The notes beneath the pieces were generated by a model. It made no database searches, was not told the origin of the DNA, and saw only the letters and a program-made list of their open reading frames with translations. A program made the translations under genes and the position numbers. A stretch of DNA of 64,000 nucleotides from Salinibacterium sp. NG253 (GTDB lineage Bacteria > Actinomycetota > Actinomycetes > Actinomycetales > Microbacteriaceae), in the NCBI RefSeq assembly GCF_015864945.1, contig NZ_JADYWF010000001.1, forward strand, positions 434,378 to 498,377, in the 5' to 3' direction. Of this stretch, positions 1-64,000 are shown in pieces. How positions within the stretch are numbered: the first letter of the stretch is position 1; the number at the start of each line of letters is the position of its first letter.

Positions 1-772
1 TCGCACGGCCGGCACGCACATAATCGGCATCCAACACCTCGAGCACAGAAGTGCGAACGAAGCGCGTCAGGAGCCCAATTGTGAAGAGCGACAACACGAA
101 GACGGGAAGCATAAGGTGCGCGAGCGCATCAGTGAATGTCACCCACTGGCCGGCCAGGAGCGCATCGACCGTGTAAAAACCAGTCACGGTGGGCGGCGGC
201 GCGAGGGCCGGCGAGAGACGCCCCGAACCGGGCGCGATGCGCAGTTGCAGGAAGAAGAAGTTGAAGCTGACCAGTGCCATCCAGAATGTGGGGATGCTGA
301 GGCCGATCAGCGAAAACACGCGAACAAGTTGGTCGCTGATCTTGCCGCGGCGGTAGGCCGCGAGCGAACCGAGCGCAACACCAACACCAAGGCTCACGAC
401 GATGGCCAGCAGAGCAATCTCGACCGTGGCGGGAACGGCCTTAGCAAGGTCGTCGGCCACCGGCTGGGTAGTGCGCAGTGAGATACCCATGTCGCCGTGG
501 AACAGGCCGCTGATGTAGTTGGCATACTGCACCGGGAGCGGCTGGTCGAGGCCGCGCTCCTTGATATACGCCTCGACGGTGGCGGGGTTGCTCGCCGCCC
601 CTTCACCGAGTGCTGCCGCAATGGGGTCACCCGGCACCAGGTTCGCGAGAGCGAACGTGACAATAGTGACTCCGAAGAGGAGCAGGACTGAGGTTCCGAG
701 GCGACGAAGCAGGTACCCGACCAGAGGTGATCTGGCCGAGTACCTGCGGGTCGCGCGGGGTGTATTTCCCAC
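1..772 (-). CDS. Peptide ABC transporter permease (DppB/OppB family), C-terminus cut by window edge
   Basis: Inner-membrane permease of a dipeptide/oligopeptide importer. The conceptual translation from GTG at 772 gives an N-terminal hydrophobic helix (YLLRRLGTSVLLLFGVTI), then the family hallmark VPGDPIAAALG, a periplasmic stretch, and the membrane block with SDQLVRVFSLIGLSIPTFWM typical of DppB proteins. The frame stays open to base 1, so about 257 residues are present and the C-terminus lies outside. It follows the substrate-binding lipoprotein gene by 14 bases on the same strand, so the two are co-transcribed. GTG 772 was chosen because no better start lies between it and the upstream stop; an AAAGAA tract sits in front. 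Family assignment is firm; the transported peptide is unknown. Confidence 0.85.
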   Translation of the reverse strand, partial: MGNTPRATRRYSARSPLVGYLLRRLGTSVLLLFGVTIVTFALANLVPGDPIAAALGEGAASNPATVEAYIKERGLDQPLPVQYANYISGLFHGDMGISLRTTQPVADDLAKAVPATVEIALLAIVVSLGVGVALGSLAAYRRGKISDQLVRVFSLIGLSIPTFWMALVSFNFFFLQLRIAPGSGRLSPALAPPPTVTGFYTVDALLAGQWVTFTDALAHLMLPVFVLSLFTIGLLTRFVRTSVLEVLDADYVRAGRA

Positions 773-786
773 GCTAGAGATTCTTT

Positions 787-2349
787 CTACTTAGCTTGCA
801 GTTCAGCGATGTCCATCGTCCACGTGGAGTTGTAGGCAACTCCATCAATGTACGAGGCGGTCGCAATGTTCGAGCCGGGAACGATCAACGGAACGAACGG
901 GCCACGCTGCTGCAGCGCTTCAGCGAAGTTGCTGAAGGCAGTCTCGCGCTCGTCGAAGTTCGTGGCGTTCTCTGCTGCTGCAGCGAGGTTCACCACGTCG
1001 CTGTCTTGGTCTGCGGTCCAACCAGCGCGCAGTCCGACCTTCTGTCCGGCCGAGAACGGCAGGAAGTTAGCGGAGTCGGCGTAGTCAGGGCCCCAGAACC
1101 AGATGCTGAAAGCTTCGGTTCCGTTGACGTAGCTATCGATCTGGGTGGTGAACGGCGCCGGAGCGAGTTCGATGGTGATTCCGGCATCCGCAAGCTGCGA
1201 CTGAACGCGCTCGGCGAGCGGGGTGAAGCTCACTCCACCAACCGGGTAGTCGTTCGGGTATTCGAGCGTGATGCTCTCACCGTCGTAGCCGGACGCTTCG
1301 AGCGATGCTGCTGCAACGTCGAGGTCTTGCGCCACACCGTTCTCCAGCGCGCCGAGGAATGACGGCGGGATAACACCGGTTGCCTGCTCAGAGCCGGCAC
1401 CAGCAAGTTCGAGCAGTGCCGGGTAGTCGAGTGCGTAACGAACCGCATTCGCGAAGTCGGCGTTGGCGGTAACGCCACCTACCTCTTCGCTCTGGTTGAT
1501 CAGAAGGAAGATCGTCTGAGCCGACGGTGTCGAGAAGATGTTGATGCCATCGCTCAGGCTCGCGACCTGGTCACCGCTGAGGTCAACGGCTACCTGCGAG
1601 TCATCGCCCTCAAGGTTGATCTTCTGGGTTGCGGCCTCAGAAACGTTGCGGATAACAACGCGAGTGAAGTCGATGTCTTCCTCACCGTTATAGTTCTCGT
1701 TCTCGGTGAGCACTACCTGGGACTCGAAGTTGATCGAGTCGAGGATGTACGGGCCGGAACCAGCGGACGTCTCGTTCAAGAATGCTTCAGCAGCATCCGA
1801 GTCATCGGTCGTTCCGCCGTTTTCGATAACGAGAGCGGAGTTCAGGATGGCGAGCGACGGGTTCGTCATGAGGGCGGGGAGCTTGAGCGACGGGGTCTCC
1901 GTGCTGAGCTCAACGGTCATGTCGTCGATCTTGGTGACGGTGATGCCGTTCATCAAGAAGTTCGCCTTGCTCTCGGTCATTCCCGCAACGCGGTTGAGCG
2001 AGAACACGACGTCATCAGCAGTGATCGCCGAGCCGTCAGAGAAGACGCGCCCGTCTTCGAGGGTGAACGTGAAGACCGTCGCATCATCGTTGGACTCGTA
2101 CGACGCGAGGCCGTTAACGGGAGTCGACTCGTCGGAGCCGGCGAAGTCGAGGAGCGTCTCGTAGAGAGCCTTCGACACCATGTAACCGGTCGGAACGTAG
2201 TTGCGTCCCGGGTCGCTGGTCTCGAGTGTGAAAGCGGTGTCAATAACGATGCTGTCGCTTGCTTCGGGTGCTGCTGCAGCGCAACCGGCGAGTGCCAGTG
2301 ATGCAGTCAGTCCGAATGCGGCCGCTACGTAGCGGAACTTAGTGCGCAA
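787..2349 (-). CDS. Peptide ABC transporter substrate-binding lipoprotein (SBP family 5)
   Basis: Extracytoplasmic peptide-binding lipoprotein that delivers ligand to the downstream permease. From TTG 2349 it is 520 residues. This start is preferred over a longer frame to 2409 because AAGGAG lies 6 bases ahead and it gives a clean lipoprotein signal: basic N-terminus, hydrophobic core and lipobox LALAGC with Cys23. The mature part has the family 5 features, including a conserved VRYALDYPALLELA segment and the C-terminal WGPDYAD/FLPFSAGQ region. It heads a minus-strand operon that leaves the window at base 1. A divergent Lrp/AsnC regulator 134 bases away may control it (inference). The ligand cannot be read from sequence. 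Confidence 0.88.
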   Translation of the reverse strand: MRTKFRYVAAAFGLTASLALAGCAAAAPEASDSIVIDTAFTLETSDPGRNYVPTGYMVSKALYETLLDFAGSDESTPVNGLASYESNDDATVFTFTLEDGRVFSDGSAITADDVVFSLNRVAGMTESKANFLMNGITVTKIDDMTVELSTETPSLKLPALMTNPSLAILNSALVIENGGTTDDSDAAEAFLNETSAGSGPYILDSINFESQVVLTENENYNGEEDIDFTRVVIRNVSEAATQKINLEGDDSQVAVDLSGDQVASLSDGINIFSTPSAQTIFLLINQSEEVGGVTANADFANAVRYALDYPALLELAGAGSEQATGVIPPSFLGALENGVAQDLDVAAASLEASGYDGESITLEYPNDYPVGGVSFTPLAERVQSQLADAGITIELAPAPFTTQIDSYVNGTEAFSIWFWGPDYADSANFLPFSAGQKVGLRAGWTADQDSDVVNLAAAAENATNFDERETAFSNFAEALQQRGPFVPLIVPGSNIATASYIDGVAYNSTWTMDIAELQAK

Positions 2350-2483
2350 AGGGAAACTCCTTGTGGTTATAGAACAGCCTCTGGACGGCTGTGCTTGAGA
2401 TTGGCACAATTCCCGCTAGTCTGTCCAATCAAAGGCCTAATCATTCAGACCATGGCTCAAACATGAGGGAGATTTCACTCAAT

Positions 2484-3071
2484 ATGTCCAGCAAAGCCCC
2501 CACCGGCTCGTCCAGTACTGGACAATCACAGCCCGTATTGGACGAGATCAACCTGAAGATATTGAGCGAACTCCGCTATAACGGACGAATATCAATGTCC
2601 GCTCTTGCGGAGAAGGTAAATGTCTCGCGCGCCAATGTCTACACGCGCGTTGAGCAACTCATGTCCGATGGTGTGATTACGGGCTTCAGCGCCCAAGTCG
2701 ATCCGGCAAAAACCGGGCTCGGAATCTGCGCGCTCGTGTTTCTCTCTGTGCATCCGCAGACCTGGGCAAGCTTCCGTGACCGCATCACCAACATGACCGA
2801 GATCGAGTCCTGCCGCATCACCACCGGCGAGCATGACGCCATGCTGCTAATCCGTGGACACGAGGTTGGAGCCATTCACGATTTCATCGTTGGAGTGCTT
2901 TCCGTGCTGCCCGAAGTGAAATCGCTTGAGACGGTGCTGGTGCTCGATGAAGTCTTTCAGCGCCCGTACCTACTGCCGACGGATCTCCCCGAGCGAGCGC
3001 AAGAACCTGCGCAGTTGGGGCTTACCCGATTCACCCGCGCCGACCCGAACCGTGCGGGCCTCAACAACTAG
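2484..3071 (+). CDS. Lrp/AsnC family transcriptional regulator
   Basis: DNA-binding regulator of the feast/famine family. It has an N-terminal winged helix-turn-helix (LDEINLKILSELRYNGRISM then SRANVYTRVEQLMSDG) followed by an AsnC ligand-binding domain (GLGICALVFLSV, ESCRITTGEHDAMLLIRG). The start at ATG 2484 (195 residues) has GGAGA about 11 bases upstream; an alternative ATG at 2463 adds seven residues. It diverges from the peptide-binding lipoprotein gene, and such regulators often control the divergent transporter, but no operator could be identified with confidence. Family is certain, target inferred. Confidence 0.85.
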   Translation: MSSKAPTGSSSTGQSQPVLDEINLKILSELRYNGRISMSALAEKVNVSRANVYTRVEQLMSDGVITGFSAQVDPAKTGLGICALVFLSVHPQTWASFRDRITNMTEIESCRITTGEHDAMLLIRGHEVGAIHDFIVGVLSVLPEVKSLETVLVLDEVFQRPYLLPTDLPERAQEPAQLGLTRFTRADPNRAGLNN

Positions 3072-3075
3072 CGCG

Positions 3076-3870
3076 CTAGACGACCTGCACGCAGACGCTC
3101 GAGCCGGGCACTCCATCGAGCACGAACTCTTCAACAAGTTCGAATCGGCCATCAGCACGCGACCCTAGTGTGGTGCTGCTGTCGCCCAGAAGCGTGGCGT
3201 CACTAGCGATGACATGGTGCACGAAAAACTCATCGAGCACGCCATCACGGTACCGCCCTACGCAGTGGCCCGACGTTACCGTGTCCCCGTAGTAGAAACC
3301 CCACAGCACTCCCGAGTTCTCAGAGAATTCGAACCGAGTGGGTTCCGCTGCAACGGTGCTCGCGCTCGACTCTTCGAGGATGAAGGTCGTGCCATCGAGC
3401 TGCGGTTGTGTGCGCAGAGCCGGGTCAAGTTCTGGCCACGCGGCGCAACGATCCGCTTCGACACAAATGCTGACCTGAGGTTGGCCATCCTTGTCAAAAG
3501 TTTCGTACAGCTCGAGCTTGCCCTCAGCGTTCCATTGGATGGTGCTCTCGGCGTGGCCGAGCACGACCTCGCCACCAGAAACGAGCCGGTGAGCGAAGCT
3601 AATCGAAACGACGTTTCCGCTTCGACGCCCGACAAACCGTCCCACTGAGACAGTGTCTCCGTAGTACTGGCCCCAAATCATGGAGCCGTCTTGGTGATAC
3701 CGAAACCGTGTCGGTGATTCGGTAGACACAGCGCTGCCCGATGACGAGACTAAGACGAATTCGCGATCGTTGATCGACTCGGGAACGGCTTGCGCCTCTG
3801 CTGGGGCCACTGATGCATCACTCACGCAGATGAGTATGGGCCGTGAGTCGGTCTGCGCGAAATCCGGCAC
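3076..3870 (-). CDS. Conserved protein with two tandem copies of one beta-rich domain
   Basis: Function unknown. The 264-residue product contains the same roughly 110-residue unit twice: about residues 35-140 with TRFRYHQDGSMIWGQYYGDT and about 155-262 with TRFEFSENSGVLWGFYYGDT. Each copy continues with a Gly-His/Arg-x-VGR motif, an F-x-H-x-x/R strand and ends near an ICV/VCV sequence. The unit resembles a single-domain family of about 110 residues often mislabelled N-acetylglutamate synthase; that link is from memory of the family. There is no signal peptide or membrane helix. GTG 3870 is weakly supported: no ribosome binding site is visible and the same frame continues upstream beyond a TGA at 3883-3885. 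The gene is convergent with the Lrp-type gene, with a 4-base gap. Confidence 0.7.
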   Translation of the reverse strand: MPDFAQTDSRPILICVSDASVAPAEAQAVPESINDREFVLVSSSGSAVSTESPTRFRYHQDGSMIWGQYYGDTVSVGRFVGRRSGNVVSISFAHRLVSGGEVVLGHAESTIQWNAEGKLELYETFDKDGQPQVSICVEADRCAAWPELDPALRTQPQLDGTTFILEESSASTVAAEPTRFEFSENSGVLWGFYYGDTVTSGHCVGRYRDGVLDEFFVHHVIASDATLLGDSSTTLGSRADGRFELVEEFVLDGVPGSSVCVQVV

Positions 3871-4065
3871 GAAGAGTCCAGTTCATCTTGCGGCTACGTC
3901 GAACGGGTGGACATTCTCGTACATCCGGGGGCTTGTCGATGCGATTAATCCACCGCACAAATTGAGCATCGCCACGACAAAGCCGCGAATTCGGCGGCGC
4001 GAAGAACTCGACACACCGCGGAACAACGGCCGCGCATCCGCCTCGTGGCTATCGTCGTTTAGTAC

Positions 4066-4076
4066 ATACTCAGTAT
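4066..4076. promoter_or_regulatory. Candidate PadR operator (ATACT-C-AGTAT palindrome)
   Basis: A perfect 11-base inverted repeat, ATACTCAGTAT, lies 23 bases before the ATG of the PadR gene in an otherwise GC-rich spacer. PadR regulators commonly bind a short AT-rich palindrome in their own promoter, so autoregulation is inferred. No binding data can be seen here. Confidence 0.4.
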
Positions 4077-4098
4077 CGACTTACCCGGAAGGTCTGGC

Positions 4099-4737
4099 AT
4101 GTCAATCCGCCACAGCTTGCTGATGATTCTGGCGCAGGGCCCCTGTTACGGCTATCAGTTGCGTTCGGAATTCGACCGGCGCACCGGATCGACTTGGCCG
4201 CTCAACGTCGGACAGATATACAACACGCTCGATCGCCTCGTGCGCGATGATCTCGTGACCAAAGCGAGCGCGCCCCACGACGCAGACCCTGACTCCTCGC
4301 AACAGACGTATTACACGATCACGGATGCCGGAAAGATCGAAGCGGAACACTGGCTCGCCACCCCGGTCGACAGCTACTCCGTGAGCCGCGACGAACTAGC
4401 AATCAAACTCGCTATTGCCGTAACTCTTCCCGGCGTCGATGCGCACGCCGTGATCGAACACCAACGCGAGGCGACGCGAGGCGCTGTTGATGCGCTCTCC
4501 CTTACCGCCGAAGTACGTGAGGATGCCCGCGATGCCAGTCAGTTCGCTGAACAACTCGTCACCGATTCGCTTTTCGCCCACGCCGAGGCCGAGTTGCGCT
4601 GGCTTGACCACGTTGAGGCGGCACTGACGACCGCTCAATCGCATGGCCTCGTTGACGCGTTTCCCTTGAACCTCACCAAGCCCAAACGTGGCCGCCCGGC
4701 CACGGCTGCCTCGGTGAACGAAGCGGCGATCGCCTGA
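4099..4737 (+). CDS. PadR family transcriptional regulator
   Basis: Winged-helix repressor of the PadR family with a long C-terminal helical domain (212 residues). The N-terminal half shows the family pattern SLLMILAQGPCYGYQL, then WPLNVGQIYNTLDRLVRDD and the wing YYTITDAGK. The C-terminal half is the coiled Vir_act_alpha_C type dimerisation region. ATG 4099 is preceded by GGAAGG at good spacing. A perfect palindrome at 4066-4076 in front of it suggests autoregulation. No transporter lies directly downstream, so the regulated target is not evident; the next gene is convergent. Confidence 0.88.
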   Translation: MSIRHSLLMILAQGPCYGYQLRSEFDRRTGSTWPLNVGQIYNTLDRLVRDDLVTKASAPHDADPDSSQQTYYTITDAGKIEAEHWLATPVDSYSVSRDELAIKLAIAVTLPGVDAHAVIEHQREATRGAVDALSLTAEVREDARDASQFAEQLVTDSLFAHAEAELRWLDHVEAALTTAQSHGLVDAFPLNLTKPKRGRPATAASVNEAAIA

Positions 4738-4787
4738 CCGATCCGAAGGACGCTGCCCGCTAGAGTGCCGCGGCTCCGTGCGCGCCG

Positions 4788-6470
4788 CTATTTAGCTTGA
4801 TCGTAGCGATCGACGATGGCGGTCGTGAGCGGAAACGTGACCGGAATATCGCCAAACACAAGGCGTCCAGCATCTGCCGCAGCCGCCGTAATGTGCTCGG
4901 CGACCCTGTCTGCCAGTTGGGCCGGAGCGTGCACCACGACCTCGTCGTGTAGGAAAAACACGAGGTGGGGCGCGTCGGTAAACCACGCGGCATCCGAAAG
5001 CTGACCAAGGCGATTGCGGATGCTCGCCATCCAGCAGAGCGCCCACTCGGCAGCGGTTCCCTGCACGATAAAGTTTCGCGTGAAGCGGCCCCACGACCGC
5101 CCCCGTTCTTGAGACGCCGCACGTTGAGCGGGCGACTGCGAATCGTCGTAAGTTGCCGCGTGGGTACCGGGAGGGGAACTGCGACCCAGCTGAGTGCTCA
5201 CGACTTCGCCACGCTCGCCTGCCCGAGCCGCCTGCTCAACGAGGGCAATCGCCTGCGGGTAGGCCCGCGCTAGCCGAGGCATCAATCGGCCGCTCTCCCC
5301 CGAGGTCGCTCCGTACATCGCGCCGAGCATCGCAAGCTTCGCGTGAGCACGAGTGTCGACCGCACCACTGGCCACAATGCCCTCGTAGAGGTCACCAGAT
5401 GCCCCAGCAGCAACCATTCCGCGGTCACCGGCCAGAGCTGCCAGAATGCGTGGCTCGAGTTGAGACGCGTCGGCGACCACAAACTTCCAGCCCGGGTCGG
5501 CCTTCACAGCGCCGCGGATGAGGTGCGGTAGCTGCAAGGCCCCTCCGCCACTGGTCGCCCACCGGCCGGTAACGACGCCGCCGGGCACGTAGTCGGGACG
5601 AAAGCGCCCGTCGACAACCCACGAGTCGAGCCACGACCATCCATTGGCCGTCATGAGACGTTGCAACTTCTTGAACTCGAGAAGCGGTTCAATCACCGGA
5701 TGCTTCAACTGTTTGAGCTCCCACGAGCGCGTTGTTGTGGCTTGAATTCCTGCAACGCTGAGGGCCCGTAAGAGCTCGGCGGGAGATTCAGGTGTGAGTC
5801 GCGGCGAGTCGAGCAGGAGGCGGATCTGATCAACGAGCATCTGGAGCTTCACCGGGCGTTCACCCTCAACACTCGGTCGCGACCCCAACATCACAGTCAG
5901 AATCGCGTCATGAGCTTCGGCACTCCATGGGAGACCAGCAAAACGCATCTCGGCTGCGATGAGCGCGCCCGCAGACTCCGCGGAAAGAAGCCGTTGCAGT
6001 CGGCCAGCTTCGGTTGAGGAGGCCACGGCGTCGAGTTGACTCAAGAATTCGCCGAGTACGTCGAGTTCTTCGTCGGCAACCTGCGCCTGGTCATCCTCAA
6101 AGTCGAAGAGCGTCGAATGTTGCGGGGCACGGTGCTCGATGGGAGCTTCGACTCCGGCTTGAATAAGCGCATCCCAGCGGCTTGGCGGTGCCTGTGCCAG
6201 CGTTGACTCACGAGTGAAAGCGGAGTTACGGAGAATCGCGTGACAGAGCCGAAGGTCGAAGCACCGGTTCACTCTGACGTGGGCAGCCAAAAGCCCCGGG
6301 TACCACGCTGAAGTGTCGTGCCATACCCAGCGAATGTCGGGCTCAGCGCGTTGGGACTGCACCACGAACGCCGCCACGTCGTCAACCGCGTGCTCGGCAA
6401 TGACCGCGCCGTCTGCAGCCACTCGGGTGGCGGTGAGGGTGCGGCCGCTAGTCGCGAGCACGAGGTACAC
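4788..6470 (-). CDS. Family A DNA polymerase (PolA-like, without 5' nuclease domain)
   Basis: A 560-residue relative of the DNA polymerase I Klenow region, usually annotated in actinobacteria as bifunctional 3'-5' exonuclease/DNA polymerase. The polymerase motifs are intact: motif A VVADASQLEPR with Asp334, motif B R374-x3-K378-x7-Y386-G, and motif C HDEVVVH with Asp509 and Glu510. The N-terminal quarter corresponds to the exonuclease region, but no DxE exonuclease I motif is visible, so proofreading is probably lost; no 5' nuclease domain is present. It starts at GTG 6470 and lies last in a minus-strand series after the DUF779 gene. The cellular role of this second PolA-like enzyme is not known from context. 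Confidence 0.85.
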   Translation of the reverse strand: MYLVLATSGRTLTATRVAADGAVIAEHAVDDVAAFVVQSQRAEPDIRWVWHDTSAWYPGLLAAHVRVNRCFDLRLCHAILRNSAFTRESTLAQAPPSRWDALIQAGVEAPIEHRAPQHSTLFDFEDDQAQVADEELDVLGEFLSQLDAVASSTEAGRLQRLLSAESAGALIAAEMRFAGLPWSAEAHDAILTVMLGSRPSVEGERPVKLQMLVDQIRLLLDSPRLTPESPAELLRALSVAGIQATTTRSWELKQLKHPVIEPLLEFKKLQRLMTANGWSWLDSWVVDGRFRPDYVPGGVVTGRWATSGGGALQLPHLIRGAVKADPGWKFVVADASQLEPRILAALAGDRGMVAAGASGDLYEGIVASGAVDTRAHAKLAMLGAMYGATSGESGRLMPRLARAYPQAIALVEQAARAGERGEVVSTQLGRSSPPGTHAATYDDSQSPAQRAASQERGRSWGRFTRNFIVQGTAAEWALCWMASIRNRLGQLSDAAWFTDAPHLVFFLHDEVVVHAPAQLADRVAEHITAAAADAGRLVFGDIPVTFPLTTAIVDRYDQAK

Positions 6471-6506
6471 ATGACTAGTCTGCCCTGCGCCGCCGACAGC
6501 GATTGC

Positions 6507-6914
6507 CTAACTAAACGGTTCGGCAACCTCCATGAGCGTCGAGCGAATCAAGAAACGCACTCCCTCCGGCGCCTCAAGAGAGAATCCGCTGCCGCGACCT
6601 TTGACAACATCAATCGTCAAAAAAGTGTGGCTCCAGTAGGCGAACTGTTCGACCGACATCCAGAATTCGATCGGCTGCTCAGGCTGACCGTGGGGCGCAA
6701 TATCGAACACCCCCAGAAGCACATCGCTCGCTCCCGTGACGAACTCGCCTGCGGCAAAACACATCGGCGAGCTGCCATCGCAGCACCCGCCAGACTGATG
6801 AAACATGAGCGGGCCGTGTGTGCGCCACAGTGCTCGAAGCAAGTCGATGCTTTCGGCCGTCATGGCTAGGCGGGGTTGGGTTTCTCCCGGGATTACAACG
6901 CTTGCATCAATCAT
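6507..6914 (-). CDS. DUF779 domain protein, partner of aldehyde dehydrogenase
   Basis: Small soluble protein of the DUF779 (COG3564) family, 135 residues from ATG 6914. This start has GAGGAG 8 bases upstream; a longer frame to 6977 has no such signal. Family features are the HQSGGCCDGSSPMC cysteine-rich stretch, the central FWMSVEQFAYWSH segment and the C-terminal GRGSGFSLEAPEGVRFL. Members almost always sit beside an NAD-dependent aldehyde dehydrogenase, and here the gene follows one by 83 bases on the same strand. The biochemical role is undetermined; the clustered cysteines suggest metal binding (inference). Confidence 0.85.
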   Translation of the reverse strand: MIDASVVIPGETQPRLAMTAESIDLLRALWRTHGPLMFHQSGGCCDGSSPMCFAAGEFVTGASDVLLGVFDIAPHGQPEQPIEFWMSVEQFAYWSHTFLTIDVVKGRGSGFSLEAPEGVRFLIRSTLMEVAEPFS

Positions 6915-6997
6915 TTCTTGGCTCCTCGCCGCGGTAGATAGCGCAGTGGCGGCCAGCACGTCTGCACTGGCCGCCACCTCCTCGTGCGATCCCTGGT

Positions 6998-8521
6998 TTA
7001 GAAGAATCCGAGCGCGTTCTCGGAGTATGAGACCAGCAGGTTCTTGGTCTGCTGGTAGTGGTCAAGGGCGAGGGCACTATTTTCGCGGCCGATTCCAGAG
7101 CTCTTGTAGCCGCCGAACGCGGCGCCAGCGGGATAGGCGTGATAGTTGTTGACCCACACGCGACCCGCCTGCAGGTCGCGTCCGGCGCGGTAGGCAATAT
7201 TGCCATTACGTGACCAGACACCGGCACCCAAGCCGTAGAGCGTGTCGTTGGCGATGGAGATACCGTCGGCGTAGTCGTCGAAGCTTGTTACTGCAACGAC
7301 CGGCCCGAAGATTTCCTCCTGGAACAGGCGCATCTTGTTGTGACCTTCGAAGATTGTCGGCTGCACATAGAAGCCGCCACTCAGATCGCCACCCAGATCA
7401 ACCCGTTCGCCGCCGAGCGCTAGTTTCGCGCCCTCCTGCTGACCGATGTCGATGTAGCTCAGAATCTTCTCTAGCTGGTCGTTTGAGGCTTGAGCACCCA
7501 CCTGCGTGGTGGTGTCGAGAGGGTTGCCCTGAAGCGCACGGCTCGTCCGCTCCACGGCATCGCCCAAGAAAGAGTCGTAGATCGACTTCTGGATCAGAGC
7601 CCGGCTCGGGCTCGTGCACACCTCACCCTGGTTGAAGGCAAAGAGCGCAAAGCCCTCTTGCGCTTTGTCGTAGTAAGCGTCGTCGCGGTCCGCAACATCC
7701 TCGAAGAACATGTTCGGGCTCTTTCCGCCCAGTTCGAGAGTCGCCGGGATGATGTTGGCACTGGCGTACTGCAGAATCAGTCGGCCAGTGGTGGTCTCCC
7801 CCGTGAACGCGATTTTGCGGATGCGCGGGCTCGACGCAAGCGGCTTGCCGGCTTCGACGCCGAATCCATTCACGATGTTGAGGACACCGGGCGGGAGGAT
7901 GTCCCCAATAAGTTCGATGAGGACCAAGATCGAGGCGGGCGTCTGCTCCGCTGGCTTCAGGACTACCGCGTTACCCGCGGCCAGGGCTGGAGCGAGCTTC
8001 CACACGGCCATCAGGATCGGGAAATTCCACGGAATGATCTGCCCAACCACTCCGAGCGGTTCCTTGTAGTGATACGCCGTCATGTCGCCATCCATTTCGG
8101 CGAAGTGGCCCTCTTGCGCCCGAATGGCGGCAGCAAAGTAGCGGAAGTGATCAGCCGCGAGCGGAAGGTCAGCGTTGAGTGGCTCCCTAATCGGTTTGCC
8201 GTTATCCCAGCTTTCGGCGACAGCCAGCATCTCCAGATTCGCATCAATGACATCCGCGATCTTGTGAAGAACCGCTGCGCGCTCGGTGGTGGAGGTCTTG
8301 CCCCACGCAGGGGCCGCCTTGTGGGCTGCATCGAGAGCCAACTCGATGTCTTCGGCAGTGCCGCGGGCTACCTCGGTGAACGGGCGTCCGTTGACCGGGG
8401 AGAGGTTTTCGAAGTACTGCCCCTTGACCGGAGCGACCCACTCACCGCCAATCCAGTTCTCGTAGCGTGGCTTGAAAGTCATGAGAGATTCGGGTGTGCC
8501 GGGGGCTGCATAGATGGTCAT
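6998..8521 (-). CDS. NAD-dependent aldehyde dehydrogenase (ExaC/AldB-type)
   Basis: Oxidises acetaldehyde or similar short aldehydes to the acid. At 507 residues from ATG 8521 it matches the ExaC/acetaldehyde dehydrogenase II length. The start has AGGAGT 8 bases upstream, which decides against a longer frame to 8743. Motifs: [10 protein letters not shown] in the cofactor region, [23 protein letters not shown] with the catalytic Glu, and [11 protein letters not shown] with the catalytic Cys. It lies between its likely GAF-domain activator upstream and a DUF779 gene downstream, the usual arrangement for alcohol/aldehyde oxidation. Tandem palindromes at 8601-8619 are a candidate activator site. 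Exact substrate is inferred. Confidence 0.92.
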
Positions 8522-8600
8522 GTGCTGACTCCTGTCGACGTCATTGTCTGGGATGCGACGGCACAACTCGTGCCGTGGCCTGAACTCTAGGTGCGGGCAG

Positions 8601-8619
8601 GTTGCCGCAACGTTGCAAC
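8601..8619. promoter_or_regulatory. Tandem palindromes upstream of the aldehyde dehydrogenase gene
   Basis: Two abutting perfect palindromes, GTTGCCGCAAC (8601-8611) and GTTGCAAC (8612-8619), share the GTTGC/GCAAC half-site. They lie 80-98 bases upstream of the dehydrogenase ATG in the 128-base spacer behind the GAF regulator gene. Position and symmetry fit an upstream activator site; binding by the neighbouring regulator is inferred. Confidence 0.45.
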
Positions 8620-8649
8620 TTCTTGCGAGGCGGTCAGGCGGCGAGGCAG

Positions 8650-9927
8650 TTAGGCGAGCTCGGCGTTGATACGTTCGAGGCGCGAGACGACAGACGCCCG
8701 TTTCGGAGACTTGGCGGGCAATCGGGTGAGGCAGGCCGTCCACACTTCAACGTCGTAGGCGGCCTCATCGCTGCGCGCATAGGTCAGCAGTGTGTCGAGC
8801 GAGGCGTCGGTCAACATCGCGTCGCGCACCCGGGAGCAGACTTCATCCCGAATCGACCGAATGCCGGGAGCGACAGAGCGGGGCAGCACAGGCCCCGAGT
8901 ACCCGGCTAACGCCACACGATGCGCGCCGCGATCGAGAAAAGAGAGCACCCGACGGGCATCGAGATCGAGGGCTCGCGCCAGCTTGTAGGGGCGCGAGGT
9001 CGGGACAAGGCTCGGATCAGCTTTCTCGAGCACCCGACGCAGTCTGACCATTTCGGGGCGAACCGTATCGACTGAGCAGCCCAAAAGTTCAGCGAGCCGC
9101 TCAGCAGAAAGTCCGGCGGGATGCCAGGCCAACAACACTAAAATCTCGGCATGGCGCACGCTCAGTTCGATTACCGTGCCTGAGAGTTCGAGAGCACCTC
9201 CTTCGAGGCCGAGCACAGAGAGCGCCGGCAGCGCTTCAGGACGCACAACCGCGCGGTGGATGGTGCGCCGCGGACGAGCTCGCTCGGCATCGAGCGTTTG
9301 AATGCGCAGCTCTGACTCGACAGCGGCGACGGCGGCTTCCATGAGCGGGAGTGTCGCGGGCGCGACAGCGTCATCGCCACCCGTGATATCGATAACGCCG
9401 AGCATTGCGCCAGTTGACGGATCATGGACGGGAACAGCGGTGCAACTCCAGGGATGCACAATCCGATTGAAGTGTTCGGCTCCACGAATTTGGATGCCGT
9501 GGTCGAGAGCGAGGGCTGTGCCGGGGGCGCTTGTTCCCACGGCTTTCTCGCTCCAGTCCGCGCCTTCGACGAACAGCATGCCCTCCGCACGGCGGCGGAG
9601 CGTGCGATCTCCGTCGATCCACAGGAGGCGGCCATCTTGGTCGCCGATCGCGACGATGAGGCCCGCATCAAGGGTGTGACGGATGAGTAAGCGATGGATT
9701 GTCGGAAGAGCGAGCGACAGCGGGTGAGAGTCTCGATACTCGCGCAGGTCGTGGTCGGTGAGTTGTCGCGAGTCGAGCGGCTGATCGGGGTCAAGTTCGA
9801 GTCGCAGCGATCGTTGCCACGATTCATGCACCAAACGGCGAACGCCGGTGGCGACGGAGCGATCACCGATCGCAGTGTTGTGCGCTTGCTCTACGAGGGC
9901 ACGCGCGCTGGATTCAGCGGTGGACAT
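8650..9927 (-). CDS. GAF-domain helix-turn-helix regulator (AcoR-like, no AAA domain)
   Basis: Probable activator of the downstream aldehyde dehydrogenase operon, 425 residues from ATG 9927. The N-terminal part (ESWQRSL, then [20 protein letters not shown] and the GAF stretch with [20 protein letters not shown]) matches the sensor half of AcoR-type regulators. The sigma-54 AAA domain is absent; instead a winged helix follows ([20 protein letters not shown], then [18 protein letters not shown]). This is the actinobacterial version of regulators next to ExaC-type dehydrogenases. The start is uncertain, with TTG 9957 also possible and no clear ribosome binding site at either. It is 128 bases from the dehydrogenase start, on the same strand. 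Confidence 0.8.
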
Positions 9928-10002
9928 CCACGGGCTAGCCACTGGCACTCCGATCAACGTTGGTCGAGTGCCCTCATAATACGCGGCTAGCCCATGGACG
10001 GG

Positions 10003-11622
10003 TCAGGCAGCAGTCTCGCGGGGCTGTTCTACGAGATAGCTGCTGTAGGCGCTGAGGGTGAGGAAGGTGGGGAAATCATCCTCTAGCGTCACTTCACGGA
10101 ACACTGCCGCAGCATCATCGAAGCGGTCACCCGGGGTGCGCTCAAGCGTCGCGAACACGTGGGCGAGTTCTTCCTCAATACCCCGGTGCGTGATGGGCGT
10201 GCCCTCCGCGGTCACAACGCGCTGGTGCATCCACTGCCACAGCTGGCTGCGGCTGATCTCAGCGGTAGCGGCGTCTTCCATCAGGTTGTCGATGGCGGCA
10301 GCGCCGACTCCGCGGAGCCAGCTTTCGATGTAGCGCAACGCGATGGAGACGTTGGAACGCACTCCGGCATCCGTTACCGCACCGTCGATGCGCAGGTCGA
10401 GCAGATCGTCGGCGGTCACGTGAACGTCGTCGCGCAGGCGGTCAACCTGGTTGGGACGCTCCCCCAGTACCGCGTCAAACTCGGCACGAGCGGTGGGGAT
10501 GAGATCGGGATGTGCGACCCAGGTGCCATCGAAGCCATCGGTGGCCTCGCGGCGCTTGTCGCGCGTCACAGCGTCGAGGGCGCGAGCGGTCACTTCGGGG
10601 TCACGACGGTTCGGGATGAAGGCGCTCATGCCTCCGATGGCATGTGCTCCCCGCTTGTGGCAGGTGGCAACGAGCAGCTCCGTGTAGGCCCGCATGAACG
10701 GAACCGTCATCGTGATGGCGGAGCGGTCAGGGAGTACAAAGCTCGCCCCACGACCGCGGAAGTTCTTGATGATCGAGAAGATGTAATCCCAGCGCCCTGC
10801 GTTGAGCCCAGCACAGTGCTCGCGCAGCTCGTAGAGGATCTCTTCCATCTCGAACGCGGCAGGAATTGTCTCGATCAGCACCGTCGCGCGGATCGTGCCG
10901 TGCGGAATGTTCAGCGCGTTTTCGGCGAACGTGAACACGTCATCCCACAGACGCGCTTCGAGGTGGTTCTCGATTTTGGCGATGTAAAAGTACGGGCCGC
11001 TGCCGCGCTCGATCAGTTCGTGCGCATTATGGAATATGTAGAGCCCGAAGTCGACGAGCGATCCGGATGCTGGCGTGCGCAACCCTGCCCGGTCAGTGTA
11101 CCGGAGGTGCTTTTCTACCAAGTGCCACCCGCGCGGTCGCATCACGATCGTTGGCGTCTCCTCGCCGAGAGCATAGGTCTTGCCCTCGGGAGAAGTGAAG
11201 TCAATCTGGCGACGGATCGCGTCGTACAGGTTGATCTGGCCGCCGATGACGTTGTGCCAGGTCGGGCTTGTCGCGTCTTCCTGATCGGCAAGCCACACCT
11301 TCGCCCCCGAGTTCATGGCGTTGACGGTCATCTTGCGATCTGTCGGCCCCGTGATCTCCACCCGACGATCATCGAGTCCAGGACCGGCACCGGCAACGCG
11401 CCAGCTGTCGTCCTCCCGAATTGCTGCCGTCTCCGGCAAGAAGCGCAGGTTGCGCCCGTTCGTGATGTGCTTGCGCGATTCCATGCGAGCTGCGAGGCGG
11501 TCATGGCGGCGACCAGCGAACTGGTCATGCAGCCGCGTGAGGAAATGCAGCGCATCCGGGGTCAAGATTTCGTCGAATCGATCCTCCGATTCAGCGATCG
11601 GTTCCATTCTGCGAGTAGTCAT
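10003..11622 (-). CDS. aceB: Malate synthase A
   Basis: Condenses glyoxylate and acetyl-CoA to malate, the second step of the glyoxylate shunt. 539 residues, the normal length of isoform A. Recognisable family stretches are [48 protein letters not shown], the catalytic-core [17 protein letters not shown] and C-terminal [12 protein letters not shown] 11622 is preceded by AAGGACA. It follows aceA by 46 bases on the same strand and is probably co-transcribed with it under RamB control. Confidence 0.96.
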
Positions 11623-11668
11623 TATCTGTCCTTAGAAAGTTGCGTAGTCGAGGGGTGGCGGTGCCGGT

Positions 11669-12970
11669 TTAATGAAATTGCGCCGTTTCGGTGCTGCCGA
11701 CGAGGGCGAGGGTTTCGCTCGTGGGGTTGAGGGCCGTCGCGATTCGATCGAAGTACCCTGTTCCGACCTCGCGCTGGTGGCGCGTTGCCGTGTAGCCGTC
11801 TGCTTCAGACGCGAACTCTGCCTCCTGCAGTTCCACATACGCACTCATGTGACGCTCGCTGTAGCCCCGAGCCAGGGTGTACATCGAGTGGTTGAGGGCG
11901 TGGAACCCGGCAAGAGTGATGAACTGGAAGGCGTAACCCATGGCAGCCAACTCGCGCTGGAAGCTCGCGATCTGGTCATCGTCGAGGTGACGCTTCCAGT
12001 TGAACGATGGCGAGCAGTTGTAGGCGAGCTTCTTACCGGGGAACTCCTTGTGGATGCTCTCCGCAAAGGTGCGCGCCAGCTCAAGATCGGGCTTCGCACT
12101 CTCCACCCAGAGCAGATCTGCGTAGGGCGCGTAAGCGTGGCCTCGACTGAGCACCGTTTCGATGCCCGGAGTGGTGCGGTAGAAGCCGTCGCTGGTGCGC
12201 TCTCCCGTCAAGAATGGCTTGTCGCGGTCATCCACATCGTTGGTAATGAGGTCGGCAGCGAGCGAGTCGGTGCGAGCGATGATGATGCTCGATACCCCGG
12301 CAACATCGGCCGCGAGCCGAGCCGCGTTGAGAGTGCGAACGTGCTGTGCGGTCGGGATGAGTACCTTGCCGCCCATGTGGCCACACTTTTTCTCTGACGC
12401 GAGCTGGTCTTCCCAGTGAACGCCAGCAGCTCCGGCTTCGATCATGGAGGACATGAGCTCGTAGGAGTTCAGAGGCCCGCCAAAGCCGGCTTCTGCGTCG
12501 GCCACAATCGGCGCCATCCAATCGATCTTGGGAGCGCCATCCTCGGCGGTCTCAATCTGGTCGGCCCGCATCAGCGCGTTGTTGATGCGACGCACAACGG
12601 CCGGCACGCTGTTGGCCGGGTAGAGGCTCTGGTCGGGGTAGGTCTGGCCGGAGAGATTGGCGTCGGCGGCAACTTGCCAGCCGCTGAGGTAGATCGCTTC
12701 GAGCCCGGCGCGCACTTGCTGCACAGCCTGGTTGCCGGTGAGCGCGCCAAGCGCGGCGACCCATTCGGTGTTGTCGCGCTGCAGGAGGTTCCAGAGGTTC
12801 TCGGCGCCGCGACGAGCAAGCGTGCGGTCTTCCCTAACACTTCCGCGGAGGGCAATGACGTCTTCGGCGCTGAAATCGCGTTCGATTCCGTTCCAGCGTG
12901 CATCCGTCTTCCACTCGGTTTCGAGTTCGGCTGCGGTCTGGTTTTGGTCGCCGGGGCGGTTGTTCGTCAT
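11669..12970 (-). CDS. aceA: Isocitrate lyase
   Basis: Cleaves isocitrate to succinate and glyoxylate, opening the glyoxylate shunt for growth on acetate or other C2 sources. 433 residues from ATG 12970, which has AAGGAG 7 bases upstream; a longer frame to 13024 lacks this. The active-site signature [14 protein letters not shown] is present, with [20 protein letters not shown] near the N-terminus and the substrate-binding NCSPSFNWK. It is divergent from ramB across a 142-base promoter region and followed by aceB. Confidence 0.96.
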
Positions 12971-13070
12971 TGCTGGCTCCTTCGTCAGTGGTTCATCGGT
13001 ACTTCGTTTCTTCGACTCTGGCACCCCTGCACTAGTTCTTCACCACGATTTGTTGCAGAATTATCCTGAT

Positions 13071-13092
13071 TCTTCTGTTTTTCGACAGAAGA
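13071..13092. promoter_or_regulatory. Inverted repeat in the aceA-ramB divergent promoter
   Basis: A perfect 8-base inverted repeat, TCTTCTGT (13071-13078) and ACAGAAGA (13085-13092), is separated by TTTTCG and ends 20 bases before the ramB ATG. It lies in the 142-base divergent region (12971-13112) that must hold both promoters. It may be an operator for RamB itself or a hairpin in the ramB leader. It does not obviously match the corynebacterial RamB box, so the assignment is tentative. Confidence 0.4.
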
Positions 13093-13112
13093 CCATCAAG
13101 GAGGATGTTCGG

Positions 13113-14582
13113 ATGACCCCACGCACGCGTACGCAGGCAGACGATGAGGACATGTTCGATTCCCTCACTGTTGGCCGCCGCATCCGTCAACTCCGCACCG
13201 ATCGCGGTCTCACCCTCGATGACCTGGGTGCCGCACTCGAGCGTGCGGCCTCTCAGGTCTCCGTTATCGAGAACGGCAAGCGAGAGCTCAAGCTCAGCGA
13301 GCTGCAGAAGATCGCCCGCTTCTTTGAGGTGTCGGTGGATGAACTCCTGAGCTCAGAGCCGCCGTCACGGCGTGCTGCCCTCGAGATCGCTCTCGAACGC
13401 GCACAGCGCGGTCCGCTCTACAACTCGCTCGCGCTGCCCGAACTGCCGGTGCGCAAGACCCTCAGCGATGAGGCAATCGAAACCGTGCTCGGCTTGCACG
13501 ACGAGCTGCAGCGCTTGCACCGTGAGCGTGCGGCAACGCCTGAGGAAGCCCGCCGCGCTAATACCGAACTGCGGCGCATGATGCGCAGGCGCAATAACTA
13601 CTTTGGTGAACTTGAGACGACAGCCCGAGAACTGCTGGATGCCGTCGGCCACACCGGCGGACCGCTCTCCCAACGGGTTGCCTCTGACCTTGCCTCCCAC
13701 CTCGGGTTTTCACTGCACTACGTGCCCGATCTGCCCGCCACCACTCGCAGCGTGACGGATCTGCGCAATGGCCGCATCTACTTGCCGGTGGCGCAGGGCG
13801 AAGGAACCGACCCACGCTCGACGCTGCTGCAGGCACTTGCGGGGCATGTGTTGGGCATCCGGGAGCCTGCTGACTACTCTGAGTTTCTGTATCAGCGCGT
13901 GGAAACCAACTATCTGGCGGCGGCCCTCATGGTGCCGGAGAAGACCGCTGTCGACTTTCTCACTGCGGCGAAAGCGCAGCGAGAACTTTCCGTCGAAGAT
14001 CTGCGCGATGCATTCGCGGTGCCGTACGAGACAGCAGCCCACCGCTTCACCAACTTGGCGACCGAACATTTGGGCGTTCCCGTGCATTTCTTGAAGGTGC
14101 ACGAGGGCGGCACAATTTCCAAGGCCTACGAAAACGACAGTGCAGCGTTTCCGACGGATGCGCTTGGCGCGATCGAGGGACAAATCGTGTGCCGGCAGTG
14201 GAGTGCGCGCCAAGTCTTCGACGTTGAGGACCGCTTCAGCCCGTACCACCAGTACACCGACAAGCCAGGCGGCACTTACTGGTGCACGTCGCGCATCCAG
14301 TCGGGCCGCCGCGGTGATTTCTCGGTGAGTCTGGGCACGCCGTTTGCGTCAGCAAAGTGGTTCCGTGGGCGCGACACCACAAACCGTGCCGTCTCAACGT
14401 GTCCGGATGAGGGATGCTGCCGCAGCGCGCCCGAGAACCTGTCGTCACGCTGGGCGCAACATTCGATCCCGAGCGCGCGGCTCAACAGTTCGCTGCTCGC
14501 GGCAATGCCCACCGGAATGTATCCCGGGGTTGACACCACCGAAGTATTCGAATTCTTGGAGTCGCACTCGCCGCGCGGCTAG
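13113..14582 (+). CDS. ramB: RamB-type regulator of acetate metabolism (XRE/IrrE-like)
   Basis: Short-chain fatty acid/acetate metabolism regulator, 489 residues. An XRE helix-turn-helix (VGRRIRQLRTDRGLTLDDLG, ASQVSVIENGKRELK) is followed by an IrrE/ImmA-like domain and a C-terminal DUF2083 region with CRQWSARQVFD and the Cys cluster CPDEGCC. In the IrrE-like part the usual HExxH is replaced by GHVLG, so no metallopeptidase activity is expected. ATG 13113 has AAGGAGG upstream, which rules out the longer open frame to 12732. It is divergent from aceA, exactly where RamB is found in Corynebacterium relatives, so control of aceA-aceB is likely. Its stop overlaps the stop of the convergent DUF1684 gene in a shared CTAG. 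Confidence 0.88.
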   Translation: MTPRTRTQADDEDMFDSLTVGRRIRQLRTDRGLTLDDLGAALERAASQVSVIENGKRELKLSELQKIARFFEVSVDELLSSEPPSRRAALEIALERAQRGPLYNSLALPELPVRKTLSDEAIETVLGLHDELQRLHRERAATPEEARRANTELRRMMRRRNNYFGELETTARELLDAVGHTGGPLSQRVASDLASHLGFSLHYVPDLPATTRSVTDLRNGRIYLPVAQGEGTDPRSTLLQALAGHVLGIREPADYSEFLYQRVETNYLAAALMVPEKTAVDFLTAAKAQRELSVEDLRDAFAVPYETAAHRFTNLATEHLGVPVHFLKVHEGGTISKAYENDSAAFPTDALGAIEGQIVCRQWSARQVFDVEDRFSPYHQYTDKPGGTYWCTSRIQSGRRGDFSVSLGTPFASAKWFRGRDTTNRAVSTCPDEGCCRSAPENLSSRWAQHSIPSARLNSSLLAAMPTGMYPGVDTTEVFEFLESHSPRG

Positions 14583-15406
14583 TCGTGAAGCAGCGAGCCG
14601 TCCTTCTTCATGACGTTCTTTTCGCCAGCCTCGATGGCAACCGCGAAACGATTTTGCTTGGGCGGCATGGGGCAGTTGAAGTTGTAGCTGAAGGCGCAGG
14701 GCGGCAGGATCGCGAGGTTGAAGTCGAGAACGATGGTGCCGTCGGGGTTGGGAGCGACAAAGAGAAAGCGACCAACGCTGTAGGTGTCAACGCCGCTCGT
14801 GGCATCCGCGAACACGAGCTGGAGGGCACGGCCTGATTTGAAGGCGGCGAGGTTGTAATCGACGCCATCCTTCGTGAAGGAGATGTCGCCCGGAATCGGC
14901 TGTTCCCGCTCTTGGCCGTCGTCTTTAAGGTGTTCGAAGCCGAGAGTGGTTCCCTCGGGGTTGGGTGTGAACGCGGCGGTGATTACCCAGTCCGGGTTGT
15001 AGCCGTAGGCGTCGATCGTTCCAAATTCTTGGATGGCGGGCGAGTTAGTGTCCCAGACGCGCAGGGCGTGGTTTCCCTCGGGGGCTGTGATGACGAACCC
15101 GGTGACGGTTTCTCCGAACACGATCGTGCTCGGGTTTTCGTCGCTCTTGCTGCGCACCACGGCGCTGCCCTCCACGAGCGTGCCGTCAACAACGATGTTG
15201 TCTTCGGCCGTGGCGGTGACTGTGAGACCGTTTTCGTGCGGAGCCCACGTGCCGGGCACTCCCCAGATGGTCTGTTCAGCATCCACCCACTGGGTGTTGG
15301 TGAGAGCAAGATTGCCGTTCTGCTGCACGACCGCCTGGTCGCGACGTTCGCGAAAGAGCGCGAGCTTAGCTTCGGGCGTGAGTGTGGGCGCAGCAGTGTC
15401 AGTCAT
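14579..15406 (-). CDS. DUF1684 domain protein
   Basis: Conserved soluble protein of unknown function, 275 residues from ATG 15406 (AAGGATGG upstream; a longer frame to 15451 is less supported). The C-terminal half carries the DUF1684 hallmark: YSVGRFLFVAPNP, VLDFNLAILPPCAFSYNFNC, PMPPKQNRFAVAIEAGEK. The N-terminal part, with FGETVTGFVITAPEGNHALR, fits the same family. It is convergent with ramB, with the two stop codons overlapping in CTAG. It may form a unit with the upstream CoA-transferase gene, 76 bases away. No enzymatic role can be assigned. Confidence 0.8.
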   Translation of the reverse strand: MTDTAAPTLTPEAKLALFRERRDQAVVQQNGNLALTNTQWVDAEQTIWGVPGTWAPHENGLTVTATAEDNIVVDGTLVEGSAVVRSKSDENPSTIVFGETVTGFVITAPEGNHALRVWDTNSPAIQEFGTIDAYGYNPDWVITAAFTPNPEGTTLGFEHLKDDGQEREQPIPGDISFTKDGVDYNLAAFKSGRALQLVFADATSGVDTYSVGRFLFVAPNPDGTIVLDFNLAILPPCAFSYNFNCPMPPKQNRFAVAIEAGEKNVMKKDGSLLHD

Positions 15407-15482
15407 AAGTCCATCCTTGTTGAAGTCCATGATGCCAACCACCGCCGACACGGGATTATTTCAGGAAAGCCAGATCGGCTTG

Positions 15483-16841
15483 TTAGGAAAGCCACGCCGC
15501 TTCGCTCGAACCCCACTCGACCGCAGGGGTGCTGAAGCGTCCAGGCCCGCCCGCGTAGGCCGGCGCAGGCACGGCACTAGTCACCCCGTCGTGAGTCGTC
15601 ACCGTCGGTGTGAAACCAGCGGATGCCGTCGGCGCGTGCCGCGGACGTCGCTGCTGCAACAGTTCAGTCGCCAGTCCCGCGAGCGACACCTCCACTAGCC
15701 ACGAGTGGCCCGCATCGATCCGGCGGCGTACTGCGGTCGTGATGCCAGCCGCAAGCAGATACCCAGCGGCATGGTCCAGAGCTTGAGCAGGTAGAGCGCC
15801 CGGCGTTCCCTTGCCTTCGCCCTCAACCAGCGCGATTCCTGTTGCGGCCTGAACAATGCTGTCGAAGCCGCGGCGTTCAGCCAACGGTCCGACTGTTCCC
15901 CACGCCGAAAGGCGGCCCACGATAATTCCCGGGCGTCGCTCGGCGAGAGCCGCGGGGGAAAGCCCGAATTTATCCAACGAGCCGGGGCGGTAGGCGGTGA
16001 GTACGACATCCGCGGTCTCAAGCAGCTTCTCGAAGGTTGCTCGGTCGGTGTCGTCGTCGAGGTCGAGCAGGGCCGAACGCTTGCCGGCACCAGTGTCGAG
16101 GTGTTGCCACGGGATTTCAGGATGCCTTGGGCTGTCGATACGCAGAACGTCGGCGCCCCACAGGGCCAAGGTTCGCCCCGCGACGGGCCCGGCGATCACG
16201 CGGGTGAGGTCGAGCACGCGCAGGCCCGCCAGTGGCGCGTCGACGGTGGTTTCGGTGAGGTGAGCCGGTTCGGTATCGCCGAGCGATGACAGCTCGACGA
16301 CGGGCAACTCTGCCAACGCCTCGGCTTGCGGATGTTCGGCCCATTCCTCTGCGGTGCGTACGACGGTGGCAACTCCCCCGGCGGCAACAACTTTCTCTTC
16401 GACGTCGGCCGCATCCATCGTGTGGAGCGCGAGCATGAACTCGTCGGCGCCCGTACCGTCGGGCAGTTCGAGCGCGTTCAGCAGAGCTGCGCGGTGGTGC
16501 GGATAATTGGCATGCGTGCGCACCCACCCGTCGCTGCAGGGCCAGAACCCGGAGAGTTCTGCCCACGCCGTGACCGGTTCGCCATCGTGCCGAAAGTGTT
16601 TGTCGCTCGTAACGGCAGTCGCCACTTTGAGCGGATTGAGCTCAACGGAAGGAACCGCGCATCCGACCCTCCGTGCCGCCAGCAGCGACGCTGAAAACGA
16701 GGCGGCAGCGATAGCGTCATGAACGAAGCGACCCGAAGGCAGCGTTCCGGTGAGGGGCACAGCAGTGCCATTGTCACGCACTAAGGCGAGGGCGGCGGCA
16801 TCTTCCCCGAGGGCATGCCACGCAGCATCCAGCAAACTCAT
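15483..16841 (-). CDS. CoA-transferase, family III (CaiB/BaiF)
   Basis: Transfers CoA between acyl donors and acceptors; substrate unknown. The 452-residue protein has the family III core: LAGLRVLDLTRVIAGPVAGR, LALWGADVLRIDSP, then DLDDDTDRATFEKLLETADV, YRPGSLDKFG and GFDSIVQAATGIA. The Asp of the family active site lies in the segment after LLDLD. An N-terminal extension of about 190 residues (WHALGEDAAALALV through ELSGFWPCSDGWVR) resembles a second, degenerate CaiB half, as in fused members. The start ATG 16841 has a CACTAT hexamer exactly 6 bases upstream, suggesting a leaderless message. It diverges from a small membrane gene. Confidence 0.85.
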   Translation of the reverse strand: MSLLDAAWHALGEDAAALALVRDNGTAVPLTGTLPSGRFVHDAIAAASFSASLLAARRVGCAVPSVELNPLKVATAVTSDKHFRHDGEPVTAWAELSGFWPCSDGWVRTHANYPHHRAALLNALELPDGTGADEFMLALHTMDAADVEEKVVAAGGVATVVRTAEEWAEHPQAEALAELPVVELSSLGDTEPAHLTETTVDAPLAGLRVLDLTRVIAGPVAGRTLALWGADVLRIDSPRHPEIPWQHLDTGAGKRSALLDLDDDTDRATFEKLLETADVVLTAYRPGSLDKFGLSPAALAERRPGIIVGRLSAWGTVGPLAERRGFDSIVQAATGIALVEGEGKGTPGALPAQALDHAAGYLLAAGITTAVRRRIDAGHSWLVEVSLAGLATELLQQRRPRHAPTASAGFTPTVTTHDGVTSAVPAPAYAGGPGRFSTPAVEWGSSEAAWLS

Positions 16842-16875
16842 AACTTGATAGTGCCATGCCCGATAGATTTAGACC

Positions 16876-17064
16876 ATGGAACCTATTAGCTTCAGTTTTG
16901 GCATCGTCGGCCTGGTCATCTTCATCATCACCGTCGTTTCGATCGCCAAGAGCAACAATCACGGTGTGCTCGGCAAATTCGTGTGGATCTTGGTCGCCTT
17001 CTTCTTGTCGATCTTCGGTTCGATCCTGTGGCTGATCTTCGGTCGCGGCAAGGTGCGCAACTAA
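16876..17064 (+). CDS. Small membrane protein, PLDc_N-like
   Basis: A 62-residue protein with two hydrophobic helices (FGIVGLVIFIITVVSIA and FVWILVAFFLSIFGSILWLI) and a short basic tail, the layout of PLDc N-terminal domain proteins common in actinobacteria. No catalytic motif. The hexamer TAGATT ends exactly 6 bases before ATG 16876, consistent with leaderless translation. A strong terminator follows at 17083-17131. Function unknown. Confidence 0.75.
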   Translation: MEPISFSFGIVGLVIFIITVVSIAKSNNHGVLGKFVWILVAFFLSIFGSILWLIFGRGKVRN

Positions 17065-17082
17065 CGACACCGTTCCCTTCTG

Positions 17083-17131
17083 CGTGCGATCGCACTGCAC
17101 TCGCTAGAGTCAGTTCGATCGCACGTTTTTT
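17083..17131 (+). terminator. Rho-independent terminator after the small membrane gene
   Basis: Perfect 10-base stem CGTGCGATCG (17083-17092) with CGATCGCACG (17116-17125), a 23-base loop and a run of six T. It ends 15 bases before the next start codon. Confidence 0.85.
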
Positions 17132-17146
17132 AGTTCGAGGGGAACT

Positions 17147-17809
17147 ATGACTTACGCAGCCAAACCCGCTACACCCGAGAGCCGAAATGGCGCGGTCGTT
17201 GTCGCAGTATTGCGCTTAGCGATTGCCGCGCTCGTCGCTGCCGCGGTCATCGCAACCGTTGCCGAAGCGGCAGGGCGCACCGTGATCAACCCGTTCAACA
17301 TGTTTGGGTACTTCACGATTCAGTCCAACATCATCCTTGCGGTCGTGTACGCGGTCATCGCGGTTGTTTCTCTACGCGGCGAGGCAGCTTCACCGGCGCT
17401 TAACATCGCGCGCGCTTCAGTGACCACCTACATCATCATCGTCGGGGTCGTCTATGCGACGCTGCTCGCCCCACTCGGTGCAGCCGGCGGCGTTCCCGTC
17501 GCTTGGGCGAACACAGCGCTACACATCATTACCCCGATATTTGCTCTTGCCGACTGGATTCTCTTCTCCGACCGCGCCCGCATCGCGTTTAGTCGCCTCT
17601 GGATCGTGTTGATCTACCCCATCGTCTGGGTCGTCGTCGTTCTCGTACGCGGCGCAACTGATGGTTGGGTGCCGTATCCGTTCCTGCACCCCGACACCGG
17701 CTACGGCAGCGTCTTCTTCTTCGTCGGCCTCATCGTCATCGTCATGATCGCATTCGGGTCTCTCGTATTCTGGATCTCAGGCAAACGTTCACTTCTGCGC
17801 GTACCGTAA
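17147..17809 (+). CDS. Pr6Pr-family integral membrane protein
   Basis: A 220-residue six-helix membrane protein. The pattern FNMFGYFTIQSNIILAVVYA, the tryptophan-containing LHIITPIFALADWILFSD and WIVLIYPIVWVVVVLVRGA followed by YPFLHPDTGYG match the Pr6Pr family related to FAR-17a/AIG1 proteins. ATG 17147 has GAGGGGAA at good spacing. Function is not established; no conserved partner gene is adjacent. Confidence 0.78.
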   Translation: MTYAAKPATPESRNGAVVVAVLRLAIAALVAAAVIATVAEAAGRTVINPFNMFGYFTIQSNIILAVVYAVIAVVSLRGEAASPALNIARASVTTYIIIVGVVYATLLAPLGAAGGVPVAWANTALHIITPIFALADWILFSDRARIAFSRLWIVLIYPIVWVVVVLVRGATDGWVPYPFLHPDTGYGSVFFFVGLIVIVMIAFGSLVFWISGKRSLLRVP

Positions 17810-17874
17810 GCCCCAGTACTTGAGATAGCCGCAGCATTCGGGCTGTGACGCTGGAGTACAGAAAGCCGGTAGAG

Positions 17875-18552
17875 ATGACAAACGCCCCTGTGACTCTGTT
17901 TTTCGATGTCAACGAGACGCTGTCTGATCTTTCGCCCGTCGCCGACGCTTTCGAAGCGGTTGGCGCAACGCGAGATCGGGCAGCATCGTGGTTCGCGAGC
18001 ATTCTGCGTGACGGATTCGCGCTCACCAGCACTGATAGCGAGGCACGCTTTCTTGACATCGCCACGGTGAACGCGCGCGACGCTCTCGGCAGCTCTCCCC
18101 TCACCATGCCACTGGACGACGCAGTAGATGCCGTCATCACCGCGTTCTCCAGCGTGCAACTTCACGAGGATGTCGCTCCGGGATTCCGGTCGCTGGCCGA
18201 CGCCGGCCATCGACTGTTCACTCTCTCCAACGGACCTGCGAGCAACGCCGAGCGCATGCTCACTGGGGCGGGAGTCGCGGATGCGATGGCGGGCTTCTTG
18301 TCAGTGGAGGGACACTCCCCGTGGAAACCTGCACGCGCAGCGTACGAAGGCGCGCTGACTCGCACCGGCGCCGGGGCCACTTCGGGCGACGCATTTCTCG
18401 TGGCGGTGCATCCATGGGACATCCACGGCGCCGCCAACGCCGGACTCTCGACGGTGTGGGTAAACCGCAGCGGAGCGCACTACCCGGAGCACTTCACGCC
18501 GCCGACTCTGACGGTCGAAACGCTGAGTGAGCTCCACAAGCGATTAGCGTGA
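17875..18552 (+). CDS. HAD-family hydrolase (haloacid dehalogenase type II-like)
   Basis: A 225-residue HAD-superfamily enzyme. Motif I is FFDVNETL with the nucleophile Asp10 followed by the Asn that is typical of type II dehalogenases rather than a second Asp. Motif II is FTLSNGP, the motif III lysine is in HSPWKPARAAY, and motif IV is HPWDIHGAANAGL. A substrate could be a 2-haloacid, but phosphatase-like or other activity is possible. ATG 17875 was chosen because motif I must lie near the N-terminus; an upstream GTG at 17845 is in frame. It is followed by a tRNA gene on the other strand. Confidence 0.82.
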   Translation: MTNAPVTLFFDVNETLSDLSPVADAFEAVGATRDRAASWFASILRDGFALTSTDSEARFLDIATVNARDALGSSPLTMPLDDAVDAVITAFSSVQLHEDVAPGFRSLADAGHRLFTLSNGPASNAERMLTGAGVADAMAGFLSVEGHSPWKPARAAYEGALTRTGAGATSGDAFLVAVHPWDIHGAANAGLSTVWVNRSGAHYPEHFTPPTLTVETLSELHKRLA

Positions 18553-18562
18553 ATGCGAAATG

Positions 18563-18636
18563 TAGGGCGGATGGGACTTGAACCCATGACCGACGGATTA
18601 TGAGTCCGCTGCTCTAACCAGCTGAGCTACCGCCCC
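18563..18636 (-). tRNA. tRNA with anticodon CAU (Met elongator or Ile2)
   Basis: A 74-base cloverleaf: acceptor GGGGCGG pairing with CCGCCCU (a G1-U72 wobble), D-arm GCTC/GAGC, anticodon loop CTCATAA, T-arm ATGGG-TTCAAGT-CCCAT, and discriminator A. CCA is not encoded. The anticodon CAU with no initiator-type features means elongator methionine or the lysidine-modified Ile2; sequence alone does not separate these firmly. Confidence 0.92.
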
Positions 18637-18748
18637 GTGCCCACACGAGTGCGAGCGCGTATCTACGTTACCGGCAAAATCAGCCAGGCAGCGCACGCCA
18701 CTGCTCAGAGTAAATCCCAGCGCTGGATAAGAAATCTCCGCGCCCGAT

Positions 18749-19003
18749 CTAGCGATCGGATGAAGCCACATTCGCGTTCACGTGGGGGCGGGAAAGGCCC
18801 ACGTGGATTGAGATGCCCATCGCTGCGACGAGACTCAACAGCAGCGCTATGAAGCCCGCAAATACGGCGACGTAGTAGGTGCCCGGATCCGGAAGTATGC
18901 CCATCTGCGGTTCCATGTAATACCAAATCGTGGCGCCCACGTTGAGACCAAGTACAACGATGAAGGCCGGCACGAGCCAAGCGAAAATCAGTAGAAATCT
19001 CAT
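18749..19003 (-). CDS. Small two-helix membrane protein of unknown function
   Basis: An 84-residue protein with helices FLLIFAWLVPAFIVVLGLNV and YYVAVFAGFIALLLSLVAAM and a charged tail. ATG 19003 has GGGGGAG about 10 bases upstream; GTG 19009 is an alternative. The intervening loop has DPGTYYVAVF. No family recognised. It is divergent from dps with 137 bases between starts. Confidence 0.6.
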   Translation of the reverse strand: MRFLLIFAWLVPAFIVVLGLNVGATIWYYMEPQMGILPDPGTYYVAVFAGFIALLLSLVAAMGISIHVGLSRPHVNANVASSDR

Positions 19004-19140
19004 TGCCACGGTGCTCCCCCTCAGATCTGACGGTAAATTCGAGCCTAAGTCACGAGTGGCGGGCGATCCAGTCTCGCGCACTCAGCTTTCTCCCAAGGAA
19101 TACTGAGCCAGCGCCAAACCAACGCTCGTACGGTGGCACC

Positions 19141-19683
19141 ATGACTGATTCACAGAAAGCGCAGACCACAAGTCCGGCCAAATCTGGGGCTCGCAAAACC
19201 CGCCAGCAAAATGCTGAGCGAGGCTTCACAGCATCCAAGGGTCTGGCCGACCGCCTTCAGCAGGTTCTCGTAGAACTGCTCGAGCTTCAGCTTCAGGGCA
19301 AGCAGGCTCACTGGAACGTCGTTGGCAAGAACTTCCGCGACACTCACCTTGTGCTTGACGAAATCATTGATGCTGCACGCGGCTTCAGCGACACCATTGC
19401 TGAGCGGATGCGCGCACTCCACGCCACCCCCGATGGCCGCAGCGACACCGTGGCCGAGACCACGACTCTTCCCGCATTTCCGGCTGGCGAGGTGGACACT
19501 GCCCACACCATCGACCTTCTGACAGAGCGCCTCGAAGCAACAATCGAAACGATTCGCGAAGTGCACGATCCCATCGACGAAGAAGACCCCACGAGCGCGG
19601 ATCTGCTCCACGGCATTCTCGAAACGCTCGAACAGTACGCCTGGATGGTATCGGCCGAAAACCGCACCCCCGCAAAGAAGTAG
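19141..19683 (+). CDS. dps: Dps family DNA-binding ferritin-like protein
   Basis: Stress-induced miniferritin that protects DNA and sequesters iron; forms dodecamers with ferroxidase sites between dimers. 180 residues. A lysine/arginine-rich N-terminal tail (KSGARKTRQQNAERG) is the likely DNA-binding arm. The core begins with LLELQLQGKQAHWNVVGKNF, then THLVLDEIIDAARGFSDTIAER, which supply the ferroxidase His and Asp/Glu, and ends with LLHGILETLEQYAWM. A TACGGT hexamer exactly 6 bases before the ATG suggests a leaderless message. A strong terminator follows at 19725-19763. Confidence 0.9.
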   Translation: MTDSQKAQTTSPAKSGARKTRQQNAERGFTASKGLADRLQQVLVELLELQLQGKQAHWNVVGKNFRDTHLVLDEIIDAARGFSDTIAERMRALHATPDGRSDTVAETTTLPAFPAGEVDTAHTIDLLTERLEATIETIREVHDPIDEEDPTSADLLHGILETLEQYAWMVSAENRTPAKK

Positions 19684-19724
19684 GCTCCACGCCTACGCTC
19701 ACGAGCCGATTGCTGTGGCTCCCA

Positions 19725-19763
19725 CGAGAGCGTCTCCGACTAGGAGGCGCTCTCGTTCTTTTT
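19725..19763 (+). terminator. Strong terminator of dps, overlapping the end of the GT4 gene
   Basis: A 13-base stem with one mismatch, CGAGAGCGTCTCC (19725-19737) and GGAGGCGCTCTCG (19743-19755), with a 5-base loop that holds the stop codon of the opposing glycosyltransferase gene, followed by TTCTTTTT. The T tract is on the plus side only, so it serves dps. Confidence 0.85.
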
Positions 19764-20984
19764 GTCGGATGACACCGCGGCAGAGACCTCTTCGCCGCGA
19801 TACATGCTCTCGAACGTATCCAAGGTGCGCTGGATGTCGTGGGCAGCCACAATGGCCAAGCTTTCTTTCTTGAACTTCAGAACCTCATCCGCTGACATCG
19901 ACAGCACTTGGGTGAGTTTTGCGGCCAGATCCTCGACGTTGCCGGGCTCGAACAGGAACCCGTTCTCGCCATCGTGCACAAGGTGAGGCAGAGCCATAGC
20001 ATCAGCAGCGACGACGGGCAGTCCAGAAGCCATCGCCTCCATTGTTGAGATGCTTTGCAGCTCCGCGATCGATGGCATCGCGAACACTGAACCACGCTGC
20101 AGCGCATCACGCAGTTGATCTTGCTCGACAAATCCGGTGAGGGTCACACGATCCGCGACGCCCAACGAGGTTGCGAGGGCACGAAGTTTTCCCTCGAGCT
20201 CTCCCCCGCCGACGATCTCGAGCTTCGCGTCGAGCGAAGGGTCAAGAATCGCGAGAGCGCGAATGAGTTTATCGATCTGCTTCTCGTCGGAGAGGCGCCC
20301 CAAGAACACAATGAGGTTCTCCGGCTTGGGCTCAAGATTGCCGTTGTAACCATCGGCATTGATCCCACACGACACCGCAACGACGTTGCGCACGTTCGTG
20401 TTTGCTTCGAGATATTCGGCGGCGCGCCGGGTCGGAGTGGTTACCCACGCGGCACGCAAGAAGGAACGTCCGGCAGCAGCCCACCCCGCCTGAATAGCTT
20501 TTCGGCGCAAAAACTTGGGGATGATGTAGGCGTGATCGAGTAAATTCTCGGGCATGAAGTGATTAGTGCCGACGAGGCGAATTCCTCGCTTCTCGCCCTC
20601 GATCGTCATGCCGCGGCCGACGATGATGTGCGACTGAAAGTGGATGACATCGGGTTTCACCTGATCAAGGATGCGTGCCGAATTTTGCCTGACCCGCCAC
20701 GGCATCATGAACCGCAGCCACGGGTGGCCGAGCCAGCGCCACGAGTAGAGGCGATGCAGGGTCATTTTCTGGCCCTCATGCTCCTCGACCATCGTGCCCA
20801 ACTTCTTGTTGGAGTACGAGGGAGCCACAATGTGCACATCGTGGCCGCGCTCAGCGAGACCAGCGGCCAATCGAGCAATGAAGGTCGCTGCACCATTAAT
20901 TTGCGGCCAGAAAGTGTCGGCACCGATCAGAATGCGAAGTCGCGGTTTGCCCTCGTGGGGCGAGCGTCTCACAGCGGAAGTCAC
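19740..20984 (-). CDS. Glycosyltransferase family 4 (retaining, GT-B fold)
   Basis: A 414-residue cytoplasmic or membrane-associated glycosyltransferase that probably adds a hexose to a lipid or polyprenyl acceptor. The N-terminal domain starts with RILIGADTFWPQINGAATF and contains FQSHIIVGRGM. The nucleotide-sugar domain has FLGRLSDEKQIDKLI, LEIVGGGELEGKL, VTLTGFV and the EX7E region AELQSISTMEAMASGLPVVA. It resembles mannosyl- or glucosyltransferases acting on diacylglycerol or phosphatidylinositol mannoside, but the acceptor cannot be read. GTG 20984 is the first sensible start. The gene stands alone, convergent with dps. Confidence 0.85.
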   Translation of the reverse strand: MTSAVRRSPHEGKPRLRILIGADTFWPQINGAATFIARLAAGLAERGHDVHIVAPSYSNKKLGTMVEEHEGQKMTLHRLYSWRWLGHPWLRFMMPWRVRQNSARILDQVKPDVIHFQSHIIVGRGMTIEGEKRGIRLVGTNHFMPENLLDHAYIIPKFLRRKAIQAGWAAAGRSFLRAAWVTTPTRRAAEYLEANTNVRNVVAVSCGINADGYNGNLEPKPENLIVFLGRLSDEKQIDKLIRALAILDPSLDAKLEIVGGGELEGKLRALATSLGVADRVTLTGFVEQDQLRDALQRGSVFAMPSIAELQSISTMEAMASGLPVVAADAMALPHLVHDGENGFLFEPGNVEDLAAKLTQVLSMSADEVLKFKKESLAIVAAHDIQRTLDTFESMYRGEEVSAAVSSDKKNESAS

Positions 20985-21114
20985 AGTCGAAGAGTTCCTT
21001 AACAGTTGTGCGTCACGAGCCAGTGCGTTTACGACCCGGTCAGGTCAACGGCATCTAATAACGTACCTCACGCGGCCTGCACGCACGGGCTACTCGACCG
21101 AGCGCCTCGAAATG

Positions 21115-22056
21115 CTACGACTTCAGTTGCGGGTGGTGCTTCGACAGCGAGAACACACCGAAAATGGCCACGGCACCCGTAATCACAAACGCAATGATTG
21201 CCCAGAATGGCGCATCGGCTGCTTCTCCCAGAACAAGGATGCCGACCGTCACCGCAACGAGCGGGTCGATAACGGTGAGTCCCGCCACCACGAGGTCTGG
21301 CGGGCCGGAGGCGTAGGCGGTCTGCACGAAGTACGAACCGAGAAGGGATGCAGCGATGAGCCCAACAATGCACAGGATCGTAAGGAAGTCCGTGCTCTCA
21401 AATCCAGAACCAGAAATCATGATCGTCTTGATGCGGTCGATGACAACCTTGGCGAGCGTCGCGACGAAACCAAACAGCATGCCGGCACCCAAGATATAAA
21501 AAACAGGGGACGCGTTCTTGCGGAAGACCAGGAACAGCACGATCCAGAGGGCCAAGACGATCGCCAAGACGATGAGCACAATTGACAGCTCACGCTGGGT
21601 GATAACCGTGGACTTGGCGAACATCGCGGCGATTCCGACAAACACACCAACGCCGACAACGCACATCACGATCGCTCGAATGGAAATGGCGTCCAAGCGC
21701 ACCTTCGCGATGCGGGAATTCATGATCGCGGTCATCACGAGCGCAACGGCGCCGAGGGGTTGCACCACCATGAGCGGGGAAAGCGACAGGCTCGAAAGCT
21801 GAAAAACGATGGCGAGTCCGAGAAACGCCGTGCCGATTACCCACGACGGACGGGCAAGCAGCGCCTTGATCTGGGAAAAGTTGAGGCCTGTGTTGGCTTC
21901 GCTGCCATGGTGCTGCTCCATGCGGGCAACGCCACGATGTTGAAACTGCGCTCCCAGCGACAACAGGATCGCGCCGATGAGCGCCAACGGAATACCCACC
22001 GCTTGCAGCGGCGTCAGGCTTATCTGATCGCTGAGGTCAAGGATGTCCGGCGGCAC
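21115..22056 (-). CDS. DMT-superfamily (EamA/NIPA-like) membrane transporter
   Basis: A 313-residue protein with nine to ten hydrophobic helices in two halves, beginning GIPLALIGAILLSLGAQFQH. The second half contains PDLVVAGLTVIDPLVAVTVG and ends GAVAIFGVFSLS. This layout is that of the DMT superfamily, closest to the NIPA-type magnesium/unknown-substrate branch seen in actinobacteria. Substrate unknown. It starts at GTG 22056 with TACATT exactly 6 bases upstream and is divergent from def, whose ATG is only 40 bases away. Confidence 0.78.
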   Translation of the reverse strand: MPPDILDLSDQISLTPLQAVGIPLALIGAILLSLGAQFQHRGVARMEQHHGSEANTGLNFSQIKALLARPSWVIGTAFLGLAIVFQLSSLSLSPLMVVQPLGAVALVMTAIMNSRIAKVRLDAISIRAIVMCVVGVGVFVGIAAMFAKSTVITQRELSIVLIVLAIVLALWIVLFLVFRKNASPVFYILGAGMLFGFVATLAKVVIDRIKTIMISGSGFESTDFLTILCIVGLIAASLLGSYFVQTAYASGPPDLVVAGLTVIDPLVAVTVGILVLGEAADAPFWAIIAFVITGAVAIFGVFSLSKHHPQLKS

Positions 22057-22062
22057 TCGTCA

Positions 22063-22090
22063 AATGTACTCGGTTCACACGGGATATTCT
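22063..22090. promoter_or_regulatory. Back-to-back leaderless promoters of the DMT and def genes
   Basis: On the minus strand TACATT (22063-22068) ends 6 bases before GTG 22056. On the plus strand TATTCT (22085-22090) ends 6 bases before ATG 22097. Transcription from these -10 elements would begin at the start codons themselves. Spacing is seen directly; leaderless initiation is inferred. Confidence 0.55.
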
Positions 22091-22096
22091 GGGTAC

Positions 22097-22660
22097 ATGG
22101 CCGTTCTTCCCATCATTATCACCGGCGATCCGGTGCTCCACACTCCAGCGAACCCGGTGACGGCCTTCGATAGCGAGCTCACGACTCTCGTCAACGACAT
22201 GATCGAGACGATGGAAGAAGCACCGGGCGTCGGCTTGGCCGCGCCGCAGGTCGGCGTCGGCTTACGCATCTTTGTCTACGACTGGACCGACGACGACGAC
22301 ACGCACTGGCATGGCGTCGCCATCAATCCCGAGCTTTGGCAAAGCCCCACCCCCGTGCTCGACGCCGACGACGCGGATGAAGAGGGTTGCCTCTCGATTC
22401 CCGGCGAACGCTACCCGCTTGCACGTGCCGACCGCGTCATCCTGCGCGCCTTCGACCTGCAGCAGCAGCCGTTCGAAATCGAAGCGTCGGGCTGGCTCGC
22501 CCGCATTTTTCAACATGAATACGATCACCTCGACGGCGTGCTCTACGCCGACCGCCTGCAGGCTCCGGATGCCAAGGCGGCCGCGAAAGCGATCCGCAAG
22601 CAGGGCTGGGGTCAGCCTGGGCTCTCGTGGTTGCCCACCGAGGAACAGCTCGACGCCTAA
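22097..22660 (+). CDS. def: Peptide deformylase
   Basis: Removes the formyl group from nascent protein N-termini; metal-dependent. 187 residues from ATG 22097. All three family motifs are intact: motif 1 GVGLAAPQVG, motif 2 EEGCLS with metal ligand Cys98, and motif 3 HEYDH with His140, the catalytic Glu141 and His144. ATG 22097 is preferred to the longer frame at 22043 because family proteins begin just before the first strand, and because of the -10 hexamer placed 6 bases upstream. It is convergent with the response regulator gene, 4 bases away. Confidence 0.95.
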   Translation: MAVLPIIITGDPVLHTPANPVTAFDSELTTLVNDMIETMEEAPGVGLAAPQVGVGLRIFVYDWTDDDDTHWHGVAINPELWQSPTPVLDADDADEEGCLSIPGERYPLARADRVILRAFDLQQQPFEIEASGWLARIFQHEYDHLDGVLYADRLQAPDAKAAAKAIRKQGWGQPGLSWLPTEEQLDA

Positions 22661-22664
22661 CGCG

Positions 22665-23330
22665 TCACACGGCCCGCCCCAGCGAAACCAACCCGGTCTC
22701 ATAAGCAATGACGACGAGCTGTACGCGGTCGCGCGCCATGAGCTTGGACATAATGCGGGAGACATGAGTTTTGGCCGTCAGCGGGCTCAGAAAGAGTTTG
22801 ACGCCAATCTCAGCATTCGTGAGCCCCTGCCCAACCAGGGCGAGAACTTCGCGTTCACGCTCGGTGATCGCCGACAGAATGCTGGCATCAACCGCCACTT
22901 GTGAGCCGCGGGCAAAGCGCTCGAGTAGTCGTTTTGTAACGCCAGGGCTCAGCAGGGCGTCGCCGGACGCGACCACACGCACCGCCCGGATCAGCTCGAC
23001 CGGCTCAGTGTCTTTCACAAGAAAGCCGCTCGCTCCGGCGCGAATAGCCCGCGCGACGTACTCATCGACCTCGAACGTTGTGACGACAACAATGCGCGTC
23101 TCAGCGAGGTCGGGAATGGTCGCAATTTGCTCGGTTGCCCAGAGTCCGTCACCATCGGGCATCCGGATGTCCATCAGCACGACATCGGGACGTTCACGTC
23201 GCACAACCTCGATAACGTCGGTTCCGGTGGCCGCCTCGCCCACAACCTCGATGTCATCTTCGGCGCTGAGCAGACTTCGAAAGCCCGCGCGAATCAGTTG
23301 CTGATCATCCGCAACAACAACACGGATCAT
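22665..23330 (-). CDS. NarL/FixJ-type response regulator
   Basis: Two-component response regulator, 221 residues. The receiver domain has the acidic pair after IRVVVADDQ, phosphoacceptor Asp54 in VVLMDIRMPDG, and the conserved Thr and Lys (VVVTTFEV, FLVKDTEP). The LuxR-type helix-turn-helix at the C-terminus reads ITEREREVLALVGQGLTNAEI and KTHVSRIMSKL. It overlaps the upstream sensor kinase gene by ATGA and is translationally coupled to it. Input signal and targets are unknown. Confidence 0.92.
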   Translation of the reverse strand: MIRVVVADDQQLIRAGFRSLLSAEDDIEVVGEAATGTDVIEVVRRERPDVVLMDIRMPDGDGLWATEQIATIPDLAETRIVVVTTFEVDEYVARAIRAGASGFLVKDTEPVELIRAVRVVASGDALLSPGVTKRLLERFARGSQVAVDASILSAITEREREVLALVGQGLTNAEIGVKLFLSPLTAKTHVSRIMSKLMARDRVQLVVIAYETGLVSLGRAV

Positions 23331-24622
23331 GCGGATGCCGAACGACGCGGAATACGCGCGGTCACCACGGTGCCGCGCGGCGTGGCTTCGGCCACGCGGA
23401 GCGTGCCGCCGAGAAGTTCGGCCCGTTCGCGCATACCCAACAACCCTCGCCCCGCTGTGTGTCCGTCGGTATCGATACCGACACCGTTGTCGGCAATAGT
23501 AGCGACATAGTCGTCGCCTTCGACCGCCAACGAGACGATGGCCGAGGTTGCTGAGGCATGACGCACCACATTGGTGAGCGACTCTTGCACGATTCGGTAG
23601 AGCGCCAGCTGCAGCGCCGGGGCAGTATGTTCCGAAATCTCTGAGGTGAGTTGCACCTCAATACCCTGAGCGCGCACCGAGTCGGCGAGGCTCGCGAGTC
23701 GAGAGAGATCAGGCTCAGGAACCAGCGGAGCATCATCCTCACCAGCGTCAGCGCTTTCGCTTCGCAACATCCCTAGCAGCGATCGCACTTCATCGAGCGC
23801 TTCTTTGCTCGAAAGTTTAATGCTCGCGAGTGCTTCTTCAGCTTGTTCTGGCTGCTTATGCATGAGATGAAGACCGACGCCAGCCTGCACGTTGATCTGG
23901 CTCAGTGAGTGCGCGAGGACGTCGTGCAATTCCCGCGCGATTCTTGTGCGCTCGGCTCGCAGCTCTTCTTCACGGCGACTCGCAAAGGCGGTGTGGAACT
24001 TCTCGAATTGCTCACGCCGGCGACGATTCGCTTCAGCGAAGCCCAGCACCAACAGCAGCCCGATCGTGGTGGGAACAACGCGATGCGGGTCTAACTCAAT
24101 GCCCACAACCAGCGCGGCAAGAAGCGTAGCTTCCCACACGACAATCATCGACACCCAGGTCCAGGTGCGCGCGCCATACGAAATCGCGATGACAATGGCG
24201 AACGCGAGAGCAAGATAGGGCGGGGATAGCAGTGAGTAGCCAATGAGAAAGTCCGCAGCAGCCAAAGCTGAGATGACGGCGATGAGAGGCCCCGGATACC
24301 GTCGGATCCACAAGAGCAGCAACGGGCCAATGAGGGAAAGCGCGATGGCCGCGATCCCGCCAGCACCAATACTGCTGAGTTCAAGAACGGTGCTGAATGG
24401 CAGCACGGATGCCGCATCGCCATACTCCGCGTAGGCGCCGGTCCAGATCACCCCCACAATCGTGATCGGCACTTGCACCAACAGTGAGATCACCACCGGA
24501 ATCCAGCGTCGCAAGCGCCGCGATCGCGAAGACTGCGACGCGCGGATACCCGTGCCGCTCAATAGCGATTCGAGCATCGCATTCGATGAGCGCGGAGCGG
24601 AACGACGGGACAACGAAGGCAT
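23327..24622 (-). CDS. Sensor histidine kinase, HisKA_3 (NarX/DesK-like)
   Basis: Membrane sensor kinase partner of the downstream response regulator, 431 residues. Five or six hydrophobic helices lie between about residues 40 and 196. The dimerisation/phosphoacceptor segment is IARELHDVLAHSLSQINVQAG with His233. The ATPase domain has QLALYRIVQESLTNVVRHA (N box), IADNGVG and GRGLLGMRERAELLGG (G boxes). ATG 24622 has TAGCAT exactly 6 bases upstream, consistent with a leaderless start; an internal Met16 is also possible. No large extracellular sensor domain is present, so the signal probably acts in the membrane. Confidence 0.9.
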   Translation of the reverse strand: MPSLSRRSAPRSSNAMLESLLSGTGIRASQSSRSRRLRRWIPVVISLLVQVPITIVGVIWTGAYAEYGDAASVLPFSTVLELSSIGAGGIAAIALSLIGPLLLLWIRRYPGPLIAVISALAAADFLIGYSLLSPPYLALAFAIVIAISYGARTWTWVSMIVVWEATLLAALVVGIELDPHRVVPTTIGLLLVLGFAEANRRRREQFEKFHTAFASRREEELRAERTRIARELHDVLAHSLSQINVQAGVGLHLMHKQPEQAEEALASIKLSSKEALDEVRSLLGMLRSESADAGEDDAPLVPEPDLSRLASLADSVRAQGIEVQLTSEISEHTAPALQLALYRIVQESLTNVVRHASATSAIVSLAVEGDDYVATIADNGVGIDTDGHTAGRGLLGMRERAELLGGTLRVAEATPRGTVVTARIPRRSASA

Positions 24623-24786
24623 TCTTCGATGCTAGTTGGCCGTGTGCGCGGCTGCGTCGGCCCGGCGGCGCAGCTCGCGGTACTCCCGGCGGAGTAGGCC
24701 ACAACGTTCGGCACTCGACTGCGTCTCCGCGGCACCTCGAAACTCGCGCCCAGCGGTGCGCAGCTAATAACGCCGGAACGCACAAA

Positions 24787-24812
24787 GTCCCGGCCACCTT
24801 AGTGGCCGGGAC
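24787..24812 (-). terminator. Hairpin terminator after tRNA-Asn
   Basis: Perfect 11-base stem GTCCCGGCCAC (24787-24797) with GTGGCCGGGAC (24802-24812) and a 4-base loop, 8 bases beyond the tRNA 3' end on the minus strand. It is followed by TTTGTG, a short T tract. Probably terminates the tRNA transcript. Confidence 0.7.
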
Positions 24813-24819
24813 TCATAAG

Positions 24820-24892
24820 CTCCTCGACTTGGACTCGAACCAAGAACCTACGCATTAACAGTGCGTTGCTCTGCCAATTGAGCTATCGAGGA
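24820..24892 (-). tRNA. tRNA-Asn (anticodon GUU)
   Basis: A 73-base cloverleaf: acceptor TCCTCGA/TCGAGGA, D-loop GCTCAATTGGCAGAGC, anticodon loop CTGTTAA within the stem ACGCA/TGCGT, T-arm CTTGG-TTCGAGT-CCAAG and discriminator G. CCA is not encoded. A TAAAGT hexamer 18 bases upstream of the 5' end may be its -10. Confidence 0.97.
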
Positions 24893-24943
24893 CCGCTGTG
24901 CAACTCAATTACTTTAGCAAATGATTTCGCAGTTCAAAAACCA

Positions 24944-25981
24944 TCAGACGATTCTGGCGAGGTATGTTGGCGAAAGTACCCGGGTTGGCGGGGCAATCAG
25001 CTGCGGAATACCGTTCGGATCGATTCTGAAACTAGCCACTTCGTGCGAATACTGGTTGCAGACGTGAAGAATGCCGTCACTCATGATGATGTGGCGCGGC
25101 CAGTTCCCCTCGCACGACACAGAAGTGAGGGGTGCAACACTTCGGCCATCGTCAGCAATCGTCATGACCGCAATCTGATTGCTGTGGCGCACCCCAGCGT
25201 AGGCGAAGCGGCCGTCGGCAGAGATTGCGATGGCGGACGCTTGGTCGCCTTCCACAGCACCAGGCAGCGCGATGGAGCACAGTTGCTGCAGTGCACGGTT
25301 CTTCCACTCGAAAACGAGCAAGCCGCATCCGTGTTCTCCGAGCACATAGAACAGATTGCCGGGGCGGGCGACGATATCGCGCGGACCAAACCCTGCCGGC
25401 GTAGCGACCTCGGCGATCTGTTCGATCGCGAAATCGACGTAGCTGAAAACGCGGATGAGGTCGGCGCCCAAATCGAGAGTGAATAGCGTGCTGTCATCGA
25501 CAAAAACGGAAGAGTGCGCGTGCGGGCCCTCCTGTTGCGGTCGTGGACCGAGCCCGACAGTCTCGACGACCTGACGCGTGTCGAGCGCCGTGGGTTTCGC
25601 CGAAGCCTCGATGACTCCGAGCGTGCCGCTGCCATAGTTTGCGGCAATGATCGTGGAGCCATGGACCGCGATGTGGCAGGGGTATTGGCCTCCGCTGGCG
25701 GTGAACGTTGGAGTGCTGAGGGTCTCGCCGTCGCGGTCGAATGCTGCGACCTGGCCTGATCCTTCGAGCGTCGAATACACGCGGTCACCATCGACCACGA
25801 TAAAGGATGCCGAGGGCACCTCCGCTACACGCTGCGCGAGCTCGAGCGACCCATCCGGCCTACTGCGCAGGACAGAGATGCCTTCGGACTCGCACTCCAT
25901 ATCAGCACCCCAGCCGCCCACCAACCAGGTCGAGGCGGGCACGGGGGTGACGTTGGGCGTTATTTCATTAGTGCCGGTCAC
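24944..25981 (-). CDS. Lactonase-family beta-propeller (6-phosphogluconolactonase-like, COG2706)
   Basis: A 345-residue seven-bladed propeller protein of the YbhE-type lactonase family. Repeated blade motifs include HIAVHGSTIIAANYGSGTLG, the phosphogluconolactonase-type PHAHSSVFVDDSTLFTLDLG, GFGPRDIVARPGNLFYVLGE and NWPRHIIMSDG. GTG 25981 was chosen because GGAG lies 7 bases upstream inside the preceding gene, giving a 14-base overlap with the ATPase gene. No signal peptide is visible, so it is probably cytoplasmic. Its place as the last gene of a peptide ABC operon is unusual; a role in the imported substrate's metabolism is possible but unproven, and the true substrate is unknown. Confidence 0.82.
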   Translation of the reverse strand: MTGTNEITPNVTPVPASTWLVGGWGADMECESEGISVLRSRPDGSLELAQRVAEVPSASFIVVDGDRVYSTLEGSGQVAAFDRDGETLSTPTFTASGGQYPCHIAVHGSTIIAANYGSGTLGVIEASAKPTALDTRQVVETVGLGPRPQQEGPHAHSSVFVDDSTLFTLDLGADLIRVFSYVDFAIEQIAEVATPAGFGPRDIVARPGNLFYVLGEHGCGLLVFEWKNRALQQLCSIALPGAVEGDQASAIAISADGRFAYAGVRHSNQIAVMTIADDGRSVAPLTSVSCEGNWPRHIIMSDGILHVCNQYSHEVASFRIDPNGIPQLIAPPTRVLSPTYLARIV

Positions 25982-26789
25982 GTTCGAGCTCCACAAGTGA
26001 GTGGGCGAGCCCCTTCACATAGGGGTGCCACGGGTCGGAAAGGACTTCTGAAAGTTCACCAGAACCAACGAGGATGCCGCGATGCATAATCGCAACATTC
26101 GTTGCGACCCGGCGGACCGCGGCCAGGTCAGCGGTGACCAGCAGTGCCGAGAACTCGCGTTGCGCTTGCAGATCAACGATGAGGTCGAGGATGGCTGAGC
26201 GCACGTTGACGTCAATACCGGCGGTGGGGTCGTCGGCCACGAGCAGTTGCGGCTCGAGGATCATGGCACGTGCAATCGCAACGCGCTGACGCTGCCCCTT
26301 GCTCAACTCGTACGGGTACCGGTTCATGACCGAGAGCGGCAAACGCACAGTGTCGATGAGGGTCGCAACAGCTTCGGCGGCTTCCCGTTGGTTGAAACGA
26401 CGATCCCGCACAAAAATCGGTTCAGCAATGTTCTCGCCGACCGTGAGCCGACTATTGAGGTGGTTGCCCGCATCCTGAGGCAGATAACCCACGCGCAAGC
26501 TCAATTGATCGCGCTTGCGTCGACTCACCGAGCGCAGTTCGGTGCCGAGCACTGTGAGCTCTCCCCCGCTAAATAGCGGCGAACCGTAGGCGCCCGTCTC
26601 AGCATGAAGTGCAACCGCTTTGGCAAGAGTGCTCTTGCCCGAGCCACTCTCGCCCACAACGGTCAATACTTCGCCAGCGGCAATCTCAAAACTCAAACCA
26701 TTGACAGCAATCGAACGCGTTTCAGGGTTGCGTGACGGGTAGCGCAGCGACAAGTCGCGGGCGCTCACGGTGGGCTGAGTAGAAGTCAC
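25968..26789 (-). CDS. Extra ABC ATPase with degenerate catalytic residues (OppF-like)
   Basis: A 273-residue nucleotide-binding domain of the peptide transporter type. Walker A is normal (VVGESGSGKSTLAKA) and the Q-loop is GYLPQDAG. Three other positions depart from consensus: the signature is LSKGQ instead of LSGGQ, Walker B runs LLVADDPT with Asp where the catalytic Glu belongs, and the H-loop reads VTADLAAV, lacking the switch His. It probably binds ATP but hydrolyses it poorly. It lies 1 base after a two-domain ATPase gene that already supplies both canonical domains, and overlaps the lactonase gene by 14 bases. It may be a regulatory or asymmetric subunit (inference). Confidence 0.85.
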   Translation of the reverse strand: MTSTQPTVSARDLSLRYPSRNPETRSIAVNGLSFEIAAGEVLTVVGESGSGKSTLAKAVALHAETGAYGSPLFSGGELTVLGTELRSVSRRKRDQLSLRVGYLPQDAGNHLNSRLTVGENIAEPIFVRDRRFNQREAAEAVATLIDTVRLPLSVMNRYPYELSKGQRQRVAIARAMILEPQLLVADDPTAGIDVNVRSAILDLIVDLQAQREFSALLVTADLAAVRRVATNVAIMHRGILVGSGELSEVLSDPWHPYVKGLAHSLVELERDRH

Positions 26790-26790
26790 C

Positions 26791-28470
26791 TCAATAATCT
26801 ACGTCAGTCAGCGCCCTCAGTGCTTCGCGGCGCTCGGTCTGCTCGCGAGGATCCGGTACGGGCAGCGAGGCCAACAGTCGTTGAGTGTACGGATGCTGCG
26901 GATTGCCGAGCACCTCAGAGCCAACACCCTCCTCCACGAGCTGCCCCTTGTAGAGCACCGCAATGCGATCCGACAGCATGTCAACAACCGCAAGATCGTG
27001 ACTAATGAATAAGGCCGCGAAGCCGAGATCCCGTTGTAGGTCCGCGAACAGTTCAAGCACCTTCGCTTGCACCGACACGTCAAGTGCACTTGTCGGTTCG
27101 TCGGCGATCAGCAGTCGAGGTCGCAACGCGAGTGAACGCGCAAGGCTGGCGCGTTGGCGCTGTCCGCCGCTCAACTCGTGCGGAAAGCGATCCCCAAACG
27201 CTTTCGGCAACTGAACGGCCTCGAGAAGCTCATCAACACGTCCGCGCGCATCATTCGGGTCTTCGGCCTTGCCGTGCACGATCAGCGGCTCAGCAACGCA
27301 CTGAGCGATCGTGAGCAGCGGGTTGAAGCTGGAGGCAGGGTCTTGGAAGACAAATCCGATGTCGCTGCGCAGCGGCCGGAACTGACGTTCTTTGAAGCCA
27401 AGCATTTCGTGGCCGAGAACAGACAACGAACCACCGGTGATTTTGTTGAGCCCACCGATGGCACGACCGATCGTGGTTTTGCCCGAACCGCTCTCGCCGA
27501 CCAGCCCGAGGACTTCGCCGGGTGAGATTGTGAAGCTCACGCGATCGACAGCACGGAACGGCGCGCGACCGAAACGGCCAGGGAACTCAATCTCGAGGTT
27601 GTCAGCAATGACGACAGGTTCGACATCCTTTTCGCCACCAGCGGCCGCACGATCAGACACGCGTGCTGCTGCCCGCGACGCACCAGAACCGATACGAGGA
27701 ACGGCGGCAAGCAACTTCTGCGTGTAAGGGTGCTTGGCCGAATCAAACAACTGCTGAGCTGGGGCTTCTTCAACCAGCTTGCCCTGATACATCACGGCAA
27801 CACGATCGGAGAGATCGGCGACGATACCCATGTTGTGGGTGATCAGAATGATCGCGGCACCGAACTCATCACGGCACCGGCGCAGCAGATCGAGGATTTC
27901 CGCCTGAACGGTGACATCCAGAGCCGTTGTTGGCTCGTCGGCCACGATGAGTTCTGGCTCGAGCACGAGCGCCATGGCGATGACGACACGTTGCTTCTGT
28001 CCACCCGAGAACTGGTGCGGGTAGTAGTCCACGCGCGACTCTGGCTCCGGAATGCCGACCTTGCGCAAGATCTCGATCGCTTTCGTTCGCGCCTCGCGCT
28101 TGCTCACATTGCCGTGGGCGCGAAGCCCTTCTGCGATCTGCCAGCCCACCGTGAAAACGGGATTGAGCGCGGTGGATGGCTCTTGGAAGACCATCGCCAC
28201 ATCTACGCCGCGAAGCTCACGCAAACGCTTGCCGGACATGCCGATAACTTCTTTGCCGTTGAGCACAATGGCACCGCGTGACACCGCCGTCTCGGGCAAC
28301 AGCCCGAGAACAGACTTGGCCGTCACACTCTTGCCACTGCCACTTTCGCCGACGATCGCCAGGACCTCGCCAGGGGCAAGACTCAGCGACACATCATCGA
28401 CAGCTTTGACGTCTCCGCCATCGGTCGCGAACGTTACTTCGAGATTCCTGATCTCAACAATGTTGCTCAT
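26791..28470 (-). CDS. Fused two-domain peptide ABC ATPase (DppD-DppF type)
   Basis: A 559-residue protein with two complete nucleotide-binding domains that power peptide import. First domain: GESGSGKSVTAKSVLGLL, FSGGQKQRVVIAMAL, LIVADEPTTALDVTVQ and H-loop LITHNMG. Second domain: GESGSGKTTIGRAIGGL, LSGGQRQRASLARSL, LLIADEPTSALDVSVQ and FISHDLAVV. All catalytic residues are intact in both halves. Both domains end with the peptide-transporter C-terminal pattern HPYTQKLLAAVP and HPYTQRLLASLP. The start overlaps the end of the permease gene by ATGA, so translation is coupled. Confidence 0.95.
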   Translation of the reverse strand: MSNIVEIRNLEVTFATDGGDVKAVDDVSLSLAPGEVLAIVGESGSGKSVTAKSVLGLLPETAVSRGAIVLNGKEVIGMSGKRLRELRGVDVAMVFQEPSTALNPVFTVGWQIAEGLRAHGNVSKREARTKAIEILRKVGIPEPESRVDYYPHQFSGGQKQRVVIAMALVLEPELIVADEPTTALDVTVQAEILDLLRRCRDEFGAAIILITHNMGIVADLSDRVAVMYQGKLVEEAPAQQLFDSAKHPYTQKLLAAVPRIGSGASRAAARVSDRAAAGGEKDVEPVVIADNLEIEFPGRFGRAPFRAVDRVSFTISPGEVLGLVGESGSGKTTIGRAIGGLNKITGGSLSVLGHEMLGFKERQFRPLRSDIGFVFQDPASSFNPLLTIAQCVAEPLIVHGKAEDPNDARGRVDELLEAVQLPKAFGDRFPHELSGGQRQRASLARSLALRPRLLIADEPTSALDVSVQAKVLELFADLQRDLGFAALFISHDLAVVDMLSDRIAVLYKGQLVEEGVGSEVLGNPQHPYTQRLLASLPVPDPREQTERREALRALTDVDY

Positions 28471-29495
28471 GAGCGAGCCTCCAGCGGGTCAATAGAGTCA
28501 ATATCGTCGTTGAGGTCGAGCGTCGAGATGGGAGCAGTTTCGAGCGCCGGCGCCGACTGGTCGGCACGACGACGCGTGCGCAAGCGGGGGTCAGCGAGGT
28601 CATTGAGCGACTCCCCCACCAGAGTGATTCCGAGAACCACGAGAACGATCGCGAGCCCGGGGAACAGTGACGTCCACCAGATGCCGCTCGTGACATCCGA
28701 AATCGACTTGTTGAGGTCGTAACCCCACTCAGCCGCAGCGGATGGCTCAATACCGAAGCCGAGGAAGCCAAGACCCGCGAGAGTCAGGATGGCCTCAGAG
28801 CTGTTGAGCGTGAAGATCAACGGCAGAGTACGCGTCGCGTTGCGGAACACGTGGCGGAACATGATCCGCGGCGTGCTCGAGCCAATGACCTTCGCCGATT
28901 CAACGTAGGCCTCCGACTTGATTCGCACCGTTTCAGCACGGATGACACGGAAATACTGCGGGATATAGACCACGGTGATTGAAACTGCCGCCGCAAACAC
29001 TCCACCCCAGAAACTCGACTGGCCACCGCTAATCGCAATGGCCGCGACGATCGCCAGCAGGAGCGTCGGGAACGCGTACACCGCGTCGGAGATGACCACG
29101 AGAACGCGGTCGATCCAGCTGCCAAGGTAACCCGAGACCAGACCGAGAAGTACTCCGGCGAAGATCGACAGTGCAACGGCAACGACGATCACCAGCAGGG
29201 CGGTGCGCGAACCCCAAATCACTCGCGAGAGCACATCGTAGCCACCGACGGTGGTGCCCAAAATGTGTTGACCGCCCGGAGGAACCTGCGCACCAAAGGA
29301 ACCCTCTTCGTCTCGCAGCTGCGAGAAACCGTAGGGAGCAAGCAGCGGAGCAAAAAGTGCCGTCAGCAAGAAGATGCCAGTCAAAATGAGCCCGGCAACG
29401 AGCATGCCGCGCTGGAGTCCTACCGACTGGCGAACCTGGTGAACAATAGGCAGTTTGCGCCACACAGCCACAAAACGTGAGGGTGTCGTTGTCAT
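28467..29495 (-). CDS. Peptide ABC transporter permease (DppC/OppC family)
   Basis: A 342-residue permease with an N-terminal helix (LVAGLILTGIFLLTALFAPL) preceding the characteristic LAPYGFSQLRD segment and HILGTTVGGYDVLSRVIWGS. The coupling region EAYVESAKVIGSSTPRIMF is present, with VFRNATRTLPLIFTLN after it. It starts 2 bases after the stop of the DppB-type gene and overlaps the ATPase gene by 4 bases. The C-terminal 40 residues are hydrophilic, acidic and not conserved in the family. Confidence 0.93.
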   Translation of the reverse strand: MTTTPSRFVAVWRKLPIVHQVRQSVGLQRGMLVAGLILTGIFLLTALFAPLLAPYGFSQLRDEEGSFGAQVPPGGQHILGTTVGGYDVLSRVIWGSRTALLVIVVAVALSIFAGVLLGLVSGYLGSWIDRVLVVISDAVYAFPTLLLAIVAAIAISGGQSSFWGGVFAAAVSITVVYIPQYFRVIRAETVRIKSEAYVESAKVIGSSTPRIMFRHVFRNATRTLPLIFTLNSSEAILTLAGLGFLGFGIEPSAAAEWGYDLNKSISDVTSGIWWTSLFPGLAIVLVVLGITLVGESLNDLADPRLRTRRRADQSAPALETAPISTLDLNDDIDSIDPLEARS

Positions 29496-29497
29496 GA

Positions 29498-30592
29498 TTA
29501 GTACCTCACCCTCGGGTCGATAATCGCCGCAATGATGTCGACGATGAAGTTGGTCAGTGCCACGATCACCGCGAGCAGCACCACAATGCCCTGCACCGCC
29601 ACAAAGTCACGAGCACCCAAGTACTCGACGAGCTTGAAGCCGAGACCCTTCCACTCGAAGGTGGTTTCAGTCAGCACCGCGCCTCCCAACAGGAGGGCGA
29701 TCTGCAAGCCGATAACCGTGATGATCGGAATAAGCGCGGGCTTGTAGGCGTGCTTGCGCACGAGACGGTATTCGCTCACGCCACGGGAGCGCGCAGCATC
29801 CACGTAGTCCATCGACAGCGAACCAATGACGTTGGTGCGCACGAGCCGCAAGAAGATTCCGGCCGTGAGCAGCCCGAGCGCGAGGCCAGGAAGCACGGCG
29901 TGCGAGAGCACATCGCCGATTGCTGCCGGGCTGCCCAGACGGAACGCGTCAATCAGATAGATACCCGACTTGTTGTCGAGCGTCGTCAGTTGCAGCTCTG
30001 TGCGAGTGGATGCTCGGCCTGCCACCGGCAACACCTTCAGCCAGACGGCAAACACGAGCTTGAGAAGCAGCCCCGCGAAGAAAACCGGAGTCGCGTAGGC
30101 GAGGATCGCAGCAACGCGCAGCACGGCATCCGGCCACTTGTCGCGGTAGTACGCCGCGACCATGCCGAGCGGAATACCCACGACGAGAGCCACCAGCACC
30201 GCGTAGAACGCGAGCTCAAGGGTGGCGCTGCCGTAAGTGACCAGCAATTCAGAAACGGGACGACCATCAGTGATGGCGGTGCCGAAGTTGCCGGTGAAGA
30301 CCTGACCGAGGTACTCAAAATACTGCACCACGAGCGGGCGATCGTAGCCTGCAGCGCTAATGCGTTCCGCAAGCTGGGCTGCCGTGAGCCGGTCGCCCAG
30401 AGCAGCCGTGATGGGGTCACCGATCGAGCGCATCAACAAGAACACCATCGTCACGAGGATGAACACGGTCGGGAAAATCAGAAGAAAACGGACTATAAGA
30501 AAACGAGCGAGAGGATTTGTGATCCCCCGAAAACGCCGGGTGGGCGGTTCTGACTGTGCCGGATTGATCACGGCGGGAGCGGACTGCGACAT
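29498..30592 (-). CDS. Peptide ABC transporter permease (DppB/OppB family)
   Basis: A 364-residue inner-membrane permease. Features: first helix with FLIVRFLLIFPTVFILVTM, the family SIGDPITAALGDRLT region, RPVSELLVTYGSATLELAFY, the coupling loop DYVDAARSRGVSEYRLVRKH and C-terminal GLGFKLVEYLGARDFVAVQG. A cytoplasmic N-terminal extension of about 30 residues contains AQSEPPTRRFRG. It follows the binding-protein gene after a 108-base spacer with two hairpins, and is 2 bases from the second permease gene. Confidence 0.93.
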   Translation of the reverse strand: MSQSAPAVINPAQSEPPTRRFRGITNPLARFLIVRFLLIFPTVFILVTMVFLLMRSIGDPITAALGDRLTAAQLAERISAAGYDRPLVVQYFEYLGQVFTGNFGTAITDGRPVSELLVTYGSATLELAFYAVLVALVVGIPLGMVAAYYRDKWPDAVLRVAAILAYATPVFFAGLLLKLVFAVWLKVLPVAGRASTRTELQLTTLDNKSGIYLIDAFRLGSPAAIGDVLSHAVLPGLALGLLTAGIFLRLVRTNVIGSLSMDYVDAARSRGVSEYRLVRKHAYKPALIPIITVIGLQIALLLGGAVLTETTFEWKGLGFKLVEYLGARDFVAVQGIVVLLAVIVALTNFIVDIIAAIIDPRVRY

Positions 30593-30626
30593 ACCTACCT
30601 ATCGTGCAGAGAACGAAGACGAGGAG

Positions 30627-30693
30627 GTGACCCACATCGTGTGTGGGCCACCCCCTTGAGTCATTTCGCTAGGCCAAGGCCTAACTAGAGCGA
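30627..30693 (-). promoter_or_regulatory. Two intercistronic hairpins between binding-protein and permease genes
   Basis: The spacer holds one hairpin at 30666-30693 (outer pairing TCGCT/AGCGA, inner AGGCC-AA-GGCCT) just after the binding-protein stop, and another at 30627-30651 (GTG and CCCACA pairing with TGTGGG and CAC). Neither has a T tract. Such structures behind the first gene of binding-protein operons usually protect the upstream message or lower expression of the permease genes. Confidence 0.55.
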
Positions 30694-30700
30694 ATTGCTC

Positions 30701-32323
30701 CTACTTGGCCAAGCTGCCGTAGCGGAACTTGAACGAACCGTCGAGAGTAGCTCCGGTAACGTCCTTGCCCGTAACGGCGATCTGTGCTCCCTGAAGGAAC
30801 GGCACGGTCGACAGCTGAGCTGCAACCTTCGCCTGAATGTCCTCGATCATTCCCTCACGCGTAGCAGGGTCGAGTTCGGTTGCCTGAGCCACGATCAGAT
30901 CGTTAACTTCGGCATCCGCATAGTGGTTTCCGAGGAAGTTACCATCACCGAAGAACGGGGTGAGGTAGTTGTCAGCGTCGGAGTAGTCCGGGAACCAACC
31001 CAGCTGGTAAGCCGGGTAAGCATCGGCCGTACGCTCGCTCGCGTAGGTAACCCACTCGGTCGACTGCAGGTTGACTTCGAAGATTCCGTCAGCCTCAAGC
31101 TGGCTCTTGACCAACGCGTACTCGTCACCCGAAGACTCACCGTAGTGGTCTGGGTTGTACTGGAGGTTGAGAGCTACCGGAGTCTCGACACCGGCATCCG
31201 CGAGACGCTTTTGCGCTGCTTCAACGCTCGGGCCGCCGTCGCCGTCGCCGTAGAGGTCCTTGAGAACCTCGGTAGCGCCGGTCAGTCCGTCGGGGACGTA
31301 GGAGTACAGCGGCAGGTAGGTGCCCTTGTAGACCTGGTCAGAGATTTCCTGGCGGTCGATGAGGTCAGCGACAGCACCACGAACAGCGAGCGACTTCTCG
31401 GCGTCAGCCTCGGGAGTCTTCGCGCCGTAGGGCTGCGTGTCGAAGTTGAACACGATGTAGCGGATTTCTCCACCGGGGCCAACGATCACATTGACGTTGT
31501 CGTTGGTCTCGAGGTCAGCGACGTCGGTTGCAGACAGGCTGCGGTGCGCGACATCAATGTTGCCCTCTTGAACATCGAGCTTCAAGTTCGAGGCATCGGT
31601 GTAGTACTTCAGCGTGATGCTGTCAGTAGCGGCAGCGCCAAGAACACCCTGGTAGTCAGGGTTGGCCGTGAACGACACGATGTTGTTGAAGTCGTAGCTG
31701 TCGATGACGTACTGGCCAGCGAAAGCCATGCCGTCAACGATCTCTTCATCGGGGGTAACCGAGTCAGCAGAGAATACTTCTTCGTCAACAATCGGGGCAG
31801 CCGGGCTCGACAGAATCTGAGCGAACGTCTGGTCGTTGCCGTTCTTCAAGTGGAAGACAACGGTAGTGTCATCGACGGCTTCAACGCTGTCGATGTTTCC
31901 GAGAAGAACGGATGGGCCGTTCTCGTCGTTGATCGCAACCTGACGGTCAAAGCTGAACTTCACGTCTGACGACGTAAGGTCGTTGCCGTTGGCGAACGTG
32001 AGGCCCGATTTGAGTACAACGGTATATTCATCGTCGCTCGTGTACTCCGCGGACTCGGCAATGTCAGGTTCAACATCAGAGGTGCCGAGCGGCGAGTTGA
32101 GCAGGAACGGGAACACCTGGTTCATCAGGGCAAACGAACCGTTGTCGTACGAACCGGCCGGGTCGAGGAACGTGACTTTGTCAGTCGTGCCCACGATAAG
32201 CGACTCGGAACCGCCAGAGCTGGAGTCATCTCCAGCTTGGCAACCAGTCAAAGCGAGCGCGAACGCTGCTGTGCCGGCAACTACAGCAAGGACTCGCTTG
32301 CTGCTCTTGGATGCGGATGTCAT
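30701..32323 (-). CDS. Peptide ABC transporter substrate-binding lipoprotein (SBP family 5)
   Basis: A 540-residue extracytoplasmic binding protein that feeds the permease and ATPase genes behind it. The N-terminus has a basic start (SASKSSKR), hydrophobic core and lipobox LALTGC with Cys28. The mature part shows the SBP5 features KVTFLDPAGSYDNGSFALMN, VKFSFDRQVAINDENGPSV, RGAVADLIDRQEI and WFPDYSDADNYLTPFFG. The AGGAAGAGG tract upstream of ATG 32323 supports the start. It is only distantly like the binding protein at the left edge, so the two systems are not a recent duplication. Ligand unknown. Confidence 0.93.
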   Translation of the reverse strand: MTSASKSSKRVLAVVAGTAAFALALTGCQAGDDSSSGGSESLIVGTTDKVTFLDPAGSYDNGSFALMNQVFPFLLNSPLGTSDVEPDIAESAEYTSDDEYTVVLKSGLTFANGNDLTSSDVKFSFDRQVAINDENGPSVLLGNIDSVEAVDDTTVVFHLKNGNDQTFAQILSSPAAPIVDEEVFSADSVTPDEEIVDGMAFAGQYVIDSYDFNNIVSFTANPDYQGVLGAAATDSITLKYYTDASNLKLDVQEGNIDVAHRSLSATDVADLETNDNVNVIVGPGGEIRYIVFNFDTQPYGAKTPEADAEKSLAVRGAVADLIDRQEISDQVYKGTYLPLYSYVPDGLTGATEVLKDLYGDGDGGPSVEAAQKRLADAGVETPVALNLQYNPDHYGESSGDEYALVKSQLEADGIFEVNLQSTEWVTYASERTADAYPAYQLGWFPDYSDADNYLTPFFGDGNFLGNHYADAEVNDLIVAQATELDPATREGMIEDIQAKVAAQLSTVPFLQGAQIAVTGKDVTGATLDGSFKFRYGSLAK

Positions 32324-32483
32324 ATCCGTCTACCTCTTCCTGTTGCGTGCAGAAAATGCGACGGCGCGTTTGTAGGCGCCGCGCATCGTAGTTCCTCAGT
32401 AGTAACACACGAGGAACCTTCGAGACTAGCGAGTCCACCCCCGAAGGAGGGATATTTACACGAACGCAACCAAAGAGCAGCAG

Positions 32484-34391
32484 TTAGGCGTCATCGCGGA
32501 GCGCACGACGCTCCGCTTCGATCCGCATGAGGTCGCGCTGAGTCTGCACATAACGCTCGGGATCACTCTCGCGATCCATGCGCTGGAGCACCCCGAGAAG
32601 TTCACGCTTTTGCCTCAAGAAATCACGCTCAATCAGGTCGGTCGTCACCTGAACGCAATACACCGGGATTCGTTCTTCGCGCTCCGGAATCGGCGCAACA
32701 CTCAGTTGCTTCACGAAGGTAGAGAACGACGACGGCACTTCATCGGCAATCGCCGATGCCCAGCCTGGCTCAAGTGCTCGGTCGGCGAGAGAAGCGATCG
32801 CATCGCGAACCACAGCAAGCGAAGGCTCAGCAATAGAAATCTGGGTCAGCTTGCCGATCAGCTCGGGGCCCACGACATCCGGATGCTGCAACACCGCCAT
32901 AAGGGCGTCGCGCTCGAGACGTGTGATGGCATCAACGCGCAGGTTCATGATCGACGGCCCCGGTTGCGCTGGAGCCTCCCCGAAGCCCTCCGGCGGCGCC
33001 TGTGACGACGATGCGGACTGTGACTGCTGCGGTGCTTTCGAGGGCCCAGACGGGGCAACGTGACGCTTCGCTTCGGTGACAGCAGCCTGAACCTCAGTGG
33101 GCTCCATGCCAAGCCAGCCCGCAACACTGCGGACGTACCCAATACCGAGCGCCGAGTCACGAATACCGGCAACCACGGGAGCCGCAGCGCGCAAGGCAGC
33201 AACACGACCCTCAACTGTTTCGAGATCGTGCACCGCCAGCTCACGACGAATCTTGAACTCGAACATCGGCTTGCGCGTGGTGACGAGACGACGCACGGCT
33301 CCGTCACCCTTCTTGAGCCGCAAATCGCACGGGTCTAGACCGTCAGAGGCCACCGCAACGAAGGTCTGCGCGGCAAAACGGTGCTCCTCGGCGAACGCAC
33401 GGTTCGCAGCCTTCTGGCCCGCCTCATCCGGGTCGAAGGTGAAAATCACTTCGCCCGTGGCGGTGGTGTCTGCGTTGTCATAGTCGCCGATCATCCGACG
33501 AACAATCTTGATGTGGTCGACGCCAAACGCGGTTCCACAGGTAGCGACAGCGGTCGTGACGCCAGCGAGGTGGCAGGCCATGACATCCGTGTAGCCCTCG
33601 ACCACCACGATCTGCTTGCCACGCGAAATGTCTTTCTTGGCCAGATCGAGCCCGTAGAGCACTTGGCTCTTGTGATAAACCGGCGTCTCGGGAGTGTTCA
33701 GGTACTTAGGACCTTTGTCGTCGTCCAGTAGACGGCGGGCACCGAAACCCAGGGTCTGACCCGTGACATCGCGGATGGGCCACACCAGTCGGCCGCGGAA
33801 ACGATCGTAATAATCGCCTCGCTCCCCCTTGCCGATGAGGCCGGCAACAACCAACTCTTCTGACGAAAAGCCGAGGGTGTTGAGGTGCTTCATGAGCACG
33901 CCACCGCGCGGCGCAAAACCAATGCCAAAACGCTCAGCAGCAGACTGATCGAAACCGCGCTCACCAAGAAAACTGCGGCCGGGAGCTGCTTCTGGCGTCG
34001 CCAGTTGAGCAACGAAGAAGTCGGATGCCGCCTGATTAGCAGCCAAAATGCGGGCGCGATTGCCGTGATCGGTTGCCGCGCCGCCATCCTCATAGTGAAG
34101 CTCGTAGCCGAGGCGGCCTGCCAAACGCTCGACGGCCTCGGAGAACGAGACGTGGTCCATGCGCTGCAGGAAGGTGTAGACGTCGCCGCCCTCACCGCAT
34201 CCGAAGCAGTGATAAAAGCCAACTTGGGGCCGCACGTGGAAGCTGGGGCTACGCTCCTCGTGGAAGGGGCAGAGGCCCTTCATCGAGCCAGAACCAGCGC
34301 TCTTGAGAGTGACGTAGTCGCCCACAATGTCGGCGAGGTTCGTGCGCGAACGCACCTCGTCGATATCACTTCGTTTGATCAGGCCAGCCAC
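32484..34391 (-). CDS. dnaG: DNA primase
   Basis: Synthesises RNA primers for DNA replication at the fork. 635 residues from GTG 34391; the open frame runs further upstream, but family proteins begin at AGLIKRSDIDEVRSRTNLAD. The CHC2-type zinc finger is in CPFHEERSPSFHVRP and YHCFGCGEGGDVY. The Toprim core has IVVVEGYTDVMACHLAG and the EVIFTFDPDEAGQKAA Asp pair. A C-terminal helicase-interaction domain follows a Ser/Gln/Pro-rich linker near residues 445-475. It overlaps nothing but lies directly after dgt (34424), in a dusB-dgt-dnaG series on the minus strand, a common actinobacterial order. Confidence 0.96.
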   Translation of the reverse strand: MAGLIKRSDIDEVRSRTNLADIVGDYVTLKSAGSGSMKGLCPFHEERSPSFHVRPQVGFYHCFGCGEGGDVYTFLQRMDHVSFSEAVERLAGRLGYELHYEDGGAATDHGNRARILAANQAASDFFVAQLATPEAAPGRSFLGERGFDQSAAERFGIGFAPRGGVLMKHLNTLGFSSEELVVAGLIGKGERGDYYDRFRGRLVWPIRDVTGQTLGFGARRLLDDDKGPKYLNTPETPVYHKSQVLYGLDLAKKDISRGKQIVVVEGYTDVMACHLAGVTTAVATCGTAFGVDHIKIVRRMIGDYDNADTTATGEVIFTFDPDEAGQKAANRAFAEEHRFAAQTFVAVASDGLDPCDLRLKKGDGAVRRLVTTRKPMFEFKIRRELAVHDLETVEGRVAALRAAAPVVAGIRDSALGIGYVRSVAGWLGMEPTEVQAAVTEAKRHVAPSGPSKAPQQSQSASSSQAPPEGFGEAPAQPGPSIMNLRVDAITRLERDALMAVLQHPDVVGPELIGKLTQISIAEPSLAVVRDAIASLADRALEPGWASAIADEVPSSFSTFVKQLSVAPIPEREERIPVYCVQVTTDLIERDFLRQKRELLGVLQRMDRESDPERYVQTQRDLMRIEAERRALRDDA

Positions 34392-34423
34392 AACCGCAAT
34401 TCTAGGCTCACCGCGGTGGGACT

Positions 34424-35668
34424 CTAGCCAACCAGACGTGTATGCCACGCAATCGCGGACTGATCGGTGAGGCTAGCCACCTGATCTACTACTGCCCGCT
34501 TGCGCTGGTGATCGTTCTCAGCGGAATTCCAATCCGCTGTGAACCCGGAATCGAGGTTCACCGGAGCCGTCCACAGCAACACATCGGCAAGCTCAGTGAG
34601 CACATCACGCTGCTGCTGATAGATCGGGCGCCGAGCGTTTGTCGACATCACGAATGCAGCAACGATGCCCTTAAGCACGGCGATCTCCGCTTGGATCTCA
34701 GCCGGGATCACGAGGCTGCCGCCGAAGCGAGCGAGCGCATCGGTGGGGTGAGCTTCGCGTGTGGCCTGAACGGCGGCACCGGCGAAGCGGCCAATGAGCT
34801 GACTCGTGAGGTTCTTGAGGCGACCGTGGGCGGCACGACTGCCATCCCACTGATCGAGCCACGGGTCGAGAAGATCGAGACGGTCGAAGGCCGCAATGAG
34901 TTCGTCGTGAGTGAACTCGCCGCCGATCCACTCAAACATCGACTTCACGAGATCGTCGTGGTTGACGCGGGCACCGAGCGCGGTGACATCAATAAAGTCA
35001 CCAACGATGGCGTCTTCGAAGTCGTGCACCGAGTAGGCGATGTCGTCAGAGAGATCCATCACTTGCGCTTCAATGCAACGCTGGCGGTCGGGAGCACCGG
35101 CACGCAGCCACTCGAACGCGGCAGTGTCGTCGTCGAAAAAACCATACTTGCTGCGACCGCTCGGGTCGGGAATTCCCTGTGCGCTCGGCCACGGGTACTT
35201 CGTGCTCGCGTCCAAGCTGGCCCGTGTGAGGTTGAGACCGTAGCTCTTGCCATCGGGACCAAACACCTTGGGCTCGATGCGCGTTAGCAGACGAAGCGTT
35301 TGCGCGTTGCCCTCGAAGCCGCCAATGTCAGCCGCCCACTCATTGAGCGCACGCTCGCCATTGTGGCCAAAGGGCGGATGCCCGAGGTCGTGCGAGAGAC
35401 ACGCTGTGTCGACAACATCAGGGTCAAGGCCGAGGCTGTCGGCAAGCTCGCGGCCCACTTGAGCGACCTCAAGCGAGTGGGTGAGACGGTTGCGGGCAAA
35501 ATCGGTGCCCATCGTGGGGCTCAAGACCTGAGTCTTGGCGGCTAGACGGCGCAGCGCGCTCGAATGAAGCACTCGTGCACGGTCGCGCGCAAAATCGCTG
35601 CGACGACTCGAATGCTGCTCGGGAAACCAACGCTCGGCGTCAGCCTCGGTATAGCCATTAGCCGCCAC
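34424..35668 (-). CDS. dgt: Deoxyguanosinetriphosphate triphosphohydrolase-like protein
   Basis: HD-domain dNTP triphosphohydrolase that hydrolyses dNTPs to nucleosides and triphosphate, affecting nucleotide pools. 414 residues. N-terminal RDRARVLHSSALRRLAAKTQV, then metal ligands in NRLTHSLEVAQ (His64) and LSHDLGHPPFGHNGE (His93, Asp94), and the later DLSDDIAYSVHDFED with the fourth ligand Asp. GTG 35668 overlaps the end of dusB by 11 bases. Co-transcribed with dnaG. Confidence 0.94.
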   Translation of the reverse strand: MAANGYTEADAERWFPEQHSSRRSDFARDRARVLHSSALRRLAAKTQVLSPTMGTDFARNRLTHSLEVAQVGRELADSLGLDPDVVDTACLSHDLGHPPFGHNGERALNEWAADIGGFEGNAQTLRLLTRIEPKVFGPDGKSYGLNLTRASLDASTKYPWPSAQGIPDPSGRSKYGFFDDDTAAFEWLRAGAPDRQRCIEAQVMDLSDDIAYSVHDFEDAIVGDFIDVTALGARVNHDDLVKSMFEWIGGEFTHDELIAAFDRLDLLDPWLDQWDGSRAAHGRLKNLTSQLIGRFAGAAVQATREAHPTDALARFGGSLVIPAEIQAEIAVLKGIVAAFVMSTNARRPIYQQQRDVLTELADVLLWTAPVNLDSGFTADWNSAENDHQRKRAVVDQVASLTDQSAIAWHTRLVG

Positions 35669-36824
35669 TGGTGCTCAATTCTGCTTGGTTGAGTTCACTA
35701 CGGTGAGTCTCCTGCAGTTCGCGGCTATCGAGCCACCCCTGCGGAAGTGATGGCTTCTTCGGGGTTCCTGCGCGACCACGTTGGCCTTCAGCGTCGGCAC
35801 CCGGGTACTGCTGGCTCCAGTCGAGCTGAGCCAACAGTTCGTCAAGCTGAGCCAGGTCGTGCACGGTCGCCATTGCTGCGCGCAACTCCCCGCCGACCGC
35901 ATAGCCCTTGAAATACCAGGCAACATGCTTGCGGATGTCGCGGCACGCACGATCTTCATCGCCGAAGAATTCCACCAGCAGTTCGGCATGACGCTTAAAC
36001 GCAATGGCGACTTCGCCGAGTGTTGGCTCCGCCTTGAGGGACTCTCCTCGGAAGGCGGCAGCGAGGTCACCGAACAACCACGGGCGGCCGAGGCAACCGC
36101 GACCGACAACGACTCCGTCGCATCCGGTCTCGTCGACCATGCGCAGCGCATCGGCGGCACTCCAAATGTCACCGTTACCGAGAATCGGGGTATCGGTGAT
36201 GGTGTTCTTGAGCTTTTCGATGGCCGACCAGTCGGCGTGCCCCGAATAGAACTCTGCGGCAGTGCGCGCGTGCAATGCGATGCTGGCAACCCCGGCGCCA
36301 GCGCCAACGCGAGCAGCCTCAAGGTAGGTCAAGTGGTCAGAGTCGATGCCCTTGCGCATCTTGATTGTCAGCGGAACATCGCCGGCAGCCTTCACCGCGC
36401 CCTCGACGATGTCGCGGAACAAATCGATCTTCCACGGAAGCGCCGCTCCCCCACCCTTGCGAGTGACTTTGGGAACGGGGCATCCGAAGTTCAAGTCAAT
36501 GTGGTCGGCACGGTCTTCGGCCACCAACATCGTGACCGCTTCAGACACCGTCTTAGGGTCAACCCCATAGAGCTGGATGCTGCGGGTCGTCTCTGACTCG
36601 TGGTGCGTGATGAGACGCATGCTTTCCGGCGTGCGCTCGACGAGGGCGCGGCTGGTGATCATTTCGCTGACGTACAGCCCAGCGCCGTATTCGCGGCAGA
36701 GCCGGCGAAAAGCGGTATTGGTGATGCCGGCCATGGGCGCCAAAACAACAGGAACATCAAGGTCGAGGTTCCCGATGGAGAGCTGTGGCGCGACACGCGG
36801 GTCGGCAGGGGCAAGAATAGTCAC
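35658..36824 (-). CDS. dusB: tRNA-dihydrouridine synthase
   Basis: FMN enzyme that reduces uridines in tRNA D-loops. 388 residues from GTG 36824; an open frame to 36977 was rejected because the TIM barrel starts right after LSIGNLDLDVPVVLAPMAG. Family features: NTAFRRLCREYGAGLYVSEM, the catalytic Cys115 in HIDLNFGCPVPKVTRKGGG, and GNGDIWSAADALRMV with DGVVVGRGCLGRPW for FMN phosphate binding. It overlaps dgt by 11 bases and is divergent from a YbaK-type gene. Whether it is DusB in substrate terms is inferred from family usage. Confidence 0.93.
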   Translation of the reverse strand: MTILAPADPRVAPQLSIGNLDLDVPVVLAPMAGITNTAFRRLCREYGAGLYVSEMITSRALVERTPESMRLITHHESETTRSIQLYGVDPKTVSEAVTMLVAEDRADHIDLNFGCPVPKVTRKGGGAALPWKIDLFRDIVEGAVKAAGDVPLTIKMRKGIDSDHLTYLEAARVGAGAGVASIALHARTAAEFYSGHADWSAIEKLKNTITDTPILGNGDIWSAADALRMVDETGCDGVVVGRGCLGRPWLFGDLAAAFRGESLKAEPTLGEVAIAFKRHAELLVEFFGDEDRACRDIRKHVAWYFKGYAVGGELRAAMATVHDLAQLDELLAQLDWSQQYPGADAEGQRGRAGTPKKPSLPQGWLDSRELQETHRSELNQAELSTSGG

Positions 36825-36881
36825 GTAGCAATTGTCCCACGGCGCGCCTGAACCGGCGCCGCACATACCGGGAGGCCCCAA

Positions 36882-37361
36882 ATGACGGCAGGAACCGACC
36901 GCGTCCGCGACGATGCCGAGCGCCGCGGCATCCCGATCGACATCGTCGAGCGCGCACCAGCGACCTCCCTCGAACACGCCGCCGAGCTACTCGGAATCAC
37001 CCCGGCCGAGATCGTGAAGTCACTCGTCGTCAAACGCAGCGACGGCAGCTACCTCTTTGCCCTCGTTCCCGGTGACCGCCAGATTTCGTGGCCCAAGCTG
37101 CGCTCCGTCGTCGGTGTCAATAAATTGCGGATGCCCGAAGCCGCCCTTGCGCTCGAGGCCACCGGATTTGCGCGCGGCACCATCACCCCGCTCGGCAGCA
37201 GCACCGCTTGGCCCGTGTTTGCCGATGAACGCATCGCGGGCAAGCGAGTATCAATGGGCTCGGGAGATCACGGGTATACCACCTGGGTCAATGCGAATGA
37301 TCTCATCACCGGCTTAGAGGCGACCGTCGCCGACATTACAAGCGAAACAGGAACCGACTAA
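36882..37361 (+). CDS. YbaK/EbsC-type aminoacyl-tRNA deacylase
   Basis: A 159-residue trans-editing protein of the YbaK family, which hydrolyses mischarged Cys-tRNA(Pro) or related aminoacyl-tRNAs. The family core is visible: LGITPAEIVKSLVVKRSDG with the conserved Lys, LFALVPGDRQISWPKLR, GFARGTITPLGS and VSMGSGDHGYTTWVNA. A GGGAGG ribosome site precedes ATG 36882. Its TAA overlaps the next ATG by one base (TAATG), so the two genes are coupled. Confidence 0.9.
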   Translation: MTAGTDRVRDDAERRGIPIDIVERAPATSLEHAAELLGITPAEIVKSLVVKRSDGSYLFALVPGDRQISWPKLRSVVGVNKLRMPEAALALEATGFARGTITPLGSSTAWPVFADERIAGKRVSMGSGDHGYTTWVNANDLITGLEATVADITSETGTD

Positions 37362-37801
37362 TGGCCCTTGAGGAACATCCCAACGTCTTTCGTTTCGAAG
37401 CCCGGCTCTGGGTGAGCCCAGCACCGAGAGAAGAAGCCCTCGCACAACTGCGCGCCCAGCGGGCGTGGGACAAAGAGAACGCGAGGCTTCAGCGCTGGTG
37501 GGTTTCCTTCGGCATTGGTGCTGCGGTTGGCGTTGGCGGAATTTTGGCGATCGGAACAGCATCGAACCTCGATCCAACCCTCTACCTGTTGCTGTTACCT
37601 CTCGGCTTTGGCGGCGGCGCCATCCTTGGAGCCCTCATCAACAAGCGCTTCAATGCCCCCGAAGCGCAGCATGCCTCCTTGCCCGCTCGCCCCACCACCG
37701 TGCCGCTCACGCTCATCCCGTCGCGGGTTGCCAAAGCCGCACCAGAATTCGCTTCCGCTGCAGAAATCATCGAATGGTCTCATCGAGGTTTCGTGGGTTA
37801 A
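37361..37801 (+). CDS. Two-helix membrane protein of unknown function
   Basis: A 146-residue protein. A charged N-terminal segment (APREEALAQLRAQRAWDKEN) is followed by two hydrophobic helices (WWVSFGIGAAVGVGGILAIG and LYLLLLPLGFGGGAILGALI) and a soluble C-terminal tail ending FASAAEIIEWSHRGF. No family recognised. Start overlaps the YbaK stop by one base. Confidence 0.7.
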   Translation: MALEEHPNVFRFEARLWVSPAPREEALAQLRAQRAWDKENARLQRWWVSFGIGAAVGVGGILAIGTASNLDPTLYLLLLPLGFGGGAILGALINKRFNAPEAQHASLPARPTTVPLTLIPSRVAKAAPEFASAAEIIEWSHRGFVG

Positions 37802-38090
37802 CGAGCATTTGTTACAAATAGAAGTCGGGAATGTGGCCAGTGTCTTAACTTGCTAGACCACCGTAGATTTCTGGCGCTCACGCACACTAACGTGAGCCTC
37901 TAACCCGCGTTACCCGCACTCCTGAACTTCTCGGAGTCACGACCCACCCTGTCGCGATTCCCGCCTGCACGCACGCCAACGATGCCGCTGTGACCTTCCG
38001 TCGCGCTCATTCCTTCGTGCGCCCGGTACCCTGTCATCGCTCATTCTGGCGTGCTGCGTCGTATTAAGACTTCTCCCGAAAGAAGCACAA
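37802..38090. promoter_or_regulatory. Control region upstream of the GT2-HlyD-GH81 operon
   Basis: 289 bases without a gene. It contains two clear inverted repeats: ATTTGT-T-ACAAAT at 37807-37819 and GCTCACG-N8-CGTGAGC at 37876-37897. Either could be an operator for the glucan operon that starts at 38091, or the first could belong to the end of the previous transcript. GAAAGAAG in front of ATG 38091 is a plausible ribosome site. No convincing -35/-10 pair was identified. Confidence 0.45.
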
Positions 38091-39761
38091 ATGACGACCC
38101 TAGCTACCCGCTTTGCCGCACCCCCAAGCGACCTCCCACCCGCGCTGCCCGCGCCCCGCGTCGCTGAGCCAGTGAAGGCCGAATCACCATCGTTGGTGAT
38201 TCTGGTGCTCATCGCGACCCTGGGCATCATCGCGTATGCCGGGTTCTTGTTGAACCCGGCGAGCCGCGGTGACTGGTTGCCGTATACGCTCGTCATCCTC
38301 GCCGAGACAGTCCTGATCAGTCAGGCACTGCTGTCAATGTGGACAATCCTCTCCGCGTCGCAAGATCCCCGTGACTTCGCGTTTCACGACGCCAAAGGCA
38401 AACTTTTTCGCGAACGCGACATTCTGCGCGACGGACTGACCTCAACGCCCTCGCGCTGGACGATGTACTTGCACAGCACCGAAGCCACCGTCGACGTCTT
38501 CATCACGACGTACGGCGAACCGGTGAGCGTCATCCGCGAGACCGTTACTGCGGCGATGCGGATGCGCGGCTCCCACCTCACGTGGGTGCTCGACGACGGT
38601 CACTCCGACGAGGTGCGCGCGCTCGCCCACGAGCTCGGAGCCCGCTACGTGCGTCGGCTGAGCTCTGGCGGCGCCAAGGCCGGCAACGTGAATCATGCAC
38701 TCAGCCTCGCCAAGGGTCGCTTCTTCGCCATCTTTGACGCCGACTTCGTGCCCTCCCCCGAATTTCTCGTTGAAACGGTGCCGTTTTTCTCTCGCGACGA
38801 GGTTGCCTTCGTGCAAACGCCGCAAATGTACGGCAACCTGCACAACGTGATCTCACGGGGCGCTGGCTATATGCAGTCCGTGTTCTATCGCTTCATTCAG
38901 CCAGGCCGAAACCGCTTCAATGCCGCGTTCTGTGTTGGCACCAACGTGATCTTCCGTCGATCCGCCATCGACGATGTCGGTGGCATGTACACCGATTCCA
39001 AGTCAGAGGATGTGTGGACCTCGCTAATGCTCCACGAGCGCGGCTGGCACACGATCTACATCCCGAACGCTCTCGCCGTCGGCCACGCGCCTGACACCGT
39101 CGAGTCCTACACGAAACAGCAATTGCGCTGGGCGACCGGCGGCTTTGAGATTCTGTTCAAACACAACCCGCTCACCCACAAGCGCAAACTCACGCTCGAC
39201 CAGCGACTCCAGTACTTGGTCACTGCCTCGTTTTACCTCACGGGCATCTCACCACTACTCCTGATGATGGTTCCCGCGCTCGAGATCTATTTCGACCTGC
39301 GCCCCATGAACCTCTCGACCACGGTCGTGACCTGGATGCTCTACTACGCCGGTTTCTACGTCATCCAGATCGTGCTCGCGTTTTACACGATGGGCTCATT
39401 TCGCTGGGAGACCCTCATGTTGGCAACCGTGTCAGCGCCTATCTACCTCGCGGCTCTCATCAACGTGCTCACCGGCAAGGAGCAGTCGTGGAGCGCAACC
39501 GGCGACCGCACGAAGGTCTCATCACCGTTCAACTTCATGATTCCTCAAGTGCTGTTCTTCGTTTTCCTGCTACTGACTTCCGTCGTGGCCGTCTTTCGCG
39601 ACATCGACAACGAAGTGCTCACCCTCGCCACGGCGTGGAACGTCACCAACACGTTCATCATGGGCAGTTTCGTTGTAGCCGCAGCGCGAGAGCATGTCTC
39701 GCTCGGCCGCGCCCACCGCCTTGCCACCCGCGCACTCTCCGCGAAGGGAGCCTCAGCATGA
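38091..39761 (+). CDS. BcsA/CrdS-like processive beta-glycan synthase (GT2)
   Basis: Membrane polysaccharide synthase, 556 residues, first gene of a three-gene operon. Two N-terminal helices (residues 33-55 and 64-86) precede the GT-A domain with all processive-synthase motifs: Asp168-Asp169-Gly, FDADF (Asp216, Asp218), the catalytic-base SED (Asp307) and QQLRW at 343-347. A C-terminal membrane block follows with KEQSWSATGDRTKVSSPFN, in the position of the gating loop. There is no PilZ domain, so c-di-GMP control through the synthase itself is not expected. Cellulose, curdlan and mixed-linkage glucan synthases share this architecture; the GH81 gene in the operon favours a beta-1,3-containing product (inference). 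Confidence 0.88.
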   Translation: MTTLATRFAAPPSDLPPALPAPRVAEPVKAESPSLVILVLIATLGIIAYAGFLLNPASRGDWLPYTLVILAETVLISQALLSMWTILSASQDPRDFAFHDAKGKLFRERDILRDGLTSTPSRWTMYLHSTEATVDVFITTYGEPVSVIRETVTAAMRMRGSHLTWVLDDGHSDEVRALAHELGARYVRRLSSGGAKAGNVNHALSLAKGRFFAIFDADFVPSPEFLVETVPFFSRDEVAFVQTPQMYGNLHNVISRGAGYMQSVFYRFIQPGRNRFNAAFCVGTNVIFRRSAIDDVGGMYTDSKSEDVWTSLMLHERGWHTIYIPNALAVGHAPDTVESYTKQQLRWATGGFEILFKHNPLTHKRKLTLDQRLQYLVTASFYLTGISPLLLMMVPALEIYFDLRPMNLSTTVVTWMLYYAGFYVIQIVLAFYTMGSFRWETLMLATVSAPIYLAALINVLTGKEQSWSATGDRTKVSSPFNFMIPQVLFFVFLLLTSVVAVFRDIDNEVLTLATAWNVTNTFIMGSFVVAAAREHVSLGRAHRLATRALSAKGASA

Positions 39762-40492
39762 CCTGGCGCAGCAACCTCAAACTCGTCTTCGGCCTTATTG
39801 CAGTGCTCGCCCTCGTGCTGGTGTTGACGGTCATCTTCTCTCAACGACAAGCCCAGGTCGTGAGCGTTTCAGCCTCGATCGAGGCGGAACGTTATCCCGT
39901 CGGCATTGACTATGGCGGAACGCTCGTCGAGAGCTTTGTCACCGAGACCGATCAACGCGTCAACGAAGGCGACGTTCTGTTCACCCTGCAGAGCCCCTCG
40001 TTGCAGGCGGATCTCGCAAAAGGACTACTCAAACCCGAAACCGTCGCCTACACCGTGACCGAAGATGGCGAGATCACCCTCACCGCTGCAGTCTCCGGAA
40101 CCGTGCGCGATGTGACGACCAAGCCAGGTTCTTTCGTGCAAGCCGGGGAAGTTCTCGCCACGATCGAAAAAGCAGGATCACTCTGCGTCGTTGCTCAATA
40201 CGAACTCACCGGACGCGACTACTCCCGTATTGGCGAACACGCTCCCGTCGATCTGCTTCTCCCCAATGGAGCAAGCATCGCCGGAACCGTGTCCACAATT
40301 GATGTCCAGACGGTGAACGGACAGGCCGAAACGACAATTCGCGTTGAGAGCGATGCCCTTGCCGACGGCGCCTACAACGGGCTCGTCGAGCCAGGCACCC
40401 CCGTGAGCGCGACGCTGCAGCTGCGCGACGATGGCATGCTGGCGGGCGCTATCGATGGTGTCTCTGACTTCCTCCGCAAGATCGGCATGTAG
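39758..40492 (+). CDS. HlyD-like membrane-fusion protein of the glycan synthase operon
   Basis: A 244-residue protein with one N-terminal membrane helix (about residues 8-27) and an extracytoplasmic domain of the biotinyl-lipoyl/HlyD type: the half-motif GGTLVESFVTETDQRVNEGD and the second half AAVSGTVRDVTTKPGSFVQA, then a beta-barrel part with VDLLLPNGASIAGTV. The coiled hairpin of typical efflux adaptors is almost absent. Its ATG overlaps the synthase TGA (ATGA), so it is translationally coupled. BgsB, the partner of the mixed-linkage glucan synthase BgsA in Sinorhizobium, is also a membrane-fusion-like protein, a useful parallel. It probably guides the nascent glycan out of the membrane (inference). 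Confidence 0.82.
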   Translation: MTWRSNLKLVFGLIAVLALVLVLTVIFSQRQAQVVSVSASIEAERYPVGIDYGGTLVESFVTETDQRVNEGDVLFTLQSPSLQADLAKGLLKPETVAYTVTEDGEITLTAAVSGTVRDVTTKPGSFVQAGEVLATIEKAGSLCVVAQYELTGRDYSRIGEHAPVDLLLPNGASIAGTVSTIDVQTVNGQAETTIRVESDALADGAYNGLVEPGTPVSATLQLRDDGMLAGAIDGVSDFLRKIGM

Positions 40493-40496
40493 CCGA

Positions 40497-42518
40497 GTGG
40501 CTCGGGACGTCCGGCTTTTCTTCGTGATGACGGTGGCGGCAGTGTTAACGGCGCTGACCGGATGCACGGCCGCGACGCCTGCGCCATCAGCACCCGAGTC
40601 GAGTACCGACACAATTTTTTCCGACAGCACCGTCGGCCCACTAATCGAAGCCCTCCCCACGCGTTCAGTTGCCACGCTCGGAAGCACACGACTCGCAGAC
40701 GGACTCATCCCGCCCACCAACCGCTGGTTCTCCGGGCTCGTCTTCGGAGAAGACTCGTTGCCCGTCTTCCCGCTTCCACTCTCGTTTCAGCTAACCGAGG
40801 GTGGATTCGCGTTGGGCGTTCCCGCTGTGGTCAGCGCAGAGAATGTCATCGCCGGCAGCTTTACTCCGGCAGTGTCCGCCGACATCGGCGCTGACGACTA
40901 CGTCGTGAGCGCGTACGACGAAGCGTCCGTCACCATCTCGCAGACGGCAGGCGGGAATGAAATCGGCACGACCGTGATCGCTGAAGGCTCTCCCTTTGTC
41001 AGCTTCACGGCATCCGAAGCAGTCACGGTGACGCTCGGCCAGCCGCTGCGCGACGACGACGGCGCCTGGACAGCGGAGGTCAACGGCACACAGTACGGGC
41101 TCGTCAGCGACGGCGAGATGAATGCGGCGGGCAGCGAGTTGACTCTGGCCGCCGGCGACGCAGCAACGTGGTTCGCGGTGTCTGATGGCGGTGTTGTGGC
41201 CGACTTCATCCAGGCTGCGACACCCATCGTGAGCACGAGCATCCAGTACACGGTAGATGCTGCCGTGGCCTCGACCAGCATCCGCTACGAGACACGGGAT
41301 TCCTCCCCCACGATCGTGGCCGCCATGCCCCATCAGCAGGCCGGGCTCGACTCGTCAGTCTCCTGCGATGCTGGATCCTGGCCGAGCATTTATGGCGAAC
41401 TCGTCGCGTGCATGGCGACCGAACTCACCTGGACAGTCCCCACTATCGAGCCGGCTGGTGCCCTCGACCTCGCCAATCTCACAGAAGAGCACCGCGAAAG
41501 ACTGCGGCAACAGCTGAACGTAGATGTTGCATCAACAGTGCCCGCGCCAGCAGACACCTATTACGGCAGCAAATGGCTCTACCGCCTGACCAACATGCTC
41601 GAAGTAGCCCGCCAGATCGGCGCGGATGACATTGCCGCCACCATCACGGAACAGCTTGTCAGCGCCCTGGATACCTGGACCGACCCCGAAGGCTGTGACG
41701 AGCGAACCGAACGATGCTTCGTTTACGACGATCAGGCTCGCGGGCTCGTCGGCCTCGCGGCATCCTTCGGCTCTGACCAGTTCAACGACCACCACTTTCA
41801 CTACGGCTACTTTCTCTACACCGCCGGAGTTCTCGCCGCCGCCGACCCCGCCCTCGTCGAGAAGTGGGCCCCCGTCATGAATCTGCTCGCTGCCGACATT
41901 GCGGCCCAAGGCGAGAACAGCTACTTTCCTGAGCGCCGGGTTTTTGACGCCTACACCGGCCACTCGTGGGCCAGCGGAACGTCACCATTTGCGGATGGAA
42001 ACAACCAAGAATCGAGTTCCGAAGCGGTCACCGCCTGGAACGGCCTTGCCCTATGGGCTGCTGCCAGCGACCAAGCCGCGCTCGCTACCGAGGCCCGCTG
42101 GATGCTGTCAGCCGAAGCCCACTCGGCAAACGCGTACTGGACGAACTTCGATCGCACCGAAGCCGTATACGACGGCTTCGACCACACCGTGGCTGCCCTC
42201 AACTGGGGCGGCAAACGGGACTACGCCACATGGTTCAGCGCCGAGCCGAGCGCAATGCTCGGCATCCTTGTGCTTCCGATGAGCCCCGTCTCGGGGTACC
42301 TTGCCGCCGACCCCGATCGGATCCGTGCCAACATCGCCGAAGCTGCGCCCGATGGGTCAGACGTGCTCTTCGGCGACTACCTGCTCATGTACTCAGCATT
42401 GGCCGGAAAAGCGGATGCTGCAGCAGCGCTCGAAGAGAGCGACAACCTCAACGAAGATCGCATCGATGACGGCAATAGCCGCACATACTTGCTCGCCACG
42501 ATCATGAGCGCGCTCTAG
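40497..42518 (+). CDS. GH81 endo-beta-1,3-glucanase lipoprotein
   Basis: Secreted, lipid-anchored hydrolase of 673 residues. GTG 40497, 4 bases after the HlyD-like stop, gives a signal peptide (MARDVRLFF...) with lipobox LTGC at Cys23. The GH81 domain fills the rest: PPTNRWFSGLVFG at its start, the catalytic Asp431 in FNDHHFHYGYF, GHSWASG, and the Glu505/Glu509 pair in NNQESSSEA, then GFDHTVAALNWGGKRDYATW. Full-length and apparently active. In cellulose operons the equivalent place is held by the cellulase BcsZ, so this enzyme may trim or release a beta-1,3-glucan made by the upstream synthase. Alternatively it digests external glucan such as fungal or algal wall. Confidence 0.92.
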   Translation: MARDVRLFFVMTVAAVLTALTGCTAATPAPSAPESSTDTIFSDSTVGPLIEALPTRSVATLGSTRLADGLIPPTNRWFSGLVFGEDSLPVFPLPLSFQLTEGGFALGVPAVVSAENVIAGSFTPAVSADIGADDYVVSAYDEASVTISQTAGGNEIGTTVIAEGSPFVSFTASEAVTVTLGQPLRDDDGAWTAEVNGTQYGLVSDGEMNAAGSELTLAAGDAATWFAVSDGGVVADFIQAATPIVSTSIQYTVDAAVASTSIRYETRDSSPTIVAAMPHQQAGLDSSVSCDAGSWPSIYGELVACMATELTWTVPTIEPAGALDLANLTEEHRERLRQQLNVDVASTVPAPADTYYGSKWLYRLTNMLEVARQIGADDIAATITEQLVSALDTWTDPEGCDERTERCFVYDDQARGLVGLAASFGSDQFNDHHFHYGYFLYTAGVLAAADPALVEKWAPVMNLLAADIAAQGENSYFPERRVFDAYTGHSWASGTSPFADGNNQESSSEAVTAWNGLALWAAASDQAALATEARWMLSAEAHSANAYWTNFDRTEAVYDGFDHTVAALNWGGKRDYATWFSAEPSAMLGILVLPMSPVSGYLAADPDRIRANIAEAAPDGSDVLFGDYLLMYSALAGKADAAAALEESDNLNEDRIDDGNSRTYLLATIMSAL

Positions 42519-42583
42519 AGGAGCGAACTCAGAGACAGCGCCGTCGGCGGGTAACGCGGCACTGGAAGTTGGTGAAAAACCTC

Positions 42584-42739
42584 TTAAACGAGGCCTTCGT
42601 CGATCTGGCGGTTAACGAGGGCTTGCGAGCGGTGATCATCGACGGCAATGCCACAAGCATCGCCCTCACACGCTACTGCGTTCGGGTCGCCGAGCTGCTG
42701 GAGGGCGAAGGTCGGGATTGGCTTCGTTGCGGCATCCAT
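42584..42739 (-). CDS. 51-residue two-cysteine protein behind the FrnE-like gene
   Basis: A short frame starting ATG 42739, 3 bases after the TAA of the DsbA-type gene, and ending TAA 42584. The product has a proline/hydrophobic start (TKPIPTFALQQLGDPNAV), a Cys24-x4-Cys29 pair in ACEGDACGI and a polar tail VNRQIDEGL. The composition, the coupling to the upstream stop and the opposite strand to the convergent GH81 gene support a real gene. Similar small proteins with GDPNAV-CEGD next to DsbA-type genes in other actinobacteria are known to me only from memory. A substrate or partner role for the oxidoreductase is inferred from the cysteines. Confidence 0.65.
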   Translation of the reverse strand: MDAATKPIPTFALQQLGDPNAVACEGDACGIAVDDHRSQALVNRQIDEGLV

Positions 42740-42742
42740 GGG

Positions 42743-43411
42743 TTAGACGTCTCTTTCGGTAAGTACTTGTGTGAGTACGTTAGCGAACGTTTCACTTTCT
42801 TGCGCGCCCGAAACCCCATACTTGCCATCAATCACGAAGAATGGCACCCCCTGGATGCCGTATTGCATGGCCTGTTCCATGTCAGCCTTCACGGCGGGGA
42901 GGTACTCGCTCGACTCAAGAACGCGCACCACTTCGGCGCGGTCGAAGCCAATGGAGGCCGCGATATCAGCGAGGTCTTCGATGCGGCCGACGTGCTCGGT
43001 CTTGATGAAATAGGCGTCAAGTAGACGCTCTTTCATCTCAAGTTGGCGACCGTGAGCCTTCGCAAAATGCAGAAGCTCGTGCGCCTTCACCGTGTTTGTT
43101 TGGTGAATGTGTTCGTAGTCATAATCGAGCCCAACGCTCGAGGCGATGTCGGTGACGCGCGTGAGCATTTCCTCGACCTGCGGCATCGGGAGTCCTTTGC
43201 GCTCGCTCAAGAATTGGATGGGGGTGCCCTCATACTCGACCGGGGTATCGGGAGCTAATTCGAACGAGTGGTACACGATCTCGACGGGGATGCCCGACGT
43301 TTCTACCGCAGCTTCAAAGCGTCGCTTTCCGATGTAGCACCAGGGGCACTGCACATCAGACCAGATGTCGACTTGTACGGGTTCGGTGGTGGTTACTGCT
43401 GCATTATTCAC
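42743..43411 (-). CDS. DsbA-family oxidoreductase (FrnE-like)
   Basis: A 222-residue thioredoxin-fold protein without signal peptide, so cytoplasmic. The active site is SDVQCPWCYIGK with Cys22 and Cys25, followed by the helical insert with LPMPQVEEMLTRV and HQTNTVKAHELLHFAKAHG, and the cis-Pro region GIQGVPFFVIDGKYGVSGAQ, all as in FrnE/DSBA proteins. Members act in polyketide isomerisation, oxidative stress or disulfide chemistry; the role here is open. It starts at GTG 43411 and is followed by the 51-residue two-cysteine gene. Confidence 0.9.
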   Translation of the reverse strand: MNNAAVTTTEPVQVDIWSDVQCPWCYIGKRRFEAAVETSGIPVEIVYHSFELAPDTPVEYEGTPIQFLSERKGLPMPQVEEMLTRVTDIASSVGLDYDYEHIHQTNTVKAHELLHFAKAHGRQLEMKERLLDAYFIKTEHVGRIEDLADIAASIGFDRAEVVRVLESSEYLPAVKADMEQAMQYGIQGVPFFVIDGKYGVSGAQESETFANVLTQVLTERDV

Positions 43412-43461
43412 CTCAGGGTCAACGCGCGCAGGCTGTGGGTATTCCCAACCCCGCGTTTTCT

Positions 43462-43553
43462 CGGAAATTCAGGAGATCCGCGAGTTGCGTGTCGGTAGCG
43501 CGCGCGATTTCGGGCCTGCTCTCTCGGAAATTGCGAAATCTCCTGAATTTCCG
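43462..43553. repeat. Inverted-repeat element, copy A (92 bp)
   Basis: Perfect 16-base terminal inverted repeat CGGAAATTCAGGAGAT (43462-43477) and ATCTCCTGAATTTCCG (43538-43553) around a 60-base core. A nested CGGAAATT at 43525-43532 repeats the start of the left arm. The element covers the 3' end of the AbiEi/DUF559 gene and supplies its last roughly 29 codons and the stop. Two more copies lie at 44513 and 56779. Confidence 0.8.
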
Positions 43554-44416
43554 AAGGCAAGTCGTCGATGTAGAGCAAGAGCAGCGTCGAGGCCACATAA
43601 GAAGAGATCCCACTGCGTGAAAACCATCTTGGCGCTCACACTCATCGCGTGAAAACCCGCGATCGTGATCTCGATTGCCTTGAGATGATCTTCTTCGAAG
43701 GTGTGAGCGTGAAATTGCTTTCCGTTGATCTCAACACCAATCGTGCCATTCACGACTAGGTCAATTCTTTTGGCGCCTACGACAACCTGAATATCGACAC
43801 GATGACCCCGCCATCTCAGCCGAGTGCGCGCAAGGCTCTCCGGGAGGCTCTCACACCGGCCGTCGACCCAGGAACGGATGAAGCGTTTGTGTTGCGGCAC
43901 AGCGAGAATCAGCTGTTCGAAGTTGAACGCGTCAATCCTGCCGGTGTGCAACGCCCAATCAATGGCAGCCACCGCTGTTTCGAGTTCTTCGTCAACGACA
44001 ACGCGCCTGAGCGCCTCCACAATGCTCACGTGCCAGTTCGTTCCCTGCTCGGTGACCGCGACAGGATCCCAGTGCAGCCGGACACCGCGCCGCGTGCCGA
44101 GAGGACGCCGTCGATTCCATTGACTCCGGAGCCGCGCAGCGTTTCGCGGCACGGATACCTGCAAAGGATGGTCCTGGAGCACCCATCCGCCCCAGTCCGC
44201 AATCGCCGAGATGCCAGTGAGACGCCCGCCAACGCGAACGGCCCTCACGCGCGGCTCTGACTCTTCGACCGTCGTGTACCAGCCTTGGCGCGCCCGGATA
44301 ACTTCGCCTTGTCTCACAGCGCGAGTGAGGTCGAAGTCCTGAGCCCCACGCGCGACAAGCTGACGTTTCTGCGCAAGCCCACCGAGCTCATCCACTAGTT
44401 CGTGCACATCCACCAT
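43469..44416 (-). CDS. AbiEi-like N-terminal / DUF559 nuclease-like protein
   Basis: A 315-residue protein from ATG 44416. The N-terminal 70 residues (LAQKRQLVARGAQDFDLTRA, IRARQGWYT) are the helical AbiEi antitoxin-type DNA-binding domain. The C-terminal region resembles DUF559/Vsr-like endonucleases: RIDLVVNGTIGVEINGKQFH, then a DHLKAIEITIAGFHAMSVSA segment, with the Asp and Glu-x-Asn expected for a PD-(D/E)xK-type fold. Such genes are frequent and variable in Microbacteriaceae. The last roughly 29 residues (from FGNSGDFAISERAG) are encoded by inverted-repeat element copy A, so the natural end was probably near LALHRRLA. Copy B lies 97 bases upstream of the start. Function unknown; defence or addiction module is conjecture. 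Confidence 0.75.
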   Translation of the reverse strand: MVDVHELVDELGGLAQKRQLVARGAQDFDLTRAVRQGEVIRARQGWYTTVEESEPRVRAVRVGGRLTGISAIADWGGWVLQDHPLQVSVPRNAARLRSQWNRRRPLGTRRGVRLHWDPVAVTEQGTNWHVSIVEALRRVVVDEELETAVAAIDWALHTGRIDAFNFEQLILAVPQHKRFIRSWVDGRCESLPESLARTRLRWRGHRVDIQVVVGAKRIDLVVNGTIGVEINGKQFHAHTFEEDHLKAIEITIAGFHAMSVSAKMVFTQWDLFLCGLDAALALHRRLAFGNSGDFAISERAGPKSRALPTRNSRIS

Positions 44417-44512
44417 GGCGCCAGCATCGTCGGAACCACCGGAGCTAGGGCGAAGCACTCGCTTACGGTGGACTCGCTCGCCACGAGTGGGCTGTTGATG
44501 AGCCGCGCGCCA

Positions 44513-44615
44513 CGGAAATTCAGGAGAATGCGCCACGCGCGGTTCAAGCAGTACGGTGCGAGGCGATTCGTCGGCAACGAGCACCGCGCGCTGACTCATA
44601 TCTCCTGAATTTCCG
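44513..44615. repeat. Inverted-repeat element, copy B (103 bp)
   Basis: Perfect 15-base terminal inverted repeat CGGAAATTCAGGAGA (44513-44527) and TCTCCTGAATTTCCG (44601-44615) around a 73-base core. It lies 97 bases upstream of the AbiEi/DUF559 start codon. The core differs from copies A and C except for a GGCAACGA motif near 44571 that recurs in copy C. Confidence 0.8.
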
Positions 44616-44815
44616 AAGTGCGCGCGGCGAAACCCCGAGTTGGGGGCCAGTGGCTCGGCACGATGCGCGGGCCTCGGCGCAATGCGGGTGGTGAGCCGCA
44701 ATACCGGTACCTCTACTGGGCGCCGGAGGGGCGAGGGCGGCAGCGGTAGCCGGCAGCCGGAGGCGGCGAGGGCGGGAGCGGCGGCCAGCGGCGGCCTTCT
44801 GGCTTGAGCATAGAA
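44616..44815. other. Gene-free GC-rich, low-complexity spacer
   Basis: About 200 bases between element B and the glyQS terminator with no supported gene; together with the upstream side the gene-free stretch is 44417-44908. The part 44719-44801 is a purine-rich, GC-only run of GGCGG/GAGGGC units. GGTAGCCGGCAGCCGG at 44745-44760 is the reverse complement of the GGCTACC/GGCTGCC tandem repeats beside element C at 56707-56762. Confidence 0.55.
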
Positions 44816-44846
44816 AAGCGGCCTCGGAACATGTCCGGGGCCGCTT
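44816..44846 (-). terminator. Rho-independent terminator of glyQS
   Basis: A 12-base stem AAGCGGCCTCGG (44816-44827) with CCGGGGCCGCTT (44835-44846), one G-T pair and a 7-base loop. On the minus strand it is followed by TTCTATG, giving TTTTC after the GC stem. It lies 62 bases past the glyQS stop. Confidence 0.75.
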
Positions 44847-44908
44847 CTGTCGCAGTGCGATTACCGTGCGGCAATCACCCAACGAGGGGATCTAGCGAGT
44901 TGCGTTGG

Positions 44909-46294
44909 CTAGCAGCCGATGAGCTCCTGCGCGAGGTAGCCCCGCAGCTCTTCGATCGGCATGCGCTTCTGCTCCATCGAGTCACGCTCGCGAATCGTCA
45001 CGGCGTTGTCGTCGAGCGAGTCGAAGTCGATCGTGACACAGAACGGGGTACCGATCTCGTCCTGGCGACGGTAGCGACGACCAATGGCACCGGCGTCGTC
45101 GAAGTCGACGTTCCAGTACTTGCGCAGGTCAGCAGCAACAGCGCGCGCCATCGGCGAGAGGCGCTCGTTGCGCGACAGCGGCAGCACAGCAACTTTCACC
45201 GGCGAGAGGCGACGGTCGAGACGCAGAACGGTGCGCTTGTCGACTCCACCCTTCGCGTTGGGTGCTTCGTCTTCGGCATAGGCGTCGATGAGGAATGCCA
45301 TGAGCGCGCGGGTGAGTCCGAACGCAGGCTCGATCACGTACGGCGTCCAGCGCTCATCCTTGGCCTGATCGAAATACGACAGGTCGGAGCCCGAAGCCTC
45401 TGAGTGCGTGCGCAGGTCGAAGTCGGTGCGGTTAGCGATACCCATGAGCTCGCCCCACTCGCTACCGGCGAAGCGGAAACGGTACTCAACATCCACGGTG
45501 CGCTTCGAGTAGTGCGACAGCTTTTCTTGCGCGTGCTCGTAGAAGCGCAGGTTTTCGGGGTTGATGCCGAGGTCGGTGTACCACTTCATGGATTCGTCGA
45601 TCCAGGTCTGGTGCCACTCTTCGTCTGTGCCGGGTTCGACGAAGAATTCCATCTCCATCTGTTCGAATTCACGCGTGCGGAAGATGAAGTTTCCGGGCGT
45701 GATTTCGTTACGGAACGACTTTCCGACCTGGCCGATTCCGAAGGGCGGCTTCATGCGAGCAGCGCCCATGACGTTGGCGAAGTTGGTGAAGATACCCTGA
45801 GCGGTTTCGGGGCGCAGGTAGTGCATGCCCTCTTCGTTGTCGACGGGGCCAAGGAACGTCTTAAGGAGCCCTGAGAAGTTTTGCGGTTCGGTCCACGAGC
45901 CGGGCTGACCGGTGTCAGGGTCGCGGATGTCGGCAAGCCCGTTCACGGGAGGGTGACCGTGCTTCTCTTCGTAGGCTTCGAGAAGGTGGTCGGCGCGGTA
46001 GCGCTTGTGGGTGTGCAGCGATTCGACGAGCGGGTCAGAGAAGACCTCGACGTGCCCGGATGCTTCCCACACCTTGCGGGGCAGGATGACGGCCGAGTCA
46101 AGCCCGACGACGTCTTCGCGACCTTGAACGAAGGTCTGCCACCACTGCTTTTTGATGTTCTCTTTGAGGGCGGTTCCCAGCGGGCCATAGTCCCAAGCTG
46201 AGCGTGAACCGCCGTAGATCTCTCCCGATTGGAAGACGAAACCTCGGCGCTTGGCGAGGTTGATAACGGCGTCGAGGGGGTTAGGCGTAGCCAC
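44909..46294 (-). CDS. glyQS: Glycine--tRNA ligase (single-chain, class II)
   Basis: Charges tRNA-Gly; the alpha2 homodimeric type found in actinobacteria. 461 residues from GTG 46294, chosen because GGAG lies 5 bases upstream and the protein begins [20 protein letters not shown]. Class II motifs: [20 protein letters not shown], motif 2 region [20 protein letters not shown] and [14 protein letters not shown], motif 3 [14 protein letters not shown]. The C-terminal anticodon domain starts at [15 protein letters not shown]. Monocistronic, with a terminator 62 bases downstream. Confidence 0.96.
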
Positions 46295-46349
46295 AGAAAC
46301 TCCAATAGTCAGCCGAGCTGGATGCACGGTCGGCGGACGACCAGTTTAG

Positions 46350-47396
46350 CTAGACACGCAGCGCAGCGATAACCGCCGCGACGTCCTCTTCGGTATTCCA
46401 GAGATGGAATGCGGCCCGGAGGCGGCCAGCGCGACCGGAGGCGGTGATTCCCGCGGCCGTGAGCTTGGCGAGATCAGCGCCAGATTCATCCGGCCACGTG
46501 ACGATCGCCTGATTCTGGCGTTCGATTCCGAGCGCATCGCAGAGCGTGTTGGCGAGGCCGCTGCAGTGTTCCCAGACCTCAGCAATATCGAGGTCGGCGA
46601 ACATGGCGATGGGATGCTCGGCACCCACCCAGGCTTGCCACGCGGGTGATACGTCGAACTGGCGGGCATCCTTCGCTAGCTTCATGTCGGTTCCGTAGAC
46701 GCTGGCCCACACGTCTTCTCCCGCATACCAACCCGCTTGCACGGGCGTAACGTGCTCGGCGAAATCCTCGGAGATCGTGAGAAACGCGACGCCGCGAGGC
46801 GAACACAACCACTTGTAGGCGTGGCAGACTGTCGCATCGAATTGGGTGGCATCCACGGGGTAAATGCCGGCGGCTTGGGTGATGTCGCAGAGAGTGCGCG
46901 CTCCGTGTGTGGCTGCCGCTGCGGTGATCGCCGCAACGTCGGCGACTTTGCCGTTGCAGGATTGGATGAGCGAGAACGCGACAAGCGCAGTGCTGTCGGT
47001 GATGGCATCCGCAAGTTCGGCCAGCGGCACAGCGCGAACCGCGAGGTCGGGGTGTTGCAGAAACGGGTACACGATCGAGGTGAAGTCGGATTCGACGACG
47101 AGCACTTCTGAGCCGGCCGGTAGCGAGCACGCGATAAGCGAGGCCATGACCGAGGTTTGTGAGCCGATTGCAACGCGCGCGACGTCGATACCGACAAGAC
47201 GGGCGTAATGGCCGCGCGTGCGCTCCACGATGTCGCCGTAGTTCATGGGGTTGCAGGTGGCGGTGGCCCACAGCTGAAGTTTCTGGGTCATCTCGGTGAC
47301 TGCCGCACACGTCGGCAGTCCCATGGTGGCGGCGGAGAGGTAGCCGCGAGTATTCGCGAAACTCTCGATAGCGTTCGTGAGGGCCGGTGATGTCAT
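46350..47396 (-). CDS. Class V aminotransferase-like PLP enzyme
   Basis: A 348-residue PLP-dependent protein of aminotransferase class V (cysteine desulfurase/kynureninase-like superfamily). The cofactor region is seen in VAIGSQTSVMASLIACSLP, LCDITQAAGIYPVDATQFDA (Asp for the pyridine nitrogen) and CHAYKWLCSPRGVAFL, where the Lys is the Schiff-base residue. It lacks the long active-cysteine loop of desulfurases. The substrate is unknown. It is divergent from a LysR gene with a shared palindrome at 47450-47466, so it is probably the regulated target. Confidence 0.83.
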   Translation of the reverse strand: MTSPALTNAIESFANTRGYLSAATMGLPTCAAVTEMTQKLQLWATATCNPMNYGDIVERTRGHYARLVGIDVARVAIGSQTSVMASLIACSLPAGSEVLVVESDFTSIVYPFLQHPDLAVRAVPLAELADAITDSTALVAFSLIQSCNGKVADVAAITAAAATHGARTLCDITQAAGIYPVDATQFDATVCHAYKWLCSPRGVAFLTISEDFAEHVTPVQAGWYAGEDVWASVYGTDMKLAKDARQFDVSPAWQAWVGAEHPIAMFADLDIAEVWEHCSGLANTLCDALGIERQNQAIVTWPDESGADLAKLTAAGITASGRAGRLRAAFHLWNTEEDVAAVIAALRV

Positions 47397-47449
47397 GCCT
47401 CCATAGTGCTCTCGTGCTATTCATGCGACAAGAGCATGATTGGGATATG

Positions 47450-47471
47450 AACTATCACGTCTAGTTATGCT
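47450..47471. promoter_or_regulatory. LysR-type operator and leaderless -10
   Basis: Inverted repeat AACTA-N7-TAGTT (47450-47466) contains the T-N11-A pattern typical of LysR sites and lies in the 81-base region between the divergent aminotransferase and LysR genes. It overlaps a TATGCT hexamer (47466-47471) that ends 6 bases before the LysR ATG, so autoregulation is likely. Confidence 0.5.
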
Positions 47472-47477
47472 TGTGTC

Positions 47478-48440
47478 ATGGACACCACGCCCGATCTGCT
47501 CACGCTGCGCATCGTTCGCACCATTTCCGAACATGGCACCATCAGCGAAGCAGCGCGCATTCTGGGCTACAGCCAACCCGCACTGAGCCAACACCTCACC
47601 CGTGCTCAAACTCGCTTGGGGTTGGCGCTCGTCGTTCGCGCCGGCCGCGGAGTGCGGCTCACCGAAGCCGGGCGGTCGCTCGCCAGCCATGCCGTCACCG
47701 TGCTCAATGCCGTGGATGCCGCGAGCGCCGAACTAGCTGAGCTCGCCGGCCTCTCGAGCGGAACGGTGCGCATCGCGGCCTTCCCGACGGCGTCGTCGAC
47801 GCTCGTGCCACGGTTGATTCGTCAGTTGCGGCAGCAGCATCCGAATTTGACGGTGAATTATGTCGAAGCCGAGCCTCCGCAAGCGTTGCAGCTGCTGCGG
47901 GATGGGGCTGCGGATGTCGCGATCACGTTCTCCTACCCCGAAGACCGGGCTGACCCGCATTTGTCTCGCGATGGCGGTCACACGACGGTTCCCCTCTTCA
48001 CCGAGCCCGTGGTCTTGGTGCTTCCCGATAGTCACGCGCTAGCGACAGCGGATGACGTGGGCTTGGCAGATCTTGCTAACGACGCCTGGATTGCGGGCTG
48101 CACTCTCTGCCGAGGTCATTTGTTGGCACTGTGTAATCTCGAGGGTTTCGCTCCCGAGATCGGCCTGGAGACCGACAATGCCTTAGCGGTGTTGAACTTC
48201 GTGTCACGGGGGCTCGGCGTAGCGCTACTCCCCCAGTTGGCACTGTCGTCGCTGACTCTGCCGGAGGGCGTGAGCATCCATTCTCCGCAGCCGTCGAGTG
48301 AGCGCACCATTCAGTACGTGATCCAGCCGGGGGCGACGCGCATTCCCAGCGTGGCGGCCACTATTGCGATGTTGACTGCTCTGGATGGCGCGTCGTGGGG
48401 TTTGCGGGACTACCCCGAGAGTGAGCGCACGGCGCGATAG
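47478..48440 (+). CDS. LysR family transcriptional regulator
   Basis: A 320-residue LysR regulator. The N-terminal helix-turn-helix is LLTLRIVRTISEHGTISEAA and GYSQPALSQHLTRAQTRLG, followed by VRAGRGVRLTEAGRSLASHA. The effector domain begins GTVRIAAFPTASSTLVPRLI and contains GLGVALLPQLAL. ATG 47478 has TATGCT exactly 6 bases upstream. It is divergent from the class V aminotransferase gene, its probable target. Its last 31 bases overlap the 3' end of the convergent cysteine desulfurase gene. Confidence 0.9.
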   Translation: MDTTPDLLTLRIVRTISEHGTISEAARILGYSQPALSQHLTRAQTRLGLALVVRAGRGVRLTEAGRSLASHAVTVLNAVDAASAELAELAGLSSGTVRIAAFPTASSTLVPRLIRQLRQQHPNLTVNYVEAEPPQALQLLRDGAADVAITFSYPEDRADPHLSRDGGHTTVPLFTEPVVLVLPDSHALATADDVGLADLANDAWIAGCTLCRGHLLALCNLEGFAPEIGLETDNALAVLNFVSRGLGVALLPQLALSSLTLPEGVSIHSPQPSSERTIQYVIQPGATRIPSVAATIAMLTALDGASWGLRDYPESERTAR

Positions 48441-49576
48441 GCGGTTTCGATCTCCGCGGCGACCGTGGCGAGTTCTTCGGCCGTGGTTTCCCCATTGAGG
48501 CTGAATCGAACGGCGGTTTGGGCGATGGCTTCATCGATGCCCATGGCGAGCAGCACGTGGGAAGCGTCGTCACTCCCCACAGCACAGGCAGAGCCCGCCG
48601 AGCAGATGATCCCGGCACGGCCGAGTTCAAGCAAGAGTGATTCGCCGCTGGTACCGGGGAAACAGAATGACGCGTTGTTGGGAAGGCGAACGGATGCAGT
48701 AGCGGTCGCGTCGCCGAGCTCCGGCCCCGTAAGGATTACCCCCGGCACTCGAGCCTGCACGTCGGCCACGAAGTCAGTGCGCAAGGCAGCGATGCGTTCT
48801 GCCCGTTCGGCACGGTCGCTCTCGGCGAGTGCCAGAGCGTGAGCAAAGCCGACAGCACCGGCAACATTTTCGGTGCCGGAACGTTTGCCGCGTTCTTGAC
48901 CTCCCCCGTGCAGCACGGGTTCGAGGCTTCGGCGTCCTTTGACGATGAGTACTCCGATGCCTTTCGGGGCGCCGATCTTGTGTCCAGACAGGCTAAGGGC
49001 ATCAACGCCCAACACTGCGGAGTCGAGAGGAAGCCAGCCGGCTGCTTGTACGGCGTCCGCATGCAGGGGTATCCCGTGAACGCGGCAGAGTTCGGCGATC
49101 GCCGCAATGGGCTGCACGACACCCACCTCGTTGTTGGCGTACATGATCGTGCAGAGGGTGGTGTCGGGACGAAGAGCCTGACGCACCTCGTCGAGGTCGA
49201 CAAGACCGTGGCTATCGACCGGCAGAACAGTCACCTCGAAGCCGTGGATGCGCTTCAGGTAGTCAACGGTCTCCAAGACGGCCTCGTGCTCAATCGCACT
49301 CGTGACGATGTGGTGGCCACGAGGGTCAGCGAGTGCGAGCCCTTTGATCGCGAGGTTGTCTGACTCTGTGCCACCCGACGTGAAGATGACATCGGATGCC
49401 CGGCACCCGATCGACGCGGCAACGCTCGTGCGCGCGCCATCCAGGGCCCGCTTGGCGGACTCCCCCAGCTCATGATGGCTAGAAGGGTTGCCGAAGTCTC
49501 CCGTCAGCAACGGCCACATCGCTTCGAGCACCTCACGGCGCACCGGCGTGGTTGCTGCTGAATCGAGAAAGATCAT
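48410..49576 (-). CDS. Cysteine desulfurase (NifS/IscS-like), last gene of the nad operon
   Basis: PLP enzyme that mobilises sulfur from cysteine for Fe-S cluster building. 388 residues. The PLP lysine is Lys200 in ALSLSGHKIGAPKG; His in SAIEHEAVLETVDYL, and the persulfide Cys in the short loop GIICSAGSACAVGSDD. It overlaps nadC by ATGA and is the distal gene of nrtR-nadA-nadB-nadC. In this position (NadS) it probably supplies the [4Fe-4S] cluster of NadA. Its end overlaps the convergent LysR gene by 31 bases. Confidence 0.92.
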   Translation of the reverse strand: MIFLDSAATTPVRREVLEAMWPLLTGDFGNPSSHHELGESAKRALDGARTSVAASIGCRASDVIFTSGGTESDNLAIKGLALADPRGHHIVTSAIEHEAVLETVDYLKRIHGFEVTVLPVDSHGLVDLDEVRQALRPDTTLCTIMYANNEVGVVQPIAAIAELCRVHGIPLHADAVQAAGWLPLDSAVLGVDALSLSGHKIGAPKGIGVLIVKGRRSLEPVLHGGGQERGKRSGTENVAGAVGFAHALALAESDRAERAERIAALRTDFVADVQARVPGVILTGPELGDATATASVRLPNNASFCFPGTSGESLLLELGRAGIICSAGSACAVGSDDASHVLLAMGIDEAIAQTAVRFSLNGETTAEELATVAAEIETAYRAVRSLSG

Positions 49577-50433
49577 CGCGCTGCTGCGCTCACCGCAATA
49601 TCGAGACCAAGGTCAAGCGAACGCACACTGTGAGTGAGGGCTCCTACAGAGATGACATCAACACCGGTCGCCGCAATGGCGGCAACCGTGTCGAGGTTCA
49701 CTCCACCACTGGCTTCGACGATTGCCCGGCCAGCAACCAGCGCAACACCGGCACGCAGGTCATCGAGCGAAAAGTTGTCGAGCATGATCGTGTCTACGCC
49801 CGCGGCCACTACAGTCTCGACCTGGTCGAGGCGATCAACCTCCACCTCCAAGTGCGTGGTGTGCCCAATACGTTCGCGGGCACGACGAATCGCTTCGCCG
49901 AGATCGATACCCGATGCCTCGAGCACGGCGAGGTGGTTGTCTTTCGCCATCACGGCATCCGAGAGACTGAAGCGGTGATTGTGGCCACCGCCACTGCGCA
50001 CGGCGTGACGTTCAAGCGCGCGCAGCCCCGGAGTCGTCTTGCGAGTGTCAACGATGCGAGCGTGAGTGCCCGCCACCGCGGCGACGTAGGCCGCCGTCTG
50101 GGTGGCGATGCCCGACATCCGCTGGCTGAGGTTGAGAGCGATGCGCTCCGCCCGCAGCACGCCACGGGCATTGCCGGAGACGGTAGCCAGTTGCTGGCCC
50201 GCGGTGAAGGTGTCACCGTCACGGGTGTGGAGCGTGACCTCGGCGTGAGCATCCACCAGCTGGAACGTGCGGGCAAAGACATCAAGCCCACTCGCGACCC
50301 CCGGCTCGCGCGCGTTGAGCACTGCGGTCGCAGTGGCGTCCTCGGGAACGAAAGCCTCGCTCGTCACGTCACCCCACGGTGCATCCTCGGCAAGCGCCAT
50401 GAGGATGACGTTGTCAACGAGTTGCTGATTCAT
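49573..50433 (-). CDS. nadC: Nicotinate-nucleotide diphosphorylase (carboxylating)
   Basis: Converts quinolinate and PRPP to nicotinate mononucleotide, third step of de novo NAD synthesis. 286 residues. Recognisable parts: EDAPWGDVTSEAFVPEDATA, LRAERIALNLSQRMSGIATQ, ARIVDTRKTTPGLRALERHA with the basic quinolinate-binding residues, VRSGGGHNHRFSLSDAVMAK and C-terminal VEASGGVNLDTVAAIAATGV. It overlaps both neighbours by 4 bases (ATGA), so nadB-nadC-desulfurase are translationally coupled. Confidence 0.96.
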   Translation of the reverse strand: MNQQLVDNVILMALAEDAPWGDVTSEAFVPEDATATAVLNAREPGVASGLDVFARTFQLVDAHAEVTLHTRDGDTFTAGQQLATVSGNARGVLRAERIALNLSQRMSGIATQTAAYVAAVAGTHARIVDTRKTTPGLRALERHAVRSGGGHNHRFSLSDAVMAKDNHLAVLEASGIDLGEAIRRARERIGHTTHLEVEVDRLDQVETVVAAGVDTIMLDNFSLDDLRAGVALVAGRAIVEASGGVNLDTVAAIAATGVDVISVGALTHSVRSLDLGLDIAVSAAAR

Positions 50434-51995
50434 CGCTTGACCGTCTCTGCTTGATCTTCAGCGGGAATGAAATCCCCGGCCACGTTCACGGCGGCCCACC
50501 GGGTGGAGAAGGCAAGTTCTTCGCGTGTTTCGGGGAAGTCGGTGCGTTCGTGGGCACCACGGGACTCTTCGCGGCGCAGGGCCGCAACAACCACGAGACG
50601 GGCAAGGTCAAGAAGATTGGCGTTCTCCGCGCCCTCGACGGTGTTCGACTCGGAGTGCCAGCTGGCCAGAATAGCGGCGGCTTCGCTGAGTCGCGTTGCG
50701 TCCCGCTCAAGACCGACATGGCTCCACATGAGTTCGCGCAGTTGATCGCGAGTGAAAGCGTCTTTACCCGTGATCTCGAACTGCGGCTCGAGCGCGTCAA
50801 CCTCGATGGCCCGCTGGGGCTCGTTGAGAGCATCAGCAGCGCGCCAGGCGAAGACGAGCGACTCGAGCAGGGAGTTGGAGGCCAAGCGGTTAGCGCCATG
50901 AACACCGGTGCAGGATGCTTCTCCCACGGCATAGAGACCGCGCACGCTCGTGCGGCCATCGATGTCGGTGCGGATGCCGCCCATCCAGTAGTGCGCAGCC
51001 GGCGTCACGGGAATCGGCGCTGTGCCCCAATCGAAGCCGTGCTCTTCGCACACCTCGGTGATGCCGGGGAATCGCTTCGCGAGAAACTCGGAACCGAGGC
51101 CCGTGGCATCGAGCATGATGGGCCGGCCACCCTGCTTTTCCATGGCGCGGGCGATACCGCGGGCAACGACATCGCGCGGGGCGAGCTCGCCATCGGGGTG
51201 CACGTCGAACATGAAGCGCTTGCCGTGCTCATCGAGCAGCGTTGCGCCCTCACCGCGAACAGCTTCTGACACCAGCGGGTTGCCGGGCACCGCGAGCGAC
51301 GTGGGGTGGAACTGGAAAAATTCGACATCGGCAAGGGCGGCACCGGCTCGGTACGCCGCAGCCACACCATCACCCGTCGTAACGAACGGGTTCGTCGTGT
51401 GCTTGTAGAGCTGGCCAGCACCACCACTGGCGAGAATGACAATGTCACCGTCGATCACGCGCGAATTACCGTCGGGGGCAATCACATCGATGCCGGTGAC
51501 GCGGGGCGTGCCGTCGGCATCCGTCTCCGTCACGAGATCGCGCATGAAGGTATAAGCGTAGGTCTCGACCGCGAGAGCACGGACGGCCCGCAGCAGGGCA
51601 ACTTCGATCGCAAGACCAGTGGCATCTCCCCCGGCATGAATGACCCGCCGGGAGGAGTGAGCGGCTTCGTGACCGCGCGCTAGCTCGCCGTTGGCGACTC
51701 GGTCGAACTCAACACCGAGAGAGATAAGCTCTTGCACTCGCAACGGACCTTCACTGCAAAGCACCTCAACGGCATCCCGCTCGCACAGGCCAGCACCGGC
51801 AATCATCGTGTCGGAAACATGGCTGGCGACCGAATCATCGGGGAACAGCACGGCAGCTACGCCACCCTGGGCGTACTTCGTATTGCTCTCCGCCATCTCC
51901 GCCTTCGTCACGAGAACCACATCGTGGTGCGCGCTCGCGCGGTAGGCGGTGATGAGTCCGGCAATTCCTGTGCCGACAACAATGACCCGTGCCAT
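50430..51995 (-). CDS. nadB: L-aspartate oxidase
   Basis: FAD enzyme oxidising aspartate to iminoaspartate, first step of de novo NAD synthesis. 521 residues from ATG 51995, 2 bases after the nadA stop; an open frame to 52178 overlapping nadA was rejected because the protein must begin at the FAD-binding RVIVVGTGIAGLITAYRA. Other features: ESNTKYAQGGVAAV, HEAAHSSRRVIHAGGDATG, EFFQFHPTSLAVPGNPLVSE, YWMGGIRTDIDGRTSVRGLY and GVHGANRLASNSLLE. AAAGAAG precedes the ATG. Confidence 0.96.
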   Translation of the reverse strand: MARVIVVGTGIAGLITAYRASAHHDVVLVTKAEMAESNTKYAQGGVAAVLFPDDSVASHVSDTMIAGAGLCERDAVEVLCSEGPLRVQELISLGVEFDRVANGELARGHEAAHSSRRVIHAGGDATGLAIEVALLRAVRALAVETYAYTFMRDLVTETDADGTPRVTGIDVIAPDGNSRVIDGDIVILASGGAGQLYKHTTNPFVTTGDGVAAAYRAGAALADVEFFQFHPTSLAVPGNPLVSEAVRGEGATLLDEHGKRFMFDVHPDGELAPRDVVARGIARAMEKQGGRPIMLDATGLGSEFLAKRFPGITEVCEEHGFDWGTAPIPVTPAAHYWMGGIRTDIDGRTSVRGLYAVGEASCTGVHGANRLASNSLLESLVFAWRAADALNEPQRAIEVDALEPQFEITGKDAFTRDQLRELMWSHVGLERDATRLSEAAAILASWHSESNTVEGAENANLLDLARLVVVAALRREESRGAHERTDFPETREELAFSTRWAAVNVAGDFIPAEDQAETVKR

Positions 51996-51997
51996 GA

Positions 51998-53287
51998 TTA
52001 CGCTTCTTTCGTCGCTACCGGAGGCTTCGCGGCGAGCATGCGCTCGAGAGCGATCCTCGCTGGTTCTGCCACGTCGTCGGAGACGGTGATCTGGTTGAGT
52101 ACTTCGCCGCGAACGAGCGCTTCGAGCACCCAAGCCAGATAGCCGGGGTGAATGCGATACATCGTCGAGCACGGGCACACCACCGGGTCGAGACAGAAAA
52201 TTTCGTGTTGCGGGTATTCGGCAGCGAGACGGTTGACCATATTGATTTCGGTACCGATCGCGAACGTCGTCGGCTCGGTCGCTGCGGCAACAGCCTTTTG
52301 GATGTAGTCGGTCGACCCCGCCTCATCAGCGGCATCCACGACGGGCATTGGGCACTCGGGGTGCACGATCACGCGAACACCGGGGTGCTCGGCGCGAGCC
52401 TTCTCGATTTGGCCGACGTTGAAGCGCTTGTGCACGCTGCAAAAGCCGTGCCAGAGCACAACCTTCGCCTCGTTGAGGGTCTCAGCGTCGTTGCCGCCGA
52501 GAGGTTTGTTGGGGTTCCACATCGGCATGAGATCGGTCGAAATGCCCATCTTCTTCGCCGTGTTGCGCCCCAAGTGCTGGTCGGGGAAGAACAGCACGCG
52601 TTGCCCACGCTCGTAAGCCCACTCCAGCACGGTTGTCGCGTTCGAGCTTGTGCAGACGATTCCACCATTGCGACCGCAGAAGCCCTTGAGCGCGGCGGAC
52701 GAGTTCATGTATGTCACGGGGATGATCGGCACACGGCCATCGGCATCCGGCTCGGTTCCGTAGATTTCGGTGAGCTGCTCCCAGCACTCTTCGACCGAGT
52801 CAATGTCGGCCATATCGGCCATCGAACAACCGGCGGCCAGGTTGGGCAGAATCACTGCCTGATCGGAGCGAGCCAGAATGTCAGCCGTCTCGGCCATGAA
52901 GTGCACGCCGCAGAAGATAATTGCTTCGGCATTCGGCACCGTCTGGGCGGCGTTGGCCAGCTGGAAAGAATCGCCGAGGAAGTCCGCGTGCTCCACAACC
53001 TCATCGCGTTGATAGAAGTGGCCCAAGATAACCGCACGGTCGCCGAGGGTCGCTTTAGCGGCAACGATGCGAGCGTGGAGGTCTTCGTTGGAGGCCTTCT
53101 GGTACTCAACAGGAAGCTGCCCCTGACGCGGCGCGCCCGTCGGGATGACGTCGCCCATCGAAGCCCCTGGCCCATAGCTCGGAACGCCCAGATCGAAGGT
53201 CCACGGACCATCGGCTAGCTCAGGAGCACAGGTTTCCCCGTCGCCCGTCTTGGTGATGCTCTGAATAGTCGAATCAATGGATGACAC
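51998..53287 (-). CDS. nadA: Quinolinate synthase
   Basis: [4Fe-4S] enzyme that condenses iminoaspartate with dihydroxyacetone phosphate to quinolinate. 429 residues, long-type actinobacterial form with an N-terminal extension. Motifs: VILGHFYQRDEVVEHADFLG, AIIFCGVHFMAETADIL, NLAAGCSMADMADID with a cluster Cys, MNSSAALKGFCGRNGGIVCT, LFFPDQHLGRNTAKKMG and LDPVVCPCSTMYRIHP for the last cluster ligand. GTG 53287 has AGGGAG 6 bases upstream and overlaps nrtR by 14 bases. Confidence 0.96.
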   Translation of the reverse strand: MSSIDSTIQSITKTGDGETCAPELADGPWTFDLGVPSYGPGASMGDVIPTGAPRQGQLPVEYQKASNEDLHARIVAAKATLGDRAVILGHFYQRDEVVEHADFLGDSFQLANAAQTVPNAEAIIFCGVHFMAETADILARSDQAVILPNLAAGCSMADMADIDSVEECWEQLTEIYGTEPDADGRVPIIPVTYMNSSAALKGFCGRNGGIVCTSSNATTVLEWAYERGQRVLFFPDQHLGRNTAKKMGISTDLMPMWNPNKPLGGNDAETLNEAKVVLWHGFCSVHKRFNVGQIEKARAEHPGVRVIVHPECPMPVVDAADEAGSTDYIQKAVAAATEPTTFAIGTEINMVNRLAAEYPQHEIFCLDPVVCPCSTMYRIHPGYLAWVLEALVRGEVLNQITVSDDVAEPARIALERMLAAKPPVATKEA

Positions 53288-53990
53288 GAGTGCTCCCTGT
53301 CGTTAAGCGGCCGAGCGGGCCATTGTCAACGAGCTCAACGCCCTCGTCATAGCGGTACAACCTCGGAGGCCGGTGACGCCCTCCCGAGACAACGTGATCA
53401 GTGGGAACCAGTGAACCTGAGTTCTCAATCTGTCGACGGAAATTGGCGGGATCGAGCTGCTTCTGCAACACAGCCTCGTGCACAATGCGCAGCTCGCTCA
53501 GGGTAAAAGTCTCGCCTAGGAATGCCCGGGCGATGCGCGAGTACTCCATCTTGGTGCGCAGTCGCCAGAGCGCGTAGTCGACGATGACGTTGTGATCAAA
53601 GGCCAACTCGGGCAGGTCGTCTGCCGGGAACCAGCGCACATTCTCGCCCTCAGTGGCACGATCTGCCTCTTCTTGACGCACGAGCGCCCAATAGACAATC
53701 GACACCGCGCGAGGACCAATTGAACGTTCAACTTCACCAAAGGCGTAGAGCTGTTCAAGGTAGGCCGGTTCGAGCGCGGTCGTCTCAAGCAGATTGCGGG
53801 CTGCCGCGTCTTCGAGGCTCTCGTGGTTGTCAACCCAGCCACCGGGCAACGCCCACTGACCGTCATACGGTTCGCGGGTGCGACGCACGAGCGGAATCCA
53901 GAGCGCGCTCTCCCCCGACTCCGGAAGCGGGCGCAGGGCAAAAATCACGGTGGATACCGCGAGCGAAATTGCTTGCTCACTCTGTTGCAT
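53274..53990 (-). CDS. nrtR: NrtR-type regulator: NUDIX-like sensor with winged helix
   Basis: Repressor of NAD biosynthesis, 238 residues from ATG 53990 (GGGAG 5 bases upstream). Residues 1-150 are a NUDIX fold (RRTREPYDGQWALPGGWVDN); the winged helix follows at about 155-238 with AFLGETFTLSELRIVHEAVL and KQLDPANFRRQIENSGSL. The Nudix box keeps Gly51, Glu57, Arg65 and Glu69, but Glu66 is replaced by Asn, Glu70 by Thr and Gly72 by Ala, so hydrolysis is probably lost and the domain serves to sense ADP-ribose-type ligands, as known for NrtR. It heads the nadABC operon, and paired palindromes lie at its promoter. Confidence 0.88.
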   Translation of the reverse strand: MQQSEQAISLAVSTVIFALRPLPESGESALWIPLVRRTREPYDGQWALPGGWVDNHESLEDAAARNLLETTALEPAYLEQLYAFGEVERSIGPRAVSIVYWALVRQEEADRATEGENVRWFPADDLPELAFDHNVIVDYALWRLRTKMEYSRIARAFLGETFTLSELRIVHEAVLQKQLDPANFRRQIENSGSLVPTDHVVSGGRHRPPRLYRYDEGVELVDNGPLGRLTTGSTRVIH

Positions 53991-54010
53991 CGCCACTCCC
54001 TTCGGTAAGA

Positions 54011-54058
54011 GTCATGCTGACCTGAACACAGAATACACCTTAAAGTCATCCTGACCAA
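54011..54058 (-). promoter_or_regulatory. nrtR-nad promoter with two GTCA-N3-TGAC operators
   Basis: On the minus strand TTGGTC (54053-54058) and TATTCT (54030-54035) are 17 bases apart, a plausible -35/-10 pair. Two palindromes of the same form flank the -10: GTCATCCTGAC at 54045-54055, overlapping the -35, and GTCATGCTGAC at 54011-54021, just past the expected start site. The half-sites are identical and 34 bases apart, about three helical turns. Binding by NrtR is inferred from position. Confidence 0.6.
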
Positions 54059-54120
54059 AAGAGGTATCGCCCTCAGTTTTGGCTGCGATCAGCCTCGAGC
54101 GACGAGAGAAAGCGTGCGGT

Positions 54121-54933
54121 CTATTGAGAGTCGTCCGTTGGAGCATCGACGGCGCCACCGAACCGGCGCGAGCGGCCGGCGTAAATCTCGATCGCCCGCC
54201 ACAGGTCTTCGCGGGTGAAATCAGGCCACAGCGTGTCCAAAAACACCATCTCGGCATAGGCACTCTGCCAGGGCATGAAGTTACTCATCCGCTGTTCCCC
54301 CGAGGACCGCACAAACAGGTCAACATCGGGCAATTGCGGTTGGTAGAGCCGCTTCTGGATGAGCTTCTCTGAAACCGCAGACGGCTTCAGTTTTCCTGCC
54401 GCCACATCATCCGCAATCGAACGCACGGCATCCGCAATCTCATTGCGTCCGCCATAGTTGACGCACATCGTGAGCGTGAGGGTGCTGTTGTTCTCGGTCA
54501 GCTTCTCGGCGAACTGCAGCTCTTTGATGACCGACGTCCACAGTCGAGGTCGACGACCGGCCCAGCGAACGCGCACGCCCCACTCGTTGAGTTGATCGCG
54601 GCGACGGTGCAGAACGTCCCGGTTGAAGCCCATGAGAAAACGAACCTCTTCGGGCGAGCGACTCCAGTTCTCCGTCGAGAAGGCATACACGCTGACATGC
54701 TTCACCCCGATCTGGATGGCGCCAGCCACCACATCGAGCAGGCTCGCCTCTCCCGCTTTGTGGCCTTCCACGCGCGTCAACCCTCGAGCGTTCGCCCAAC
54801 GACCGTTGCCGTCCATGACGATGGCAATGTGCTCGGGAACAGACCCCTTGGGCATCGCCGGCGGATGGATGCCCGTCCAGTCCAGCGGACGAAACTCGAC
54901 GGCATCTTTATGAGTTTTTGCTACGCGGCTCAT
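54121..54933 (-). CDS. uppS: Isoprenyl transferase (undecaprenyl diphosphate synthase-like)
   Basis: Cis-prenyltransferase making the polyprenyl carrier for cell-wall synthesis. 270 residues from ATG 54933, preceded by CGGAG and overlapping recO by ATGA; the longer frame to 55056 inside recO was rejected. Motifs: [17 protein letters not shown] with catalytic Asp41, [45 protein letters not shown] and the C-terminal [20 protein letters not shown] with [12 protein letters not shown]. Chain length of the product cannot be told. Confidence 0.95.
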
Positions 54934-55658
54934 GCGCTCCGATCCACATGCTGAATGGAACGAAGACTGCGTTCCAAATGAAACTGGGTATAGGCGGCAA
55001 CGACGCCACTGGCCTGGGAACGAGACCGTTCCTCGGATGCTTCTGCGACATCCCACTGGCCTGCCAACAAAGCGCCGAGCAGTTCAAGCGTGTCCGGGCT
55101 GAGTCGAGGTGAACCGGGCGGGGCAACCTCATCGGCAACCACACCACCCATTTGCGCCACGAAAACCGAATGCGGGCCCGGTGCTCCGGTCACCGCACAA
55201 TCAACAAAACTTGGCGCCCAGCCTGCGATTGACAGGCTGCGCAAGAGGTAGGAATCGAGGGTGAGACTCGGGTTGTGCTCGCGCCTCGACAGAGACCGCA
55301 GCGCACCGACCAGCAGAAGGTATTGCTGCAACGAACCATCGTCATCCGTGACCTTGTCGGCCGTCTCGACCATCACACTCGCCGCGGTATAGCTCGCATA
55401 GTCGGCCGTAATCTCTGAGCCATACGACCCCAGAGACTCGGCCTGCTGGATGATGTCGAGGCTGCGCCCGATGTAGCACTGGATGTCAGCGACCATAAAC
55501 GGTTCCAGTCGCGCCCCAAACTTGGAGGCCGTGCGACGCACCCCTTTGGCTACCGCCCGGATCTTGCCGTGCTCACGTGACAGCATGGTGACGATGCGAT
55601 CTGCTTCCCCCAGCTTGTGGGTGCGCAGCACGACGGCTTCATCACGATAAGTTGGCAC
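54930..55658 (-). CDS. recO: DNA repair protein RecO
   Basis: Recombination mediator that helps load RecA onto SSB-coated DNA with RecR. 242 residues. The N-terminal OB fold is clear: [40 protein letters not shown] and [20 protein letters not shown]. The helical C-terminal domain lacks the zinc-finger cysteines of some RecO proteins; only CAVTG is seen. It starts at GTG 55658 and overlaps uppS by 4 bases, the usual recO-uppS pair. Confidence 0.94.
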
Positions 55659-55859
55659 TGCTCAAGTATCCCCCGCCGTGTTGCAGTTTGCTGGATGCCA
55701 GCCCGCAGCGCCCACTGATGTCGGCAACTTTGCGCTCAACTCGCGCAATTTCTTGTTCCGCTCCCTCAGCCGCTCTCCCCTCTCCGTTCGCTTCGGAGTA
55801 GATTTTGTGGGGAACTGGACACCAACGCCGAACGCGGAATCGGCTACGGGGAGAATACG

Positions 55860-56606
55860 ATGATTCTTGTCACTGGCGCGACGGGCACTCTCGGCCGGCC
55901 GACCGTTTCGCTACTTGAAGCCTCCGGTCACAGCGTGCGTGCGTTGAGCCGCCAACCGGGCCCAGACCGCGTCGTCGCCGACTTGAGCACCGGAGCAGGC
56001 CTGACGGCCGCTCTGTCCGGCGTCACCACCGTCATCCATCTGGCGACTGGCGCGAATACCCACGACTCGCACCACATGCGGCAACTGTTGAGGGCCATTG
56101 CCGCGCATCCGATTGATCATCTGATTTTCATGTCTATCGTCGGCGTCGACCGGCATGCGCTTGGGTACTATCGCGACAAATACCTCAGCGAGGAGTTCGT
56201 CGTCGCATCGGGCGTTCCGTACACGATTCTTCGTGCCACCCAATTTCACAGTTTCGTGGCGAAACTCTTCACCGCCCAGCGGCGATCACCCGTCACGCTC
56301 GTGCCCGCCTTCAGCATGCAACCGGTTGCCGTTGAAGACGTTGCTCAGCGACTCGTCGAACTGGTGGATGCCGGCCCCAGCGGGCACGTTCCCGATTTCG
56401 GTGGCCCGGAACAACTCCACTTTCGGGAGCTCGCGCGCCAGTGGAACGCGGCCCATTCGGTGCGCAAAACTGTGTGGTCATTGCCGGTTCCGGGAGCTGT
56501 CGGTCGATCCTTCGCGCGTGGAGTGCACCTGGCAACGCGGCCCGGAGATGGGCGTATACGGTTCGCGGCCTTCGCGGAGGCAGACGCGCGCTCGGCGGCA
56601 GACTAG
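55860..56606 (+). CDS. NAD(P)-binding protein, NmrA-like atypical SDR
   Basis: A 248-residue Rossmann-fold protein. The cofactor motif MILVTGATGTLGRPTV is at the very N-terminus, followed by SLLEASGHSVRALSRQPG with Arg for NADP preference, TTVIHLATGANTHD and the substrate-side segment RDKYLSEEFVVASGVPYTIL. The YxxxK reads YYRDKY, so catalysis is uncertain; the family includes redox sensors and quinone-related reductases. GGGGAGAA precedes the ATG. It stands between recO and leuA on the opposite strand, in a block that interrupts the usual run of genes. Confidence 0.82.
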   Translation: MILVTGATGTLGRPTVSLLEASGHSVRALSRQPGPDRVVADLSTGAGLTAALSGVTTVIHLATGANTHDSHHMRQLLRAIAAHPIDHLIFMSIVGVDRHALGYYRDKYLSEEFVVASGVPYTILRATQFHSFVAKLFTAQRRSPVTLVPAFSMQPVAVEDVAQRLVELVDAGPSGHVPDFGGPEQLHFRELARQWNAAHSVRKTVWSLPVPGAVGRSFARGVHLATRPGDGRIRFAAFAEADARSAAD

Positions 56607-56646
56607 CCCGTGGCAGCCGCGATCTGCCGCCAGCCGTACGCCGTTC

Positions 56647-56700
56647 GCATCCCAGCCCGCATCCCAGCCCGCATCCCAGTCCGTATCCCAGTCCGCATCC
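56647..56700. repeat. 12-bp tandem repeat, 4.5 copies
   Basis: GCATCCCAGCCC twice, then GCATCCCAGTCC, GTATCCCAGTCC and a final GCATCC. Lies in the gene-free stretch 56607-56991, 40 bases after the SDR stop. No gene uses it. Confidence 0.85.
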
Positions 56701-56706
56701 GCCGTT

Positions 56707-56762
56707 GGCTACTGGCTAGCGGCTGCCGGCTACCGGCTACCGGCTACCGGCTACCGGCTACC
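56707..56762. repeat. 7-bp tandem repeat, 8 copies (GGCTACC)
   Basis: GGCTACT, GGCTAGC, GGCTGCC followed by five perfect GGCTACC. The array ends 16 bases before inverted-repeat element C. Perfect copies at one end and diverged copies at the other suggest growth by slippage. Confidence 0.9.
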
Positions 56763-56778
56763 GATGTTGCGGTTGCTG

Positions 56779-56873
56779 TTGGAAACTCAGGAGATCTGGC
56801 CGCACCTACGCCAGCACGCCCAACGGTTGACGGGCAACGAAGTTCCCGCACCTCACATCTCCTGAGTTTCCAA
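56779..56873. repeat. Inverted-repeat element, copy C (95 bp)
   Basis: Perfect 17-base terminal inverted repeat TTGGAAACTCAGGAGAT (56779-56795) and ATCTCCTGAGTTTCCAA (56857-56873) around a 61-base core. Compared with copies A and B, the arms differ at matching positions on both sides (AATTC to AACTC with the partner changed accordingly), so pairing is kept while sequence has changed. The rest of 56874-56991 shows nothing further. Confidence 0.8.
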
Positions 56874-56991
56874 AGGGCGGGCACCTCCACGCGGTGCGTC
56901 GCGCGAAAGCCGGAACTCTCTCCGCGCACCTCAATACGGCTTGCCCGCAACACAACCTCGCCGCGTGGGCTGCCCGTGGTACGAATGGTGC

Positions 56992-57654
56992 GTGAACGAG
57001 ACTTTCGAGATTCCGCTGTTGGCTGGCCTCCTCGCGGTCGGCGTTGGCGCGATGCAGGGCGCGATGTTTGCAGCCCAGTTTCGTGACCGCCGCTTGGATC
57101 TCCTCGGCGTTGCAATCATCGGTATTTCTACGGGGTTTGGCGGCGGCATGGTGCGTGACATCGTGCTGTCCGAAGTCCCCGCCGTTCTTACGACAAACTG
57201 GTATCTCTTGGTCGCGACCGGTGCCGCGCTCTTCGGCATGCTTCTCGAACGCCTCATCGCGCGAATGGGCCCTCTTATTACTCTGCTCGACGCTCTCACC
57301 ATTGGGCTGTTCGGTGCCATCGGCACCACGAAAGCTCTCGCCATGGGTCTGCCCGACGTGCCTGCCATCTTCGTCGGCGTAATCTCGGCCGTCGGCGGCT
57401 CGATCCTGCGCGACATGCTGCTCTCGATGCCCATTTCCCTCATGCACGTCGGGTCGCTCTATGCCGTTGCCGCCGTGTCGGGCACGACAAGTCTTGTGAT
57501 CATGCGCAACTATGACGTGCCCGTGCTTCTGGCGGCGTCAATCTGCGTGGGCATCACCGTGGGCGTCCGGGTTCTCGCAGTTCTATTCAACTGGACGCTG
57601 CCCGAACAGCGCACTATCAGCGGGATGCCCAAATTCCGTCGCCCGTCACGCTAG
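56992..57654 (+). CDS. TRIC-family cation channel protein (YadS/UPF0126)
   Basis: A 220-residue protein with seven hydrophobic helices arranged as two homologous triple-helix repeats plus one. Repeat signatures: GAMQGAMFAAQFRDRRLDLL with GISTGFGGGMVRDIVL, and DALTIGLFGAIGTTKALAMG with GVISAVGGSILRDMLL. The paired GGGMVRD and GGSILRD motifs are diagnostic of prokaryotic TRIC channels. GTG 56992 is chosen as the first start before the helix; a longer frame to 56941 exists. It is convergent with leuA. Confidence 0.88.
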   Translation: MNETFEIPLLAGLLAVGVGAMQGAMFAAQFRDRRLDLLGVAIIGISTGFGGGMVRDIVLSEVPAVLTTNWYLLVATGAALFGMLLERLIARMGPLITLLDALTIGLFGAIGTTKALAMGLPDVPAIFVGVISAVGGSILRDMLLSMPISLMHVGSLYAVAAVSGTTSLVIMRNYDVPVLLAASICVGITVGVRVLAVLFNWTLPEQRTISGMPKFRRPSR

Positions 57655-57745
57655 CGAGCACCGCCGGGCGCCTCCCAACGCGGCGACAGCCCCAACTCAG
57701 CAACTCTGCCTCGCAGCAGCCCTGCAGCCCCGCCGCCCTTAACGC

Positions 57746-57782
57746 ACGAACGCCCCACAGCACAGAGCTGCAGGGCGTTCGT
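57746..57782. terminator. Hairpin between TRIC and leuA genes
   Basis: Perfect 10-base stem ACGAACGCCC (57746-57755) with GGGCGTTCGT (57773-57782), 17-base loop, 11 bases after the leuA stop on the minus strand. There is no T tract on either side. It probably ends or protects the leuA message. Confidence 0.5.
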
Positions 57783-57793
57783 CAAGCGCGGAC

Positions 57794-59590
<1,797 letters not shown>

Positions 59591-59641
59591 TCAAAGCCTT
59601 GTGGGCCACTCGTTACGGATCTGGTCAGCCAATGACAAACA

Positions 59642-59678
59642 CCGCGACGAGGGAGGCCTCTATTAGGACTCGTCGCGG
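59642..59678 (-). promoter_or_regulatory. Hairpin in the leuA leader (candidate attenuator)
   Basis: Perfect 10-base stem CCGCGACGAG (59642-59651) with CTCGTCGCGG (59669-59678), followed on the minus strand by TGTTTGTC. One arm lies in the last codons of the leucine-rich leader peptide, so ribosome position would decide whether it forms. A competing ACGAG farther on (in the segment GTAACGAGTGG) could pair with part of the other arm. Mechanism is inferred. Confidence 0.6.
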
Positions 59679-59707
59679 CAGCTAAGGAGGAGCAGACCGA
59701 ACAACAC
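59663..59707 (-). CDS. Leucine-rich leader peptide of leuA (14 residues)
   Basis: GTG 59707 opens a 14-codon frame, MLFGLLLLSCRDES, ending TAA at 59663. Five of the first eight codons encode Leu (TTG, CTG, CTC, CTC, CTT), four of them in a row. TAGTCT (59714-59719) ends exactly 6 bases before the GTG, fitting a leaderless start at the transcription start site. The place upstream of leuA and the overlap with a stable hairpin make it a leader peptide for leucine-dependent attenuation. Confidence 0.75.
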   Translation of the reverse strand: MLFGLLLLSCRDES

Positions 59708-59763
59708 ATTTTCAGACTAGCACTGCCTATGCCGCAACGAGTGATTGGTTACAGAACCGCTAC

Positions 59764-60663
59764 CTAGAAGCCGAGGCGGCCCAGTTGCTTCGAGTCACGC
59801 TGCCACTCTTTGGCAACCTTGACGCGCAACGAGAGGAAGATCTGCTTGCCCACGAGCTTCTCGATCTCCGCACGAGCGCGCGCTCCCACGTCCTGCAGGC
59901 GCTCACCACCCTTGCCGATAATGATGCCCTTTTGGCTATCGCGCTCGACGAAAATGTTCGCGAAGACTTCGAGAAGGTTTTTGTCCTCGCGCTCAATCAT
60001 GTCGTCGATCGTGACGGCAATCGAGTGCGGAAGCTCATCCATGACGCCCTCAAGCGCGGCTTCGCGAATGAGCTCCGCGACGCGGGATTCCGTCGACTCG
60101 TCGGTGACCGCATCATCCGGGTAGAGAGCATTGGAGACCGGCATGAGCTTCACGAGCTCGGTGGAGAGAATGTCGAGCTGGATGCTGTCGAACGACGAGA
60201 TCGGAATGATCTCGTCCCAGTCGCGCAGTTCAGCCACGGCCTTCAGCTGCTCGGCTACGCCGGGGCGCGATGACGCATCGATCTTGGTGACGATCGCGAC
60301 TTTCTTGGCGCGAGGGAAGGAATCCAACTGCTCGTTGATGTAGCGGTCGCCCGGACCGATCTTTTCATTGGCCGGAATACACAGCCCAATGACGTCGACT
60401 TCACCGAGGGTGTCTTGCACGATCGAGTTGAGCCGCTCGCCGAGCAATGTGCGCGGACGGTGCATACCGGGGGTATCCACGATGATGAGCTGGCCGTCTT
60501 CACGATGCACGATCCCGCGGATGGCGCGGCGGGTGGTCTGCGGCTTCGATGACGTGATTGCCACCTTCTCCCCCACTAGCGCGTTGGTCAGTGTGGACTT
60601 GCCCACGTTGGGTCGACCAACAAAGGTCACGAATCCTGCTCTGAATTCACTGGCGTCGGTCAC
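59764..60663 (-). CDS. era: GTPase Era
   Basis: Ribosome-assembly GTPase that binds the 3' end of 16S rRNA. 299 residues. G domain: G1 GFVTFVGRPNVGKSTLTNAL, G2 SSKPQTTRRAIRGI, G3 IIVDTPGMHRPRTLLG, G4 VAIVTKID. The KH domain at the C-terminus has ERDSQKGIIIGKGGERLQDV. GTG 60663 overlaps the stop of the CNNM/CorC gene (GTGA). Confidence 0.96.
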   Translation of the reverse strand: MTDASEFRAGFVTFVGRPNVGKSTLTNALVGEKVAITSSKPQTTRRAIRGIVHREDGQLIIVDTPGMHRPRTLLGERLNSIVQDTLGEVDVIGLCIPANEKIGPGDRYINEQLDSFPRAKKVAIVTKIDASSRPGVAEQLKAVAELRDWDEIIPISSFDSIQLDILSTELVKLMPVSNALYPDDAVTDESTESRVAELIREAALEGVMDELPHSIAVTIDDMIEREDKNLLEVFANIFVERDSQKGIIIGKGGERLQDVGARARAEIEKLVGKQIFLSLRVKVAKEWQRDSKQLGRLGF

Positions 60664-61970
60664 TGTGATTCACCGTTCTCTCGTTCATGCGAGCGTGGGT
60701 CGTGCTGATCTTCAAGCCAAGGGTCGCGAGACACCAGCACTGTGCTGATGCGTTTGCGACGCCCCTCGGTACGTTCTGCGGTGAGCACGAGCCCGGAGTA
60801 GTGCGCCACGGCACCGCTCTCGGGCAGTCGCCCCAGCGTTTTCATGATGAGCCCGCCGACAGAGTCAACTTCGTCATCATCGAGTTCGAGCCCAAACAGG
60901 TCGCCCAACTCGTCGATCGGCAGTCGGGCGCTCACTCGGAATGTGCCATCAGCCAACTCTTCGAATTCGGCAACTTCACGGTCGTACTCGTCAGAGATGT
61001 CGCCAACAAGTTCTTCGATGAGGTCTTCCAACGAGACTAGTCCCGCAATCCCGCCGTACTCGTCGACCACCATCGCAAGGTGGTTCGATTCGAGCTGCAT
61101 TTGCCGCAACAAGCTATCGGCACGCTGCGACTCTGGCACGAAGAGGGCTGGTCGTGCGAGCTCTTGAGTCGTCATCTTGTCGGCTTCTGCCGGCTGTTCG
61201 TAGACCACTCGGGCAACGTCGCGCAGGTACAGCACGCCCATCACTTGGTCGATGTCTTCGCCAATGACTGGCACTCGAGATACACCACGGCTCAAGAAGA
61301 GGCCCATGGCGGCGCTGGCCGTGACCTCCGCCTCGACGGTGACCATGTCGGTGCGCGGAATCATGACCTCACGCACCACAGTGCTGTTGAACTCAAAGAT
61401 TGAGTGGATGAGGTCACGATCGTCTTGATCGAGAACTTCGTGTTCAGCGGCTTCATCCACCATGCTGAGCAGTTGTTCTTCGCTCGAGAATGTTGCCGTA
61501 CGCGGACGACCAGGAGTCACTCGGTTACCGAGAGCCACCAGCGCGTCCGCAATCGGACCAAGAATCACGCGGATGCTGCGCACCAGCGTCGCCGAGACCT
61601 GCATCACCTTGCGAGAGTGCGCGCGTCCCACACTGCGGGGGCTGGAACCGACCAGCACGAACGATGCCCCGGTCATGATGAGCGCGCTCAGCAACAGCAC
61701 GAGCCACCACTGCTCGAAGGCAGAGGCAAACACGAGGGTCACCAATACTGCTGCAGTGGTTTCGACCACAATGCGCATGAAGTTGAGCGCGTTGATGTGC
61801 GCGCCGGTATCGAGCGAAATCGCCGTGATCGACTTTTTGGCACGACTGCGAGCCGCAAGTTCGACGAGGTCGGTGCGGCTCATGACACCGAGTGCCGCGT
61901 CTGCGGCCGCGAGCAAACCACCGAGCGATACCAGCAGGACCGCGGCGGTGATGAATATGCCGATCAACAT
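60660..61970 (-). CDS. CNNM/CorC-type protein (hemolysin family, DUF21-CBS-CorC_HlyC)
   Basis: A 436-residue membrane protein, probably a magnesium/divalent cation transporter or its regulator. A DUF21 membrane domain (residues 1-150, starting GIFITAAVLLVSLGGLLAAA with the family motif near SRTDLVELAARSRAK) is followed by two CBS domains (VMIPRTDMVTVEAEVTASAA to ESNHLAMVVDEYGGIAGLVS) and a C-terminal CorC_HlyC domain (VSARLPIDELGDLFG, VGGLIMKTLGRLPESG). It lies between ybeY and era, its standard place in actinobacteria, and overlaps era by 4 bases. Confidence 0.92.
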   Translation of the reverse strand: MLIGIFITAAVLLVSLGGLLAAADAALGVMSRTDLVELAARSRAKKSITAISLDTGAHINALNFMRIVVETTAAVLVTLVFASAFEQWWLVLLLSALIMTGASFVLVGSSPRSVGRAHSRKVMQVSATLVRSIRVILGPIADALVALGNRVTPGRPRTATFSSEEQLLSMVDEAAEHEVLDQDDRDLIHSIFEFNSTVVREVMIPRTDMVTVEAEVTASAAMGLFLSRGVSRVPVIGEDIDQVMGVLYLRDVARVVYEQPAEADKMTTQELARPALFVPESQRADSLLRQMQLESNHLAMVVDEYGGIAGLVSLEDLIEELVGDISDEYDREVAEFEELADGTFRVSARLPIDELGDLFGLELDDDEVDSVGGLIMKTLGRLPESGAVAHYSGLVLTAERTEGRRKRISTVLVSRDPWLEDQHDPRSHERENGESQ

Positions 61971-61976
61971 GACCGG

Positions 61977-62438
61977 CTACTTATTTCGGTCGGCCAGGGC
62001 AAAGCCCGCCAGGATTTCGCGCTGAAGGCCAAACATTTCTTTTTCTTCTTCTGGCTCGGCGTGATCGAAGCCGAGCAAGTGAAGCAGACCGTGAGTCGTC
62101 AGCAGAAGCATTTCGTCCAGCGGCGAATGGCCGGCAGTTTCGGCTTGGGAGAGCGCGACTTGCGGGCACACGACGATATCGCCGAGTAATCCAGCAGGCG
62201 TCTGGCGGTCTTCCGTGCCGGGGCGCAGTTCGTCCATGGGGAAGCTCAAGACGTCGGTGGGGCCCGGCTCGTCCATCCACTGCACGTGAAGCTGTTCCAT
62301 GGCGGCCTCGTCGACGAAGACTATGCCGAGCTCGGCATCCGGATGCACGTGAAGCTGGTCGAGAGCAAAAGTGCAGAGGCGCTGGAAGGCGTGCTCGTCG
62401 ACATCGACGCCCGACTCGTTGTTGATTTCGATCGACAC
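61977..62438 (-). CDS. ybeY: Endoribonuclease YbeY (rRNA maturation)
   Basis: Single-strand-specific metalloendoribonuclease for 16S rRNA 3' maturation and ribosome quality control. 153 residues from GTG 62438, 1 base after the phoH stop; the longer frame inside phoH was rejected. The zinc-binding signature THGLLHLLGFDH is complete, preceded by the WMDEPGPTDVLSFPMDE segment and LGDIVVCPQVA. Confidence 0.95.
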   Translation of the reverse strand: MSIEINNESGVDVDEHAFQRLCTFALDQLHVHPDAELGIVFVDEAAMEQLHVQWMDEPGPTDVLSFPMDELRPGTEDRQTPAGLLGDIVVCPQVALSQAETAGHSPLDEMLLLTTHGLLHLLGFDHAEPEEEKEMFGLQREILAGFALADRNK

Positions 62439-62439
62439 G

Positions 62440-63489
62440 CTAGCGTCCCTCGTGGTTGCGGCTGCGTTTCGGCGACCGATTTTTGCGGTTGTATTCGTCA
62501 CGCTGCTTTTCAGCGTCATAGGTTGTATAGGCATCCACAATTTGACCGACGAGGCTGTGTCGAACCACATCGGCACTCGTCAGCTCAGCGAAGTGGATAT
62601 CGTCGATGTCTCGAAGCACGTTCGAGACGAGTTTAAGCCCACTTGCTCCCTCGGGCAGGTCGACCTGAGTGATGTCGCCAGTGATCACCATCTGGGAATC
62701 GAAGCCGAGGCGCGTGAGGAACATCTTCATTTGTTCTGGCGTGGTGTTCTGAGCTTCATCAAGAACGACAAACGAGTTGTTGAGGGTACGACCGCGCATA
62801 TAAGCGAGCGGGGCAACCTCAACGGTGCCGGCCGCCAGCAACTTAGGCACAAGTTCGGGATCCATCATGTCGTTGAGCGCGTCGTAGAGCGGACGCAGAT
62901 ACGGGTCGATCTTGTCGGTCAAAGAACCGGGCAAGAATCCCAAACGCTCCCCCGCCTCAATGGCAGGTCGGCTCAGGATGATGCGGTCAACTTCTTTGCG
63001 CTGCAACGCCTGCACGGCCTTGGCCATCGCCAAGTACGTTTTACCGGTGCCGGCGGGGCCAATTCCAAACACGATCGTGTTGTTGTCCATCGCATCGACA
63101 TACTGCGACTGACCGAGTGTTTTCGGTCGAATCGCTTTACCGCGTGCCGTGAGAATTGTTTGACCGAGGAGCGTTTTCGGGCTGCCCTGGTTCTTTCGCA
63201 AGATGCGCGCCGAGGAGTCAACCTCGATCTCGCCCAAGTCGTGTCCACCGCGCACCATCGTGACCAATTCATCGACGAGTTCTTGAGCAGATTCCACCGA
63301 TGCCGGTGGACCACTCAGAGTGATTTCGTTGCCGCGGACATGCATTTCAACGTCGGAGAATTTGCTCTCCACCACACGCAGCAGGCGGTCTTGGGGGCCA
63401 AGCAGTCGCACCATGGCGACACCATCTACTTCGATCGAGACGCTGACGCGCTCTGTGGAACGTTCGGACTCAGAGTCACTAGTGACCAA
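62440..63489 (-). CDS. phoH: PhoH family P-loop protein
   Basis: Predicted ATPase of the PhoH/YbeZ type, often with a role in RNA metabolism beside YbeY. 349 residues. An N-terminal KH-like part (VRLLGPQDRLLRVVESKFSD, HVRGNEITLSGP) is followed by the P-loop domain with VFGIGPAGTGKTYLAMAKAV, Walker B FVVLDEAQNTTPEQ and VITGDITQVDLP. TTG 63489 is chosen because GAGGAAGG lies 5 bases upstream; the frame also stays open to 63534 inside hinT. It overlaps hinT by 11 bases. Confidence 0.93.
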   Translation of the reverse strand: MVTSDSESERSTERVSVSIEVDGVAMVRLLGPQDRLLRVVESKFSDVEMHVRGNEITLSGPPASVESAQELVDELVTMVRGGHDLGEIEVDSSARILRKNQGSPKTLLGQTILTARGKAIRPKTLGQSQYVDAMDNNTIVFGIGPAGTGKTYLAMAKAVQALQRKEVDRIILSRPAIEAGERLGFLPGSLTDKIDPYLRPLYDALNDMMDPELVPKLLAAGTVEVAPLAYMRGRTLNNSFVVLDEAQNTTPEQMKMFLTRLGFDSQMVITGDITQVDLPEGASGLKLVSNVLRDIDDIHFAELTSADVVRHSLVGQIVDAYTTYDAEKQRDEYNRKNRSPKRSRNHEGR

Positions 63490-63829
63490 GGGTGCCTTCC
63501 TCGAGGTTTCCACCGAGCACATGAGCGTGCACATGGAAAACAGTTTGACCAGCGTTTTCGCCGGTATTGAAAATCAGTCTGTACTGTCCGCCTGCGTAAT
63601 CGTCGGCAAGCTTCTGCGCCACCGCGACGATGTCGGCCAAGAGTGCAGGGTTGCCTGCAGCAAGTTCTGTCACATTGGCGAACTCTTCAGTCTTCGGCAC
63701 GATCAGCAGGTGCACGGGCGCCTTCGGGGCGATGTCGCGAAATGCGATCACCGAATCTGACTCGAAGACAATATCGGCGGGAATTTCGCGAGCAATGATC
63801 TTCGTGAAGATCGAGGGGGAATCAGACAT
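63479..63829 (-). CDS. hinT: HIT family nucleotide hydrolase (HinT-like)
   Basis: Histidine-triad protein that hydrolyses purine nucleoside phosphoramidates and aminoacyl-adenylates. 116 residues: IFTKIIAREIPADIVFESDS and FRDIAPKAPVHLLIVPK at the N-terminus, and the triad QTVFHVHAHVLGG near the C-terminus. ATG 63829 has TAGGCT (63836-63841) exactly 6 bases upstream, which suggests its own leaderless promoter inside the rsmE-era series. It is followed by phoH with an 11-base overlap. Confidence 0.94.
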   Translation of the reverse strand: MSDSPSIFTKIIAREIPADIVFESDSVIAFRDIAPKAPVHLLIVPKTEEFANVTELAAGNPALLADIVAVAQKLADDYAGGQYRLIFNTGENAGQTVFHVHAHVLGGNLEEGTLGH

Positions 63830-63846
63830 GTCTCTAGCCTAAACCT

Positions 63847-64000
63847 CTAGCTCCAACGGCCAAGCTTGACGTTCAAAGCCGCCAACGCTGCAGGGCCTGC
63901 TGTTGAGGTACGCAACACTTCACTGCCCAGCCGAATCATGGATGCACCGGCCGCTGTCAGGAGCGCTAGCTCGTGATCCGCGACGCCACCCTCCGGCCCC
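63847..64000 (-). CDS. rsmE: 16S rRNA m3U1498 methyltransferase RsmE, C-terminal part (cut by window edge)
   Basis: Only the last 50 codons are present. The translation begins with the SAM-site motif [19 protein letters not shown] and ends [19 protein letters not shown], both characteristic of the SPOUT-fold RsmE C-terminus. The stop at 63847 is 17 bases before the hinT ATG. It is the first visible gene of the rsmE-hinT-phoH-ybeY-corC-era series. Confidence 0.9.

Follow-up and report, generated by a model that had tools for sequence, protein, structure and literature searches.

A conserved GT2-HlyD-GH81 operon of actinobacteria as a candidate machine for surface beta-1,3-glucan

Our analysis of the window, i.e., the whole 64,000-nucleotide stretch of DNA from Salinibacterium sp. 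NG253, revealed a compact operon that we interpret as a self-sufficient system producing a beta-1,3-glucan at the cell surface, in all likelihood a curdlan-like polymer (probability roughly two in three). Its three genes, all on the + strand, encode a GT2 synthase (38091..39761, 556 aa; supported by ORF, Pfam, motifs, and structure model), a HlyD/membrane-fusion-like protein (MFP; 39758..40492, 244 aa; ORF, Pfam, and structure model), and a GH81 protein with a GTG start, which is a predicted endo-beta-1,3-glucanase (40497..42518, 673 aa; ORF, Pfam, and residues). The GT2 stop and the MFP start share a 4-base ATGA overlap on the + strand (39758..39761), and the MFP gene is followed by a 4-base gap (40493-40496) and the GTG start of the GH81 gene at 40497. 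Both ORFs and junctions in the window thus confirm the tight coupling of three genes (4-base overlap, 4-base gap) described in an earlier note on this DNA. An Rfam scan of positions 36800-43500 gave 0 matches, and a scan for sigma-70 promoters found 0.

The three-gene module is common to many actinobacteria. The order GT2-MFP-GH81 is the same in 45 of 45 related loci, with a GT2-MFP spacing of exactly -4 in 41 relatives, -1 in 3, and +1 in 1. These loci were found with exact peptide patterns and, therefore, represent close relatives (60-80% identity); MFP counts were taken from tblastn, the gene caller having missed many MFPs (found in 21 loci), and for L016 and L028 the GH81 match breaks off where the DNA examined ends or shortly before. 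According to the gene caller, every other neighbor family is confined to at most 9 of the 45 loci, and those flanking families that were scanned have no relation to glucans, so that the wider neighborhood was rejected as part of the system. Furthermore, genome samples that included the window's own genome were searched. In the class sample, this GT2 is present in 8 of 394 genomes (859-986 bits, next best 318), in 8 of 8 with a GH81 downstream, and GH81s without this GT2 were found in 43 other genomes. In the order sample, the GT2 passes in 52 of 396 genomes, and the GH81 domain match starts 1775-2336 bases after the GT2 match on the same strand in 50 of these 52. The only genome with the GT2 among the 296 of the phylum sample is the window's own. 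Within Cellulomonas (81 genomes), 51 genomes encode the GT2, the same 51 the MFP, and 50 of these an operon-type GH81, the single gap falling at a contig end; all three genes are absent from the other 30. In 80 of 81 genomes, GT2 and operon-type GH81 are thus either both encoded or both missing. A chance neighborhood was rejected on the basis of the gene order in the 45 relatives, the co-inheritance in Cellulomonas, and the 50 of 52 order-sample genomes. The co-occurrence of GH81 and GT2 that had been proposed as a check therefore holds with almost no exception.

For the window GT2, Pfam assigns GT2 families and Cellulose_synt, and no PilZ domain was detected at E<=1. The protein carries D,D,D,QxxRW and membrane channel helices, which are features of processive GT2 synthases, in agreement with the earlier description of a BcsA/CrdS-like enzyme that has all catalytic motifs and lacks PilZ. 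Its best NCBIfam match is a cellulose synthase model, reached with 250 of 699 bits, which is far below the cut-off. The predicted fold is that of a membrane-embedded beta-glucan synthase: BcsA is the nearest fold to the model (TMq 0.60-0.70), and hyaluronan synthases score lower (TMq 0.39-0.46).

Residues were compared in an alignment using AtumCrdS numbering, with the CrdS rows L136, L166, and L171 assigned by 15 of 15 residues. Gln occupies CrdS positions 237 and 259 in 50 of 50 rows of the GT2 family, and position 270 is R in 49 rows and K in 1, i.e., CrdS Lys270 is matched only as a basic residue. This combination of Q, Q, and R/K is common to the GT2 family, CrdS, and BgsA, whereas three BcsA sequences have H, N/G, and L/N/T. 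The BcsA-type QTPH, Asn/Gly at position 259, and FFCGS are absent from the family, which instead has QTPQ, Q, and FCVGT, the latter as in CrdS. Against a curdlan reading, FCVGT also occurs in an outgroup protein (L139) without an MFP or GH81 match at its locus. Furthermore, CrdS His374, Lys382, Trp422, and His442 are retained in 0 of 50 family rows, which counts against a CrdS-like enzyme, and Glu439, common to CrdS and BcsA, is likewise found in 0 of 50, the family having T or V, nearer to the T/S of BgsA. At positions 374, 382, 422, 439, and 442, the window GT2 has V, G, I, T, and L, respectively.

In the phylogenetic analysis, the GT2 family is a lineage of its own. Approximately unbiased (AU) tests, for which clades were named after the tree had been seen, rejected its placement in the CrdS clade (p-AU 9e-55) as well as its union with the CrdS+BgsA group (p-AU 4e-6), and membership of the window GT2 in the CrdS, BgsA, or BcsA clade was rejected overall. 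The family is also separate from NodC and PgaC, the sole non-glucan synthases on the tree, where long-branch warnings apply to PgaC, NodC, L153, L149, and others. The tree check suggested previously, which was run in part, therefore turned out well with respect to these two non-glucan synthases, but left the family outside all three glucan synthase clades.

The MFP matches Pfam HlyD_3 and HlyD_D23, and its structure model (pLDDT 87.8) comprises a transmembrane helix (residues 3-31) and a barrel-sandwich domain, with a single 8-residue helix (80-87) where a coiled hairpin would sit, as expected from the note's short HlyD-like protein with almost no hairpin. In hhalign comparisons, the MFP did not match a CrdA-like protein (prob 3), whereas its N-terminal part matched BgsB (prob 93, 22% over 87 residues), which pulls towards a mixed-linkage product. 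HlyD-type genes, bgsB included, also adjoin GT2 genes of the CrdS and BgsA kinds or lie one gene away. A HlyD-type partner, the parallel that had been drawn to BgsB, is thus shared with the BgsA system; the GT2 itself lies outside the BgsA clade.

The GH81 C-terminal domain was identified with an E-value of 1.4e-59, and the N-terminal domain reached 24.9 of 25.6 bits, just below the Pfam cut-off. Asp431, Glu505, and Glu509, which we take to be the catalytic residues, are present in the window protein, as had been claimed, and invariant in 20 of 20 aligned GH81 sequences. The lipid anchor proposed for this protein is borne out by a lipobox (LTGC, Cys23), and the lipobox rule applies to 43 of 45 relatives, the remaining two (L018 and L024) having an N-terminal hydrophobic stretch instead. 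Operonic GH81s (51 rows) are split from 28 free GH81s by a branch with SH-aLRT 100. The latter are those for which loci were available among the 44 free matches listed; the short L016 was omitted, and the operonic rows include L073. This row carried a non-operonic label, but the GT2 is present in its genome (G092), and L073 itself has an MFP match. To our knowledge, GH81 enzymes are strictly beta-1,3-specific glucanases.

A link to a known product comes from Cellulomonas flavigena, a Gram-positive published as a curdlan maker (PMC3544764, PMC3035266), which carries the GT2-MFP-GH81 operon. The three channel-entrance residues and the presence of the operon in this curdlan maker independently support the reading of the earlier note. 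As far as the part of PMC3544764 (2013) drawn on here goes, two C. flavigena genes are given as CrdS-like, one of which the operon synthase fits; curdlan formation is assigned to no single synthase; and the way in which the organism reuses its curdlan is called unclear. Cfla_3154, Celf_3456, and Celgi_1506 from the same source are very probably members of the operon GT2 family, and there they are given as single CrdS-like GT2 genes, with no operon, MFP, or GH81 link mentioned in that part. The note, whose author knew of no described actinobacterial operon of this form, is to be corrected in that these three synthases were very probably on record before, as single genes. Against the curdlan reading, C. 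fimi also carries the operon, and little curdlan is reported for it (PMC3544764, in the same part). A second CrdS-like GT2 elsewhere in C. flavigena (L160) counts against it as well. C. gelida has been reported as a curdlan non-producer, and native curdlan of Cellulomonas reportedly fails to take up aniline blue (PMC10819609).

This second GT2 leads to the possibility, which we regard as unlikely, that curdlan in Cellulomonas is made by the Cfla_2615 type (L160-L162) and the operon makes something else. Both genes are given in the consulted part of PMC3544764, and with the CelA model L160 scores like the CrdS orthologue L136 (335 bits each), compared to 248 for the C. flavigena operon GT2. However, the L160 protein, the one examined, has the cellulose-type FFCGS, and no MFP or GH81 match lies within 10 kb around L160-L162. 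Moreover, a partial match of this kind (133-150 bits) occurs in 23 of 81 Cellulomonas genomes, 9 of which also have the operon, so that the second GT2 and the operon are not linked. It is still less probable that the operon makes cellulose or another polymer and that a merely co-located GH81 is aimed at outside fungal or plant glucans. Although the top NCBIfam match and the GH81s lacking this GT2 in 43 class-sample genomes would fit this, the agreement across 80 of 81 Cellulomonas genomes, the separate clade and membrane anchor of the operonic GH81, and the absence of the BcsA-type H, N/G, and FFCGS speak against it.

Production of a mixed-linkage (1,3;1,4)-beta-glucan, with the GT2 acting like BgsA and the GH81 cutting at beta-1,3 runs, is likewise improbable in our estimate. 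It would be consistent with the BgsB-like MFP profile, the Q, Q, and R shared with BgsA, and the T/V at Glu439; opposed to it are the rejected union with the CrdS+BgsA group and the strict beta-1,3-specificity for which GH81 enzymes are known. In addition, the Sinorhizobium polymer is described in the part of PMC9495663 used here as a perfect alternation of both bonds and would be a poor GH81 substrate. Support is stronger for a curdlan-like product than for a mixed-linkage one, because of this known GH81 specificity and because a published beta-1,3-glucan maker carries the operon.

Compared with known systems, the operon resembles crdASC of Agrobacterium in its GT2 without PilZ, HlyD-type neighbor, FCVGT, Q237/Q259, and, if our reading is correct, its beta-1,3-glucan product; it differs in the separate GT2 clade without H374/K382/W422/H442, the GH81 in third place, and the shorter MFP (244 versus 484 aa). 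With bgsBA of Sinorhizobium and Rhizobium, it shares the two-gene core of MFP and GT2 and the N-terminal MFP similarity, whereas in bgsBA the MFP gene comes first, no glucan hydrolase is annotated beside it (in L135), and the GT2s do not unite in the tree. BgsA is also longer (664 aa), with a C-terminus that binds c-di-GMP (PMC5567048, PMC9495663, as far as consulted). Like bcsABZC, in which bcsZ is third after bcsA, the operon combines a synthase with a dedicated glucanase gene, and BcsA is the nearest solved fold; unlike it, the GT2 lacks PilZ and BcsA-type channel residues, GH81 occupies the BcsZ place, and neither BcsB nor BcsC is encoded beside the operon at this locus. RiGT2 from Romboutsia, compared by description, is another Gram-positive GT2 beta-glucan synthase; in contrast, it includes a PilZ domain and its product is mixed-linkage glucan (PMC10374906, in the part used). 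RiGT2 has been expressed in a laboratory yeast strain (PMC10374906).

For the curdlan-like reading, fold and motifs suggest that the GT2 would polymerize glucose from UDP-glucose on the cytoplasmic side of the membrane, feeding the growing chain through its own channel. The short MFP, held by its one-helix anchor on the outer face, may accept or stabilize the emerging chain, and would need no long hairpin because there is no outer membrane to reach. Beside the exit, the GH81 lipoprotein could cut nascent or surface beta-1,3-glucan. It may release and trim chains, in the way that BcsZ acts on cellulose, or else recover glucose when carbon runs out; both are possible, and the direction of use is presumed rather than observed.

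Going further, we tentatively propose that Actinobacteria may have evolved their own curdlan synthase separately from CrdS, together with a hairpin-less MFP and a membrane-held GH81 in the BcsZ role, that the operon may comprise the genes by which Cellulomonas makes curdlan, and that many Micrococcales may possess an unrecognized beta-1,3-glucan coat or reserve. The operon would represent a new form of synthase-dependent beta-glucan secretion, with synthase and glucanase in one unit, and makes the actinobacterial curdlan synthase directly testable. If our reading is true, GT2 enzymes would have arrived at the beta-1,3 linkage a second time and separately, which would be useful for finding linkage determinants in GT2s, and beta-1,3-glucan would be predicted for Cryobacterium, Curtobacterium, and Demequina, among other genera.

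The three genes described in the earlier note were recovered from the window sequence as a GT2 synthase (38091-39761), a short HlyD/membrane-fusion-like protein (MFP; 39758-40492) and a GH81 protein (40497-42518), all on the plus strand, with the 4-base overlap and the subsequent 4-base gap that it had reported. Pfam gave GT2 families and Cellulose_synt but no PilZ for the synthase, HlyD_3/HlyD_D23 for the MFP and GH81 for the third gene. By sequence, the nearest solved structures are cellulose synthases for the first gene and GH81 enzymes for the third, which is the sole GH81 found in this genome.

One scan of genome contigs yielded 45 related loci from Cryobacterium, Curtobacterium, Frigoribacterium, Microbacterium, Cellulomonas, Oerskovia, Demequina, Nocardioides and propionibacteria, including some metagenome assemblies. 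The order GT2, MFP, GH81 is identical in all 45, and GT2 and MFP are spaced at -4 in 41 loci, -1 in 3 and +1 in 1. No other neighbour family delineated by the gene caller exceeds 9 of the 45 loci (an oxidoreductase and a helicase-like gene, both from Cryobacterium loci, reach that number), and the conserved unit thus comprises three genes. The order is also kept in a divergent member from another family (L140, genome G532), at identities of 53% for GT2, 32% for MFP and 41% for GH81. In both Demequina loci, the GH81 is followed by another copy of this GT2 (L034, 7969-9498; L046, 6577-8142).

Co-occurrence in whole genomes was assessed in a class sample (n = 394) and an order sample (n = 396), each counting the window's own genome. 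In the class sample, 8 of 394 genomes matched the GT2 profile at 859-986 bits, the next score being 318; GH81 lies downstream of the GT2 in all 8 and occurs without it in 43 others (Fisher p 5e-8, uncorrected for kinship). At a cut-off of E 1e-100, 52 of the 396 order-sample genomes passed, 51 of them with a GH81, and in 50 of the 52 a GH81 domain match on the same strand starts 1775-2336 bases past that of the GT2. Exceptions were G711, with its GT2 at a contig end, and G464 (locus L139), which has a distant GT2 homologue (423 bits, 38% identity) and neither an MFP nor a GH81 match. Two GT2 copies were seen in several genomes of this sample. Among 81 Cellulomonas genomes, GT2 and MFP were found in an identical set of 51 (the GT2 of one being split across two frames) and operon-type GH81 in 50 of these, and all three are absent from the other 30; in the mismatched genome, G775, fewer than 574 bases of contig remain past the MFP match. 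The split GT2 (G788:C1:360118-361661), a mutation or a sequencing error, is still accompanied by MFP and GH81 matches. Furthermore, G728 harbors two complete operons (at C1:564641 and C1:3514790), and GT2-MFP is doubled ahead of a single GH81 in G805 (C1:3972740-3980226).

In a GH81 tree, built by a quick method without bootstrap, the operonic proteins (n = 51) were split by a branch with an SH-aLRT of 100 from 28 GH81s encoded outside the operon, out of 44 such matches in the class sample. The operonic set counts L073, whose genome has the GT2 and whose locus has an MFP match. By a sequence rule, the GH81 of 43 of the 45 relatives carries a lipobox. Several Cellulomonas genomes encode another, longer GH81 directly after the operon, as at G810:C2:230850-232766 and G782:C1:1355863-1357779 (open frames of about 1120-1160 aa each).

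The AlphaFold2 model of the GT2 (pLDDT 78.7, residues 466-479 below 50) is nearest to the cellulose synthase BcsA (TMq 0.60-0.70); TMq is 0.53-0.68 for plant cellulose synthases, 0.56 for barley CslF6 and 0.39-0.46 for hyaluronan synthases. In a tree of 49 rows, the operon family (16 rows) is monophyletic (100/100) and lies outside the clade formed by BcsA, the curdlan synthase CrdS and the mixed-linkage glucan synthase BgsA (100/97). AU tests, on groups chosen after inspection of this tree, which contains long branches, rejected placement within the CrdS clade (9e-55) or the BcsA clade (8e-47) as well as grouping with CrdS and BgsA (4e-6) or with all three (8e-7). Another actinobacterial GT2 group (L147 with L148, L150 and L151) is weakly placed near the family (80/43); in L147, the gene following the GT2 encodes an acyltransferase-SGNH fusion.

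The accessible text of PMC6821405 proposes that linkage is determined by channel-entrance residues, and our CrdS references (L136, L166 and L171) match all 15 AtumCrdS residues named there, with identical numbering, which makes them reliable as references. At CrdS positions 237, 259 and 270, all 50 operon-family rows carry Q, Q and R/K, like CrdS and BgsA, whereas three BcsA sequences have H; N/G; L/N/T. The family shares FCVGT with CrdS, compared to FCCGS in BgsA and FFCGS in BcsA, although this motif type may be ancestral, since the outgroup L139 carries it too. At positions 374, 382, 422 and 442 the family has its own type (CrdS residue in 0 of 50 rows), while position 439, which is Glu in both CrdS and BcsA, is Thr in 35 rows and Val in 15, closer to the Thr/Ser of BgsA. 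These residues argue against cellulose synthesis and favour a putative beta-1,3-containing glucan, and they do not separate curdlan from mixed linkage.

In the MFP model, a single membrane helix is combined with a barrel-sandwich domain, and a helix of 8 residues takes the place of a coiled hairpin; its PDB neighbours include ZneB, EmrA, MexA, AcrA and BesA, with TMq never above 0.60 among the 50 listed. By hhalign, it is linked to the protein in the position of BgsB, the partner of BgsA, in Rhizobium etli (prob 93 across an 87-residue stretch), but not to a CrdA-like protein (prob 3). HlyD-type genes also adjoin the GT2 at the CrdS orthologue L136 (a weak HlyD_3 match) and at the C58 pAt GT2, and lie adjacent to or one gene from a GT2 in four more rhizobial or Nitrobacter records. 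The CrdA-like gene upstream of the CrdS orthologue (L136:3051-4505) scores 24.3 bits for HlyD_3 against a cut-off of 22.2; the function of CrdA is described as unknown in the accessible text of PMC10819609.

The anatomy and co-inheritance of the operon are the observed part of the mechanism we propose, in which the GT2 would synthesize the chain from UDP-glucose and translocate it, the MFP would receive the glucan at the outer face and the anchored GH81 would cut beta-1,3-glucan, either trimming it during export or later recovering glucose. We put the probability that the product is a beta-1,3-glucan, most likely of the curdlan type, at roughly two in three. Searches of an open-access library, which lacks most subscription papers, listed no paper on a GT2-HlyD-GH81 operon, and an open-access search with four Cellulomonas locus tags brought up PMC3544764 alone.

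The operon is present in the genomes matched to C. flavigena (G763, L157), C. fimi (G760, L158) and C. gilvus (G702, L159), for each of which the accessible text of PMC3544764 reports two CrdS-like GT2 genes with 35-39% identity to CrdS. A hand estimate based on the tag numbering and the paper's CDS totals, rather than on tags seen on the sequences, would put Cfla_3154, Celf_3456 and Celgi_1506 no more than about 1.5% of genome length away from the operon GT2s, with the remaining three genes equally close to the GT2s of L160-L162. The GT2 of L160 bears the cellulose-type motif FFCGS, and no MFP or GH81 match occurs near L160-L162 in the 10 kb examined. FlhA is absent from G763 and present in G760 and G702, in agreement with the account of flagellar genes in PMC3544764. 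According to the accessible part of PMC3035266, citing Kenyon 2005, non-motility accompanies curdlan production in Cellulomonas, and C. gelida makes no curdlan. Across the 81 genomes, the operon occurs in 22 of 24 without an FlhA match versus 29 of 57 with one (Fisher p 4e-4, uncorrected for kinship; the 57 include G768 and G781, with fragments only), an association that echoes the link between curdlan and non-motility but is only suggestive. How C. flavigena reuses its curdlan is described as unclear in the accessible text of PMC3544764; a predicted anchored beta-1,3-glucanase encoded in the synthase operon would explain this reuse.
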